This document shows, piece after piece, positions 1-45,655 of a stretch of DNA of 45,655 bases. Both the position numbers and the translations under genes were made by a program. Position 1 is the first letter of the stretch. Each line of letters begins with the position of its first letter. The notes under the pieces are model-generated. The model did no database searches, was not told the DNA's origin, and worked only from the letters and a program-made list of their open reading frames with translations. Source of the stretch: an uncultured Trueperaceae bacterium (GTDB lineage: Bacteria; Deinococcota; Deinococci; Deinococcales; Trueperaceae); the NCBI GenBank assembly GCA_913057165.1, contig CAJXNS010000009.1, forward strand, positions 1 through 45,655, read 5' to 3'.

Positions 1-597
1 CTGCTGCAGCTCAAAAATGCGCAAACCCCGACCGACCGCGTGCACCGTCCCAGCAGGATTATGGATGATGGAACCGGCATGCACCGGCACGCGCCGCAGG
101 TGACGGTGAAGGTCGCCACGCCCAGCAGCCACACGTGCCTGAGCAAGATCCATGGGAGCCTTGGTACCCCAGAGCACGTGGGCGTCATGCGAGGCCTCCA
201 GCACCACCCACGATTCGGTTTTGCCGCGGTGGCCTGCCGCCCGCTGTTCGGGGGTGACCTGCGCGTCTGAGGGGTGCACTTGCACGGAAAGATCATCAGC
301 AGCATCCAAGATTTTGAGCATGATCGGCACCACAGGACCGTCACCGGGTTCAGGCGAAGGTCCAAGCCAAGCGGCACGGTCGCGTTGGACATGCTCAGCG
401 AGGGTGCCGGCGACCCCTTCGCTGGCGTGAACTGGGCTGTGGTCGTAGGCCAACCATGCTTCGCCGATGGGGTCGTGACCGGGCTCTACTTGGGCATCCT
501 TAATGGCGTCCAAGCCTGTCCCACCCCAAATGCGGCGCTTCAGTTCAGGCATGAGCAGCAGCGGTTGCGGCTGCGTTTTGGTGTCTTGGGGGCTCAT
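1..597 (-). CDS. manA: Mannose-6-phosphate isomerase, class I (3' end cut by window)
   Basis: Open from an ATG at 597 through 199 codons to the window edge, so the C-terminus lies outside. Translation shows class I phosphomannose isomerase motifs: an early RIWGG segment, LKILDAADDLSVQVHPSDA (zinc-binding region), KTESWVVLEA, and NPAGTVHAVGRGLRIFELQQ with the His and Glu/Gln context of the zinc site. The enzyme interconverts mannose-6-phosphate and fructose-6-phosphate in the cytoplasm, feeding nucleotide sugars for surface polysaccharide. Its ATG overlaps the stop of the ABC ATPase upstream (ATGA at 594-597), so the two are translationally coupled. The family assignment is strong; which sugar it prefers is not visible. 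Confidence 0.9.
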   Translation of the reverse strand, partial: MSPQDTKTQPQPLLLMPELKRRIWGGTGLDAIKDAQVEPGHDPIGEAWLAYDHSPVHASEGVAGTLAEHVQRDRAAWLGPSPEPGDGPVVPIMLKILDAADDLSVQVHPSDAQVTPEQRAAGHRGKTESWVVLEASHDAHVLWGTKAPMDLAQARVAAGRGDLHRHLRRVPVHAGSIIHNPAGTVHAVGRGLRIFELQQ

Positions 598-1289
598 GAT
601 GCGGCCTCAAGGTCGTGCAGTTGACCGTCCTCCAGGGTCCAGACGCGGTCAGCGTCCGCTTTGCGCGCTGGGTCGTGCGTGGCGAAGAGGACACCCACGT
701 TTGTTTCCTTGACCGCCTCTAAGAAGACGTTCATGACGCCATCCGCCGTGGCCGCGTCGAGACGGGCGGTCGGTTCATCCGCCAACACGAACGAGGGTTT
801 GGCGTGCAGCGCGCGAGCGATGGCCACGCGTTGCTTTTCGCCTCCGGACAGGGTTTGGGGGTCGCTGTCGGCCCGTCCTGCAAGGCCCACGAGGGTGAGC
901 ATCTCACGTGCCCCGTCCGGGTCGCGGAGTCCCGCAAGTCTGCCAGCCAGCTCGACGTTCTCAAGGACGGTCAGTTCGGGCAGCAGGTGGGCGTCTTGGA
1001 ACACGAACGAGACCACGCCGAGGCGTTCGCGGGTGCGTTCGGCTTCGCTGAGTGCGGTGACGTCACGGCCGTTCCAGCGCACCTCACCCTCATTCGGTGT
1101 TTGGAGTCCACCGAGGATGTGCAGCAGGGTGGTTTTGCCGCTTCCTGAACGACCGAGTAGGGCGTGGACGTCGCCTCGCATCATGCTGTAGTCGACACTT
1201 GAGAGCAGCACCACAGACCGGTGGCCGCCCTGTTGGGTGTACGCATGATGAATTTGACGAAGTTCAAGTGCATCCGTCACGCCCAGCAT
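594..1289 (-). CDS. ABC transporter ATP-binding protein, LolD/MacB type
   Basis: A 231-residue single nucleotide-binding domain. Walker A GRSGSGKTT lies near residue 47, a Q-loop in SFVFQDAHLLPELTVLENV, the signature LSGGEKQRVAIARAL, Walker B FVLADEPTARLD, and a switch His in FATHDP. The LLPELTVLENV stretch and short length fit the LolD/MacB/FtsE group, which drives MacB-like permeases in lipoprotein release or export. No permease gene is in view; the downstream partner is manA, overlapping by 4 bp, so the partner permease must be elsewhere. No convincing Shine-Dalgarno precedes the ATG. The upstream 25 bp is shared with the divergent crp gene. LolD itself is only a guess from similarity of motifs. 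Confidence 0.85.
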   Translation of the reverse strand: MLGVTDALELRQIHHAYTQQGGHRSVVLLSSVDYSMMRGDVHALLGRSGSGKTTLLHILGGLQTPNEGEVRWNGRDVTALSEAERTRERLGVVSFVFQDAHLLPELTVLENVELAGRLAGLRDPDGAREMLTLVGLAGRADSDPQTLSGGEKQRVAIARALHAKPSFVLADEPTARLDAATADGVMNVFLEAVKETNVGVLFATHDPARKADADRVWTLEDGQLHDLEAAS

Positions 1290-1302
1290 GGTAGCAGGGT
1301 GC

Positions 1303-1308
1303 TAGCGT
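1303..1308 (+). promoter_or_regulatory. Leaderless -10 box of the crp-family gene
   Basis: TAGCGT sits exactly 6 nt before the ATG at 1315, so transcription would begin at or next to the start codon. The box lies in a palindromic GCTAGC in the 25-bp gap to the divergent ABC gene. No -35 match is evident. The same box-to-start spacing recurs at other genes in this window. Confidence 0.5.
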
Positions 1309-1314
1309 TCTTCT

Positions 1315-2037
1315 ATGACCCAATTACAACCCCAACCGGCAAGTGCACCTGAACGCACCCCAAGCCCTGCTCTTGAAGCCCCGTTGTTTGAAGGCCTTGA
1401 GCGGCGTGCGCTGGATTTGGTTCAAGACGTCATGCGAACGCGGCGTTACAGCCCAGGCGATGTCCTGTTTCGGGAGTTTGATCCTTCCGATGCGGTGTAC
1501 GTGATGCGCTCTGGTGTGGTGAAGCTGTCAAAGGTGGATCTGGCTGGGCACGAAAAGACGCTGACCCTCCTCCGTCCACCGTCCGTCTTTGGAGAGATGG
1601 GCGTGATTGGCGATTACCCGCGCAGTGCATCTGCCACAGCGGCAGGTCCGGTCGAGGTCAGCCTCATTTTTTCAGATGATTTTGAACGTTTGATGGCGCA
1701 GTTTCCAGCGCTTGCGTTGAACGTGAACCGTATGCTGGCAGACCGCTTGCGCAGCATGGATGTTGAATCGCAAATTCTTTCGTATCAGGATGCGCAAGGA
1801 CGTGTGGCGTACGTGCTGCTTCGCTTGGTGCGGGACGGGATCGCCAGCGAACGCGATGGGGTGCCGCTCGTGCGGCTGACGCACCAGGAGCTCGCAAACC
1901 TGGCGGGCACCAGCCGGGAAACGGTCACCCGCGCCCTTAAGACACTTGATCACGAGGGTGTGATTGCGACGAAACCCAAAGAGATTCTGCTGGTTGACGT
2001 GATTGGGTTGGAAGAGATCCTGCATGACGTACGCTAG
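1315..2037 (+). CDS. Crp/Fnr-family transcriptional regulator
   Basis: A 240-residue protein: cyclic-nucleotide-binding beta-roll (about 25-145), dimerisation helix, and a C-terminal winged helix with the recognition segment LTHQELANLAGTSRETVTRA (188-207). The phosphate-binding cassette at 92-107 keeps the Gly-Glu and Arg-Ser residues that contact cAMP in E. coli CRP (FGEMG, YPRSASA), so ligand binding is possible, though some relatives work without a ligand. No Fe-S cysteines of the FNR type are present. A P450 gene follows 5 bp after its stop and is probably co-transcribed. In Thermus a CRP-family protein (LdrP) controls carotenoid genes including a P450, so a similar role is conceivable here but unproven. 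Confidence 0.88.
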   Translation: MTQLQPQPASAPERTPSPALEAPLFEGLERRALDLVQDVMRTRRYSPGDVLFREFDPSDAVYVMRSGVVKLSKVDLAGHEKTLTLLRPPSVFGEMGVIGDYPRSASATAAGPVEVSLIFSDDFERLMAQFPALALNVNRMLADRLRSMDVESQILSYQDAQGRVAYVLLRLVRDGIASERDGVPLVRLTHQELANLAGTSRETVTRALKTLDHEGVIATKPKEILLVDVIGLEEILHDVR

Positions 2038-2042
2038 GGGGC

Positions 2043-3383
2043 GTGACGCACGACACGCCTCCACCTGCGGGTAAGACCGCCACACCCGGTCCGGTCGGCC
2101 GCCAGCAGTTGCAGGCGTTGTCGCTCTTGGCTGAGGATTTGTATGACGGCCTTGACCGTCTTCGTGAACAGTACGGGCCGTCGTTTCGTGTGGGCATGGG
2201 CCGAGCGCAGGTGCTGTGGTTGTCTTCCCCGTCGTCTGCTGAAGCGTTGCTCGCCCGCCCTCCTGCGGACCTGACCATGCGCAAGGCCTACAGTTTTCTT
2301 GAACCGGTGGGTGGGCGCGGTGCGTTGATTGCGACCGATGGGGCACCCCACGGCACACGCCGGTCGGATTTAACCCGGCGGTTTTACGGTTCAGACGGCT
2401 CAGTGTGGATGGAAAGCCTTCACGAGCGCTTCCCGGCTTGGCTTGACCAGCACGCCCAGCTTCAGGTCGTTCCTTCGTTTTTGGATGCCGTCCGCCCGCT
2501 GCTGCTCGATGTAGTGCTCGACACGATGGTTGGGAGATCCTCCCTCGCTGAAGACCGCACGTGGAAACAGCAGGTCATGGCGCTGATGGAGCATTCCACG
2601 CGCTCACTGACCGAGCAGTTCATTCGCGTCCCACTCCCGGGCTCCTCTTGGGCGTCGTTTCTGGCCACACGGCGTGAGGTTGACCGGGCCCTAAACGCCG
2701 CCATTGACGAACGCCTGGCGCAAGGCACCCCCGATGATGGAACGTTTGACGTGCTGGACTTGGTCGTCTCGATGGCTGAGAACGGACGCTATCCGGCGGG
2801 TGGTGCGCGGCGCGCGATTCGCGATGAAATTATGGGCCTCATCTCCGCTGGTTTTGAAACCACTGCGTCTGCGTCAACGTGGGCGCTGGCTTACACGCAA
2901 AGCGAGCCAGTTTGGGGCAGCGAACTGAAGCGCCGTTTGCAGGATCTGTCGGCCAAAGAGGTGCTTACCGACCCTTGGGTGGATGCATTTTTGAACGAGG
3001 TTTTGCGGCTGCGCCCGCCCGCTCCGGTGATGCTTCGGCGCGCAACGCGGCGTACGCAAATCGACGGGCATACCGTTCCCAAAGGAAGCCTGGTGGCGTT
3101 TACCGTCTGGCTCCTGCACCGAGATGGTGATCTCCATGCCGATGCAGCAACATTCAATCCCGAGCGTTTTCTTGACACCAAACCGGAACGGTGGTCGTTT
3201 CTTCCATTTGGTTACGGGGAGCGGTACTGCATTGGCGGTCCAATGGCACGGACCCTTATCAAGGGCCTCCTGCACCAGCTCTACCAACAGGCTGACGTTT
3301 CAGGTGTACCTGGCAGCATGAAGCCGGCAGGCCTTTCGCTTAGGCCGGTCCAAAACGTCCAAGTCATGTTGAACGCACGCTAA
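2043..3383 (+). CDS. Cytochrome P450
   Basis: A 446-residue soluble P450 without an N-terminal membrane anchor. The I-helix oxygen-activation motif AGFETT is at 269-274, the K-helix ExxR is E319-R322, and the heme loop FGYGERYCIGG places the thiolate Cys at 396, matching FxxGxRxCxG. All catalytic landmarks are intact. It starts at GTG 2043, five bases after the crp stop, with a G-rich AGGGGGC just upstream, and ends without an obvious terminator. The substrate cannot be read from the sequence. Thermus and Deinococcus P450s of this size hydroxylate carotenoids (CYP175A1, CYP287A1), so carotenoid hydroxylation is the most natural guess given the CRP-type neighbour. Confidence 0.93.
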   Translation: MTHDTPPPAGKTATPGPVGRQQLQALSLLAEDLYDGLDRLREQYGPSFRVGMGRAQVLWLSSPSSAEALLARPPADLTMRKAYSFLEPVGGRGALIATDGAPHGTRRSDLTRRFYGSDGSVWMESLHERFPAWLDQHAQLQVVPSFLDAVRPLLLDVVLDTMVGRSSLAEDRTWKQQVMALMEHSTRSLTEQFIRVPLPGSSWASFLATRREVDRALNAAIDERLAQGTPDDGTFDVLDLVVSMAENGRYPAGGARRAIRDEIMGLISAGFETTASASTWALAYTQSEPVWGSELKRRLQDLSAKEVLTDPWVDAFLNEVLRLRPPAPVMLRRATRRTQIDGHTVPKGSLVAFTVWLLHRDGDLHADAATFNPERFLDTKPERWSFLPFGYGERYCIGGPMARTLIKGLLHQLYQQADVSGVPGSMKPAGLSLRPVQNVQVMLNAR

Positions 3384-3754
3384 GCGGCGAGTCTAAATTT
3401 CGGCCAGCAATCCCGCTCGCGCGGTGCCAGACTAAATACCGTGGATTCTTTCTAGTACGACTGACTATCTCGATCTGAAATTTGTATTCAGAAGGCCACG
3501 ACCTTTCAAGCCATTCAGATGTGGGTTGCGACCGCGAGACGTTCAGCGAATAGCTGCGCTTCAAGCACCTGGCTGTCAGATACCAATCACTTGTTCCAGC
3601 CATTCATTGCCTCCGTCCGCTATACAAGCCTAACCACCAAAGGCACTCCAATTAATCTTTCTCTTCGCTTCGGACTGCTTGCTTGAGATCGATACGTCGG
3701 AGTATGTTTATGCATGGTTCGCAAGTTTATTCGGTCGCCAAGGAGTGCATCCGG
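3384..3754. other. Intergenic stretch, visibly more AT-rich than its surroundings
   Basis: 371 bp between the P450 stop and the lipoprotein start. It contains runs such as CTAAATTT, GACTAAATACC and AATTAATCTTTCTC that are rare elsewhere in this GC-rich window. I see no tRNA, clear terminator, inverted-repeat ends or convincing -35/-10 pair; TATACA near 3622 is the only -10-like word and lacks the final T. Short ORFs here are unsupported. Confidence 0.6.
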
Positions 3755-5368
3755 ATGAGAGCCCTCTGGCTGGGTGTCACGCTCATTGTTTCGGTCCTGG
3801 CGATCGGTTCGTGTTCATCTACAGTTGTCGAAACTCCGTCGAACCTTGCCATCGCAGCAGGCAACAATCAGGCAGCCACCGCAGGCACGACGCTCACGAC
3901 TCCACCCGCTGTCATTGTCCGTGATGCAAACAATCAGCCAGTTCCAAACGTGGACATCACGTTTAACGTGGCCTCTGGCGGAGGCTCAGCGACAGGGGTC
4001 AACACAACGACCGATGCCACCGGCATCGCGACGCTCGGAAGTTGGACGCTGGGTGAAACACCAGGTGAAAACACATTAACTGCAAGCGGATCGGGGTTGT
4101 CGGGCTCCCCTGTCACGTTTACCGCCACCGGCCAGCTCGAGGTGCCAGTGATTACCGGTCCTTCTGGCGGAGCCGGCGCAACATCGTCGGCCATCTCGGT
4201 ACCCGAGAACCAAACATCCATCTTTACGCTGCTGGCTTCAACACTGGTGACTTGGTCAAAGGTGGATGGTTTAGATGCAGCATTATTTAACCTTGATACG
4301 GCTACCGGCGAACTTACATTTTCCGCTGCTCCAAATTTTGAAAATCCGAAAGACGCCGACGGAGATAACACGTACACGTTGACCGTCCGTGCGACCAATG
4401 CCAATGGCAACACAAGCGATCAAACGATCAACGTGACTGTTACTGACGTGGACGAGTTTGACATCACAACCACGGTCTACGCCGTTAGCTTCACAAATGG
4501 CCAGTTGATCAGCTTCGACCTTGATGATCCCGCGGGCACGAAAACGACGATTTCACCCGCCGGTTCAATCCTCCAGCCAGCAGCGCTTGCCGTGGGACCG
4601 GACGGAAATGTCTACGTCGGCGAGAACGGAGACGGTTCGACCTTTCAACCCCGGATCTCCAAGGTTGACCCTTCAACCACCACCCTTTCAACCGTCTATG
4701 CGTTTGGTGACTTTGGGGTCTTCCCTGGGGGGCTCGCTTTTAAAGGCTCAGATCTGCTGATCGGTCGCAATCCCGACTTCATTGATACCGGACCCATCGT
4801 CAAGCTGGTGAATGCCGCAGTTGGTGGCCCGCTGGCGGTCAGTGACTACACAAGCGGCGGGAACCTATCAAGTAGCCCAGGGCTTGCACTCGCTGCAGAC
4901 GGGCGGTTGTACGTGAGCGATCAAGCCTACGACTTCAATACCTCAATCGCGAGCGGACCCGTGAAGCGTTTCAACGCAGACGGCACTTATAGCAGCGAAG
5001 TAATCGCGGATGGCGCAAACTTGTCGGGCCCATATGGTGTGGCCATCAACGACAACATGCTCTACACGTCAAGCCTGATGACCGGGACCGTGCTTAAGAC
5101 CGACCTCACCACAGACGAAACCACAATCTTCTTCGACTCGGGAACCCCTTCAGGAGTCGGTCCACTCACGGCCCTAAGTGACGGCGGACTCTTGGTCGGC
5201 AGCCCCTCAGGCAACGGCAATATTTACCACCTCGCCGAGGATGGAACCCTGCTCGCAACGTTCGGATCAGGCCTTGGAAACGTGAGCGGTCTTACCCACG
5301 TTGAAACGATTGTTCCTCAGGTCAGTTCAAGCCAAACACCCTCGGCCGTGGTGGATGATGCACCGTAG
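3755..5368 (+). CDS. Lipoprotein with Ig-like, cadherin-like and beta-propeller regions
   Basis: The ATG at 3755 is preceded by a strong AAGGAG nine bases upstream and opens a lipoprotein signal (MRALW, hydrophobic core, lipobox AIGSC with the lipidated Cys at about residue 20); an open frame reaching further upstream is not needed. Of 537 residues, about 28-128 resemble a Big-1 Ig-like domain (AGNNQAATAGTTL, VRDANNQPVPNVDITF), 140-230 a cadherin-like repeat (ISVPENQ, TGELTFSAAPNFENPKDADG), and 235-520 an NHL/SMP-30-like propeller with repeated LAVGPDGNVYVG and LALAADGRLYVSD blades. It is probably a surface-exposed binding or adhesive protein; ligand unknown. Codon use is less GC-rich than its neighbours, and both flanks are gene-poor, suggesting later acquisition. 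Confidence 0.82.
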   Translation: MRALWLGVTLIVSVLAIGSCSSTVVETPSNLAIAAGNNQAATAGTTLTTPPAVIVRDANNQPVPNVDITFNVASGGGSATGVNTTTDATGIATLGSWTLGETPGENTLTASGSGLSGSPVTFTATGQLEVPVITGPSGGAGATSSAISVPENQTSIFTLLASTLVTWSKVDGLDAALFNLDTATGELTFSAAPNFENPKDADGDNTYTLTVRATNANGNTSDQTINVTVTDVDEFDITTTVYAVSFTNGQLISFDLDDPAGTKTTISPAGSILQPAALAVGPDGNVYVGENGDGSTFQPRISKVDPSTTTLSTVYAFGDFGVFPGGLAFKGSDLLIGRNPDFIDTGPIVKLVNAAVGGPLAVSDYTSGGNLSSSPGLALAADGRLYVSDQAYDFNTSIASGPVKRFNADGTYSSEVIADGANLSGPYGVAINDNMLYTSSLMTGTVLKTDLTTDETTIFFDSGTPSGVGPLTALSDGGLLVGSPSGNGNIYHLAEDGTLLATFGSGLGNVSGLTHVETIVPQVSSSQTPSAVVDDAP

Positions 5369-5642
5369 CGACTGAGGTGGCCAGCACCCTGTAGCGACAC
5401 CGAGGTTAGACGAGGTTTCGGCTGTCAGCAGACGCAGCAAGCATCGCCGTAAACCCAAAGTTGTTTACCGGAAACGACAAGCATTGAACAAGGCTGATGC
5501 GTGCACAGGACCGCCGATTGTTACCACGACGACGATTTCGCGAATACGTGAACGGCCCCAGAGTCAAAGACGGATGCCTGTGAACCCGTAAACCGTCGGT
5601 GGAGCGCTGCACCCAAGCCCACCACATCCTCAACAAACCAAT
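5369..5642. other. Intergenic stretch without recognisable features
   Basis: Between the lipoprotein stop and the tRNA-cluster terminator. A minus-strand frame runs through here and the tRNA-Thr gene but its translation (starting MSAVQSRPWPPS) is low-complexity and overlaps the tRNA, so I do not call it. A short direct similarity, GTAGCGAC followed by GAGG, occurs twice at about 5366-5405. Confidence 0.5.
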
Positions 5643-5670
5643 AAAAAATCCCCGTACTGGACAGGGATTC
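5643..5670 (-). terminator. Intrinsic terminator of the tRNA cluster
   Basis: On the minus strand AATCCC and GGGATT flank a short loop and run straight into TTTTTATT. It lies a few bases after the CCA end of tRNA-Thr, the last gene of the cluster. Confidence 0.8.
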
Positions 5671-5674
5671 TCAT

Positions 5675-5749
5675 TGGAGCCAACGGTCGGAATTGAACCG
5701 ACGACCTGCCGATTACGAATCGGCTGCTCTACCGCTGAGCTACGTTGGC
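5675..5749 (-). tRNA. tRNA-Thr (CGT)
   Basis: Minus-strand cloverleaf: acceptor GCCAACG pairs with CGTTGGC, D stem GCTC/GAGC, anticodon stem GCCGA/TCGGC with loop TTCGTAA (anticodon CGT, reads ACG), T stem GTCGG/CCGAC with TTCAATT loop. The CCA end is encoded (discriminator T). It is the third and last gene of the Asp-Phe-Thr cluster and is followed by an intrinsic terminator. Confidence 0.96.
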
Positions 5750-5762
5750 GCACAACCGTCGA

Positions 5763-5838
5763 TGGTGGCCAGGGGCGGGATTGAACCGCCGACACTACGA
5801 TTTTCAGTCGTATGCTCTACCAACTGAGCTACCTGGCC
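5763..5838 (-). tRNA. tRNA-Phe (GAA)
   Basis: Minus-strand cloverleaf with acceptor GGCCAGG/CCTGGCC, anticodon loop CTGAAAA (GAA), T loop TTCAATC and encoded ACCA end. Middle gene of the cluster, 13 bp upstream of tRNA-Thr in transcription order. Confidence 0.97.
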
Positions 5839-5845
5839 TCGCGTT

Positions 5846-5867
5846 AAGGCGCCCCGTGGGGCGCCTT
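5846..5867. other. Perfect GC-rich hairpin between tRNA-Phe and tRNA-Asp
   Basis: AAGGCGCCCC and GGGGCGCCTT are perfect complements separated by GT, forming a ten-pair inverted repeat in the 38-bp tRNA spacer. There is no T-run on either strand, so it is more likely an RNA-processing hairpin or partial terminator than a full intrinsic terminator. Confidence 0.7.
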
Positions 5868-5876
5868 CGGCGATTG

Positions 5877-5952
5877 TGGCGGAGCCGACGGGATTCGAAC
5901 CCGCGACCTTCTGCGTGACAGGCAGATATGCTAACCGCTACACTACGGCTCC
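5877..5952 (-). tRNA. tRNA-Asp (GTC)
   Basis: Minus-strand cloverleaf with acceptor GGAGCCG/CGGCTCC, anticodon stem TCTGC/GCAGA around loop CTGTCAC (GTC), T arm GCGGG-TTCGAAT-CCCGT and encoded GCCA end. First gene of the cluster, behind a consensus-like promoter. Confidence 0.97.
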
Positions 5953-5983
5953 GCGCCTGAACGCGCATTGCTGCGCGACGAGA

Positions 5984-6012
5984 AGTCTAACCGTCTTCAG
6001 ACGGGGTGTCAA
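5984..6012 (-). promoter_or_regulatory. Promoter of the tRNA-Asp/Phe/Thr cluster
   Basis: Minus strand: -35 TTGACA (6012-6007), 17-bp spacer, -10 TAGACT (5989-5984), about 30 bp before tRNA-Asp. The -35 overlaps the dxs stop codon. The spacer contains the inverted repeat CCGTCT-GA-AGACGG. The boxes are the best -35 match in the window. Confidence 0.8.
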
Positions 6013-7922
6013 TCAGACGTCACGCCGCCAACCACGTTCTCTTCAACCGTTGCTTCTGGGTCCACAAGTGGCGAACCCAGTTGCGCCTCAAGCGTGGCGC
6101 GAATGCCTTCAGGACCCATGCCATGCGCCTCGTGGAACGCCTTTGGACTCCCGTGAGGCACGAACACATCCGGCAAGCCAAGGCGCTTAAGTGGGACGTC
6201 CAAGCCTTCATCCTTGAGCGCCTCTGCCACAGCCGTGCCAAGCCCACCCGGCAGGGTGTGATCCTCGACCGTGATGAGCTTTGCCCCCTCCTCTGCGAGC
6301 TCGTGAAGCAGGCCAAGATCCAACGGTTTGACGAACTGCATGTCAACCACACCGACACGTGGGTCGCGACCGGCCGCCTCAAGGGCGTAACCCACCGTTG
6401 GGCCCAACGCCAGGACGACAACCTCAGACCCTTCTTTCAGGCGTTCCGCCTTGCCCCACACCACGGGTTGCCATGCCTCAGGGTCTGCATTATCGGCCGG
6501 TTCGACCGAACCGCGCGGCCAGCGTAGTGCCACTGGTCCTGGGGTCTCCACCGCCGCCTTCAGCATCGACTGAAGCTTGTTTGCATTGCGCGGCATGGCT
6601 ATCGCCATGTTCGGAACGGCCCGAAGGTAAGCAATATCAAAAATGCCTTGGTGCGTCGCGCCATCGCCGCCCACCAAACCGGCACGGTCGATGGCAAACA
6701 CCACATCAAGGTTTTCGATGGCCACGTCGTGAATGACTTGGTCGTACCCACGCTGCAGGAATGTGGAGTAAATAGCCACGATCGGTTTTTCACCTTGCAG
6801 CGCCAAGCCGGCACCGGTGGTGACGGCAACATCCTCAGCAATCCCGACGTCAATGTAGCGGTCACGGTGACGTCGCGAGTACTCCACAAGGCCGGAACCC
6901 TCACGCATGGCGGGCGTAATCATCCACACGCGGTCATCGTGATTGGCAAGCGCATCGGCGGCGTCCCCAAACGCATCTGACCAGCTGTACGTCTTGCCGG
7001 CATGCACGGGGTTTTCAGGATTGAATGACGACGCCCCGTGCCACAAGATCGGGTCGCTTTCCGCCACGTCGTAGCCCTTGCCTTTGCGGGTCAGCACGTG
7101 CAGCATGGTGGGACCTTCAAGCTGATCGATGTGCTCAAGGTAGTACAAGAGCTCCTCAAGGTTATGGCCGTCGATCGGCCCGACGTACCTAAGCCCCATA
7201 GCGTGGAACGGGTTGTTGCTGGCGGGATCGAAGAAACGGCGCGTGGCATCCTTAGCGCGACTGCCAAGGTCCGCGAGAGGCTTCCAGACTTCCCCTAGCG
7301 CGCGTTTGGATGATTTTTCCGCCGATTGCAGCCAAGGTTGCACCTGCAGCTGACGCATGTAGTGGTTCAGGGCGCCCACGTTCTCGCTGATGGACATGTC
7401 GTTGTCGTTCAAGATCACGGTCATCTTGGGTTTGACGTGACCGATCTGGTTCAGCGCCGCGAGGGCCATGCCACCGGTGAGGGCGCCGTCCCCAATGACG
7501 GGAATCACACGGTAGTCGTCACCGCGCGAGTCACGTGCCAGCGCCATGCCGAGTGCGGCTGCGAGGCTGGTGGATGCGTGTCCGACCGTTAAGGCGTCGT
7601 GTTCGGATTCACTGGTGGCTGTGAAGCCGGCCAGACCGCCTAGGGTCCGAATGCCGCCCATTTGGTCGCGCCGGCCGGTCAGGATCTTATGCCCGTACGT
7701 TTGGTGGCCGACGTCCCACACAAAACGGTCTTCAGCCGAGTTGAACAACCAGTGCAGGGCCACGGTGAGTTCCACCGCGCCTAGGCTTGAGGCCAAATGA
7801 CCACCTGTTTGGGAGCACACACGGATGATGTCTCGGCGCAGGGCGTCAGCGAACGCCGGCAGTTCGTCACGACTGACCGCCTTGACGTCTTCCGGACCTC
7901 GCACGTCTTCAAGTCGCACCAT
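6009..7922 (-). CDS. dxs: 1-deoxy-D-xylulose-5-phosphate synthase
   Basis: A 637-residue thiamine-diphosphate enzyme that condenses pyruvate and glyceraldehyde-3-phosphate, the first step of the MEP pathway to isoprenoids (quinones, carotenoids). N-terminal TPP domain: FVWDVGHQTYGHKILTGR, GHASTSLAAALGMA, and the diphosphate-binding GDGALTGGMALAALN; the central transketolase domain contains DRAGLVGGDGATHQGIFD; the C-terminal domain follows (PVALRWPRG, VEDHTLPGGLG). Full family length. The ATG at 7922 follows a GGGGA/GAG stretch. The upstream neighbours FAH and ABC-F face the same way with short gaps. A P450 and the isoprenoid route in one window would fit a carotenoid-making organism, but that link is inference. 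Confidence 0.97.
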   Translation of the reverse strand: MVRLEDVRGPEDVKAVSRDELPAFADALRRDIIRVCSQTGGHLASSLGAVELTVALHWLFNSAEDRFVWDVGHQTYGHKILTGRRDQMGGIRTLGGLAGFTATSESEHDALTVGHASTSLAAALGMALARDSRGDDYRVIPVIGDGALTGGMALAALNQIGHVKPKMTVILNDNDMSISENVGALNHYMRQLQVQPWLQSAEKSSKRALGEVWKPLADLGSRAKDATRRFFDPASNNPFHAMGLRYVGPIDGHNLEELLYYLEHIDQLEGPTMLHVLTRKGKGYDVAESDPILWHGASSFNPENPVHAGKTYSWSDAFGDAADALANHDDRVWMITPAMREGSGLVEYSRRHRDRYIDVGIAEDVAVTTGAGLALQGEKPIVAIYSTFLQRGYDQVIHDVAIENLDVVFAIDRAGLVGGDGATHQGIFDIAYLRAVPNMAIAMPRNANKLQSMLKAAVETPGPVALRWPRGSVEPADNADPEAWQPVVWGKAERLKEGSEVVVLALGPTVGYALEAAGRDPRVGVVDMQFVKPLDLGLLHELAEEGAKLITVEDHTLPGGLGTAVAEALKDEGLDVPLKRLGLPDVFVPHGSPKAFHEAHGMGPEGIRATLEAQLGSPLVDPEATVEENVVGGVTSD

Positions 7923-7995
7923 AAGCTCGTCCCCTATACCGAAATCCTAACGCTCTTACTTTACGCGCTCCGTAGGCCACGCCCGATTTCACAGG

Positions 7996-8760
7996 TTACG
8001 CCGGTGCGTCTTCCACGAACGCCGTAAGCGTCCCAATACCGTCCACCTCCACGCGAATCTCATCACCGACCGCCAGCGGACCAACCCCTTCGGGTGTGCC
8101 GGTCAGGACGACGTCGCCAGGCTCCAGTGTCATGAACTGGCTGATGTAGGAAAGGACGTGCGGCACATCAAAAATCATTTGGCTGGTGGGCGCATCCTGG
8201 CGCGTGTCACCGTTGATGGCTGTGGTCACACGGGTTTCGCTGGGCTCTAAGTCCGTTTCGATCCATGGGCCGATCGGCATGAACCGGTCCGCACTCTTTC
8301 CGCGCGTCCACTGCAGATCTTGGCGTTGCTTATCGCGCGCGGTGATATCAATCGCGCAGGTGTAACCAAGGACGTGACCGAGGGCATCTTCTGGCGTGAC
8401 ACGGCGCATGGTTTTGGCGATCACGACGGCCATTTCGCCCTCAAACTGGAGATTCTCGGTCCATGCTGGGTACGGCACGCCTTCACCAGGATTGGAGACG
8501 GTATTGGGCGCCTTGAGGAACAAGCCAGGCTCGGTCGGAAGGTTGCTGGCATCGCCGCCCATCTCGACGACATGATCGGCGTAGTTCTTACCGACACAGA
8601 CGATGGTCCGCGGTTCGCAGGGCGCGAGTAAGCGTACGTCGCTGAGCGGTTGCACCTCACCTGTACGGCGGCCCATGATGGATGCGAGCCGGTGCACATT
8701 GCCGCCCTCGAGGTCGCCCCAGTAAATCCCGCTGTAGGTTTCGTAGCGAATGCGTTTCAT
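7996..8760 (-). CDS. Fumarylacetoacetate hydrolase-family protein
   Basis: A 254-residue FAH-fold protein with the short N-terminal region and C-terminal catalytic domain of the bacterial hydrolase/decarboxylase/isomerase group. Visible landmarks: IVCVGKNYADHVVEMG, FLKAPNTV, the metal-binding ExE at residues 107-109 (FEGEM), the third metal ligand Asp in CAIDITARD (about 138), and TGTPEGVGPL near the end. Members act on oxaloacetate, acylpyruvates or catechol-pathway intermediates; substrate specificity is not readable. The ATG at 8760 has a strong GGAGGG four bases upstream. It lies 21 bp after ABC-F and 73 bp before dxs. Confidence 0.92.
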   Translation of the reverse strand: MKRIRYETYSGIYWGDLEGGNVHRLASIMGRRTGEVQPLSDVRLLAPCEPRTIVCVGKNYADHVVEMGGDASNLPTEPGLFLKAPNTVSNPGEGVPYPAWTENLQFEGEMAVVIAKTMRRVTPEDALGHVLGYTCAIDITARDKQRQDLQWTRGKSADRFMPIGPWIETDLEPSETRVTTAINGDTRQDAPTSQMIFDVPHVLSYISQFMTLEPGDVVLTGTPEGVGPLAVGDEIRVEVDGIGTLTAFVEDAPA

Positions 8761-8781
8761 GTTGCCCTCCTGATCGCCGCT

Positions 8782-10710
8782 TTAGCGCGGACGTTGTTTG
8801 GCTTGGCGTTTGGCTGCCACGGCGCGCTCGAGTGACTCGCCGTGCGCGAGTAGTTCATCCATCTTGGCTTCAAGGGCCACGCGTTGCCGGCCAGCTTCAG
8901 CCAAACGGTCTGCGTCCCATGCCTGCGGACTTGCGAGCGTCTCGTCTACCGATTCTAAACGTTCGGTAGCAACTTCCAACTCGTTGTGCACGGCTGCCAG
9001 GTCCTGCTCGGCCTGCCAGAGCGAAAGGTTTGGGTGTGGGTCGCCCGCATCATCGTTTATTGGCGGCTCGGTGACCGGCTGGCCGGTCTCGACAGTAGCG
9101 GTGACCTGACGGGTGGCTTCGCCTTGCATCAGCCTGTCCAGCCCAAGGCTGACGTCGGTCGTGTCGTGCAGCTGAGCGTTTGACAGAACCAGCAACCGGT
9201 CGCAGGTCGCCTCTAAAAACGCCCGGTCGTGCGACACGAGTAGCACCGCTCCGTCAAACGCGCCGACAGCCAGTTCAAGTTCTTGGATCATTTCGACGTC
9301 CAGGTGGTTCGTGGGTTCGTCGAGCACGAGCACGTCGTGGCGTCCGAGCGTCAGGCTGAGGAGTGCGAGGCGGGTGCGCTCACCGCCGGACAGCTGTGAA
9401 ATGGCGGTGTCGTGCCGTTCGATGGGGAAACGAAACGTGGCGAGGGCGTTGTGGGCTTCGCGCGGTCCGACGAGCGGTTCGACCGTGGCGAAGAGTGACC
9501 GGTCTTCCGGCCAGCCGTGTAACTGCTGGTCTAAGTAACCCACGCGAACGTCCGGGTGCCACACGACCTGGTTTGTGGTTGCGTAGCTGGCTGGGTCGAC
9601 GAGGCGTCTGAGGAGCGAGGTCTTCCCCGCTCCGTTCGGGCCGACAATGCCGATTTTTTCGCCTTGCGTGATTTGAAACGACGCGTCGCGGATGAGGGTT
9701 TGATCATCCACCGTGACGTTGAGGCCTTCGACTTGCACGGGAATGGTGGGGTTGCTGCCCACCTGAAAGCGAAACGAGGGCGCCTCATCATCGATGTCGG
9801 TGACGTCCTGCTGCATCGCGCGGGTGCGCTCAGCACGCCGCTCCATCGCCTTGGCGCGCCGCATGAGCTTGGCGTTCTGTCCGGCCCACTTGCGCATCTG
9901 CCTGGCGGCACCCGCAACGCGCGCTTCTTCTTTGCGCAAGTTTGCTTGCGTGCGACGTTCGATCTCCATGCGGGTTCTGACCCGCTCGGCTACGTCACCC
10001 GGTCGGCCGCGCGCCACCTCGACCCCCGGTTCAAGCAGCCAAACCGTGCGGTTGGCGACTGCATCTAAGAACACACGGTCGTGGCTCACCAGGACGACCG
10101 CGCCGGTGTAACGTCGCAGCCGGCCTTCAAGCCAGCTGCGCATGCGCAGGTCTAGGTGGTTGGTGGGTTCGTCGAGCAGCATGACGGTCGGCCTGCGCAT
10201 GAGGGTCAAGGCAAGCTCAAGCCGGACGCGTTCTCCGCCGCTTAGGGTGACCGCAGGACGGTCTAACCAGCCGGCGAGACCGAGGGCGTGAAGCGTGGCG
10301 TCACGCTCGGCCCGGCGTTCCATCCCGCCGAGTGCCGCATGCTGGTCTTTGAGTGCTTCCCATTGCCGGTAACGATCGGGAGCGTCCAAACCTTGCACCT
10401 CTAAGTCCCGCATCTTGGCTTCGAGGTCGGTGACGTCTTGGTACGCCTCTTCGGTCAGGTCGAGGACGGTCTTCTGCCGGTCGCTTGGTAGCTGCTGGAC
10501 GGTGGAGATCACCGCATCCCGGTGCCGCCAGCGGGTTCCCTGGTCGGGGTCTAGCGCGCCCGCGAGCAAGCGTAAGAGGGTCGACTTACCAGAGCCGTTC
10601 CGGCCCATGACCGCCACGCGGGCGCCGGCCTCAATGTTGAGGCTTAAGCCGGTGAAGAGTGGCCTTCCAGCGGCGGCGTGATGGATGTCGGTCAGGGTGA
10701 TCAGGCTCAT
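8782..10710 (-). CDS. ABC-F family ATPase (two nucleotide-binding domains)
   Basis: A 642-residue soluble protein with two ABC domains and no membrane segment. First domain: Walker A GRNGSGKST, signature LSGGERVRLELAL, Walker B VMLLDEPTNHLDL. Second: Walker A GPNGAGKTS, signature LSGGERTRLALL, Walker B VLVLDEPTNHLDV. The basic helical linker (about 235-310, rich in RR and KR) and the C-terminal acidic coiled coil from about 560 are typical of ABC-F translation factors (Uup/EttA/YdiF group), which act at the ribosomal E site. Start ATG 10710; a -10-like TAACGT is nine bases upstream and no Shine-Dalgarno is evident. Whether it gives antibiotic protection or is a housekeeping factor cannot be told. 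Confidence 0.93.
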   Translation of the reverse strand: MSLITLTDIHHAAAGRPLFTGLSLNIEAGARVAVMGRNGSGKSTLLRLLAGALDPDQGTRWRHRDAVISTVQQLPSDRQKTVLDLTEEAYQDVTDLEAKMRDLEVQGLDAPDRYRQWEALKDQHAALGGMERRAERDATLHALGLAGWLDRPAVTLSGGERVRLELALTLMRRPTVMLLDEPTNHLDLRMRSWLEGRLRRYTGAVVLVSHDRVFLDAVANRTVWLLEPGVEVARGRPGDVAERVRTRMEIERRTQANLRKEEARVAGAARQMRKWAGQNAKLMRRAKAMERRAERTRAMQQDVTDIDDEAPSFRFQVGSNPTIPVQVEGLNVTVDDQTLIRDASFQITQGEKIGIVGPNGAGKTSLLRRLVDPASYATTNQVVWHPDVRVGYLDQQLHGWPEDRSLFATVEPLVGPREAHNALATFRFPIERHDTAISQLSGGERTRLALLSLTLGRHDVLVLDEPTNHLDVEMIQELELAVGAFDGAVLLVSHDRAFLEATCDRLLVLSNAQLHDTTDVSLGLDRLMQGEATRQVTATVETGQPVTEPPINDDAGDPHPNLSLWQAEQDLAAVHNELEVATERLESVDETLASPQAWDADRLAEAGRQRVALEAKMDELLAHGESLERAVAAKRQAKQRPR

Positions 10711-10729
10711 GCGGTGGTGACGTTACAGC

Positions 10730-10767
10730 AAAAAGGTGGACGCCGGCACGTCCGGCCGGCGTCCACC
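10730..10767 (-). terminator. Intrinsic terminator after the MalK-type ATPase
   Basis: On the minus strand GGTGGACGCCGG pairs perfectly with CCGGCGTCCACC over 12 bp (10767-10735) and is followed by TTTTT. It separates the MalK-type gene from the ABC-F gene. Confidence 0.93.
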
Positions 10768-10782
10768 TGGATGGGGCGTGAT

Positions 10783-11880
10783 TTACGCGAAGCGGAGGTT
10801 CTGCTCGCCGTCCATATCGAAGGCGTGCAGGTAATCCAGGTCGCAAAGGAGCTCGATGGTGTCGCCCGCCTGCACGTTGGCGTGCGGATCGACGCGCGCC
10901 ACGACATTCTGGTCGCCGCCGACGGACGCGATGATGTGCGTCTCGGCACCTAGCGGCTCAACCACTTCAACGGTGGCTTTCACGACGTTGTCGTTTTCTT
11001 CGATGTTGGTGTAGCCCTTAAGTCCGAAGTTTTCGGGACGCACACCGACGTACACTTGCTTGCCTTCGTACGCCTGTAGTTTTTGGGCCAGTTCCCCTTG
11101 CGGCTTGATGTCGAAGTTGGCGCTGCGAATGCGGCCGCCTTCAATCCCGCCAACCATGAAGTTCATGGCGGGCGAACCGATGAAGCCGGCGACGAACTTG
11201 TTGACCGGCTTGTCGTACAGGTTGATGGGGCTGTCCACCTGCTGAATCAGGCCGTCTTTCATGACCACAATGCGCGTACCCATCGTCATGGCTTCCACCT
11301 GGTCGTGCGTGACGTAGATCGTGGTCACACCCAGGCGGCGGTGCAGCTTGCTGATGCTGGCGCGCATTTCGACGCGGAGTTTGGCGTCGAGGTTGGAGAG
11401 CGGTTCGTCCATGAGGAACACTTGCGGTTCACGCACGATGGCGCGACCGAGGGCCACACGCTGACGCTGACCGCCTGACAGTTCGCGAGGACGGCGCTCA
11501 AGGAGGTGCCCGATCTGCAGGATGTCCGCGGCTTCTTGCACGCGACGTTCAATTTCGTCTTTCGGGGTTTTCCTGAGCCGCAGACCGAACGACATGTTTT
11601 GCTTGACGTTCATGTGCGGGTACAGCGCATAGTTTTGGAACACCATGGCGATATCGCGGTCTTTTGGGGGGATGTCGTTGACGACGCGGTCGCCGATTTT
11701 CAAGGTGCCTTCGGAGATCTCTTCAAGCCCGGCGACCATGCGAAGGGTCGTGGTTTTGCCGCAGCCCGAAGGGCCGACAAACACCATGAATTCTTCGTCT
11801 TTGATTTCCAGGTTGAAATCTTGAACGGCGGTGACATCACCAAAGCGCTTATACACGTGTTCCAGCGTGACTTCGGACAC
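10783..11880 (-). CDS. Sugar ABC transporter ATPase, MalK/UgpC/MsmK type
   Basis: A 365-residue protein. Walker A GPSGCGKTTT, Q-loop VFQNYALYPHMNV, signature LSGGQRQRVALGRAIVR, Walker B FLMDEPLSNLDAKLR and switch His THDQVEAM are all present, followed by the TOBE/OB regulatory domain (GSPAMNFM, VYVGVRPENFGL) that marks the carbohydrate-import CUT1 subfamily. The start is GTG at 11880 with GGAGGAG just upstream. No permease or binding protein adjoins it, and an intrinsic terminator follows, so it is a one-gene unit. In several bacteria such an orphan ATPase energises many sugar importers; that shared role is the likely one here. Confidence 0.93.
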   Translation of the reverse strand: MSEVTLEHVYKRFGDVTAVQDFNLEIKDEEFMVFVGPSGCGKTTTLRMVAGLEEISEGTLKIGDRVVNDIPPKDRDIAMVFQNYALYPHMNVKQNMSFGLRLRKTPKDEIERRVQEAADILQIGHLLERRPRELSGGQRQRVALGRAIVREPQVFLMDEPLSNLDAKLRVEMRASISKLHRRLGVTTIYVTHDQVEAMTMGTRIVVMKDGLIQQVDSPINLYDKPVNKFVAGFIGSPAMNFMVGGIEGGRIRSANFDIKPQGELAQKLQAYEGKQVYVGVRPENFGLKGYTNIEENDNVVKATVEVVEPLGAETHIIASVGGDQNVVARVDPHANVQAGDTIELLCDLDYLHAFDMDGEQNLRFA

Positions 11881-11911
11881 AGCTCCTCCTTCAAACGGTT
11901 GCGTTGTCGTG

Positions 11912-11940
11912 AGATTAGCACAAGTACAACGGCATGCGAA
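11912..11940 (-). promoter_or_regulatory. Probable promoter of the MalK-type gene
   Basis: Minus strand: TTCGCA (11940-11935), 17-bp spacer, TAATCT (11917-11912), about 32 bp before the GTG start, leaving room for the strong Shine-Dalgarno. The -35 matches 4 of 6 consensus bases and abuts the tmRNA terminator. Confidence 0.55.
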
Positions 11941-11976
11941 ACGCCGGCCGTCCCGGGTGGGAAGCGGCCGGCGTTT
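11939..11976 (-). terminator. Hairpin terminator-like structure downstream of tmRNA
   Basis: AAACGCCGGCCG (11939-11950) is the perfect complement of CGGCCGGCGTTT (11965-11976). On the minus strand the stem ends in GTTTCG, six bases after the tmRNA CCA end. The U-tract is short, so efficiency is uncertain. Confidence 0.7.
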
Positions 11977-11981
11977 GGCGG

Positions 11982-12339
11982 TGGTGGAGGCGGCGGGAAT
12001 CGAACCCGCGTCCGAGACCCCCTTCGCCCGGCGTCTACGCGTGTAGTTCTCAATTCAATTGTCGGGCCTGCAGGCTGGGTGAGAACGCCCGACCCGAGGC
12101 CTTAGCTCCCTAAAGTCTCGCCTTCGGTCCGGGGGCGGTGACCGTCAGCCAGTCGGTATTGGGACGTTCGATCCGGCGAGCCACCGACGGGGCTTCCGGG
12201 GAACGCTGACTACGGGTTACGCAGCCAGAGCGTAGTTTTGGTTGCCAGTTAAGGCGTTGCAGTTTGATGACGCGGCCAACTGCGTCCGCGACGCGCAACC
12301 GGTGCGTTGGACGGGCCCCGTCGAAGCCAGGACGCCCCC
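11982..12339 (-). ncRNA. ssrA: Transfer-messenger RNA (tmRNA)
   Basis: About 358 nt. The 5' end GGGGGCG pairs with the 3' acceptor CGCCTCC (one G-U), followed by ACCA. The 5' segment has CTGGCTTCGACGGGG, and the T arm GCGGGTTCGATTCCCGC is complete. The tag frame (12246-12217) reads GGC AAC CAA AAC TAC GCT CTG GCT GCG TAA, giving GNQNYALAA after the tRNA-borne Ala. It rescues stalled ribosomes and marks the product for proteolysis. One-piece (not permuted) form. The leader between the likely promoter near 12390 and the mature 5' end contains a GCCAAGG/CCTTGGC hairpin. Confidence 0.97.
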
Positions 12340-12386
12340 AAGGTGCACCCGGGGTGTGCCAAGGCTACGCCCCTTGGCAGTCAATG

Positions 12387-12392
12387 ACTATA
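12387..12392 (-). promoter_or_regulatory. Possible -10 box for tmRNA
   Basis: TATAGT on the minus strand, 47 bp before the mature tmRNA 5' end. No good -35 is seen. The precursor would be trimmed by RNase P. Confidence 0.35.
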
Positions 12393-12438
12393 CCGCCACG
12401 CGCTGCCTTTTTGGCGTTTTATACGACCGGGTGCGTGG

Positions 12439-12444
12439 TACCGT
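12439..12444 (+). promoter_or_regulatory. Leaderless -10 box of the Bmp-type ABC gene
   Basis: TACCGT followed by exactly six bases and ATG 12451. The identical hexamer and spacing occurs before rel at 20668-20663 on the other strand. This decides for the 12451 start over the internal ATG at 12469; there is no Shine-Dalgarno for either. Confidence 0.6.
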
Positions 12445-12450
12445 CCGCGC

Positions 12451-13977
12451 ATGCATTCGGCCGTGCGGATGGACCGCATCACCAAACGTTTTCCCTTGGT
12501 GCTGGCCAACGACGACGTGACGTTTGACGTCCAGTGGGGTGAAATTCACGCCCTGATTGGCGAAAACGGGGCCGGCAAGTCCACGTTAATGAAAATCCTT
12601 TATGGCCTGCAACCGCCCGACTCGGGCTCGATCGCCATCGACGGGTCGAACGTGACGTTCAGCAACGCCAAGGACGCCATCCAGCAAGGCATCGGCATGG
12701 TCCACCAGCACTTCATGCTGGTTGAGCCGCTGTCGGTCACCGAAAACCTGATCCTCGGTAGCGAGCCAGGGAGCGCCCTATCGATCGATCGTGCGGCGGC
12801 GCGCCGTCGCACCCAGGAGCTGATTGAGCGCTTTGGGTTCGATATCGATCCCGACCAGCCGGTCGGTGAACTTCCGCTTGGCATGCAGCAGCAGGTTGAA
12901 ATCTTGAAGACGCTCTACCGAGACGCCAGAATTTTGGTGTTGGATGAACCCACCGCCGTGCTGACGCCGCAAGAAACCCGGTCGCTGTTTGCGTTCCTTA
13001 AAACCTACGCCGAGCAAGGCAACGCCGTGGTGTTCATTAGCCACAAGCTGGATGAGGTGATGGAAATTTGTGACCGCTCGAGCGTCATGCGTGACGGCCG
13101 CATGATCGGGACGGTGGAGCAGTCTGAAACGAGCACGAAAGACCTTGCGAACATGATGGTGGGCCGGGAGGTACTCCTCCGGGTTGATAAGCCTGAGGCC
13201 ACACCAGGGGACGTGAAACTTCGTGTGCACGACCTCACCTTGCGTCACCCAAGCAAACCGAAGAACGTGCTGGACCGGGTGAGCTTGGAGGTTCGTGCCG
13301 GCGAAATCTTAGGGATTGCTGGGATTGAGGGCAACGGCCAAAGCGAACTGGTGGAATGCATCGTGGGCCTTCAGCGGCAGGACGCCGGCATGGTCGAACT
13401 GTTGGGCGTTGACCAGTCGGAGCGTTCGGCGCGCGAGCGCCGCGAGGCGGGATTAAGTCACGTGCCTGAGGATCGCAACGCCCGCGGTTTGGTGGGCGAG
13501 TACGACACCGCTGCGAACAGCATTTTGGGAGATCATCACGCCGCGCCGTATGCGGGAGCGTTTGGCCTTCTAAACGAGCAGGCCATTGAGGCCCACGCGC
13601 AGGAGCTTGTGGAGGGGTATGACGTACGTCCACGCTCACTGACGGTGCTCGCGCAGGCTTACTCGGGTGGGAACGCCCAAAAACTGATCGTGGCGCGCGA
13701 GATTGAGCGTGAACCAAGCGTCTTGGTGTTGGCGCAACCGACGCGTGGTGTGGACATTGGCGCAATTGAGTTCATTCACCGGCAGATCATTAAGGCGCGC
13801 GAACGTGGCGTGGCGGTCCTGCTGGTGAGTGCCGACCTGAACGAAACGTTGTCCCTATCCGACCGGATTGCGGTGATGTACGAAGGCCGCATCATGGGTG
13901 AAATGCCTGCCGCTGAGGCGGATGTCGAAACGCTTGGGCTGATGATGGCGGGCTCGACGGGCGAGGCGGCTGCGTGA
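12451..13977 (+). CDS. Nucleoside/Bmp-type ABC transporter ATPase (duplicated domain)
   Basis: A 508-residue protein with two fused ATP-binding domains. The first has Walker [11 protein letters not shown]-loop VHQHFML, Walker [15 protein letters not shown] and FISHKLDEV. The second has the degenerate GIEGNGQSE in place of Walker A (the Lys is Gln), signature YSGGNAQK, and [14 protein letters not shown]. This pattern with [13 protein letters not shown] is typical of the YufO/NupO family that energises Bmp-type purine/nucleoside importers. The permeases and the BmpA lipoprotein that usually follow are absent here; instead a DegT-family aminotransferase overlaps by 4 bp. Substrate is therefore inferred by family only. 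Confidence 0.9.
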
Positions 13978-15146
13978 CGGTGGTGCCCGCGCCGGTGCCG
14001 ATGATCGATTTGGCCCGTGAAGTGGAGCACAACCGCGTGGCGATCGAGAGTGCCATTATGCGCGCCGTTCGGTCAGGCCAGTTTGTGGGTGGCGCAGAAG
14101 TGGACGCCTTTGAGGCTGAGGTGGCTGAACGGTTGGGCGTGCGTCATGCGGTCGCCTTAAACAGCGGTACGGACGCGTTGGTGCTCGCGCTTGAGGGTCT
14201 CGGCATCGGGCCGGGTGATGAGGTGATCACCACCCCGTTTAGCTTCTTTGCGACCGTGGAGGCCATCGTTCGCGTCGGCGCCACGCCGGTCTTCGCCGAT
14301 ATCGACTTGGTCACCCTCAACTTGGATGCGCAAGCGGTGGAAGCGGCCGTCACGGAGCGCACCAAGGCGCTGCTTCCGGTGCACCTGTTCGGCCTGCCTG
14401 CGCCCATGGCGGCACTCAACCGCATTGCAAGCGACCACAACCTCAAGGTGCTTGAGGACGCCGCGCAAGCGTTCGGCGCGCGCTACGCGACGGCTGCGCC
14501 GTGCCGCGGTTGCGACGGTTCCTGCCCGCGCGACCATTGGCAAGGGCGCTGCGTCGGCGATCTTGGTGACGCTGCGGCGTTCTCCTTCTACCCCACCAAA
14601 ACACTTGGGGCGTACGGCGATGCGGGCATGGTGACCACGTCCGATGACGCGCTTGCAGAGCGCGTGCGGCGCTTGCGCAATCACGGCTCGCGGGCCGACG
14701 CGAAATACCTGCACGACATGTTCGGGCATAACTCGCGTCTGGATGCTGTGCAGGCTGCGGTGCTGCGCACCAAACTCGGTTGGCTTGAGGATTACGAGGC
14801 CCGCCGACGCCACGTGGCGGAGGGGTACCACGCCATCCTCGCCGGTGAGGCGCGGGTGACCCTGCCGCCGCTGCATCCCGACCACGTCTTCCACCAGTTC
14901 ACGATCATGCTGCCGAGCGCCGATCTGCCGCGCGTGCAGGCGGCCCTGCAGGACCAGAAGATCGCGTGCCAGCGGTTCTACCCGTTGCCGCTAAACGAAC
15001 AACCGGCGCTTGCCGGTTACGACGCCGGGGATACGCCGCACGCGCGGGAGGCTGCCCAGCGGGTGCTGTCCCTACCGATCGACCCTCTGATGGACGACGC
15101 AACTGTCGACCGGGTCGCAGCGGCGGTCCTCGCAGCTTTGGGTTAG
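13974..15146 (+). CDS. DegT/DnrJ/EryC1/StrS-family aminotransferase with a Cys-rich insertion
   Basis: A 390-residue PLP enzyme of the sugar aminotransferase family: LNSGTDAL (63-70), [21 protein letters not shown] (161-169), and the Schiff-base Lys209 in [17 protein letters not shown]. Such enzymes aminate keto-sugar nucleotides for surface glycans. GTG start at 13974 overlaps the ABC stop (GTGA). Between GARY and the usual G-x-x-VG-x-LGD segment there is an extra stretch of about 20 residues with cysteines at 177, 180, 184 and 193, a C-x2-C-x3-C-x8-C spacing, just before the active site. I do not know it as standard for the family. Ends 3 bp from convergent metX. Confidence 0.93.
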
Positions 15147-15149
15147 CGT

Positions 15150-16388
15150 TTAGCTTTCGAGGTCGTTTAGGAAGCGCCTGAGGCGCGCAGCAATCTGCGG
15201 AAACTCGATCAGAAAGGCATCGTGGCCGTGCGGGCTTCTGAGCACGTGGTACGTGCTGTTCGGCAGTGACTCAGCGAGGGTCTTGCTTTCGCTTTCTGGG
15301 TAGAGCACATCGCTATCGATGCCGATTACCAGCGCCGGCATGGCCATTGAAGCGAGGACGTCCCGCAAGCGACCGCGGCCGTCGGCGAGATCGAAGTCAT
15401 CCATCGCTCGGGTGAGGTACAGGTACGTGTTCGCGTCGAACCGTTTGGTGAGCTGCACGCCTTGGTACGCGAGGTACGACTGGATTTCAAACGCGACCGA
15501 AAGCATGGAACCAAGCACGCCAGGTTTGGGGGCGTCGCCCCAGTCGGCGCGAGGTTGCACCACGCGCTCACGTCCGAACTTCGACTCCAGCGAGTCGAAC
15601 GACCGGTAGGACAGCATGGCGATCGCGCGGGCCAGCCCGAGACCGGTTTCTGGTTGCGCGTCGGGAGCGTACCTTCCGTCTTTCCAGGCGGCATCGCTGA
15701 CGATGGCGCGCCGGGCGACGTCGTTGAGTCCAATCGCCCAGGCCGAATGCCGGGGCGTTGTGGCAATGGGCACCATCGAGCGAACCCATTCAGGGTAGGC
15801 GGCCGCCCACTCCAGGACCTGCATGCCGCCCATGGAACCCCCGACCACCGACGCGAACGAGGTGATCCCCAGCGACTCAGCGAGGCGCTTTTGGGCGTTG
15901 ACCATGTCACGAATGGTGAACCTGGGGAAGTCAGGACCGTACGGCTGATTCGTCTTTGGGTTGAGACTGCCGGGGCCGGTCGAGCCGTAGCAGCCACCGA
16001 GGACGTTGGTGGACAGCACGAAGTAGCGGTTGGTGTCGATCGGTTTGCCGGGCCCGATCAGGGGGTCCCACCAGCCGGGGACGTCGCCTTCGTTGTGCAC
16101 GCCTGCGGCATGCGCTGAGCCGGTCAAGGCGTGACAGATGAGGATGGCATTGCGGCCGCGGGCGTCCAGCTCACCGTACGTTTGGTACGCCACCTCGACG
16201 GTGTCAAGCTGCCCGCCGTGCTCGAAGTGAAACGGTTGGCCGGCATCCGCAATCGGGCGGCGTTGCGTTTCAACGACCCCGACGCGCCCGCCCGAACCGG
16301 ACCGGGTTCGGGCGAGCAGGGCTTCGTGATCACCCCAGGTTTCGTGCCGCAGGTGCAGCGCGGAACCGGCGTCGGGACGTTCGGACAT
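15150..16388 (-). CDS. metX: Homoserine O-acetyltransferase
   Basis: A 412-residue alpha/beta-hydrolase-fold enzyme that acylates homoserine from acetyl-CoA, the first committed step of methionine synthesis. Visible: the oxyanion region CHALTGSAHAAG, nucleophile Ser185 in GGSMGGMQVLEW, the catalytic Asp in IDSDVLYP and His in HGHDAFL. About 40 residues precede the usual family N-terminus (RTRSGSGGR region), so a later start is possible, but the ATG at 16388 has an AAGGA upstream. It follows metY by 11 bp in the same transcript, under the SAM riboswitch. Acetyl versus succinyl preference is not certain from sequence alone. Confidence 0.94.
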   Translation of the reverse strand: MSERPDAGSALHLRHETWGDHEALLARTRSGSGGRVGVVETQRRPIADAGQPFHFEHGGQLDTVEVAYQTYGELDARGRNAILICHALTGSAHAAGVHNEGDVPGWWDPLIGPGKPIDTNRYFVLSTNVLGGCYGSTGPGSLNPKTNQPYGPDFPRFTIRDMVNAQKRLAESLGITSFASVVGGSMGGMQVLEWAAAYPEWVRSMVPIATTPRHSAWAIGLNDVARRAIVSDAAWKDGRYAPDAQPETGLGLARAIAMLSYRSFDSLESKFGRERVVQPRADWGDAPKPGVLGSMLSVAFEIQSYLAYQGVQLTKRFDANTYLYLTRAMDDFDLADGRGRLRDVLASMAMPALVIGIDSDVLYPESESKTLAESLPNSTYHVLRSPHGHDAFLIEFPQIAARLRRFLNDLES

Positions 16389-16399
16389 ACTTGAGGTCC

Positions 16400-17710
16400 T
16401 TACCCCGCTGCTTGGCTGGCGTCGAGCGCTTGGGCAAGATCGTCCTTCAGGTCGTCGATGTGCTCAAGACCGGTGGCGATCCGAATGGTGCCAGGCGTGA
16501 TGCCTGCGGCAGCAAGTTGCGCTTCTGTGAGCTGCGAGTGGGTGGTGCTGGCGGGATGCGTGACGCTGGTTTTCGCGTCCCCGAGGTTCACCAGACGGCT
16601 GCACAACTGCACCGCATCCAAGAAGCGTCGACCGGCCTCCAGCCCGCCTTGCAGTTCGAACGTCAGGACGCCCCCTGCGCCGCGCGGGAAGTGCGCTTTG
16701 GCCCGCTCGTGATCGGGGTGTCCGGGCAGGTCGGGGTGGTTGACCGAGCTGACCTCAGGGCGAGCCTCAAGCCAGGTGGCCAAGCCGAGGGTGTTGGACA
16801 CCGACCGCTCGGCGCGCAGGCTGAGGGTTTCGAGGCCCTGCAGGTGCAAGAACGCGTTTTGGGGTGCAAGCGCTGCACCGAAATCGCGGAGGCCTTCCAC
16901 CCGCGCGCGGATGGCGAACACCACGTTACCGAACGGTCCTTCAGGACCAAACACCTCCCAGAAGTTGAGGCCGTTGTAGCTGGGGGACGGTTCGGTAAAG
17001 AGTGGGTAGCGGCCGTTGCCCCAGTCCATGGTGCCCGCATCGATGATGGCGCCACCCACGGCGGTGCCGTGTCCGTTGATCCATTTCGTGACGGAGGTGA
17101 CGACCACGTCAGCGCCATGCTCAATCGGGCGGTAGAGGTAACCGCCCATGCCGGCGGTGTTATCCACAATGACGGCAACGCCGTGCGCATGGGCACGCTC
17201 AGCGAGGGCGTCGACGTCCACCAACCGCAGCGATGGGTTGGGGATCGATTCCAGGTAGACGGCTTTGGTGCGGTCGTCGATCAGGGTGTCGAGTTCACTT
17301 GGGTCCACATCCGGGCTTGTAAACCGCACCTCAATGCCTAACCTGGGAAGGGTGACGTTGAACATGTTGCGCGTCCCGCCGTAGAGGTGGGGGCTCGCGA
17401 CGATGTTGTCGCCCGCCTGGGCGAGGTTGGTAATCGCGGCAAACTCTGCTGAGTGACCGCTGGCGGTGGCGACCGCCATGACGCCACCTTCAAGCGCCGC
17501 CAGGCGCTTTTCGAGCGCGTCGTTCGTGGGGTTCATGATGCGGCTGTAGATGTTGCCGAACTCTTGCAAGCCAAACAGGCGGGCGGCATGGTCGGCGCTA
17601 TCGAAGCGGTAGGCGGTGGTTTGGTAGATCGGGACGGCGGTGGCTTTGCTGGTTGGGTCGCCGTCTTCAAACCCGCCGTGGATTTGTAGGGTCTCAAAGC
17701 GTTGCGGCAT
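16400..17710 (-). CDS. metY: O-acetylhomoserine sulfhydrylase
   Basis: A 436-residue Cys/Met-metabolism PLP enzyme that makes homocysteine from O-acetylhomoserine and sulfide. Landmarks: [10 protein letters not shown] (55-64), [25 protein letters not shown], the Schiff-base Lys209 in [16 protein letters not shown], and [16 protein letters not shown] near the C-terminus. The length and the long GGTRNMF region fit the homocysteine synthase type (about 430) rather than the shorter cystathionine enzymes. ATG 17710 has AGGAG seven bases upstream. It is the first large gene of the metYX unit; a 50-codon ORF with a strong ribosome site ends inside its first codons. Confidence 0.95.
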
Positions 17711-17846
17711 GTCGGTTCTCCTGAACGCGTCCCGGCATCACCCGGGTCCAGTGGTGCTTGGTGCGGTCGCGGAATGGAGCGGCTGCACGGCGTGCAGCGC
17801 GCTTCCCGCGGGCGGGATACTGTTGGATGGAACGCATTCGGTCCAT
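17694..17846 (-). CDS. Possible 50-residue leader ORF between SAM riboswitch and metY
   Basis: ATG 17846 follows a near-perfect ribosome site AAGGAGG with 5-base spacing, giving a 50-residue, very basic peptide ([20 protein letters not shown] at its start, ending NRHAATL). It overlaps the metY start by 17 bp in another frame, so translating ribosomes would terminate just inside metY. No known family is recognised, and the Arg-rich content could simply reflect GC-rich sequence. The strong Shine-Dalgarno, and its predicted sequestration by the riboswitch expression platform, argue it is translated and couples control to metY. Needs ribosome profiling to confirm. Confidence 0.45.
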
Positions 17847-17850
17847 CTCG

Positions 17851-17894
17851 CCTCCTTCCGGTCCTCCACTTTGAGGACGGACACGAAGACGAGG
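17851..17894 (-). promoter_or_regulatory. Predicted Shine-Dalgarno-sequestering helix of the SAM riboswitch
   Basis: Downstream of P1 the strand reads GCCTCGTCTTC, a small GTCCTC-AAAGTG-GAGGAC hairpin, then GAAGGAGGC. GCCTC-(GT)-CTTC can pair with GAAGGAGGC over nine pairs, burying the AAGGAGG of the 50-codon ORF. A competing hairpin GGGGC-GAAA-GCCTC uses the GG shared with the P1 3' arm, so P1 (SAM-bound) would free GCCTC to block the site. Hand-drawn model. Confidence 0.5.
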
Positions 17895-17902
17895 CTTTCG
17901 CC

Positions 17903-18023
17903 CCTATCTTCCCGAACCGGCCGCCATCGTAGCGGCCATGAACGGCTGGATGGAGCACCCACGGATATGACCATCGGTTGCCGCAGGGTCATCGGGCCAG
18001 GTCCCTCACCTGCTCTTGATAGG
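17903..18023 (-). ncRNA. SAM-I (S-box) riboswitch aptamer
   Basis: Minus-strand leader of metYX. P1 is CCTATC (18023-18018) with GATAGG (17908-17903). The core has ATCAAGAG, then GGTGAGGGACCTGGCCC and CGGCAACC, then GGGTGCTCCATCC, the GGCCGC/GCGGCC P4 hairpin, and a closing GGGAAGAT, in the S-box order. SAM binding stabilises P1 and lowers expression of methionine genes. No T-run terminator follows, so control is probably translational (see the sequestering helix below). Confidence 0.95.
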
Positions 18024-18042
18024 TGGAACCCAGCGGGTTCCA
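18024..18042 (-). other. Hairpin at the very 5' end of the metYX transcript
   Basis: TGGAACCC-GCT-GGGTTCCA forms a perfect eight-pair stem directly before the riboswitch and immediately after the predicted transcription start near 18043. Could protect the 5' end or prevent misfolding of the aptamer. Confidence 0.65.
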
Positions 18043-18049
18043 GGCCGAG

Positions 18050-18078
18050 ACATTACCATGTTGTCCGGAATTGGTCAG
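18050..18078 (-). promoter_or_regulatory. Promoter of the metYX operon
   Basis: Minus strand: -35 CTGACC (18078-18073), 17-bp spacer, -10 TAATGT (18055-18050), predicted start at about 18043. The -35 overlaps the stop codon of the small prepilin-like gene. Confidence 0.65.
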
Positions 18079-18209
18079 CCAAGTAAACGCGGCACGAGTA
18101 GGAAGGCAAGCACCGTCACGATCGCCAGAACGATCAGTAGCTCGGTGAGCGTGTAGCCACGAAGGCGCGGCGACTTGCGCGAGATCCACGGGGTGTCGCG
18201 GCGTTTCAT
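18075..18209 (-). CDS. Tiny prepilin-like protein (44 aa)
   Basis: ATG 18209 opens 44 codons. Residues 1-18 are a basic leader ending in SPRLRG; then YTLTELLIVLAIVTVLAFLL, the class III (type IV pilin) signature with Gly before the cleavage site and Glu at mature position 5; the frame ends at VPRLLG. Mature length would be 26 residues: only the N-terminal helix, no globular head. A longer upstream frame exists but is unlikely since a -10 box TATGCT sits seven bases before this ATG. It stands alone between rel and metY. It could be a decayed pilin gene or a genuine minimal pilin-like peptide; the intact promoter and signal make the second worth testing. Confidence 0.6.
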   Translation of the reverse strand: MKRRDTPWISRKSPRLRGYTLTELLIVLAIVTVLAFLLVPRLLG

Positions 18210-18216
18210 AAGGGTA

Positions 18217-18222
18217 AGCATA
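18217..18222 (-). promoter_or_regulatory. Leaderless -10 box of the tiny prepilin gene
   Basis: TATGCT on the minus strand, seven bases before ATG 18209. This supports 18209 over the nearby in-frame ATG at 18221, which lies inside the box. Confidence 0.5.
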
Positions 18223-18356
18223 CGGAATTTTGTCGGGCTTGGGCGTGCCGTGACGGGCGGAACGTCGCCCCGGGGTGGCCGTGATACCGTTGGCGTTCCC
18301 GCCGGCGTAACGCGGTGGCGACCCCCGAACCTGGTCAGGCCGAGAGGAGCAGCCAT

Positions 18357-18445
18357 AAGGGGTGCTCGTCAGGTGCCGTTGCGATCCGGCGGGTTTTTTG
18401 ATGGTCGTCCTGAGGACCTGTTGGCGGCCGTGATGCCCGCGGTGT
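18357..18445. other. Short gap downstream of rel with a T-run
   Basis: Between the rel stop and the longer frame of the prepilin-like gene. The plus strand has GCCG-loop-CGGC followed by GGGTTTTTTG (about 18374-18400), a weak terminator shape but pointing along the plus strand, where no gene ends. Confidence 0.3.
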
Positions 18446-20656
18446 TTACGCCTTCATGCCAGGCTTGCTTCTGTAGATTCTGGAGACGTCCGCGATGCGC
18501 GAGACCGTGTCTTTGATGAACTCAATCTCCCGGTGGTCCTTGACGTCCACACGGACGTGAATGCGTGCTTCGCTGGGTGAGTACACGTCGGCAGTGACCT
18601 TGGTGGCGGACTTGTTCATGCCGGCCACCACGTCGAGGACGTCCTTCAGTAAGCCTGGTCGGTCGATGGCAATGATCTCAAAGTCGACGGGGAATAGTTC
18701 GCCGGACGGCGTATCCCACGTCACCCGCACGAACCGTTCCGGTTCGCTGTGCATCAGGTGCCTGACGTTTGGGCAGTCGACACGGTGGACGCTGATGCCG
18801 CGACCGCGCGTGATGTAACCAACGACATCGTCCCCGCGGACGGGTCCGCAGCATTTGGCCAGGTTGGCGGGTGCGTCCATGCCGTCCACGAACACCCCAC
18901 CGATACTTTTTGACTTGGGAACGGTTGGGGTTGCCGGCTGATCGGCGGTCTCGGGCGGCCGGACGGCTTCCGGGACGGCGGCGTCAACCACCGTCTTCGG
19001 TGCCAACCGGCGGTTGGCGATCGCCAAGAAGAGGTCTTCGACCCCTTCGCCGTTGAGCAATTCTCGCGAGACCTTCTCGAGGCGTGCCTTGTTCATGCCG
19101 GTCGCGACTGGAATGTCGCGTCGCTTGTACGCCCGCTCGAGCATCATGCGGCCTTGTTCGACCTTGGTGGTGCGCTCCTGCTGCCGGAACCACTGCCGGA
19201 TTTTTTGTTTCGTGCTGCGGGTGGCAGCAAGGTTCAACCAGTCTTGGCTTGGGCCGTACTGACTGGAGCGGTTCGTGAGCACCTCCACGCGATCGCCGGT
19301 CGAGAGTTCATGCCCGAGGGGCACGATGTCGCCATTGACGCGCGCACCGATGCAGCGGTGCCCCACTTGGGTGTGGACCTGGTATGCAAAATCGATCGGG
19401 GTGCTGCCCCGCGGCAGGTTGATGACGTCCCCGGCTGGGGTGAAGACGATCACCCGCTCGCCGAGCAGGTCGTGCTTGACCGCGTCCACGAACGCTCCCG
19501 CCGTTTCAGAATCTTGGTCGGCATCGAGGAGTTGCTCCATCCAAGTTAGCCGGCGGGCGACCTCGTCCTGGTCTTGAATGCCTTCCTTGTACGCCCAGTG
19601 GGCTGCCACGCCAAACTCGGCGATCTCGTGCATGCCGCGGGTCCGGATCTGAATCTCGATCGGTTCACCGGCCATGCCGATCACCGTCGTGTGCAGGCTT
19701 TGGTAGCCGTTCGGTTTGGGCACCGCGACGTAATCTTTGAAACGTCCCGGGATTGGCGTCCAGAGACTGTGAACGATGCCTAAGGCGCGGTAGCAGACCG
19801 CCTTTTCGGCCTCTTCCCCATCCAGGTCGGTATCGCTGCGCTGCGGATCGATAATGGCGCGGATGGCGGTCAAGTCGAAGATTTGATCCAGACTCTTGTT
19901 GTCACGCTGCATCTTGCGGTGGATGGAATGCAGGTGCTTGCTCCTGCCGGACAGGTCAAAGGACAAACCTTCGCGCGACAGGCGTTCTTGAAGCAGACCG
20001 ATGGCGTGCTGCACTGCCCGGTCGCGTTCGGCATGGCGGGCGCGCACCTGACGTTCCAGTTGCCCGTACCGTTCGGGTTCCAGGTACTGAAACGAGAGAT
20101 CCTCAAGCTCGTTTTTGATGTGGCTAATCCCCAAGCGGTGCGCGAGGGGCGCAAAGATTTCTAGGGTTTCTTTGGCGATGCGCTGCTGTTTGGCGGGCGG
20201 CATGGCGTCCAGCGTGCGCATGTTGTGCAGCCGGTCGGCGAGTTTGACGAGGATGATGCGCACATCGCCGACCATCGACAGGAGCATCTGCCGCAGGTTT
20301 TCGGACTGCTCATCTTCGTACACGCGGACGGCCAGCTTGCTGATTTTTGTTTCGCCTTCGACGATCTTTCGGACGTTCACCCCGAACTGCGATTCGACCT
20401 CTTCGAACGTCAGTTCGGTGTCCTCCACCGTGTCGTGCAGCAAGCCGGCGCAGATGGCGTCGGCGTCAAGATGCATGTCAGCCAACACTTCCGCCACGGC
20501 GACCGGGTGCACGATGTAGGGGTCTCCCGACTTACGCAGCACACCGTCGTGCGCCTCCGCGGCGGCGACGTACGCTTGCCGCACGCGTTCAACCCCGTCG
20601 GCACCGAGGTACCCAACGGAATGCTCAAGCGTCTCCGGTAGCGTCTGCACGTTCAC
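18446..20656 (-). CDS. rel: Bifunctional (p)ppGpp synthetase/hydrolase, RelA/SpoT family
   Basis: A 736-residue long RSH protein. The N-terminal HD hydrolase domain has intact His74-Asp75 in LLHDTVEDT and later KLADRLHNMRTL; the synthetase domain has RFKDYVAVPKPNGYQSLHTTV and IQIRTRGMHEIAEFGVAAHWAYK; then TGS (VFTPAGDVINLPRGSTPIDFAY), a helical/conserved-Cys region (NLAKCCGPVRGDDVVGYITRGRGISVHR) and a C-terminal ACT domain. Both catalytic halves look functional, so it should make and degrade the stringent-response alarmone. The start is GTG 20656, chosen because TACCGT lies six bases upstream, making it leaderless. It follows lptFG by 58 bp. Confidence 0.96.
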   Translation of the reverse strand: MNVQTLPETLEHSVGYLGADGVERVRQAYVAAAEAHDGVLRKSGDPYIVHPVAVAEVLADMHLDADAICAGLLHDTVEDTELTFEEVESQFGVNVRKIVEGETKISKLAVRVYEDEQSENLRQMLLSMVGDVRIILVKLADRLHNMRTLDAMPPAKQQRIAKETLEIFAPLAHRLGISHIKNELEDLSFQYLEPERYGQLERQVRARHAERDRAVQHAIGLLQERLSREGLSFDLSGRSKHLHSIHRKMQRDNKSLDQIFDLTAIRAIIDPQRSDTDLDGEEAEKAVCYRALGIVHSLWTPIPGRFKDYVAVPKPNGYQSLHTTVIGMAGEPIEIQIRTRGMHEIAEFGVAAHWAYKEGIQDQDEVARRLTWMEQLLDADQDSETAGAFVDAVKHDLLGERVIVFTPAGDVINLPRGSTPIDFAYQVHTQVGHRCIGARVNGDIVPLGHELSTGDRVEVLTNRSSQYGPSQDWLNLAATRSTKQKIRQWFRQQERTTKVEQGRMMLERAYKRRDIPVATGMNKARLEKVSRELLNGEGVEDLFLAIANRRLAPKTVVDAAVPEAVRPPETADQPATPTVPKSKSIGGVFVDGMDAPANLAKCCGPVRGDDVVGYITRGRGISVHRVDCPNVRHLMHSEPERFVRVTWDTPSGELFPVDFEIIAIDRPGLLKDVLDVVAGMNKSATKVTADVYSPSEARIHVRVDVKDHREIEFIKDTVSRIADVSRIYRSKPGMKA

Positions 20657-20662
20657 AATGAA

Positions 20663-20668
20663 ACGGTA
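20663..20668 (-). promoter_or_regulatory. Leaderless -10 box of rel
   Basis: TACCGT on the minus strand, six bases before GTG 20656. Same hexamer and spacing as at 12439-12444. Confidence 0.55.
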
Positions 20669-20714
20669 CCACCGACGGGCGCATTGCCGCGTCCTGGACG
20701 AGTCTTACGGCCTG

Positions 20715-21836
20715 TCAACTGCGCATGATGGCACGCCGCCACAAGACAGCCGCTGCCGCGACCGTCAGGCCGTTCCCGAGCCACACCCCGACGGGGATGG
20801 GAAGCAATCCGGTCTGCGCGGCAAACAACCCCACCGACGTGAGGAGGTACCAAATCATGGATACCGCGAGCGCCAGGCCAAACGCCACGCCGCGGCCGCG
20901 TGTGCCACCCACCGCGAGCGGCACCGCCAGCAGCAGCAGGGCGATGTTCGCCCACGGCTGCGCCAAGCGTCGCTGCAACGTGAGGCGGGCCGCGCGGCCG
21001 TCATCACTGTCGCCTTCTAGGCGGGCGTCGCGCCACAGTTCGGTCAGCGACCGGGCGTCTGCAAAGTCGGATCGGCCGAAGCGTTCGAGCAGCTCTTCTT
21101 CGGTGGTTCCAAGCGTCAACCTCAAGGTGCTTTCCGGTGTCGCGCCACGGCTATCAAGCAAAATGACGTCCTCCAGTGGCACGTCCGAGGCGGCCTGGTC
21201 GGCCAAGGCCGCAAAATCAAACCGTTGGGCGCGATAACCGGTCAGGACAAGGTCCGCACCATCGAAGCGCCCTTCACGGGCGCGTACGAACGTCAGCACG
21301 TCACCTGACCAGCTGGTCACCTCGACATCCAAAACGGTTGCGCTACCGCCGAGGCTGCGGTCGTAAGTCAGCCCGAGTGTCCCCACCGGCAGCGACCCAC
21401 CCGCCAGCCGAAAGAGTCGGTTGCCTTGCGCTGCTAAGTCCCAGTACCCCGACGCCACATGCTGGGTTGTCCTGGGCGTGACGGTCTGCTGCAGCACCAG
21501 CGAAGCCGCGGTGCTGGCGAGCGCAAGGGCCAACAAGGGCGCAGCGATCCGGGCGAGGCTGACCCCACCCGCACGGAACGCGACCAACTCGTGATCTTGC
21601 TCCATACGGCCGTAAGTCAGCAGCACGGCCAGCACCAGCGTGATCGGAAGGGTTTCAACCAGGGCGCTTGGGACGTGCGCCAGAATCCAAACGAAGACCT
21701 CAGGGAACGGCGCGCCAGCCACCAACTCCAAGCGAGGCACCACCGCCGCTGACACCGCCAGGGACGTGTACAACAGCGCGCCAACCGCCAGGGCCGGCAA
21801 GGCCTCCTTCAGCAGCGAACCATCAAGCCTCGTCAC
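20715..21836 (-). CDS. LptF/LptG-family permease (YjgP/YjgQ)
   Basis: A 373-residue inner-membrane protein with an N-terminal block of three hydrophobic segments (to about 120), a soluble periplasmic beta domain (about 130-270) and a C-terminal block of three (from about 285), as in LptF/LptG. RMEQDHELVAFRAGGVSLARI is the family coupling-region motif. In LPS-bearing bacteria the LptB2FG ATPase complex lifts LPS from the inner membrane to LptC/LptA. GTG start overlaps the lptD-like stop (GTGA). Only one permease is present; no second copy or LptB is in view. Whether the cargo is LPS or another lipid in this lineage is open. Confidence 0.9.
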   Translation of the reverse strand: MTRLDGSLLKEALPALAVGALLYTSLAVSAAVVPRLELVAGAPFPEVFVWILAHVPSALVETLPITLVLAVLLTYGRMEQDHELVAFRAGGVSLARIAAPLLALALASTAASLVLQQTVTPRTTQHVASGYWDLAAQGNRLFRLAGGSLPVGTLGLTYDRSLGGSATVLDVEVTSWSGDVLTFVRAREGRFDGADLVLTGYRAQRFDFAALADQAASDVPLEDVILLDSRGATPESTLRLTLGTTEEELLERFGRSDFADARSLTELWRDARLEGDSDDGRAARLTLQRRLAQPWANIALLLLAVPLAVGGTRGRGVAFGLALAVSMIWYLLTSVGLFAAQTGLLPIPVGVWLGNGLTVAAAAVLWRRAIMRS

Positions 21837-24166
21837 GGCCGTTCACCATACCGAGGCGGGATGGCGGGCAGCGGGTCCAGCGGCGGACCGGTGAACGTGA
21901 GGGCCGGCAGCCGCAAGCCGAGGCTTGCCTCAAGACCACCTTCGCTTTGGTCGTAACGGTAGTTGGCGTACCAGTTACCGCAGCAGCCGTCGAGGTCCAC
22001 ATCAAGGCCGTGGGCGTTAAGCGCCCTAAAGCCGGACCCGTCCGCCCAGGCGCTGGCGTTCACATCGATGTAGGGCGTGACGGTCAGGCGGCGGTCGGCG
22101 CCAATCTGCGCGGAAATCGGCCACTCGGCGACCACAGCCAGGCCCGGATCGGTCGCCGAGGACGTGCGCATCTCAAACCCCAGTTGCGCCCGCGTACCCT
22201 GCTGGGTGTCGGTCCTGGCGAGACTCAGGCCGTACGCCTCGAGTTGCCCCTCTGATGTGACGTCAACCAGGCCCGCGACCCGCAGGGTGGTGGATGCGCC
22301 CAACGTCCGGTCGGTGGTCCATTCGGGCCTGAGGGTGTTGAGGTTGAAGTCTTCATCCCACGTCACCGTGCCAGCCCACGTGTGCTGCGCCCCCTGCAAG
22401 CCGCGTGGCAGCCGGACGGACGTCCTTAGTTCGCGGGCTGGGTCGTCAGGGTCAAGGGAGCGCGCCCAGCCCACACTGAACGCTGTGCCCTCAGGACGGG
22501 CTGCGCTCACGCGAAAGGTGCGTTGACGCTCATCGCTTGGCCCACCGTAGTAGCCAGCCAAGTTGGCGCTGGCGCGCCCTTCAAGCGACCAACCGCCAGC
22601 GTTTGTGCGTGCCACGAGGCCCACATCGAGGTCTTCAAAGCCCGGGGTTTCAGGTTCTAGGCGGCGTACCGCACGACCGTTTAGCGACAGCCCTCCGCCG
22701 GAGACGGCGGCTTGAACCCCTACACGCCTGCGTGTCTCAGGTTCATCAAACGCAAAAGGTGAGGAACCTCGCACGTCCTGCCGTTCGTAAAACACCCGCC
22801 ACGATTGCGTCGCGTCTTGGTAACGCCACTGCGGTACGACCGTCAGGCCTCCGTAGGCATCGGCGCCGCCAGCGGCGGTGGCCGGGTAGACGACCCCGTA
22901 AGGCCGTACGCGCACCTCAAAGGTTTGGTTGGCCGTGGGCTGCCAAAACGGTCGCAGGGTGGCCGCGAGTGGGATTCGCGGCCCGAACGGACCGACGTTC
23001 GCAGTCGCAGGTTCGGCTGCCAGCCCAACCCCGGCCGTCAGGTCGGCGGTCAGGCCAGCCCGGCCGGCCCCAGCACCGTAGGCTTGGTCGACCCGCGCAA
23101 GGGGGGCTGTAAGGTTCGTTTCCACGCGGGTGAGCGGTTCGTCACCGAACCTTAAGAGGAAGCGGTGATCAAGCCTGCGTCCTTGAGGCAGGTCCGATCG
23201 TCCTGTGATGCGGAATGTGGTTTCCAAGGCGTCCTGCTGGAAGGCAACGACCGTTCCGTCCTGGCGGACGCTGAGGCTGTAGAACGCCCGTAGGTTGGGC
23301 TCCGATGTGACCCCGAGTTCGATGCTGCGGCCAGCGTCGCTGATGACGTCCACACCCACGGTGGTCCCGAGGTCTTCGTCGCCGCGAATGTCAACCGGCG
23401 GTTCAAAATCCAGGTTGCCTTCCCGCAGGTCGATCCTTTCAGCCAACTCGAAGCCTGCACCGAACAGCAGCAGGACGGGGGCAACCGCGAGCGCTTGGTC
23501 GCCATCAAAGGTGGCTTCTATGCTGCCGGTTTGCAGGGCGATGGCGGGCGGATCGCAACGGCATGGGGAGACCACCGCGGCGTTGAGTTCGATCCGGTCG
23601 TTGCTGAGACGACCACTCGCAGCTGAAATCTCGTAATTTTCGGTGCGCAGGACAATGCCGGACGCTGGGCGTGCGTCAGGGGTGAGTTCAATCTCGTTGA
23701 TGCGTCCGACCAGCCGGTCGCCCAGGACCACCACGTCACGCAACGTCAGGTCATCGCTGCGGCCTTGCAGGCCGCCACTTAAAAGCCGCCATTCGCGGGT
23801 GTCGACCACCGCTTCTGTCGCCTCGAGCGTGGGCCGTTCGCCGCGCTCACCGGCATCAAGCTCGCTTAAATCGAGGCGTTCTGTGAGGAGCCTCGCGTCC
23901 TGCCCGTCGAGCTCAACACATACCGAACCGGACAGGGTGGCTTCCTGCGTTAGACCGTCAAACTCAATGCGGTCGTAGGTGGCACGCCCGACCCCTTCGA
24001 TCGCGACCGCCGCACCGCTTTGTGGGCAGGTAATGTCGCGGGCTGGCTGGTCACGCAGTTCGGTTGGGGATTGCGCCAACGCGGCGCCTGCCAGCATGCA
24101 CACCATCACGCCCGTCATAACGTGCATGAGGGCGGCTTTCGGGCGTGGCGTGGGGCCGTCCGTCAT
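21833..24166 (-). CDS. LptD-like outer-membrane beta-barrel protein
   Basis: A 777-residue protein with a signal peptide ending near AGAALAQ, an N-terminal OstA/LptA-like jellyroll part (about 50-230) and a long barrel region of alternating aromatic strands. Near the C-terminus are adjacent Cys728-Cys729 (DGCCGNWYANYRYD), matching the Cys pair of LptD that forms assembly disulfides; N-terminal cysteines occur at 47, 83, 202 and 204 (PCRCDPP). Start overlaps the lptA-like stop and the end overlaps the lptFG-like start, a tightly coupled Lpt-type operon. LptD inserts LPS in the outer leaflet in Proteobacteria. Divergence is high, so the call rests on domain layout, Cys pair and context. Confidence 0.82.
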   Translation of the reverse strand: MTDGPTPRPKAALMHVMTGVMVCMLAGAALAQSPTELRDQPARDITCPQSGAAVAIEGVGRATYDRIEFDGLTQEATLSGSVCVELDGQDARLLTERLDLSELDAGERGERPTLEATEAVVDTREWRLLSGGLQGRSDDLTLRDVVVLGDRLVGRINEIELTPDARPASGIVLRTENYEISAASGRLSNDRIELNAAVVSPCRCDPPAIALQTGSIEATFDGDQALAVAPVLLLFGAGFELAERIDLREGNLDFEPPVDIRGDEDLGTTVGVDVISDAGRSIELGVTSEPNLRAFYSLSVRQDGTVVAFQQDALETTFRITGRSDLPQGRRLDHRFLLRFGDEPLTRVETNLTAPLARVDQAYGAGAGRAGLTADLTAGVGLAAEPATANVGPFGPRIPLAATLRPFWQPTANQTFEVRVRPYGVVYPATAAGGADAYGGLTVVPQWRYQDATQSWRVFYERQDVRGSSPFAFDEPETRRRVGVQAAVSGGGLSLNGRAVRRLEPETPGFEDLDVGLVARTNAGGWSLEGRASANLAGYYGGPSDERQRTFRVSAARPEGTAFSVGWARSLDPDDPARELRTSVRLPRGLQGAQHTWAGTVTWDEDFNLNTLRPEWTTDRTLGASTTLRVAGLVDVTSEGQLEAYGLSLARTDTQQGTRAQLGFEMRTSSATDPGLAVVAEWPISAQIGADRRLTVTPYIDVNASAWADGSGFRALNAHGLDVDLDGCCGNWYANYRYDQSEGGLEASLGLRLPALTFTGPPLDPLPAIPPRYGERP

Positions 24167-24846
24167 GGGTTGCGGTACGGCTCAATCTGTTCCCACAGGC
24201 TGTCATCAACCTCGTTGGCGGCCCGGTACGACACCGAGCCGTCCTCGCGTTCAATGGGATCGATTTGCAGCGACGATGCGTCGCGGTCGTCACTAAGCTC
24301 AAACGGTCCGTTTTGAAACAGGTACGGCCCCAGCAGCACCGCGACGCCTCCATCGAGGTTGAGGATGAGCCGGCGGGCCTGAAGGGCAGGGTTGGCCCCT
24401 GAGGCATCGTCGAAAATGGCGAATTCGCGGCCGAAGTCGATGTCGGCCTCCGGGGCTATGAGGCGTAAGCCTTCGCGTTCAAAGGCGACGTTGCCTTCGG
24501 CGTCTGCGGTGAGGTTCTCGACGTCAATGGCGATCTGGTCGGTTTCGAAGACACCGCCGGCCATGCTGGCGCTTGCGTCGGTCGCGTTGATGAATTCGCC
24601 TTGCAGGTAGCGGATGTGCGGGGCGGTCAGTTCCAGTCCGGTCTTTCGGTCCACGATCACCCCACCGTCGGTGAGCACCGTCTCGCCCGTGAGCACGTCG
24701 AGGGTCTGCTCGCCAGTCGCGATGACCTCAAGCCGGGCAACGCCGTCGTCTTCAACGGGAGCGTCTTGCGCTTCGCTGGGTGCTTGCGCGATGGCTGCAC
24801 TGAGGCTTAAGGCGGCGGTCAAGGCAAGCAACAGGGGGCGGCGCAT
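24163..24846 (-). CDS. LptA/LptC-like periplasmic bridge protein
   Basis: A 227-residue secreted protein: MRRPLLLALTAALSLSAAIAQA is a Sec signal peptide, followed by an acidic OstA-type beta region (TGEQTLDVLTGETVLTDGGV, TAPHIRYLQGEFINATDASASM, FETDQIAIDVENL) similar in pattern to LptA jellyroll repeats. It heads the three-gene lpt-like unit and overlaps the lptD-like gene by 4 bp. The expected role is to carry a lipid across the periplasm from the LptFG-like permease to the barrel. A TACGCT box lies nine bases before the ATG. Confidence 0.78.
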   Translation of the reverse strand: MRRPLLLALTAALSLSAAIAQAPSEAQDAPVEDDGVARLEVIATGEQTLDVLTGETVLTDGGVIVDRKTGLELTAPHIRYLQGEFINATDASASMAGGVFETDQIAIDVENLTADAEGNVAFEREGLRLIAPEADIDFGREFAIFDDASGANPALQARRLILNLDGGVAVLLGPYLFQNGPFELSDDRDASSLQIDPIEREDGSVSYRAANEVDDSLWEQIEPYRNP

Positions 24847-24886
24847 ACGTCTGCCAGCGTACCCAATTCGTGCGGCTGGACGCAGG

Positions 24887-25576
24887 TCAGCGCGGTCTTA
24901 CGTGCACGTCCGTCATGCTTGACGGCGGTTGCATGTGGACGGCCTGACGCACCGCTTGGGCCACGTCGGCGGCGTTGACGTACGCCTCCTGCTCGTATGG
25001 TCCGCCTTCCTGGCGGCGTACCTCGTGCTGCATGGGTGTGTCGGTCCGACCGGGGTAGATGCTGGTGACCTGCACGCCATGTGGGCGTTCCTCTTCACGC
25101 AGCGCGTCAGCGAGTGCCTTCAGCGCATGTTTGCTCATGGCGTACGCCGACCAGCCTGCCCGCGCGTGCACCCCCGCGCCTGAATTGATGAAGATGACGT
25201 GACCTGCTGCGCGCCGCAGCCGAGGTAGGAGGGCCTGCGTCAGCATGGCCGGGGCGTGCGCGTTCAGAAGCCACTGGTCGCGCGCGGCTTGCTCGCTCAA
25301 ATCCGCAACAGGCGCAAGCGCGATGGTGCCTGCCGAATGCACGACGACATCAAGGGTGTCCGGCAGGGCCTGAACGGCGGCATGGCGTTCCGCTTCGTGG
25401 GTGAGATCCACAGTTCGTTGCTCGCTTGTGCCCCCGAGGGCCTGCACGTCATCCGCCACCGCGGTGAGGCGCTCTTCGTTGCGGCCCCACAGGAAGAGTT
25501 GGGCTCCGCCTGAGGCGAACGCGAGCGCGACCTCACGGCCGATGCCGCTGGATGCGCCGGTGACGAGGATGTTCAT
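24887..25576 (-). CDS. Short-chain dehydrogenase/reductase
   Basis: A 229-residue classical SDR: cofactor-binding TGASSGIGREVALAF at 6-20, WGRNEERL (Arg after beta-2 suggests NADP(H) preference), VVHSAGTIALAPV (NxAG variant), catalytic Ser in FINSGAGVHA, and YAMSKHALKALAD supplying Tyr and Lys. The C-terminal part is short. Substrate unknown. ATG 25576 overlaps the trpC stop by 4 bp, so it is the third gene of an acylphosphatase-trpC-SDR unit; the link with tryptophan synthesis is probably only co-transcription. Confidence 0.92.
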   Translation of the reverse strand: MNILVTGASSGIGREVALAFASGGAQLFLWGRNEERLTAVADDVQALGGTSEQRTVDLTHEAERHAAVQALPDTLDVVVHSAGTIALAPVADLSEQAARDQWLLNAHAPAMLTQALLPRLRRAAGHVIFINSGAGVHARAGWSAYAMSKHALKALADALREEERPHGVQVTSIYPGRTDTPMQHEVRRQEGGPYEQEAYVNAADVAQAVRQAVHMQPPSSMTDVHVRPR

Positions 25577-26406
25577 GCTTCGGCCTCTGCGCTGGCGGCC
25601 TTAAGGCGCGCGAGCGCTTCCTCAGGGTTGCCAGCGCGGGCGAGGGCCGTGCCGACCAAGATGGCGTCTGCAAGCCCCAGGATCGACGTGAGGTCGCTGG
25701 GTTGCGCGTAACCGGATTCCGCCACGAGCAAGCCGTCGTAGCCGCGTTCGCGCGCAAGCTTGATCAGGGCAGGGGCGGTGCTTCGGTCGACGTCGAGGCT
25801 GGTTAGGTCGCGGTTGTTCACCCCGATGATCGGCGCGGCAGCCGCCAACGCCACCTCGAGTTCGGGTTCGTTGTGCACCTCAACCAAGGTTTCAATGCCG
25901 AGCGTACGGGCGTACGCCACATACTCTGCTGTGCGTTCACCGAGGACGGACACCATCAAAAGCGCCGCTTGGGCGCCAGCCTCGACCGCTTCTGCCAATT
26001 GGGCGGGATGAACCACGAATTCTTTACGCATGGCAGGAAGGCCAACCGTGCGCGTGACCGCCTCTAAGTCGCTGAGGCTTCCGCCGAAGTGGCGTGGTTC
26101 GGTGAGAACCGAGACGGCGGCTGCGCCGCCACGCCGGTAGGCGGTGGCGGTATCGACCGGATCGAGTTGACGGATCTCCCCTTGCGACGGGCTGCTTCGT
26201 TTCACTTCGCAAATGAACGCCAGTCCCGGTTGGCTGAGTGCCTCGTAGAACGTCCGGTTCGCGTTGGGATCCGGCTGCCCGCTTGGCAGGTCACGTCCTG
26301 CGTAATCTTGGGCTCGCTCACGGGCGATCGTTCCGAGCACCCCTGGAATGGAGGCGAGCTGCGGCTCAGCCAGCGGCGCTGGCACGCCCGTCCCGTCAGT
26401 GGACAT
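25573..26406 (-). CDS. trpC: Indole-3-glycerol phosphate synthase
   Basis: A 277-residue TIM-barrel enzyme that closes the indole ring from carboxyphenylaminodeoxyribulose-5-phosphate in tryptophan synthesis. Motifs: [14 protein letters not shown] (phosphate and catalytic Lys), [51 protein letters not shown] and [12 protein letters not shown] start it at ATG 26406 with GAGGG six bases upstream rather than at 26466, because the 26466 start would lie deep in the acylphosphatase gene. It overlaps that gene by 11 bp. No other trp gene is in view, so the pathway genes are dispersed. Confidence 0.93.
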
Positions 26407-26671
26407 GAAAGCCCTCAAGGCCGCTGGCTTCAGCCCACTGCGTTTCGACAGCTTGCACGTCGGCATGCACCGGACCGCGGCGGACGAACACCAAGGCGTG
26501 CTTCAGTTCGCTGGTGGGCCCTTCGAGGACCACCTCAACGCGACCGTCGCTGAGGTTTTCAGCGCTACCGGCCAGGCCGAGGTCGCGGGCGTGACGTTGA
26601 ATGTACGCCCGGTAGCCGACGCCTTGCACCCGACCGGAAACCAGCAGGTTGAGTCGCTTGAAGTCCTCCAC
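26396..26671 (-). CDS. acyP: Acylphosphatase
   Basis: A 91-residue protein with the acylphosphatase signature [21 protein letters not shown], carrying the catalytic Arg, and the catalytic Asn in [15 protein letters not shown]. It hydrolyses carboxyl-phosphate bonds such as acetyl- or carbamoyl-phosphate. The start is GTG 26671; TACGGT lies seven bases upstream, making a leaderless start. A longer frame up to 26818 is rejected because it has no family match. First gene of the acyP-trpC-SDR unit, divergent from tamB. Confidence 0.9.
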
Positions 26672-26678
26672 GGGGGGA

Positions 26679-26684
26679 ACCGTA
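26679..26684 (-). promoter_or_regulatory. Leaderless -10 box of the acylphosphatase unit
   Basis: TACGGT on the minus strand, seven bases (TCCCCCC) before GTG 26671. No Shine-Dalgarno is present there, in keeping with a leaderless start. Confidence 0.5.
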
Positions 26685-26757
26685 CCGCATGCGGGTAACA
26701 GCCGTCTTGCGGGCGTGCACGGTTGCCAAACGAGCGGGGCGCAGCGGGCGGGGGTGC

Positions 26758-26763
26758 TACGCT
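26758..26763 (+). promoter_or_regulatory. Probable -10 box ahead of the tamB uORF
   Basis: TACGCT, ten bases before ATG 26774. The expected start would leave a leader of only about three bases. TACGCT also precedes the lptA-like gene. Confidence 0.35.
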
Positions 26764-26773
26764 TATTCAAGCT

Positions 26774-26806
26774 ATGAAGTTCGCCATGGACGCCATTGCT
26801 CGATGA
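26774..26806 (+). CDS. Ten-codon upstream ORF overlapping tamB
   Basis: ATG 26774 reads [10 protein letters not shown] and stops at TGA 26804-26806, overlapping the tamB ATG in an ATGA. Neither start has a Shine-Dalgarno. A near-leaderless ribosome loading here could hand over to tamB by termination-reinitiation. Tiny, no homology expected. Confidence 0.35.
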
Positions 26807-29800
26807 CGACTGCGGCACGCCTTGCCAGCGTGGCGGCTGCGCTCGTGGTCATCGTGACGGCGGTGTTATGGCTTCCGTTCACGCGTGACGTGGTCGTGCA
26901 GCGCGCCACCTCGGAGGTGCCGGCGCTCACGTTCGGCCCGGCCGGCGGTTCGCTGGTGACGGGCATCACGTTCGATCGCGTGGAGTTGGACACGCCAGGG
27001 CAGGCGGCGGTGGCGCAACAGGTTCGCCTCCGGTTCACGCCGTGGGGCGTGCTTACCGGATCCGGTTGGGCGCACCTTCACGCGGACCAGCTTGAGGTTG
27101 CACGGTTCGAGACCGCCGGAGGTTCCGTCACCGCCGGTTCGTGGACGCTTCCGTTCCGTGTTGAGGTGGAAAGGCTTCACGTGCGTCCTGAGGCGTTACC
27201 GCGTCCTGGTCTGCTACCGGCCGGAGGTGTGGCCGTCCGGCAGGTGCGCCTGACCCCTGCAGACGGCGGTGTCTCGGTTCAGGGAGAGTTGCTGGGCCGT
27301 GACGGTGACTCGCCGCTTCGTGCCGTGGTGCGCCAAGACGCAGCCAGCGGTACGCCTGAATTCTCACTTGAGATCGATGACGTCAGCGCTGTGGTTGAGG
27401 CGCCGTGGGGATCCGCACTCCGGGGGGCGCCGTTGAACGTCACGGGGCGTGGCGGGACGCTCGACGCCTTAGAGGCGGAGGCGGCCTTGACGCTTCGGCC
27501 GGCAGCCGAGATGCCCGAAGGCACCATCCGCGCGAACATTGAGGGCCGCACGGCCACGCTCGATGCAGAAGGTGTCTGGAACGGCACGCGCCTTGATGGC
27601 CGCGGACGCGCCGAACTCTTGGACACCTCGCGCGCCAGCATTGCGTTTGAGATCGACGGTGCGAACGACACGCTTGGCGTAACCGGCAACTTAAGCGCCG
27701 ACGGTCTTGTGGGGGCGGACTCGACCGAGATCGCGTGGCGTGGTCGTGGGCTGGTGCGGGGTGACCCTTGGTCTGTCACCGACGGGGTCGTGCGCCTGCA
27801 GGACGGTTGGGAAGCGACCGGGGTGGCGGCCTTTGCGGACTGGCGAGCGAACCTCCTCGCTGCCAGCGGGCCGGCTGGTGACATCACCTTAGAGGCGGAC
27901 GGTCGATCGGAGGACGGGTTCGCGTCCGCTACCGGCACCCTCTCCCCTGGACCAAGCACAACCGTTGAGGTGCAAGCCGGGTGGCGTGATGGCAATGCAC
28001 TCGGCACGGTGGAGGTAGGCGCCCGCCTCGGTCCAGATGGTGCACCTTGGACGGTGGAGCGCGGGCGTGTCCGCGTGACGGTCGGTGGTGTGGATGTTGA
28101 GGCGGACGTCAGCCAATCGCTGGTGCTTGGGGATTCATGGTCGGGATCGCTGACAGGCGGCGTGCAGGTACCGGGTCAAGGCGCCGAACGGTTTGAGGTG
28201 CGGCTGTCGCAACGAGACGGCAGGGATGCGGTTGCGCTTGATGTCGGTGACAGCAAGATCGTCTGGAGCCGCGGGCCGTCCGGTCGCTGGATCGGGGCGC
28301 TACCCGCGGGCGACCTCACCCTCTTCGGGGTGGACGTGACCGCCATCGAGGACGTGACTTGGGAGGTGGGGGGTTGGCCGGCGGGGGCGTTGCGTGCCGA
28401 GCTGACCGGCACGCGTGCCGGTTTAGGGTCGTGGCGTGTGGGCCTCAGCGCCCCACAACAGGGTGCGTCGTCTGCTTGGACGCTTGAGGGGGTGCTGCGT
28501 CCCGAGGAGGGAACGCCGGTTGCGGCCACACTGTCGGTGGGGCCGCCTCAAGACGGTGGGGTGATCCCGCTCGCGCTTGCCGGTGCCCTCACCGGTGAGG
28601 GTGCACTGACCGTTGGAGAAGCCGGTTGGCAGCTGAACTTGGCGGGTCCTCAACTGCAAGCCAGGGCGGAAGGCCAGAACTGGACGGCGGACGCTGCGGA
28701 CGTGGCCATCAATGAGGTGCCGCTCGCGTTAGACCCGTGGGTACCTCTTCCGGCAGCCGAGCGCGTGACGCTTTCGTTGGCCATCGCGGGTTCCCGGTCG
28801 GATGCGGCTTGGCTGTGGCAGCCGGGCTCATGGGCGTTCAACACAGCAACGCTGGAGGCGGCTGGTTCCGTTCGCGTGACGGCTGACACCGTCAACGTGG
28901 AAGGCACCGTCGCAGGCGAGCTGGGGGCTGCTCTACCCGCGGGCGTGCCTGTGCCGCTTGAAGGAACCATCACGGCGGACTGGCAACGCGGAACGGATTG
29001 GCGGTCGGCGGAATTGGGTGGCGCCTTGAATACGCAGTTGGCTGATGTGGACGTGGCTGGCGCCAGCTTGGCGGCGGCAGGGACGGTCCGTCTAACGGGC
29101 AGCCTGGGCGTTCCTCGGGTCGATGCACGCGTGGACCTTAGCGGTGCTGCCGAGGGGCTGCTGACGTACACGGGGGACGTGAGCAACCGGCCGCAAGGCC
29201 AGATCACCGCGAACGTGGCCTGGCAGGGCCGAACCGTTGAGTTGGATGCTGACCTTGACCGCAGGTCCGGCGGACGTGTGGGTTGGGTGTCGCTGCCGGG
29301 TGGGCGTTGGCCGATCGTGCAAGACGGCCGGCGCTTCTTGGTGGAACGCGATGGCGCGCCTTCTGAGGTGTTGCGCGTGACGCTTGGTGAGCGCTGGCTT
29401 GGCACGTCGTTGGCTGGCCGGCTTCCCGCGTCTGTGTGGACCGATCAGGTGGCCGGCACGGTGGTGTGGTCCGTCCCGTCGGTCGTGCCGCTTCGTTGGC
29501 AGGCGCGCTGGGAGAACGCCAGCGTGGCTGGCGCACGCGTGCCCGACATGGTGTGGTCGGGTGGGGCCGGTGGCGGCACGCTCACTTCCTCGCTCGGTGG
29601 GTCGGTCAACGCGGCATGGAGCGTGCGCGAACGGACGGCCACCTTGCAGGGTGAAGGCCTCAACTTGGGTTCGCTCGGGACGGTTGGTATCGACGCGGGC
29701 TTTGATGGGCAGGCCGTCACGGGCACCCTGACCGCGCAGCGTGAAGCCTGGAGCATCGAAGCCACAGGCCGCTACACCGAAGGGGACTGGTTTGCGACGG

Positions 29801-32800
29801 TGGCATCCGAAACGCCGCATCCGTTGGCGCTTGAGGTCACAGGAGGCGGTGGAGGCGTGAGCGGTAGCCTGGCCGGAACAGTGACGATGGCCGGTCAGGT
29901 GTGGTCGTTCGCGCCGGTCGCGGGTGGTCCCAATAACCGCATTCAAACCCAAGCCACAGGCCCTGCTGGGGCTGCCCTTATCCAGGTCGACCTGACCGCT
30001 GGATGGAACGAGCCAGCAGGCCGCATCGTGACGCAAGATGGCCGCGTGCTGGTCACCATCACCCCAGCAGCACAGACCGCCGATGACCTTGGGCTGCAGG
30101 TGCAGTACGACACGCTCGTGGGTGAGGGCGGTTGGACCGCGTCAGGGTCCACGTCATTCAACCTGTTCGGGCAGCGTGTGGCCGTCACGGGACGCCCGGC
30201 GGCCGCAGCACCCACCGTGGTCGTGTCGCTGCCGGATGGAACGCAAGCAACGTTGCCACTTCCAAATGAAGGCCTGCTCACGTCGCTGACGTCGGCCGCG
30301 CGCACGGGGGTCAGCGCCGACCTGGAGGGTGCCTTCCAAGGGAACGTGCGCTGGACGCCAGAGCAGGGCCTCCAAACCGGCGGACTGACCGGTTCCGTTG
30401 GGGGGGTGCGCGTGGAGCTTGAAGGTGGCGGTACACCGGCGGCGGTGGATATCCGCGGGACGCTTACGGCGCCTGGCGGCGAGGCGCCGTTTGGACCCTA
30501 CGCCCGTTTCATCCTCGGCGAAGAGGACGTGTCCTTAAGGGCGTTGGGGTCGATTGAGGGCGGCACGTTGGTCTTGGGTGCGGCCGGCACAGCGGACGGG
30601 TCACCGTTCGGTTCAGCACGCTGGTCGCTTGCGGAGCGGTCGGTCAACGCGCGTTTTGAACGCGCGGCGTTGGTGGTGGACGCGCGCTACAGCCCGGCGC
30701 GAGGCTGGACGGGACGCCTTGAAGCGGACGGTGCTCGCGTGCCTGTGCCTGGGTTGGACCCGACGCCTGTGAATGCCTCCTTACGGCTTGAGGATGGGTT
30801 GCTTCGCGGGTCGTTTCAAGCGATCAGTGGCGGCAGTTTTGTTGGCACGGGACAGGTGGACCTGCCGTTTGTTCTCGGTGTGAGCGACCGGGCGGACCGC
30901 AGTGATTTTCAGGTGTCGCTCGCATCGTTTGACGTGCGGGCGCTTCCGAGTGTTCCCACGCTGGCGCCGTCGCTGAGTGGTGTCGTGGGTGCCCGGCTGC
31001 AGTTACGTGGTGGGCAGCTTCTCGCCGAGGTAAGCGCGCCTAACTTGCGGACACCCAACGGAGCGCTACCGGTTCGTTTGCGGGTGTCCGGCGCGTTCGA
31101 GACGGCCCTCGACCGCGCGGAGGTCGACGGAACGGTGGCAGGGAGTGACGTCACCGGTTGGGTCAACCGCAACGAGGCGTCGGTATGGGTGTCGCTTGAA
31201 CGGTTCCCACTGGAACGCTTGATCGCAGCGCGGTTTGGGGCTGTGGACGCTGAAGCGACGGCGGTGGGGGTCCTCCACGCGCAGGTGCCGTGGGCGGATG
31301 TGGCGGGTGCGTCGGTCCGGCTGGCCACCGAGTCGGTCGCGGTTCGGCGTGGAGCAAGCGTGGCTGAAGGCGTCATGAATGTGGAAGTCACGCCAGACCG
31401 GGCTGACTTTGATGTGTTCTTGCAAGGCCAGGGGCGCTGGTCGGCGGAAGGGTTTGTCGCCCGTGATGGTATTGACGTGCGCCTTGAGGTCAACGGTTCG
31501 GATGCCACGCCGTTTTTGGGTTTGGTGCCGGCGCTTGCCGCTGCCGGCGTCTCCGCGGACGGATCGCTTAACGTGCAAGCAAGCGGGGCTTTGAATCAAC
31601 CAAGAATTCTGGTGGGTGTCTCCGACCTTCGTTTGGGGGCTTATGGTGGGCGCTACCGCATTCGCAACACGTCCTTGCGTTGGCTTGACGGCAACTTGGT
31701 GGTCGACGGTTTCCTGGAGGGTATCGATCCCCTTGGCGGTTCACTAAGGGTGCTGGGCCGGGGCACGGTGCCGTCCTGGGGTGAAGGCCTCACGGGTGGT
31801 GGGTTTGACCTGGCTGGCTCTCTTGACGTGCCGTTATTCGGCACGCTGGAGGACCTGCAAGCACGCATTGAGGCGGGCCGTGACGGGACGCAGCGTATTG
31901 CTGGGCAAGGAGACCTTGGTGGCCCGCTACGGCTCGCAGGCACCGTCCGACCGTTCAACCTGCGTCTTGAGGGGGACAGCGTGAACCTGTCGAGCACCCC
32001 GCTTCGCCTTGCGGACACCCGCGGTGCGGTCGACGCCACGCTGGCGTGGGACGACGGCCTGGTGCTTGGGGGACGCTTCACAGTACGTGAAGGACGGTAC
32101 GAGATCGTACAGGACCCTGCTGTGTCCTCCCCTCCCCAGCCGGACGCGTCCCCTGGAAGCCCGCAGGGTGAGACGGCACCGCTGCGCTTTGACGACATTG
32201 TCATCGATGTCCGCGAGGCGGTCCTTGACGAGTCGTTTGCCAGTGGCACGTTTGCGGGTGGTCTTCGGTTGTCTGGGGGTAGTGGTGGGCCGCGGCTTCA
32301 AGGCACCTTGACCGCCCGTCAGGCGCAGCTGGTTCTGCTTGGCCGGACGTTTGAGACGTCGCAAGCCGAGGTGCTGTTCGAACCGTCGCGTGGCGTGCTT
32401 CCGACATTGAATGTGGTGGCGGCGCGTACGTACCGAAAGCGGGACGCGCTCGCGAACACGCCACCCACGGTGACCATCGACCAGCCGCCTGGCGCCACGT
32501 TTGACGTGGATCTGGCCTTCAGCACGGAGGTCGTGACGGACGCCGGCGGCGCCCTGCGTTTAGATGTCGCGCCGAGTCTGTCGTCCGATGCGGTCTTGCG
32601 GGTGGATGATGCGGAGACCGAAACGTTTGTAACGCGCCCGCTTAGTGACGGGGAACTTGTGACCCTCGTGAGCGTGGGGCGGCTTGATCCGATCGCGGCG
32701 TCCAGCGAAGGTGGCTTGGCGGAGAGCGTGGCGTCGACGACGCTTGAGGGGACCTTTGAGACGCTGGTCCTCCGTGAACTCAGTGGGGCGCTCGCCGATG

Positions 32801-33183
32801 CGACAGGCCTGTCCAGCCTGGCGATTGAGACGACGTCGCTGGGTTCAAGCTTGACGGACAGCGAACCGTTCGGTGTGAGCTTGCGGATCGGTGGCGCCCT
32901 TGAGGAGGGCCTGTTCGCCAGTTACGAGTTTGAGCGCACGTTCAGTGCGGAGGAGGCCCTGACGGGGACCACCAACCGGTTTGAGCTGGCGTACGACCTG
33001 GATCCGTTGTCGTTCGATGCGGCGACGTCGGTGACGATTCCTTCGCTCGCCGGTGAGCCTGCCGCGGTGGCGCTATCGACCGCGGCAAACTACCGGGTGA
33101 CCGATTGGACATCGATTTCCGTGGGCGCCGAGCTTGAGCAAGGCGAACAGCGGGCGTCGTTTGGCGTGTCGTTCCGGTGGTAA
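26803..33183 (+). CDS. tamB: TamB-family inter-membrane lipid transport protein
   Basis: A 2126-residue AsmA/TamB-like protein, much longer than E. coli TamB (about 1260). One N-terminal membrane anchor ([21 protein letters not shown]), then a long run of repeating beta segments with recurring patterns of VxVEGTVAG/GxLxGSVGGxxVEL type, and a C-terminal DUF490-like part with [50 protein letters not shown] and a final [17 protein letters not shown] ending in aromatic residues. Such proteins form a hydrophobic groove bridging inner and outer membranes and move phospholipids. The start at 26803 is chosen over 26689 because the extra 38 residues do not look like a signal. Convergent with ctpA, 7 bp apart. 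Confidence 0.9.
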
Positions 33184-33190
33184 CCGGCCG

Positions 33191-34525
33191 CTAGTTGGCC
33201 TGCGCTTCGCGACGCAGCACCTCAATGGCGGTTTGAAGCGCAGGGTCGCTTTCCAGGTTGACGATCGCTTCGTCTTGAATCGGTGAAATTTCAGGCCGCG
33301 GACCGGTGCTGAAAAACTCAATCTCGCCGGATTCGTCCGCCTGCACAGTGCCGATGCTTTCACCATCGACCACAATTTCAACCGTTTGACCTTCCGACAG
33401 GCCAGCACCATCGATTCGTACGGTGCTTGGGAAACGGGTGTCTTCAGCAAACACGTCCGGGACGATACCGCCGTCGGCAATACTCTCCCTGGCAGGCGTC
33501 AACCACTCAAACGCGGTGTAGGCAAGCTGACCGCCGTCGGCAAGGCGCGTGACGCTTTGGGCCACGCCTTTACCGAAGGTGGCTTCACCGACCACCAACG
33601 CGCGGCCGTTCTGCTGCAAGGCACCCGCCACAATTTCCGACGCTGAAGCGCTGTTTTCGTTCACGAGGACGACCAGCGGAATGTCGGTTGATGACGGACT
33701 GGCGGACGCAATGCGTTGGGTCACGCCACGGGCACGTTGGAAGACAATGTCGCCGTCGCTGAGGAACTGATCGGCCACCCGGATGCCCTGCGTGAGCAGC
33801 CCGCCTGGGTTGTCACGCATGTCAAGGACCAGCATTTCAGCACCGTCAAGCTGCAGTTTGGCGAGCGATTCCACCAGCTGTTCGTGCACGCGCTGGTTTC
33901 CGAACTGGCGGATGTTGATGTAACCGACGTCCTCACCAATCATGGTGCTGGTCACGTCGATGATTTCGATCGTGTCGCGACGTATGGCGAATTCAACCGG
34001 ATCTGATTCGCTGGGACGGCGCATGAGCAGGTTGACGATCGTGCCACCCGGCCCGCGTACGAGATCAACCACATCTGAGGTGGTCTTGTTGCGAACGTCC
34101 ACGCCGTCCACCTCAAGGAAAATGTCGCCCCGTTGCACACCCGCACCAGCGGCAGGACCACCGGCATACACCTGAAGGATTTCAACCCCTTCGCCCGTCT
34201 GGCGGTTTAACGGCGTTAATACCGCACCGATCCCTTCAAACGAGCCTGAGCGGTCTTCCGCTTCACGTTCGGCCGAACGCGGCTCCAAATAGAAGGAGAA
34301 AGGATCATCAAGCGCTTCAATCATGCCGTTGATGGCCCCGCGGAGGATTGCTTCACTGTCGACTTCGTCTAAATAGTTGGCTTCCACCGCCGCGTAGGCC
34401 TGCGCCAACGCCTGACCGGTCGGCTGGTCGAGAATATCGGCAGAAAAGTTGGTGCCAAACTGCGCCCATGCGTACGTGCCAACGAATGCAACGGCGGCGA
34501 GGGTGGTCAAGAGCGTTCGTTTCAT
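33191..34525 (-). CDS. ctpA: Carboxy-terminal processing protease (S41 family)
   Basis: A 444-residue periplasmic protease: signal/anchor MKRTLLTTLAAVAFVGTYAWAQ, helical N-part (AAVEANYLDEVDSEAILRGAING), PDZ domain (GIGAVLTPLN, GGPAAGAGVQRGDIFLEVDG), and the tail-specific protease core with LDMRDNPGGLL, catalytic Ser in NENSASASEIVAGAL and Lys in GEATFGKGVAQSV. The Ser-Lys dyad is intact. Start is 34525 or the adjacent ATG 34528; a GGAGG lies immediately upstream and the longer upstream frame has no signal-like sequence. Probably trims or degrades secreted proteins. Divergent from glgA. Confidence 0.93.
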   Translation of the reverse strand: MKRTLLTTLAAVAFVGTYAWAQFGTNFSADILDQPTGQALAQAYAAVEANYLDEVDSEAILRGAINGMIEALDDPFSFYLEPRSAEREAEDRSGSFEGIGAVLTPLNRQTGEGVEILQVYAGGPAAGAGVQRGDIFLEVDGVDVRNKTTSDVVDLVRGPGGTIVNLLMRRPSESDPVEFAIRRDTIEIIDVTSTMIGEDVGYINIRQFGNQRVHEQLVESLAKLQLDGAEMLVLDMRDNPGGLLTQGIRVADQFLSDGDIVFQRARGVTQRIASASPSSTDIPLVVLVNENSASASEIVAGALQQNGRALVVGEATFGKGVAQSVTRLADGGQLAYTAFEWLTPARESIADGGIVPDVFAEDTRFPSTVRIDGAGLSEGQTVEIVVDGESIGTVQADESGEIEFFSTGPRPEISPIQDEAIVNLESDPALQTAIEVLRREAQAN

Positions 34526-34603
34526 CATGCCTCCAGGCGGGGTGGTGTCCTCCAACTGTAGCGCGCCTGCTGCGTCGCGAACGTCAATTGTAGGCCAGGA
34601 CGG

Positions 34604-34609
34604 TATGGT
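34604..34609 (+). promoter_or_regulatory. Leaderless -10 box of glgA
   Basis: TATGGT, six bases before GTG 34616. No Shine-Dalgarno precedes that GTG. Confidence 0.5.
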
Positions 34610-34615
34610 CGTGGC

Positions 34616-35986
34616 GTGCGAATCGCGATGGTCACCAGCGAGATTTACCCGTTCAGCAAAACCGGAGGTTTGGGTGACGTGCTCGGTGCGTTGCCACCCG
34701 CCCTGGCAGCTGCTGGGCATGACGTCCTGGTCATCAGCCCTTGGTACGACACCCTCAACGCCGACCCGCCGCCGTTATGGATCGGTGACGTGACCTTCGA
34801 TATGGGCGCTGAGATGCGGCCTGTGGGCGTTGGGACGCTCGAGCGTGACGGTGTTCAGCTCGCCTTTGTCGGCCATCAGGCGTTTCGTCGCGGTGAGTTT
34901 TACGGCTTCGCGGATGACGTGGAACGCTTTTTGCATCTCGCGCTGGCCGCACCGGCCGTGTGGCAGCGCGTCGGATTCACACCCGACGTGGTGCACCTGC
35001 ACGACTGGCAGGCCGCCCCGCTGGCTGCGGCGTTACAGCAGCGTCGTGGCGCTCCCCCAACGGTCTTGACGGTGCACAACCTGCAGCATCAAGGGCACGC
35101 CGAATCCAGCTGGTTGCACCACAACCTGGGGGCTCCAGACACCTCTGGAGGGTCCGGAGCGTACGCGTCAGCGCTTGGCATTGGGCTTAAGGCCGCCACG
35201 AAGATCACCACCGTCTCCCCCACGTACGCCAAAGAGATTCAGACGCCCGCGCATGGCTTTGGTTTAGATCCGCTGCTTCGTGCACGAGCCAGCGACGTGA
35301 CCGGCATCGTCAACGGGATTGATACCGGCGTTTGGAACCCAGCCACCGACCCGTGGATTGCGCCCCAATTCACGGTGGATACGTTAGACCGCAAACACGC
35401 CGTCCGGCGGGACGTCCTGCGTGAACTCGGCTTGGCGCACGATGGTCGGCTGTTGACCGCGGTCACGCGCCTTGCCGACCAGAAAGGTTTGGATGTGCTC
35501 GCGGGTGCAGCGCAGGGGCTGCTGTCGGACGGTTGGCAAATCGCCGTCCTTGGGACCGGCAGTGCCGAATGGTCGGCGCGGCTGCGGTCGATCGAGCAGG
35601 CTTCACAGGGTGCGTTTCACTTCGCTGAGCGGCACGACGAGCGGCTTGCCCACCGGCTCCTGGCTGGCGCAGACGGGCTGCTTGTCCCAAGCCACTTCGA
35701 GCCGTGTGGCCTGACGCAATTGGTGGCCTTGCGTTACGGCACCGTGCCCGTGGTGCATGCCACGGGCGGGTTGGTCGACACGGTGGACGATGACCTGACC
35801 GGGATTACCTACGCACCGAACACGCCTGCCGAGTTGCGTGCAGCGGCGCAGCGTTTGGGGGCTTGGATTTCTGAAGGGACCGACGTGCCTGTGCGCGCAC
35901 GTGGCATGCAGGTGGACGTGGGATGGTCGCATGCTGCAGAGCGTTACGTGGACGTTTACCGTGACGCCCAGAAGGTTGGCCCATGA
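34616..35986 (+). CDS. glgA: Glycogen synthase (ADP-glucose)
   Basis: A 456-residue GT5 enzyme. N-terminal MRIAMVTSEIYPFSKTGGLGDVLGALP with the ADP-glucose-binding Lys15-Thr-Gly-Gly, then HLHDWQAAPLAA, TVHNLQHQG, GIVNGIDTGVWNP, and the C-terminal catalytic FEPCGLTQLVALRYGTVPVV with the conserved Glu. Adds glucose from ADP-glucose to alpha-1,4-glucan. Starts at GTG 34616; the next in-frame candidate would lose the essential motif. It overlaps the TPR gene downstream (ATGA). No other glg gene in view. Confidence 0.95.
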   Translation: MRIAMVTSEIYPFSKTGGLGDVLGALPPALAAAGHDVLVISPWYDTLNADPPPLWIGDVTFDMGAEMRPVGVGTLERDGVQLAFVGHQAFRRGEFYGFADDVERFLHLALAAPAVWQRVGFTPDVVHLHDWQAAPLAAALQQRRGAPPTVLTVHNLQHQGHAESSWLHHNLGAPDTSGGSGAYASALGIGLKAATKITTVSPTYAKEIQTPAHGFGLDPLLRARASDVTGIVNGIDTGVWNPATDPWIAPQFTVDTLDRKHAVRRDVLRELGLAHDGRLLTAVTRLADQKGLDVLAGAAQGLLSDGWQIAVLGTGSAEWSARLRSIEQASQGAFHFAERHDERLAHRLLAGADGLLVPSHFEPCGLTQLVALRYGTVPVVHATGGLVDTVDDDLTGITYAPNTPAELRAAAQRLGAWISEGTDVPVRARGMQVDVGWSHAAERYVDVYRDAQKVGP

Positions 35987-36771
35987 GCACCCGGACGAGC
36001 GAGTGGATTCAGGCGGCTGTGCAGGGTCGCGTTGAGGAAGCCGAACGGTTGCGCGCCAAGGAGGGTGGTTGGCCGTCGGACGGTAGTGACGATGCGCGGG
36101 CGCTGGCGGTCCTGACGTCCGTGGTGTCGCACGCCCACCGCAAAGATTGGGAAGGGGCGACAGCCGCACTGCCGGTGGACCGTCCCGCCGACTGGTTGGA
36201 TTGGGATTTGCTTGCGGAACGGCTGGAGGTGTTGGCTGAATCGCAACGGCTTAAGCGCGCCTCGGATGTCGATGGCGCGTTGGCTTTGTTGCGTGCATCG
36301 ACCGACCGTCCTCTGGGGCCGTTGCTTGCCGACGTCCTGACCGAACTGGGCACCGTGCAGTTGTTGGTCGGTGAGCGTGAGGACGCCGCCGCCTTGCTTG
36401 AACGTGCTCTCGCATTGAGGCCGACACACCCGCGGGCGTTAACCAACCGTGGCAATCTCTTGCTAGAAGAAGGCGACCTAGACGGGGCCATGACGCAGTA
36501 CCGTGCAGCGCTTGACGTGGACTTTGAGTACGCGCCAGCGCGCCACAATTTAGGGGTCGCACTGAGACGCCAGGGGCGGTTTGCCGCCAGTATTCGTGAG
36601 CTCCGCCGGGCCCAGCGCCATACGGTCAAACGGGCACGGGAGTCGCAGCGGTTGCGGCCACGTCGGTCACGTCAGGCATCCAACCCAGAGAAGCCGCGCG
36701 AAAGGCGCGGCCTCAAGTGGCTGGTGGCGGCTGCCGTGCTGGCGGCATTGTGGCTATTCTTCATCCGTTAG
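35983..36771 (+). CDS. TPR protein with C-terminal membrane anchor
   Basis: A 262-residue protein. An N-terminal helical region, then TPR-like helices: LADVLTELGTVQLLVGEREDAAALLERALALRP, HPRALTNRGNLLLEEGDLDGAMTQYRAAL, and YAPARHNLGVALRRQGRFAASIRELRRAQ (about 115-210). A very basic linker (RRSRQASNPEKPRERR) precedes a single C-terminal membrane segment [16 protein letters not shown], so the protein is tail-anchored with TPRs in the cytoplasm. A scaffold role is likely. Its start overlaps glgA, suggesting co-translation; a functional link to glycogen is not shown. Confidence 0.85.
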   Translation: MSTRTSEWIQAAVQGRVEEAERLRAKEGGWPSDGSDDARALAVLTSVVSHAHRKDWEGATAALPVDRPADWLDWDLLAERLEVLAESQRLKRASDVDGALALLRASTDRPLGPLLADVLTELGTVQLLVGEREDAAALLERALALRPTHPRALTNRGNLLLEEGDLDGAMTQYRAALDVDFEYAPARHNLGVALRRQGRFAASIRELRRAQRHTVKRARESQRLRPRRSRQASNPEKPRERRGLKWLVAAAVLAALWLFFIR

Positions 36772-36809
36772 TGCGCCTGTCCTGACGTCCGCTTTTTGCG
36801 TTTTGGTGG

Positions 36810-38624
36810 TTACTCCACCGTGACGCTTTTGGCGAGGTTGCGTGGTTGATCGACGTCACGGCCGAGCGCCACCGATGCTTCATACGCAAGCAGCTGCAGA
36901 GGAACGGCCACAACCACCGGTGCGAGGGCGTCTTCAACCGGGGGCACATCCAGGCGTACATCGGCCGCACCGTCAAGCCCGTCTGCTCCGCGCGTCGCAA
37001 TCGCGAACACACGGCCGCCACGGGCCTTGATCTCTTGCAGGTTGGAGGCTGTCTTGCCGGTGAGAGGGCCGTCGGTCGCGACCGCCACGGTTGGCACCGC
37101 GGCGTCAATCAGTGCGATGGGGCCGTGTTTCATTTCGCCTGTTGGGAACGCTTCGGCATGGACGTAACTGATCTCTTTCAGTTTTAGGGCTCCCTCCTTG
37201 GCGGACGCCACGTGCACGCCGCGGCCAAGGTAGAGCACACTGCGCGCTTCTGCCAGCGATCGGGCGGCCGCCGCAATCGCTGGGCGGCCTTCCAGCGCGT
37301 CGGCCACGAGGTTCGGTAGGCGTTTGAGTTCAGCGACCCTGTCTTGCCCCTCTTCGAGGCTTAATGCCCCGCGGGCACGCCCGAAGTGCAGCGCCAGCAT
37401 GGCGAACACCGTGACCATGGCGACGTACGCTTTGGTACTGGCAACCCCAATTTCGGGGCCGGCGTGAATGTCGATGATGTCATCCACCTCGCGGCTGATG
37501 GATGAGCCTTTTGAGTTTAAGATCGCCAAACTTCGGGCGCCGTGTCGGATGCCCTCCCGAACGGCTTCGAGCGTATCGATCGTTTCGCCCGACTGACTCA
37601 CTGCCACCACCAGTGTGCGCGCGTCCACAATCGGGTTGGCGTAACGAAATTCGCTGGCGACCTCGACGGTGGTCGGAATGCGTGCCCAACGTTCAAGCAG
37701 GGTACGCCCAACCTCACCGGCGTACGAGGCGGTACCGGCGGCCACAATGACAATGCGGTCGATGGCGCTTGGGTCAAGCGTGAGATTCAGGTTGGCGTCG
37801 CCTGTGCTTTGGGACAACCGGTCGCTTAGCGTGTTGACCAGTACTTGCGGCTGTTCGTAGATCTCTTTAAGCATGAAGTGAGGCCAGCCACCCTTCTCGG
37901 CGGCTTCGAGATCCCAGTCGATCGTGTCGATCTCCAGCTCTTGGGGGTGGCCCTCAAGGTCGGTGGCTTGGATGCCGGCTGGCCGTAACGTGGCCACTTG
38001 ACCGTCTTGCAGGTAGGACACCCGCCGGGTGTGCTTCAGGATGGCGGGCACGTCGCTGGCCACGAACGTTTCTCCTTCGCCGTAACCAAGCACCAGCGGG
38101 CTGGTCATGCGGGCCACGACCAGTTCGTCGTGATCGGCATGCGACACAACGACCGCGTAGGCCCCTTCAACCTGCCGGAGGGCAGCCCGGACGGCGTCGC
38201 TTAAGTCGCCGTCGTACGCCTCCTCAATGAGGTGGACCAGCACTTCGCTGTCGGTATCGCTCGTGAACACGTGACCCGCGCCGTTGAGGCGTTCACGCAG
38301 GGCTTGGTGGTTTTCGATGATGCCGTTGTGAATAAGGGCGACGCGGGTGTCTTCGGTGACGTGCGGGTGGGCGTTACGGTCGGTCGGCGGGCCATGGGTC
38401 GCCCAGCGGGTGTGGCCGATCGCGTGAGCACCCGCAAGCGGCGTGGCCTCAAGGGCGTCCTCTAGGTTTTTGAGTTTGCCGGAGCGTTTAAGCGTGACGT
38501 GGCCCTCAGGGCGACGCACGGACAAGCCTGCGGAGTCGTAACCGCGGTATTCAAGACGCCTGAGCCCTTCAATCACCACGTCCGTGGCGTTCTGCGGGCC
38601 GACGTAACCAACGATGCCGCACAT
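36810..38624 (-). CDS. glmS: Glutamine-fructose-6-phosphate aminotransferase (isomerizing)
   Basis: A 604-residue two-domain enzyme starting at ATG 38624 so that the catalytic Cys follows Met (MCGIVGYVG). Glutaminase domain: GYDSAGLSV, HTRWATHGPP, NGIIENH, DTDSEVLVHLIEE. Two SIS isomerase modules: AAGTASYAGEV, VVAVSQSGETIDTLEAV, NSKGSSISREVD and GRGVHVASAKEGALKLKEISYVHAEAFPTGEMKHGPIALID; the C-terminus RNLAKSVTVE is canonical. Makes glucosamine-6-phosphate for peptidoglycan and glycans. A GGAGGT lies upstream of the ATG. About 290 nt of untranslated leader holds a candidate structured RNA. Convergent with the TPR gene. Confidence 0.97.
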   Translation of the reverse strand: MCGIVGYVGPQNATDVVIEGLRRLEYRGYDSAGLSVRRPEGHVTLKRSGKLKNLEDALEATPLAGAHAIGHTRWATHGPPTDRNAHPHVTEDTRVALIHNGIIENHQALRERLNGAGHVFTSDTDSEVLVHLIEEAYDGDLSDAVRAALRQVEGAYAVVVSHADHDELVVARMTSPLVLGYGEGETFVASDVPAILKHTRRVSYLQDGQVATLRPAGIQATDLEGHPQELEIDTIDWDLEAAEKGGWPHFMLKEIYEQPQVLVNTLSDRLSQSTGDANLNLTLDPSAIDRIVIVAAGTASYAGEVGRTLLERWARIPTTVEVASEFRYANPIVDARTLVVAVSQSGETIDTLEAVREGIRHGARSLAILNSKGSSISREVDDIIDIHAGPEIGVASTKAYVAMVTVFAMLALHFGRARGALSLEEGQDRVAELKRLPNLVADALEGRPAIAAAARSLAEARSVLYLGRGVHVASAKEGALKLKEISYVHAEAFPTGEMKHGPIALIDAAVPTVAVATDGPLTGKTASNLQEIKARGGRVFAIATRGADGLDGAADVRLDVPPVEDALAPVVVAVPLQLLAYEASVALGRDVDQPRNLAKSVTVE

Positions 38625-38762
38625 GGGCACCTCCATTGAGTGGTCAAAGCGAAACAGGGGGTGGTCGGTGGACAGCGAGTCCGTTGTGCGGATCTGGGCG
38701 ATGATCGAGCGAGAGATCCATCTCGGGAGGGGCCCGCAGACAAGTTCGCGTTTTAGAACGCC

Positions 38763-38901
38763 GTAGCGTTCGTATCCTCAAGCGTGGGTTGGCTTGAGGC
38801 CCTCCACCTCGTGACCGACCGGGTTAGGTCGGGCTTGCGCTTCCTCGTGGCCCTACAGGGGTTGGTTCGCGTCGCACCTCCTCCACACGCAAGCACGCTA
38901 C
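38763..38901 (-). ncRNA. Candidate structured RNA in the pheT-glmS gap (glmS leader)
   Basis: A seven-pair closing helix (GTAGCGT 38901-38895 with ACGCTAC 38769-38763) encloses hairpins CCGACC-TAACCC-GGTCGG (38832-38815) and CCTCAAGC-CAACCCAC-GCTTGAGG (38799-38776), plus a GGGC/GCCC arm with a GCAA tetraloop option. The motif GG(C/T)CACGAGG occurs twice, and an AACCC word appears in each loop region. It does not match the glmS ribozyme core (no AUCGA, GGCGG) or other classes I know. It sits 138 nt before glmS. A plus-strand origin is possible, since stems read both ways. Coding is not evident. Confidence 0.45.
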
Positions 38902-38916
38902 CGCACGGGCATTCAT

Positions 38917-42314
<3,398 letters not shown>

Positions 42315-42875
42315 TTAGCTGCGGTTCGCCAGCCATTCTTCTTCGGCGGAGAAGACATCGCAAAACCACCGGCTGAGCATGGGAACCGCGTCGCTGGCCA
42401 TGGCGGGCGGCACATGGTCTTTCGCCCACGCTTCGGCTTGGTCTTCGGTGTCGAACGGGCCGATCATGGCGGCCTGCTGGCCGTCCCAGCTCTCGGGTGG
42501 GGTGGGCAGCAACAGTTCACGGTGTTCGCCGCGCAGGTCGTTGACGGTTCGGTAGAACGCAAACGCTTCCTTGAAGCTGGCGTGGTTGATCAGGTGGGCC
42601 AGGCGGGTATCGATTGCCGCCAGTGTCTCGCGGCTGGGTTCAGGCTCAATGTAGAGGCGGGTTCGTTCTCCTTGACGGACTTGGTACACCTCGGCGTCAG
42701 GCATGACGTCCCAAGCGACTTGGGCGGCGGCGTCGGCAAGCGATGGGTGGGCGTCCAGCAGAACAGCCGCGTGAAGCATGCGGTAGCGAACAGGATCCTC
42801 GCGGCGCAAGGTATCGAGATCGACACCCAGATCGGCCGCGCGCGCTTCGGCGCGCTTGCGTGCTGCGTCGCTCAC
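42315..42875 (-). CDS. Hypothetical protein (186 aa)
   Basis: A 186-residue soluble, fairly acidic protein. I recognise no catalytic family. Residues 1-45 are helical ([19 protein letters not shown]), then [15 protein letters not shown], a beta-like [19 protein letters not shown], and a C-terminal [19 protein letters not shown] that resembles a SPOR-type GPFxTxxxAxxW pattern. The ATG overlaps the aminotransferase stop (ATGA), so it is co-translated with it. No signal peptide or membrane segment, so the SPOR likeness does not place it at the cell wall. Confidence 0.75.
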
Positions 42876-44038
42876 GCTGGCGTGGCAACCGCCTCGTCGT
42901 AGGCGGCCTCAAACCGTTCGACCAGACCGGGCGAGCCGAGCATGCCGCCGAGAACGTCCATAAACCGCCGGTAGTGCTCACGGTGGGCGGTTTCACCCAT
43001 CAGCCCAAGTCGCCAGATCCGTCCGGCTGTGGGGCCGAGCCCACCGGTGACGCTGATGTTGTGCTGTTCACGCATTTGCTTGCGCATGGCCGCGTCATCC
43101 AAACCGGGCGGGAGGGTGACGGCCAGCACGGTTGGCAGGCGCCATTCGGCAGGAATAAACGGAGCGAAACCCTCCGGGGCCAGGGTGTCAAGGATCGCGC
43201 TGGCGAGATGGCGGACGCGCTCAGCTCGCGTTTCAAGACCTTCCTCGAGGGCGGCTTTGATCGCTTCACCCGTGGCCCAATGCAACTGCACGGGGATGGT
43301 GTGGTGGTAGCTGCGTGGCTGGCCCGGATCCCAGTAGGCCTGCATACCCACCGCATCGGCGTACCAGGTGGCCACCGGCGTTGTGCGGGATGCGACCTTC
43401 TCCATGGCCCGGCGGCTGTACACCACGGGTGCCAGACCGGGCGGGGCGGACAAACACTTTTGTGAACCGGTGTACGCGTAATCAATACCGAGTTCATCCA
43501 TGCTGAACGGCATCATGCCGACCGTGGTGACCGCATCGACGCTGAATAGGGCACCTGAAGCACGCACCACGTCGGCGATTGCCTCGACTGGGTTGATGAC
43601 CCCCGTGCTGGTCTCACCGTGGACCACCGCAACCACGTGCGGCTGAAAAGCGTCGATCGCGTGTGCAACGGCGGCTGGGTCGATGGGCTTCCCAAGTTCG
43701 GCGTCCACCGACCGCACGTCGGCACCTAAACGCTGACCCATCTCAACCATCCGGCGTCCAAACACGCCATTGTTGGCAACGAGGAGCCGTTCGCCTGGCT
43801 CGAGCAGGTTGGCAAGCCCGGCTTCCATACCGAGCGATCCCGTGCCTGAAAGCAAACTCGCGAACGCGTCCTGCGGTGCGCCGTACAGCTTTTTGAGGTC
43901 TTCGACAATGCCGTCGTTGTAAGCGAACACATCGGGGTCCATGTGCCCGCGCATGGGCCACTGCATGGCCGCGAGCGCCCGGGGGTGGATTGGGGTGGGC
44001 CCGGGGGTCAGTAGCAGGACTTCGCCTTGCGGTTTCAT
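42872..44038 (-). CDS. Class V aminotransferase, serine/alanine-glyoxylate type
   Basis: A 388-residue PLP enzyme starting at ATG 44038 with GAGGAGG upstream; the longer frame to 44086 adds only a low-complexity leader. [61 protein letters not shown] and the Schiff-base Lys in [15 protein letters not shown] define the alanine-glyoxylate/serine-pyruvate aminotransferase group (photorespiration-like or serine cycling). Exact donor (Ser or Ala) is not readable. It is preceded by a leader with a mini-ORF and terminator, suggesting attenuation, and coupled to a hypothetical gene. Confidence 0.93.
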
Positions 44039-44125
44039 GCGTGCCTCCTCATTCGTAGCGACGGGCGACGGTGGGGGTGTGACCAAGAAAAACGACCCAT
44101 CCGCATTGGAGGGCCGTCAAAAAGC

Positions 44126-44142
44126 GGACGCCGAAGGCGTCC
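44126..44142 (-). terminator. Intrinsic terminator inside the aminotransferase leader
   Basis: Minus strand: GGACGCC-TTC-GGCGTCC-GC-TTTTT (T-run 44123-44119). It lies between the promoter and the aminotransferase start, so it would end the transcript early rather than finish a gene. Confidence 0.88.
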
Positions 44143-44145
44143 TGG

Positions 44146-44172
44146 TCACGAAGCTCGTGCGCTGCGCGTCAT
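44146..44172 (-). CDS. Leaderless 8-residue leader peptide (MTRSARAS)
   Basis: ATG 44172 sits exactly six bases after the -10 TATACT, so the transcript would start at the codon. It reads Met-Thr-Arg-Ser-Ala-Arg-Ala-Ser and stops at TGA 44148-44146, four bases before the terminator stem. Its last codons lie in a perfect CACGA-GCT-TCGTG hairpin (44159-44147). The layout is that of a transcription attenuator, with Ser and Ala codons before a Ser/Ala-type aminotransferase; regulation is unproven. Confidence 0.5.
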   Translation of the reverse strand: MTRSARAS

Positions 44173-44178
44173 GACATA

Positions 44179-44207
44179 AGTATACGCACGACTGAATCGC
44201 AATGCAA
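44179..44207 (-). promoter_or_regulatory. Promoter of the aminotransferase unit
   Basis: Minus strand: -35 TTGCAT (44207-44202), 17-bp spacer, -10 TATACT (44184-44179). It is divergent from the rimP promoter, about 37 bp away. Confidence 0.78.
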
Positions 44208-44243
44208 ACACGGCTGCCGCGTTATTTCGCGCGCAGCGGGTCG

Positions 44244-44273
44244 TTGCGAGATAACGGCCGTAACGGCTATACT
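44244..44273 (+). promoter_or_regulatory. Promoter of the rimP-nusA operon
   Basis: -35 TTGCGA (44244-44249), 18-bp spacer, -10 TATACT (44268-44273), giving a leader of about 100 nt before rimP. Confidence 0.78.
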
Positions 44274-44282
44274 TGTGGGCGG

Positions 44283-44339
44283 TAGGTCATCCTGAACGTC
44301 AAGGGTGGGTTCGCAGAGCCCGCCTTTTTCATTGACCTA
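44283..44339 (+). ncRNA. rimP leader: nested hairpin with terminator-like U-run
   Basis: An inner stem GGTGGG/CCCGCC (44304-44309 with 44319-44324) is followed by TTTTT (44325-44329), forming an intrinsic terminator in the rimP leader. An outer helix TAGGTCA/TGACCTA (44283-44289 with 44333-44339) encloses it perfectly. Terminator-like leaders before rimP-nusA are known in many bacteria and are linked to NusA-dependent control; the outer helix could be the competing anti-terminating fold. Confidence 0.72.
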
Positions 44340-44380
44340 GCCACACAACGCCGCATGGGCCGGCAGGAAGGGGTTTTCGC

Positions 44381-44824
44381 ATGGCGTTAGAACAGCAAGC
44401 GCGCGACGTGCTTGAACCTCTCGGTTACGAGCTGCTTGAGGTGCAACGCACCCAACGAAGCGGCACCGCCATCCTGCTTGTTCGTATCGACCGGCTTGAC
44501 GAAACGGCCGTCACGCTCGATGACGTGCAGGTCGCAAGCGAGGCGCTCAGCCTTGACTTCGACCGCGCCGAACCGATGGGCGGGCGTTACACCTTGGAGG
44601 TCGAGTCGCCCGGTGCCAACCGTCCCCTAAGGACACGCAGGCACTTTGAGCGTTTTGCTGGACTCAAGGTCAACGTCAAAACCGGAAGCGAAAGCCTCCA
44701 GGGTGCGGTCGTCAGCGCCGACGATCAGGACGTCACGCTTGACGTGAACGGTGAACACCGTTCCATTCCACTGGCCGAGATTCATGCAGCTCGCCTGGCT
44801 GAATGGCCGAGCGAACCGCGATGA
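44381..44824 (+). CDS. rimP: Ribosome maturation factor RimP
   Basis: A 147-residue protein of usual size: ARDVLEPLGYELLEVQRTQ at the N-terminus, VTLDDVQVASEALSLDFD, YTLEVESPGANRPLRTRRHFERFAGLKVNV, and a C-terminal SH3-like part ending LAEIHAARLAEW. Supports 30S subunit maturation. The ATG has AGGAAGGGG upstream and a short gap leads to nusA, the conserved rimP-nusA arrangement. Confidence 0.95.
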   Translation: MALEQQARDVLEPLGYELLEVQRTQRSGTAILLVRIDRLDETAVTLDDVQVASEALSLDFDRAEPMGGRYTLEVESPGANRPLRTRRHFERFAGLKVNVKTGSESLQGAVVSADDQDVTLDVNGEHRSIPLAEIHAARLAEWPSEPR

Positions 44825-44853
44825 GTCGCACAACCGAATAGGAGAGGTTGATC

Positions 44854-45655
44854 ATGAACAAAGAATTTATCGATGCCCTAAGCGTGATGGCGAACGAACG
44901 GAACTTGGACCAGGAGCAACTGCTGGCCAGTTTCGAAGAGTCGCTCGAGCACGCATTTGAACGCAACGTCATGCAAGGCCACAACATTGAGGTTTCCATC
45001 GACCCAGAAAGCGGCGAGATGGAGGTCTTAGAGATCCGTAAGGTTGTCGCCGAACCCAACGAAGATGAAGACGAACGCAACAAGGAGATTCTCCTCGACG
45101 AAGCCCTCGAGCTCGACCCGGAGGTGGAAGTCGGCATGGAAATGGAATTTCCGGTCGACCAGGAGAAATTCACCCGGATTGCCGTCCAAACCACCAAGCA
45201 GATCATCACCCAAAAGATTCGTGAAGCCGAACGCACCCTCGTCTACGAGGAGTACAAGGACCGCGCTGGCGAGGTCATCACGGGCGTGGTCAGCCGCGTC
45301 GACAACAAACGCAACGTGTTTGTGGACTTGGGTCGCGGTGAGGCGATCATGCCTCCACGTGAACAAATCCAAGGCGAACGGTACATGGTTGGGATGCGCC
45401 TTAAGGTGTACGTCGCCAGCGTTGAGTTAGGCACGCGCGGACCAAGCATTCTCGTATCCCGCGGCGCTGGCGAACTGCTGACCTACTTGATGCACCAAGA
45501 AATCCCTGAAGTCACCGATGGCACGGTCGAAATCAAGGCCGTGGCCCGTGAAGCGGGAGCGCGTAGCAAGGTGGCCGTCACCAGCAATAGCCCGAACGTG
45601 GACCCAATTGGTGCGTGCATTGGCCACCGGGGCAGTCGCATTCAGGCCGTCACCA
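44854..45655 (+). CDS. nusA: Transcription termination/antitermination protein NusA (5' part)
   Basis: The first 267 residues, open at the window end. N-terminal RNA-polymerase-binding domain (LSVMANERNLDQEQLLASFEESLEHAF, EIEVSID-like strands, to about 130), S1 domain (GEVITGVVSRVDNKRNVFVDLG, about 135-205) and start of KH1 with DPIGACIGHRGSRIQAV. NusA modulates pausing, termination and antitermination. ATG 44854 follows AGGAGAGG by seven bases. Downstream genes of the operon are outside the window. Confidence 0.96.
   Translation, partial: MNKEFIDALSVMANERNLDQEQLLASFEESLEHAFERNVMQGHNIEVSIDPESGEMEVLEIRKVVAEPNEDEDERNKEILLDEALELDPEVEVGMEMEFPVDQEKFTRIAVQTTKQIITQKIREAERTLVYEEYKDRAGEVITGVVSRVDNKRNVFVDLGRGEAIMPPREQIQGERYMVGMRLKVYVASVELGTRGPSILVSRGAGELLTYLMHQEIPEVTDGTVEIKAVAREAGARSKVAVTSNSPNVDPIGACIGHRGSRIQAVT

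Follow-up and report, generated by a model that had tools for sequence, protein, structure and literature searches.

What does the short open reading frame (ORF) do that precedes a class-V aminotransferase gene in an uncultured Trueperaceae bacterium? The locus lies on a stretch of 45,655 nt, here called the window (contig CAJXNS010000009.1 of assembly GCA_913057165.1). A preliminary description, made from the sequence of the window, had recognized an attenuator-like arrangement with a leaderless peptide, a pause-like hairpin, and a strong terminator, and had related the Ser and Ala codons of the peptide to the enzyme class. We consider it rather likely that the locus is a ribosome-operated transcription attenuator with a CGA-GC(U/G) leader, and that it belongs to a conserved set in Deinococcota that was not listed previously. 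We regard it as a new attenuator of a known general kind, probably ancient, with an unusual codon-pair sensor.

The Leader Locus of the Window

On the minus strand, the -10 box is followed by the leader ORF, a hairpin (H1), a terminator (T2), the GGAGG motif, and the aminotransferase gene:

44179..44208, minus strand: promoter with -35-like TTTGCA (44208-44203), 18-nt spacer, and -10 box TATACT (44184-44179), identified from the sequence
44146..44172, minus strand: leader ORF ATGACGCGCAGCGCACGAGCTTCGTGA, encoding MTRSARAS*, with homologous short ORFs upstream of orthologous genes
44152..44157, minus strand: conserved codon pair CGA (44157-44155) GCT (44154-44152), Arg-Ala, from alignment and codon counts
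44126..44142, minus strand: hairpin H1, GGACGCC-TTC-GGCGTCC, 7 bp, starting exactly 15 nt past the C of CGA
44085..44117, minus strand: terminator T2, ACGGCCCTCCAATGCGGATGGGTCGT and TTTTTCTT, U-tract 44092-44085, counterpart of the conserved Trueperaceae terminator
44044..44048, minus strand: Shine-Dalgarno sequence GGAGG of the structural gene, identified from the sequence
42872..44038, minus strand: class-V aminotransferase, 388 aa, assigned by sub-cut-off NCBIfam matches and PDB matches

Rfam detected three ordinary features elsewhere in the window at gathering score:

17901-18025, minus strand: SAM riboswitch
11982-12339, minus strand: tmRNA
18299-18395, plus strand: small SRP RNA

There was no Rfam match to the leader locus at gathering score, and the search of relatives at E ≤ 1 gave one weak match only, located elsewhere.

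The leader codons are ATG ACG CGC AGC GCA CGA GCT TCG TGA, and the ORF occurs once in its own genome. The sequence TATGTC separates the -10 box TATACT from the leader ATG (44172-44170). Since the ATG is only 6 nt past the -10 box and hence at the expected transcript start, the window leader is apparently leaderless. The anatomy as first described, with promoter, ATG at the predicted start, the eight codons MTRSARAS, hairpin, and terminator, was confirmed by the sequence. In sequence scans of 3.66 kb, promoter-like sites (2 found versus 0.7 expected) and terminator-like sites (4 found versus 4.2 expected) occurred near chance, and the whole leader folded slightly better than shuffled sequences (z = -1.29). 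The case for the feature in the window therefore rests on conservation.

The preliminary description had suggested a comparison with relatives. This comparison recovered the ORF, the CGA-GC(U/G) pair, and H1, but not the Ser codons, the pause hairpin, or the reported terminator. The pause-like hairpin over the last codons, a 5-bp CACGA/TCGTG stem, was present in the window genome only and absent from relatives. The hairpin with GCTTTTT (44125-44119) directly 3' of H1, which had been taken for a strong terminator, does exist in the window genome, and the H1 of the window may also act as a terminator, given this T-run. In relatives, a non-terminator hairpin occupies the H1 position, where the terminator had been placed. 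The conserved terminator is T2, which lies mostly outside the span reported before, and GCTTTTT as the key terminator was rejected in its favor.

The gene encodes a class-V aminotransferase (fold type I) of the alanine/serine-glyoxylate/pyruvate type. The best PDB match was 2yri/2yrr, "Aminotransferase, class V" (2.7e-94), which we take to be a Thermus protein. It was followed by alanine-glyoxylate aminotransferase 1vjo (2.3e-78), and serine-pyruvate aminotransferases were also among the next matches. Every NCBIfam match was under cut-off, with PhnW-AepZ as the top one, and a search for literature on the structure of the Thermus enzyme found none.

The divergent rimP-nusA transcript (window 44244-44335, plus strand) also opens with a hairpin and T-run, GGGTGGGTTCGCAGAGCCCGCCTTTTT, ahead of rimP. 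The rimP-side hairpin is visible upstream in many Trueperaceae as well, and this recurrence points to a conserved leader terminator that may be a NusA feedback element.

Distribution of the Leader in Deinococcota

We compared the upstream regions of relatives of the window genome, of 36 named contigs, and of the Meiothermus/Thermus family; true Deinococcus genomes were apparently absent from the searched set. In the recurring unit, a -10 box was followed after 6-9 nt by a start codon, and the ORF, usually of 7-11 codons with a stop codon, by a hairpin, a terminator, and the aminotransferase gene. In most relatives, the -10 box had the form TANNNT and was located 6-9 nt ahead of the leader start codon.

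The leader ORF preceded the orthologous gene in each of the 47 Thermaceae genomes for which the upstream region was seen (43 by script, L124 and L126 by eye, plus L125 and L127). It was also present in one Marinithermaceae-type genome (G038, leader L033), in three Deinococcales metagenome-assembled genomes (MAGs; L025, L026, L029), and in most Trueperaceae. Examples are MRFSARATL* in Meiothermus, MRPSARAIL* in Calidithermus, MRLLRAIR* in Thermus, MRLFVRATP* in the Marinithermaceae-type genome, MLLTARA* in Deinococcales MAGs, and MIGAPLRAS* in a genome that we take to be Truepera radiovictrix. The proposed attenuator architecture with an apparently leaderless ORF was supported, and the ORF is kept in frame across the phylum. 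Genome G038 also harbors at least 13 copies of a repeat, AGCTCGGGGAGTCCTCAGTCGGCTTCATGGCAGAACCAGACTA (e.g., at C1:54312), which is probably an insertion sequence or another mobile repeat.

Homologues from two actinobacterial MAGs (L061, L077) and from two family-f2 genomes (L024, L027) had no leader upstream. The leader was lost in one Trueperaceae clade, g11 (L010, L012, L040), and in genome G007 (L011). In the g11 clade and the same-genus genome G001 (L044), leader ORF and U-tract terminator were lost together, and just a short untranslated region was left.

A pattern scan for similar leaders in seven genomes resulted in 80 matches. Among the loci fetched, 30 of which were assessed by script and the remainder by eye, the in-frame pair in a short ORF occurred solely at the aminotransferase leaders L082, L088, and L105, so that the leader looks gene-specific. 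A regulon of similar leaders at other genes was dropped as an idea, since the fetched non-aminotransferase loci had no in-frame pair in a short ORF.

Conservation and Decoding of the Arg-Ala Codon Pair

The 44 distinct leader ORFs shared CGA followed by GCU or GCG (Arg-Ala) and nothing else. CGA was present in 43 of them, and when 19 sequences were aligned, CGAGCT was the sole invariant block. CGA lay 12, 15, 18, 21, or 99 nt from the start codon, and the pair was in frame at every one of these distances. Codon usage in 15 sampled copies of the aminotransferase gene was different: CGA represented 27 of 428 Arg codons (6%) and GCT 85 of 830 Ala codons, and GCC, with 428 of the 830 Ala codons, was never found at the leader pair.

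The earlier emphasis on Ser and Ala codons applied in part. One Ala codon, GCU or GCG, is fixed, but Ser varies across the leader ORFs, and the other fixed codon is Arg CGA; a Ser/Ala codon run was accordingly rejected. An enrichment of the leader in codons for pathway amino acids was not found in the 44 ORFs. In Truepera sp. bin119 (L018/L053), UGA ACU replaces CGA-Ala with unchanged spacing to the hairpin; termination may here substitute for the slow codon, or this leader may be in decay.

The Arg tRNAs of the Truepera radiovictrix-like genome (45 tRNAs) and of a complete Thermus genome (47 tRNAs) had the anticodons ACG, CCG, CCT, and TCT. A tRNA with TCG anticodon was found in neither of the two genomes, and CGA must therefore be decoded by tRNA-Arg(ACG). 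The ACG tRNA-Arg of bacteria is normally inosine-modified (PMC3711424), and it presumably carries inosine at position 34 here as well. Read solely by this tRNA, CGA would be a slow codon.

Hairpin H1 and the Leader-Terminator Helix

Across the leaders, the distance from CGA to the start of H1 is about 15 nt. A bacterial ribosome reaches forward by roughly 15 bases, counted from the start of the P-site codon, and this geometry fits a P-site CGA with the Ala codon in the A site. Automatic calling of the H1 start was noisy, with ACC/GGU pairs extending the H1 base in Thermaceae, and mask profiles were therefore used for the spacing. With a mask to CGA+15, 81% of the folding energy was left (sd 0.10), and with a mask to +21, 58%, the drop being steeper past CGA+15. 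The scatter was larger when the mask was anchored on the stop codon (sd 0.16 versus 0.10 for the CGA anchor).

This spacing bears on a classical alanine attenuator, in which GCU/GCG senses charged Ala-tRNA and CGA merely holds the ribosome. In its favor, an empty A site at the Ala codon is the best match to the H1 position, many leaders carry 2-4 Ala codons, and the enzyme is an aminotransferase of the alanine/serine type. However, a single Ala codon stands at a fixed position in each leader and is the only Ala in several of them (MRLLRAIR*, MKMGRAT*), cognate codon runs are usual in classical leaders, and CGA is conserved more strictly than the Ala codon, which is either GCU or GCG. We regard alanine sensing of this classical kind as possible but not probable.

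Leader codons 2-5 double as the 5' terminator arm in Thermaceae, in the Marinithermaceae-type genome (L033), and in the Deinococcales MAGs. In L068, AUUCUCCGCU pairs with AGCGGAGAAU-UUUUUUU, the bases just ahead of the U-tract, and in L026, CUUCUGAC pairs with GUCAGAAG-UUUUUUU. Pairing between the ORF and the region preceding the U-tract was matched by 0-8 of 200 shuffled sequences in 10 of 11 Thermaceae/Deinococcales leaders tested, the exception being Calidithermus L070 (29 of 200). The U-tract is poor in some Thermus species. In 12 Meiothermus-type leaders, 95.8% of the cells of the long helix and H1 were paired, with double changes in 10 of 30 pairs. None of 500 shuffles was as good, and slid versions were far worse, a control that is biased toward the helix because the structure was derived from the same sequences.

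When a ribosome was modeled as a mask to CGA+15 in leaders of the Thermaceae, Marinithermaceae-type, and Deinococcales groups, the long helix between ORF and terminator was unable to form. Pausing at CGA-GCU would therefore keep leader codons 2-5 from acting as the 5' terminator arm and so block termination. With a modeled mask to the stop codon, H1 was broken, and its 3' arm made a short terminator in L035, L038, L066, and L073.

The Terminator of the Trueperaceae

The terminator of the Trueperaceae is a separate hairpin approximately 27-52 nt past the leader stop codon, with the sequence (A/G)AUGACC...GGUCGUUUUU in many members and GGGACC...GGUCCC in others. This hairpin, T2, folded in all modeled ribosome states, also in the window. 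Pairing of the ORF with the terminator in the window was equally good in 168 of 200 shuffles, and an own-versus-other test in Trueperaceae gave no significant signal for coevolved pairing of the ORF to either the terminator or the sequence that follows it.

These data have to be weighed against an opposite or other logic in the Trueperaceae and the window, by which a ribosome at the stop codon breaks H1 and the H1 3' arm competes with the T2 5' arm. With the stop-codon mask, these arms did pair in several Trueperaceae (in the window, GGCGUC with GACGGCC). However, this pairing was weaker than T2 itself, and T2, which stayed in the minimum-energy fold, was at least as stable in most members. 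Such a logic appears doubtful to us. A pause at CGA-Ala beside H1 is probably still the input in Trueperaceae.

Evidence for Translation of the Leader ORF

In the lengthened leaders L113, L118, L119, L120, and L016, the pair stays in frame and adjoins H1, and the distance to the promoter varies. Four of these are Meiothermus leaders with insertions of different design: in L118, a single in-frame ORF runs from the ATG next to the promoter, L113 has two ORFs joined by an ATGA overlap, L119 uses an in-frame GTG start, and the start of L120 is apparently Shine-Dalgarno-led. As the Arg-Ala codons track the hairpin and not the promoter, they appear to be read by a ribosome and not to belong to a promoter-linked protein site, which argues for real translation of the leader ORF.

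CGAGCT could instead be bound by a protein or an RNA, or belong to an aptamer, with the ORF being incidental, since the same letters form an invariant nucleotide block. We consider this improbable: the block is in frame at five start distances, moves with H1 and not with the promoter in the lengthened leaders, differs in structural context between Thermaceae and Trueperaceae, and has no counterpart in Rfam. A boost of downstream translation by reinitiation, with the hairpins as mere spacers, has been proposed as a role for short leader genes, Deinococcus-Thermus included (PMC4833913), and is highly improbable here, as about 70-230 nt with a terminator in between separate the leader stop from the gene start and conservation of the codon pair would be unneeded.

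Discussion

The ribosome would start on an AUG that coincides with the RNA 5' end or adjoins it, and make a peptide of usually 7-11 residues, of which only the codons CGA-GC(U/G) would be under selection. It would pause while CGA occupies the P site and the Ala codon the A site, and its leading edge would just reach H1. Where the leader codons make up the 5' terminator arm (Thermaceae, the Marinithermaceae-type genome, and the Deinococcales MAGs), the paused ribosome would cover this arm while H1 is folded, resulting in readthrough (ON). If the ribosome has finished or was never loaded, the long helix between ORF and terminator would form, or in some leaders alternatively a helix of the H1 3' arm with the terminator, and transcription would stop (OFF). 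The Trueperaceae, including the window, share ORF, codon pair, and H1, followed by the self-contained terminator T2. Transcription of the enzyme gene thus probably depends on whether the ribosome slows on the Arg-Ala pair. The signal is most likely the supply of Ala-tRNA or of Arg-tRNA(ICG), with no preference for either.

With attenuators of the trp/leu/his/ilv type, the leader has in common a short ORF, predicted competing hairpins, an intrinsic terminator, and an amino-acid enzyme downstream. It differs in having one fixed pair, CGA-GCU/GCG, in place of a cognate run, and, in Thermaceae and two other families, in that the leader codons themselves serve as the 5' terminator arm. In attenuation of the pyrBI type, the ribosome on the leader physically blocks the terminator, and the input is UTP-dependent pausing of RNA polymerase. 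Prevention of the terminator by a ribosome would be common to both; unlike in pyrBI, the ribosome itself would pause here, at the codon pair.

A leaderless attenuator peptide, which the preliminary description did not know from a described attenuator, had been reported earlier. Streptomyces lividans has the leaderless attenuator peptides LeuL1/2, TrpL1/2, IlvL, ThrL, and MetL (PMC8079986), and the trpL RNA of Sinorhizobium meliloti begins with ATG (PMC7298713). The present leaders resemble these in the attenuator role and in the AUG at the 5' end of the RNA, both of them predicted here, and differ in phylum, genes, and codons. In S. lividans, AlaL (MNVIGRNIFATARATSSPVAAA) is located upstream of alaS and comprises six Ala codons (PMC8079986); its "ARAT" may be a coincidence. 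In Deinococcus-Thermus, ORFs with a -10 motif directly before the start codon, the layout seen here, make up about 30% on average, according to a study that mentions neither leader peptides nor small ORFs nor attenuation (PMC12340547). A description of the CGA-GC(U/G) leader was not found in the open-access literature. Scans for cognate runs would miss such a leader, since it is defined by a codon pair and not by amino-acid runs.

In its widest form, the finding would be a phylum-wide attenuator that, instead of counting cognate codons, brakes the ribosome by means of one inherent, inosine-dependent rare pair, CGA-GCU/GCG, with the leading edge meeting H1 and the body masking the terminator arm, and that reports CGA decoding by I34 tRNA-Arg or Ala-tRNA; we put this forward only tentatively. 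The conserved leader points to an old regulatory element that has been kept before one enzyme across Thermus, Meiothermus, Calidithermus, and Trueperaceae. The leader would provide a testable system for the coupling of leaderless initiation, rare-codon pausing, and termination in tractable organisms such as Thermus, and it gives a hint of the physiological role that this poorly defined class-V enzyme plays.
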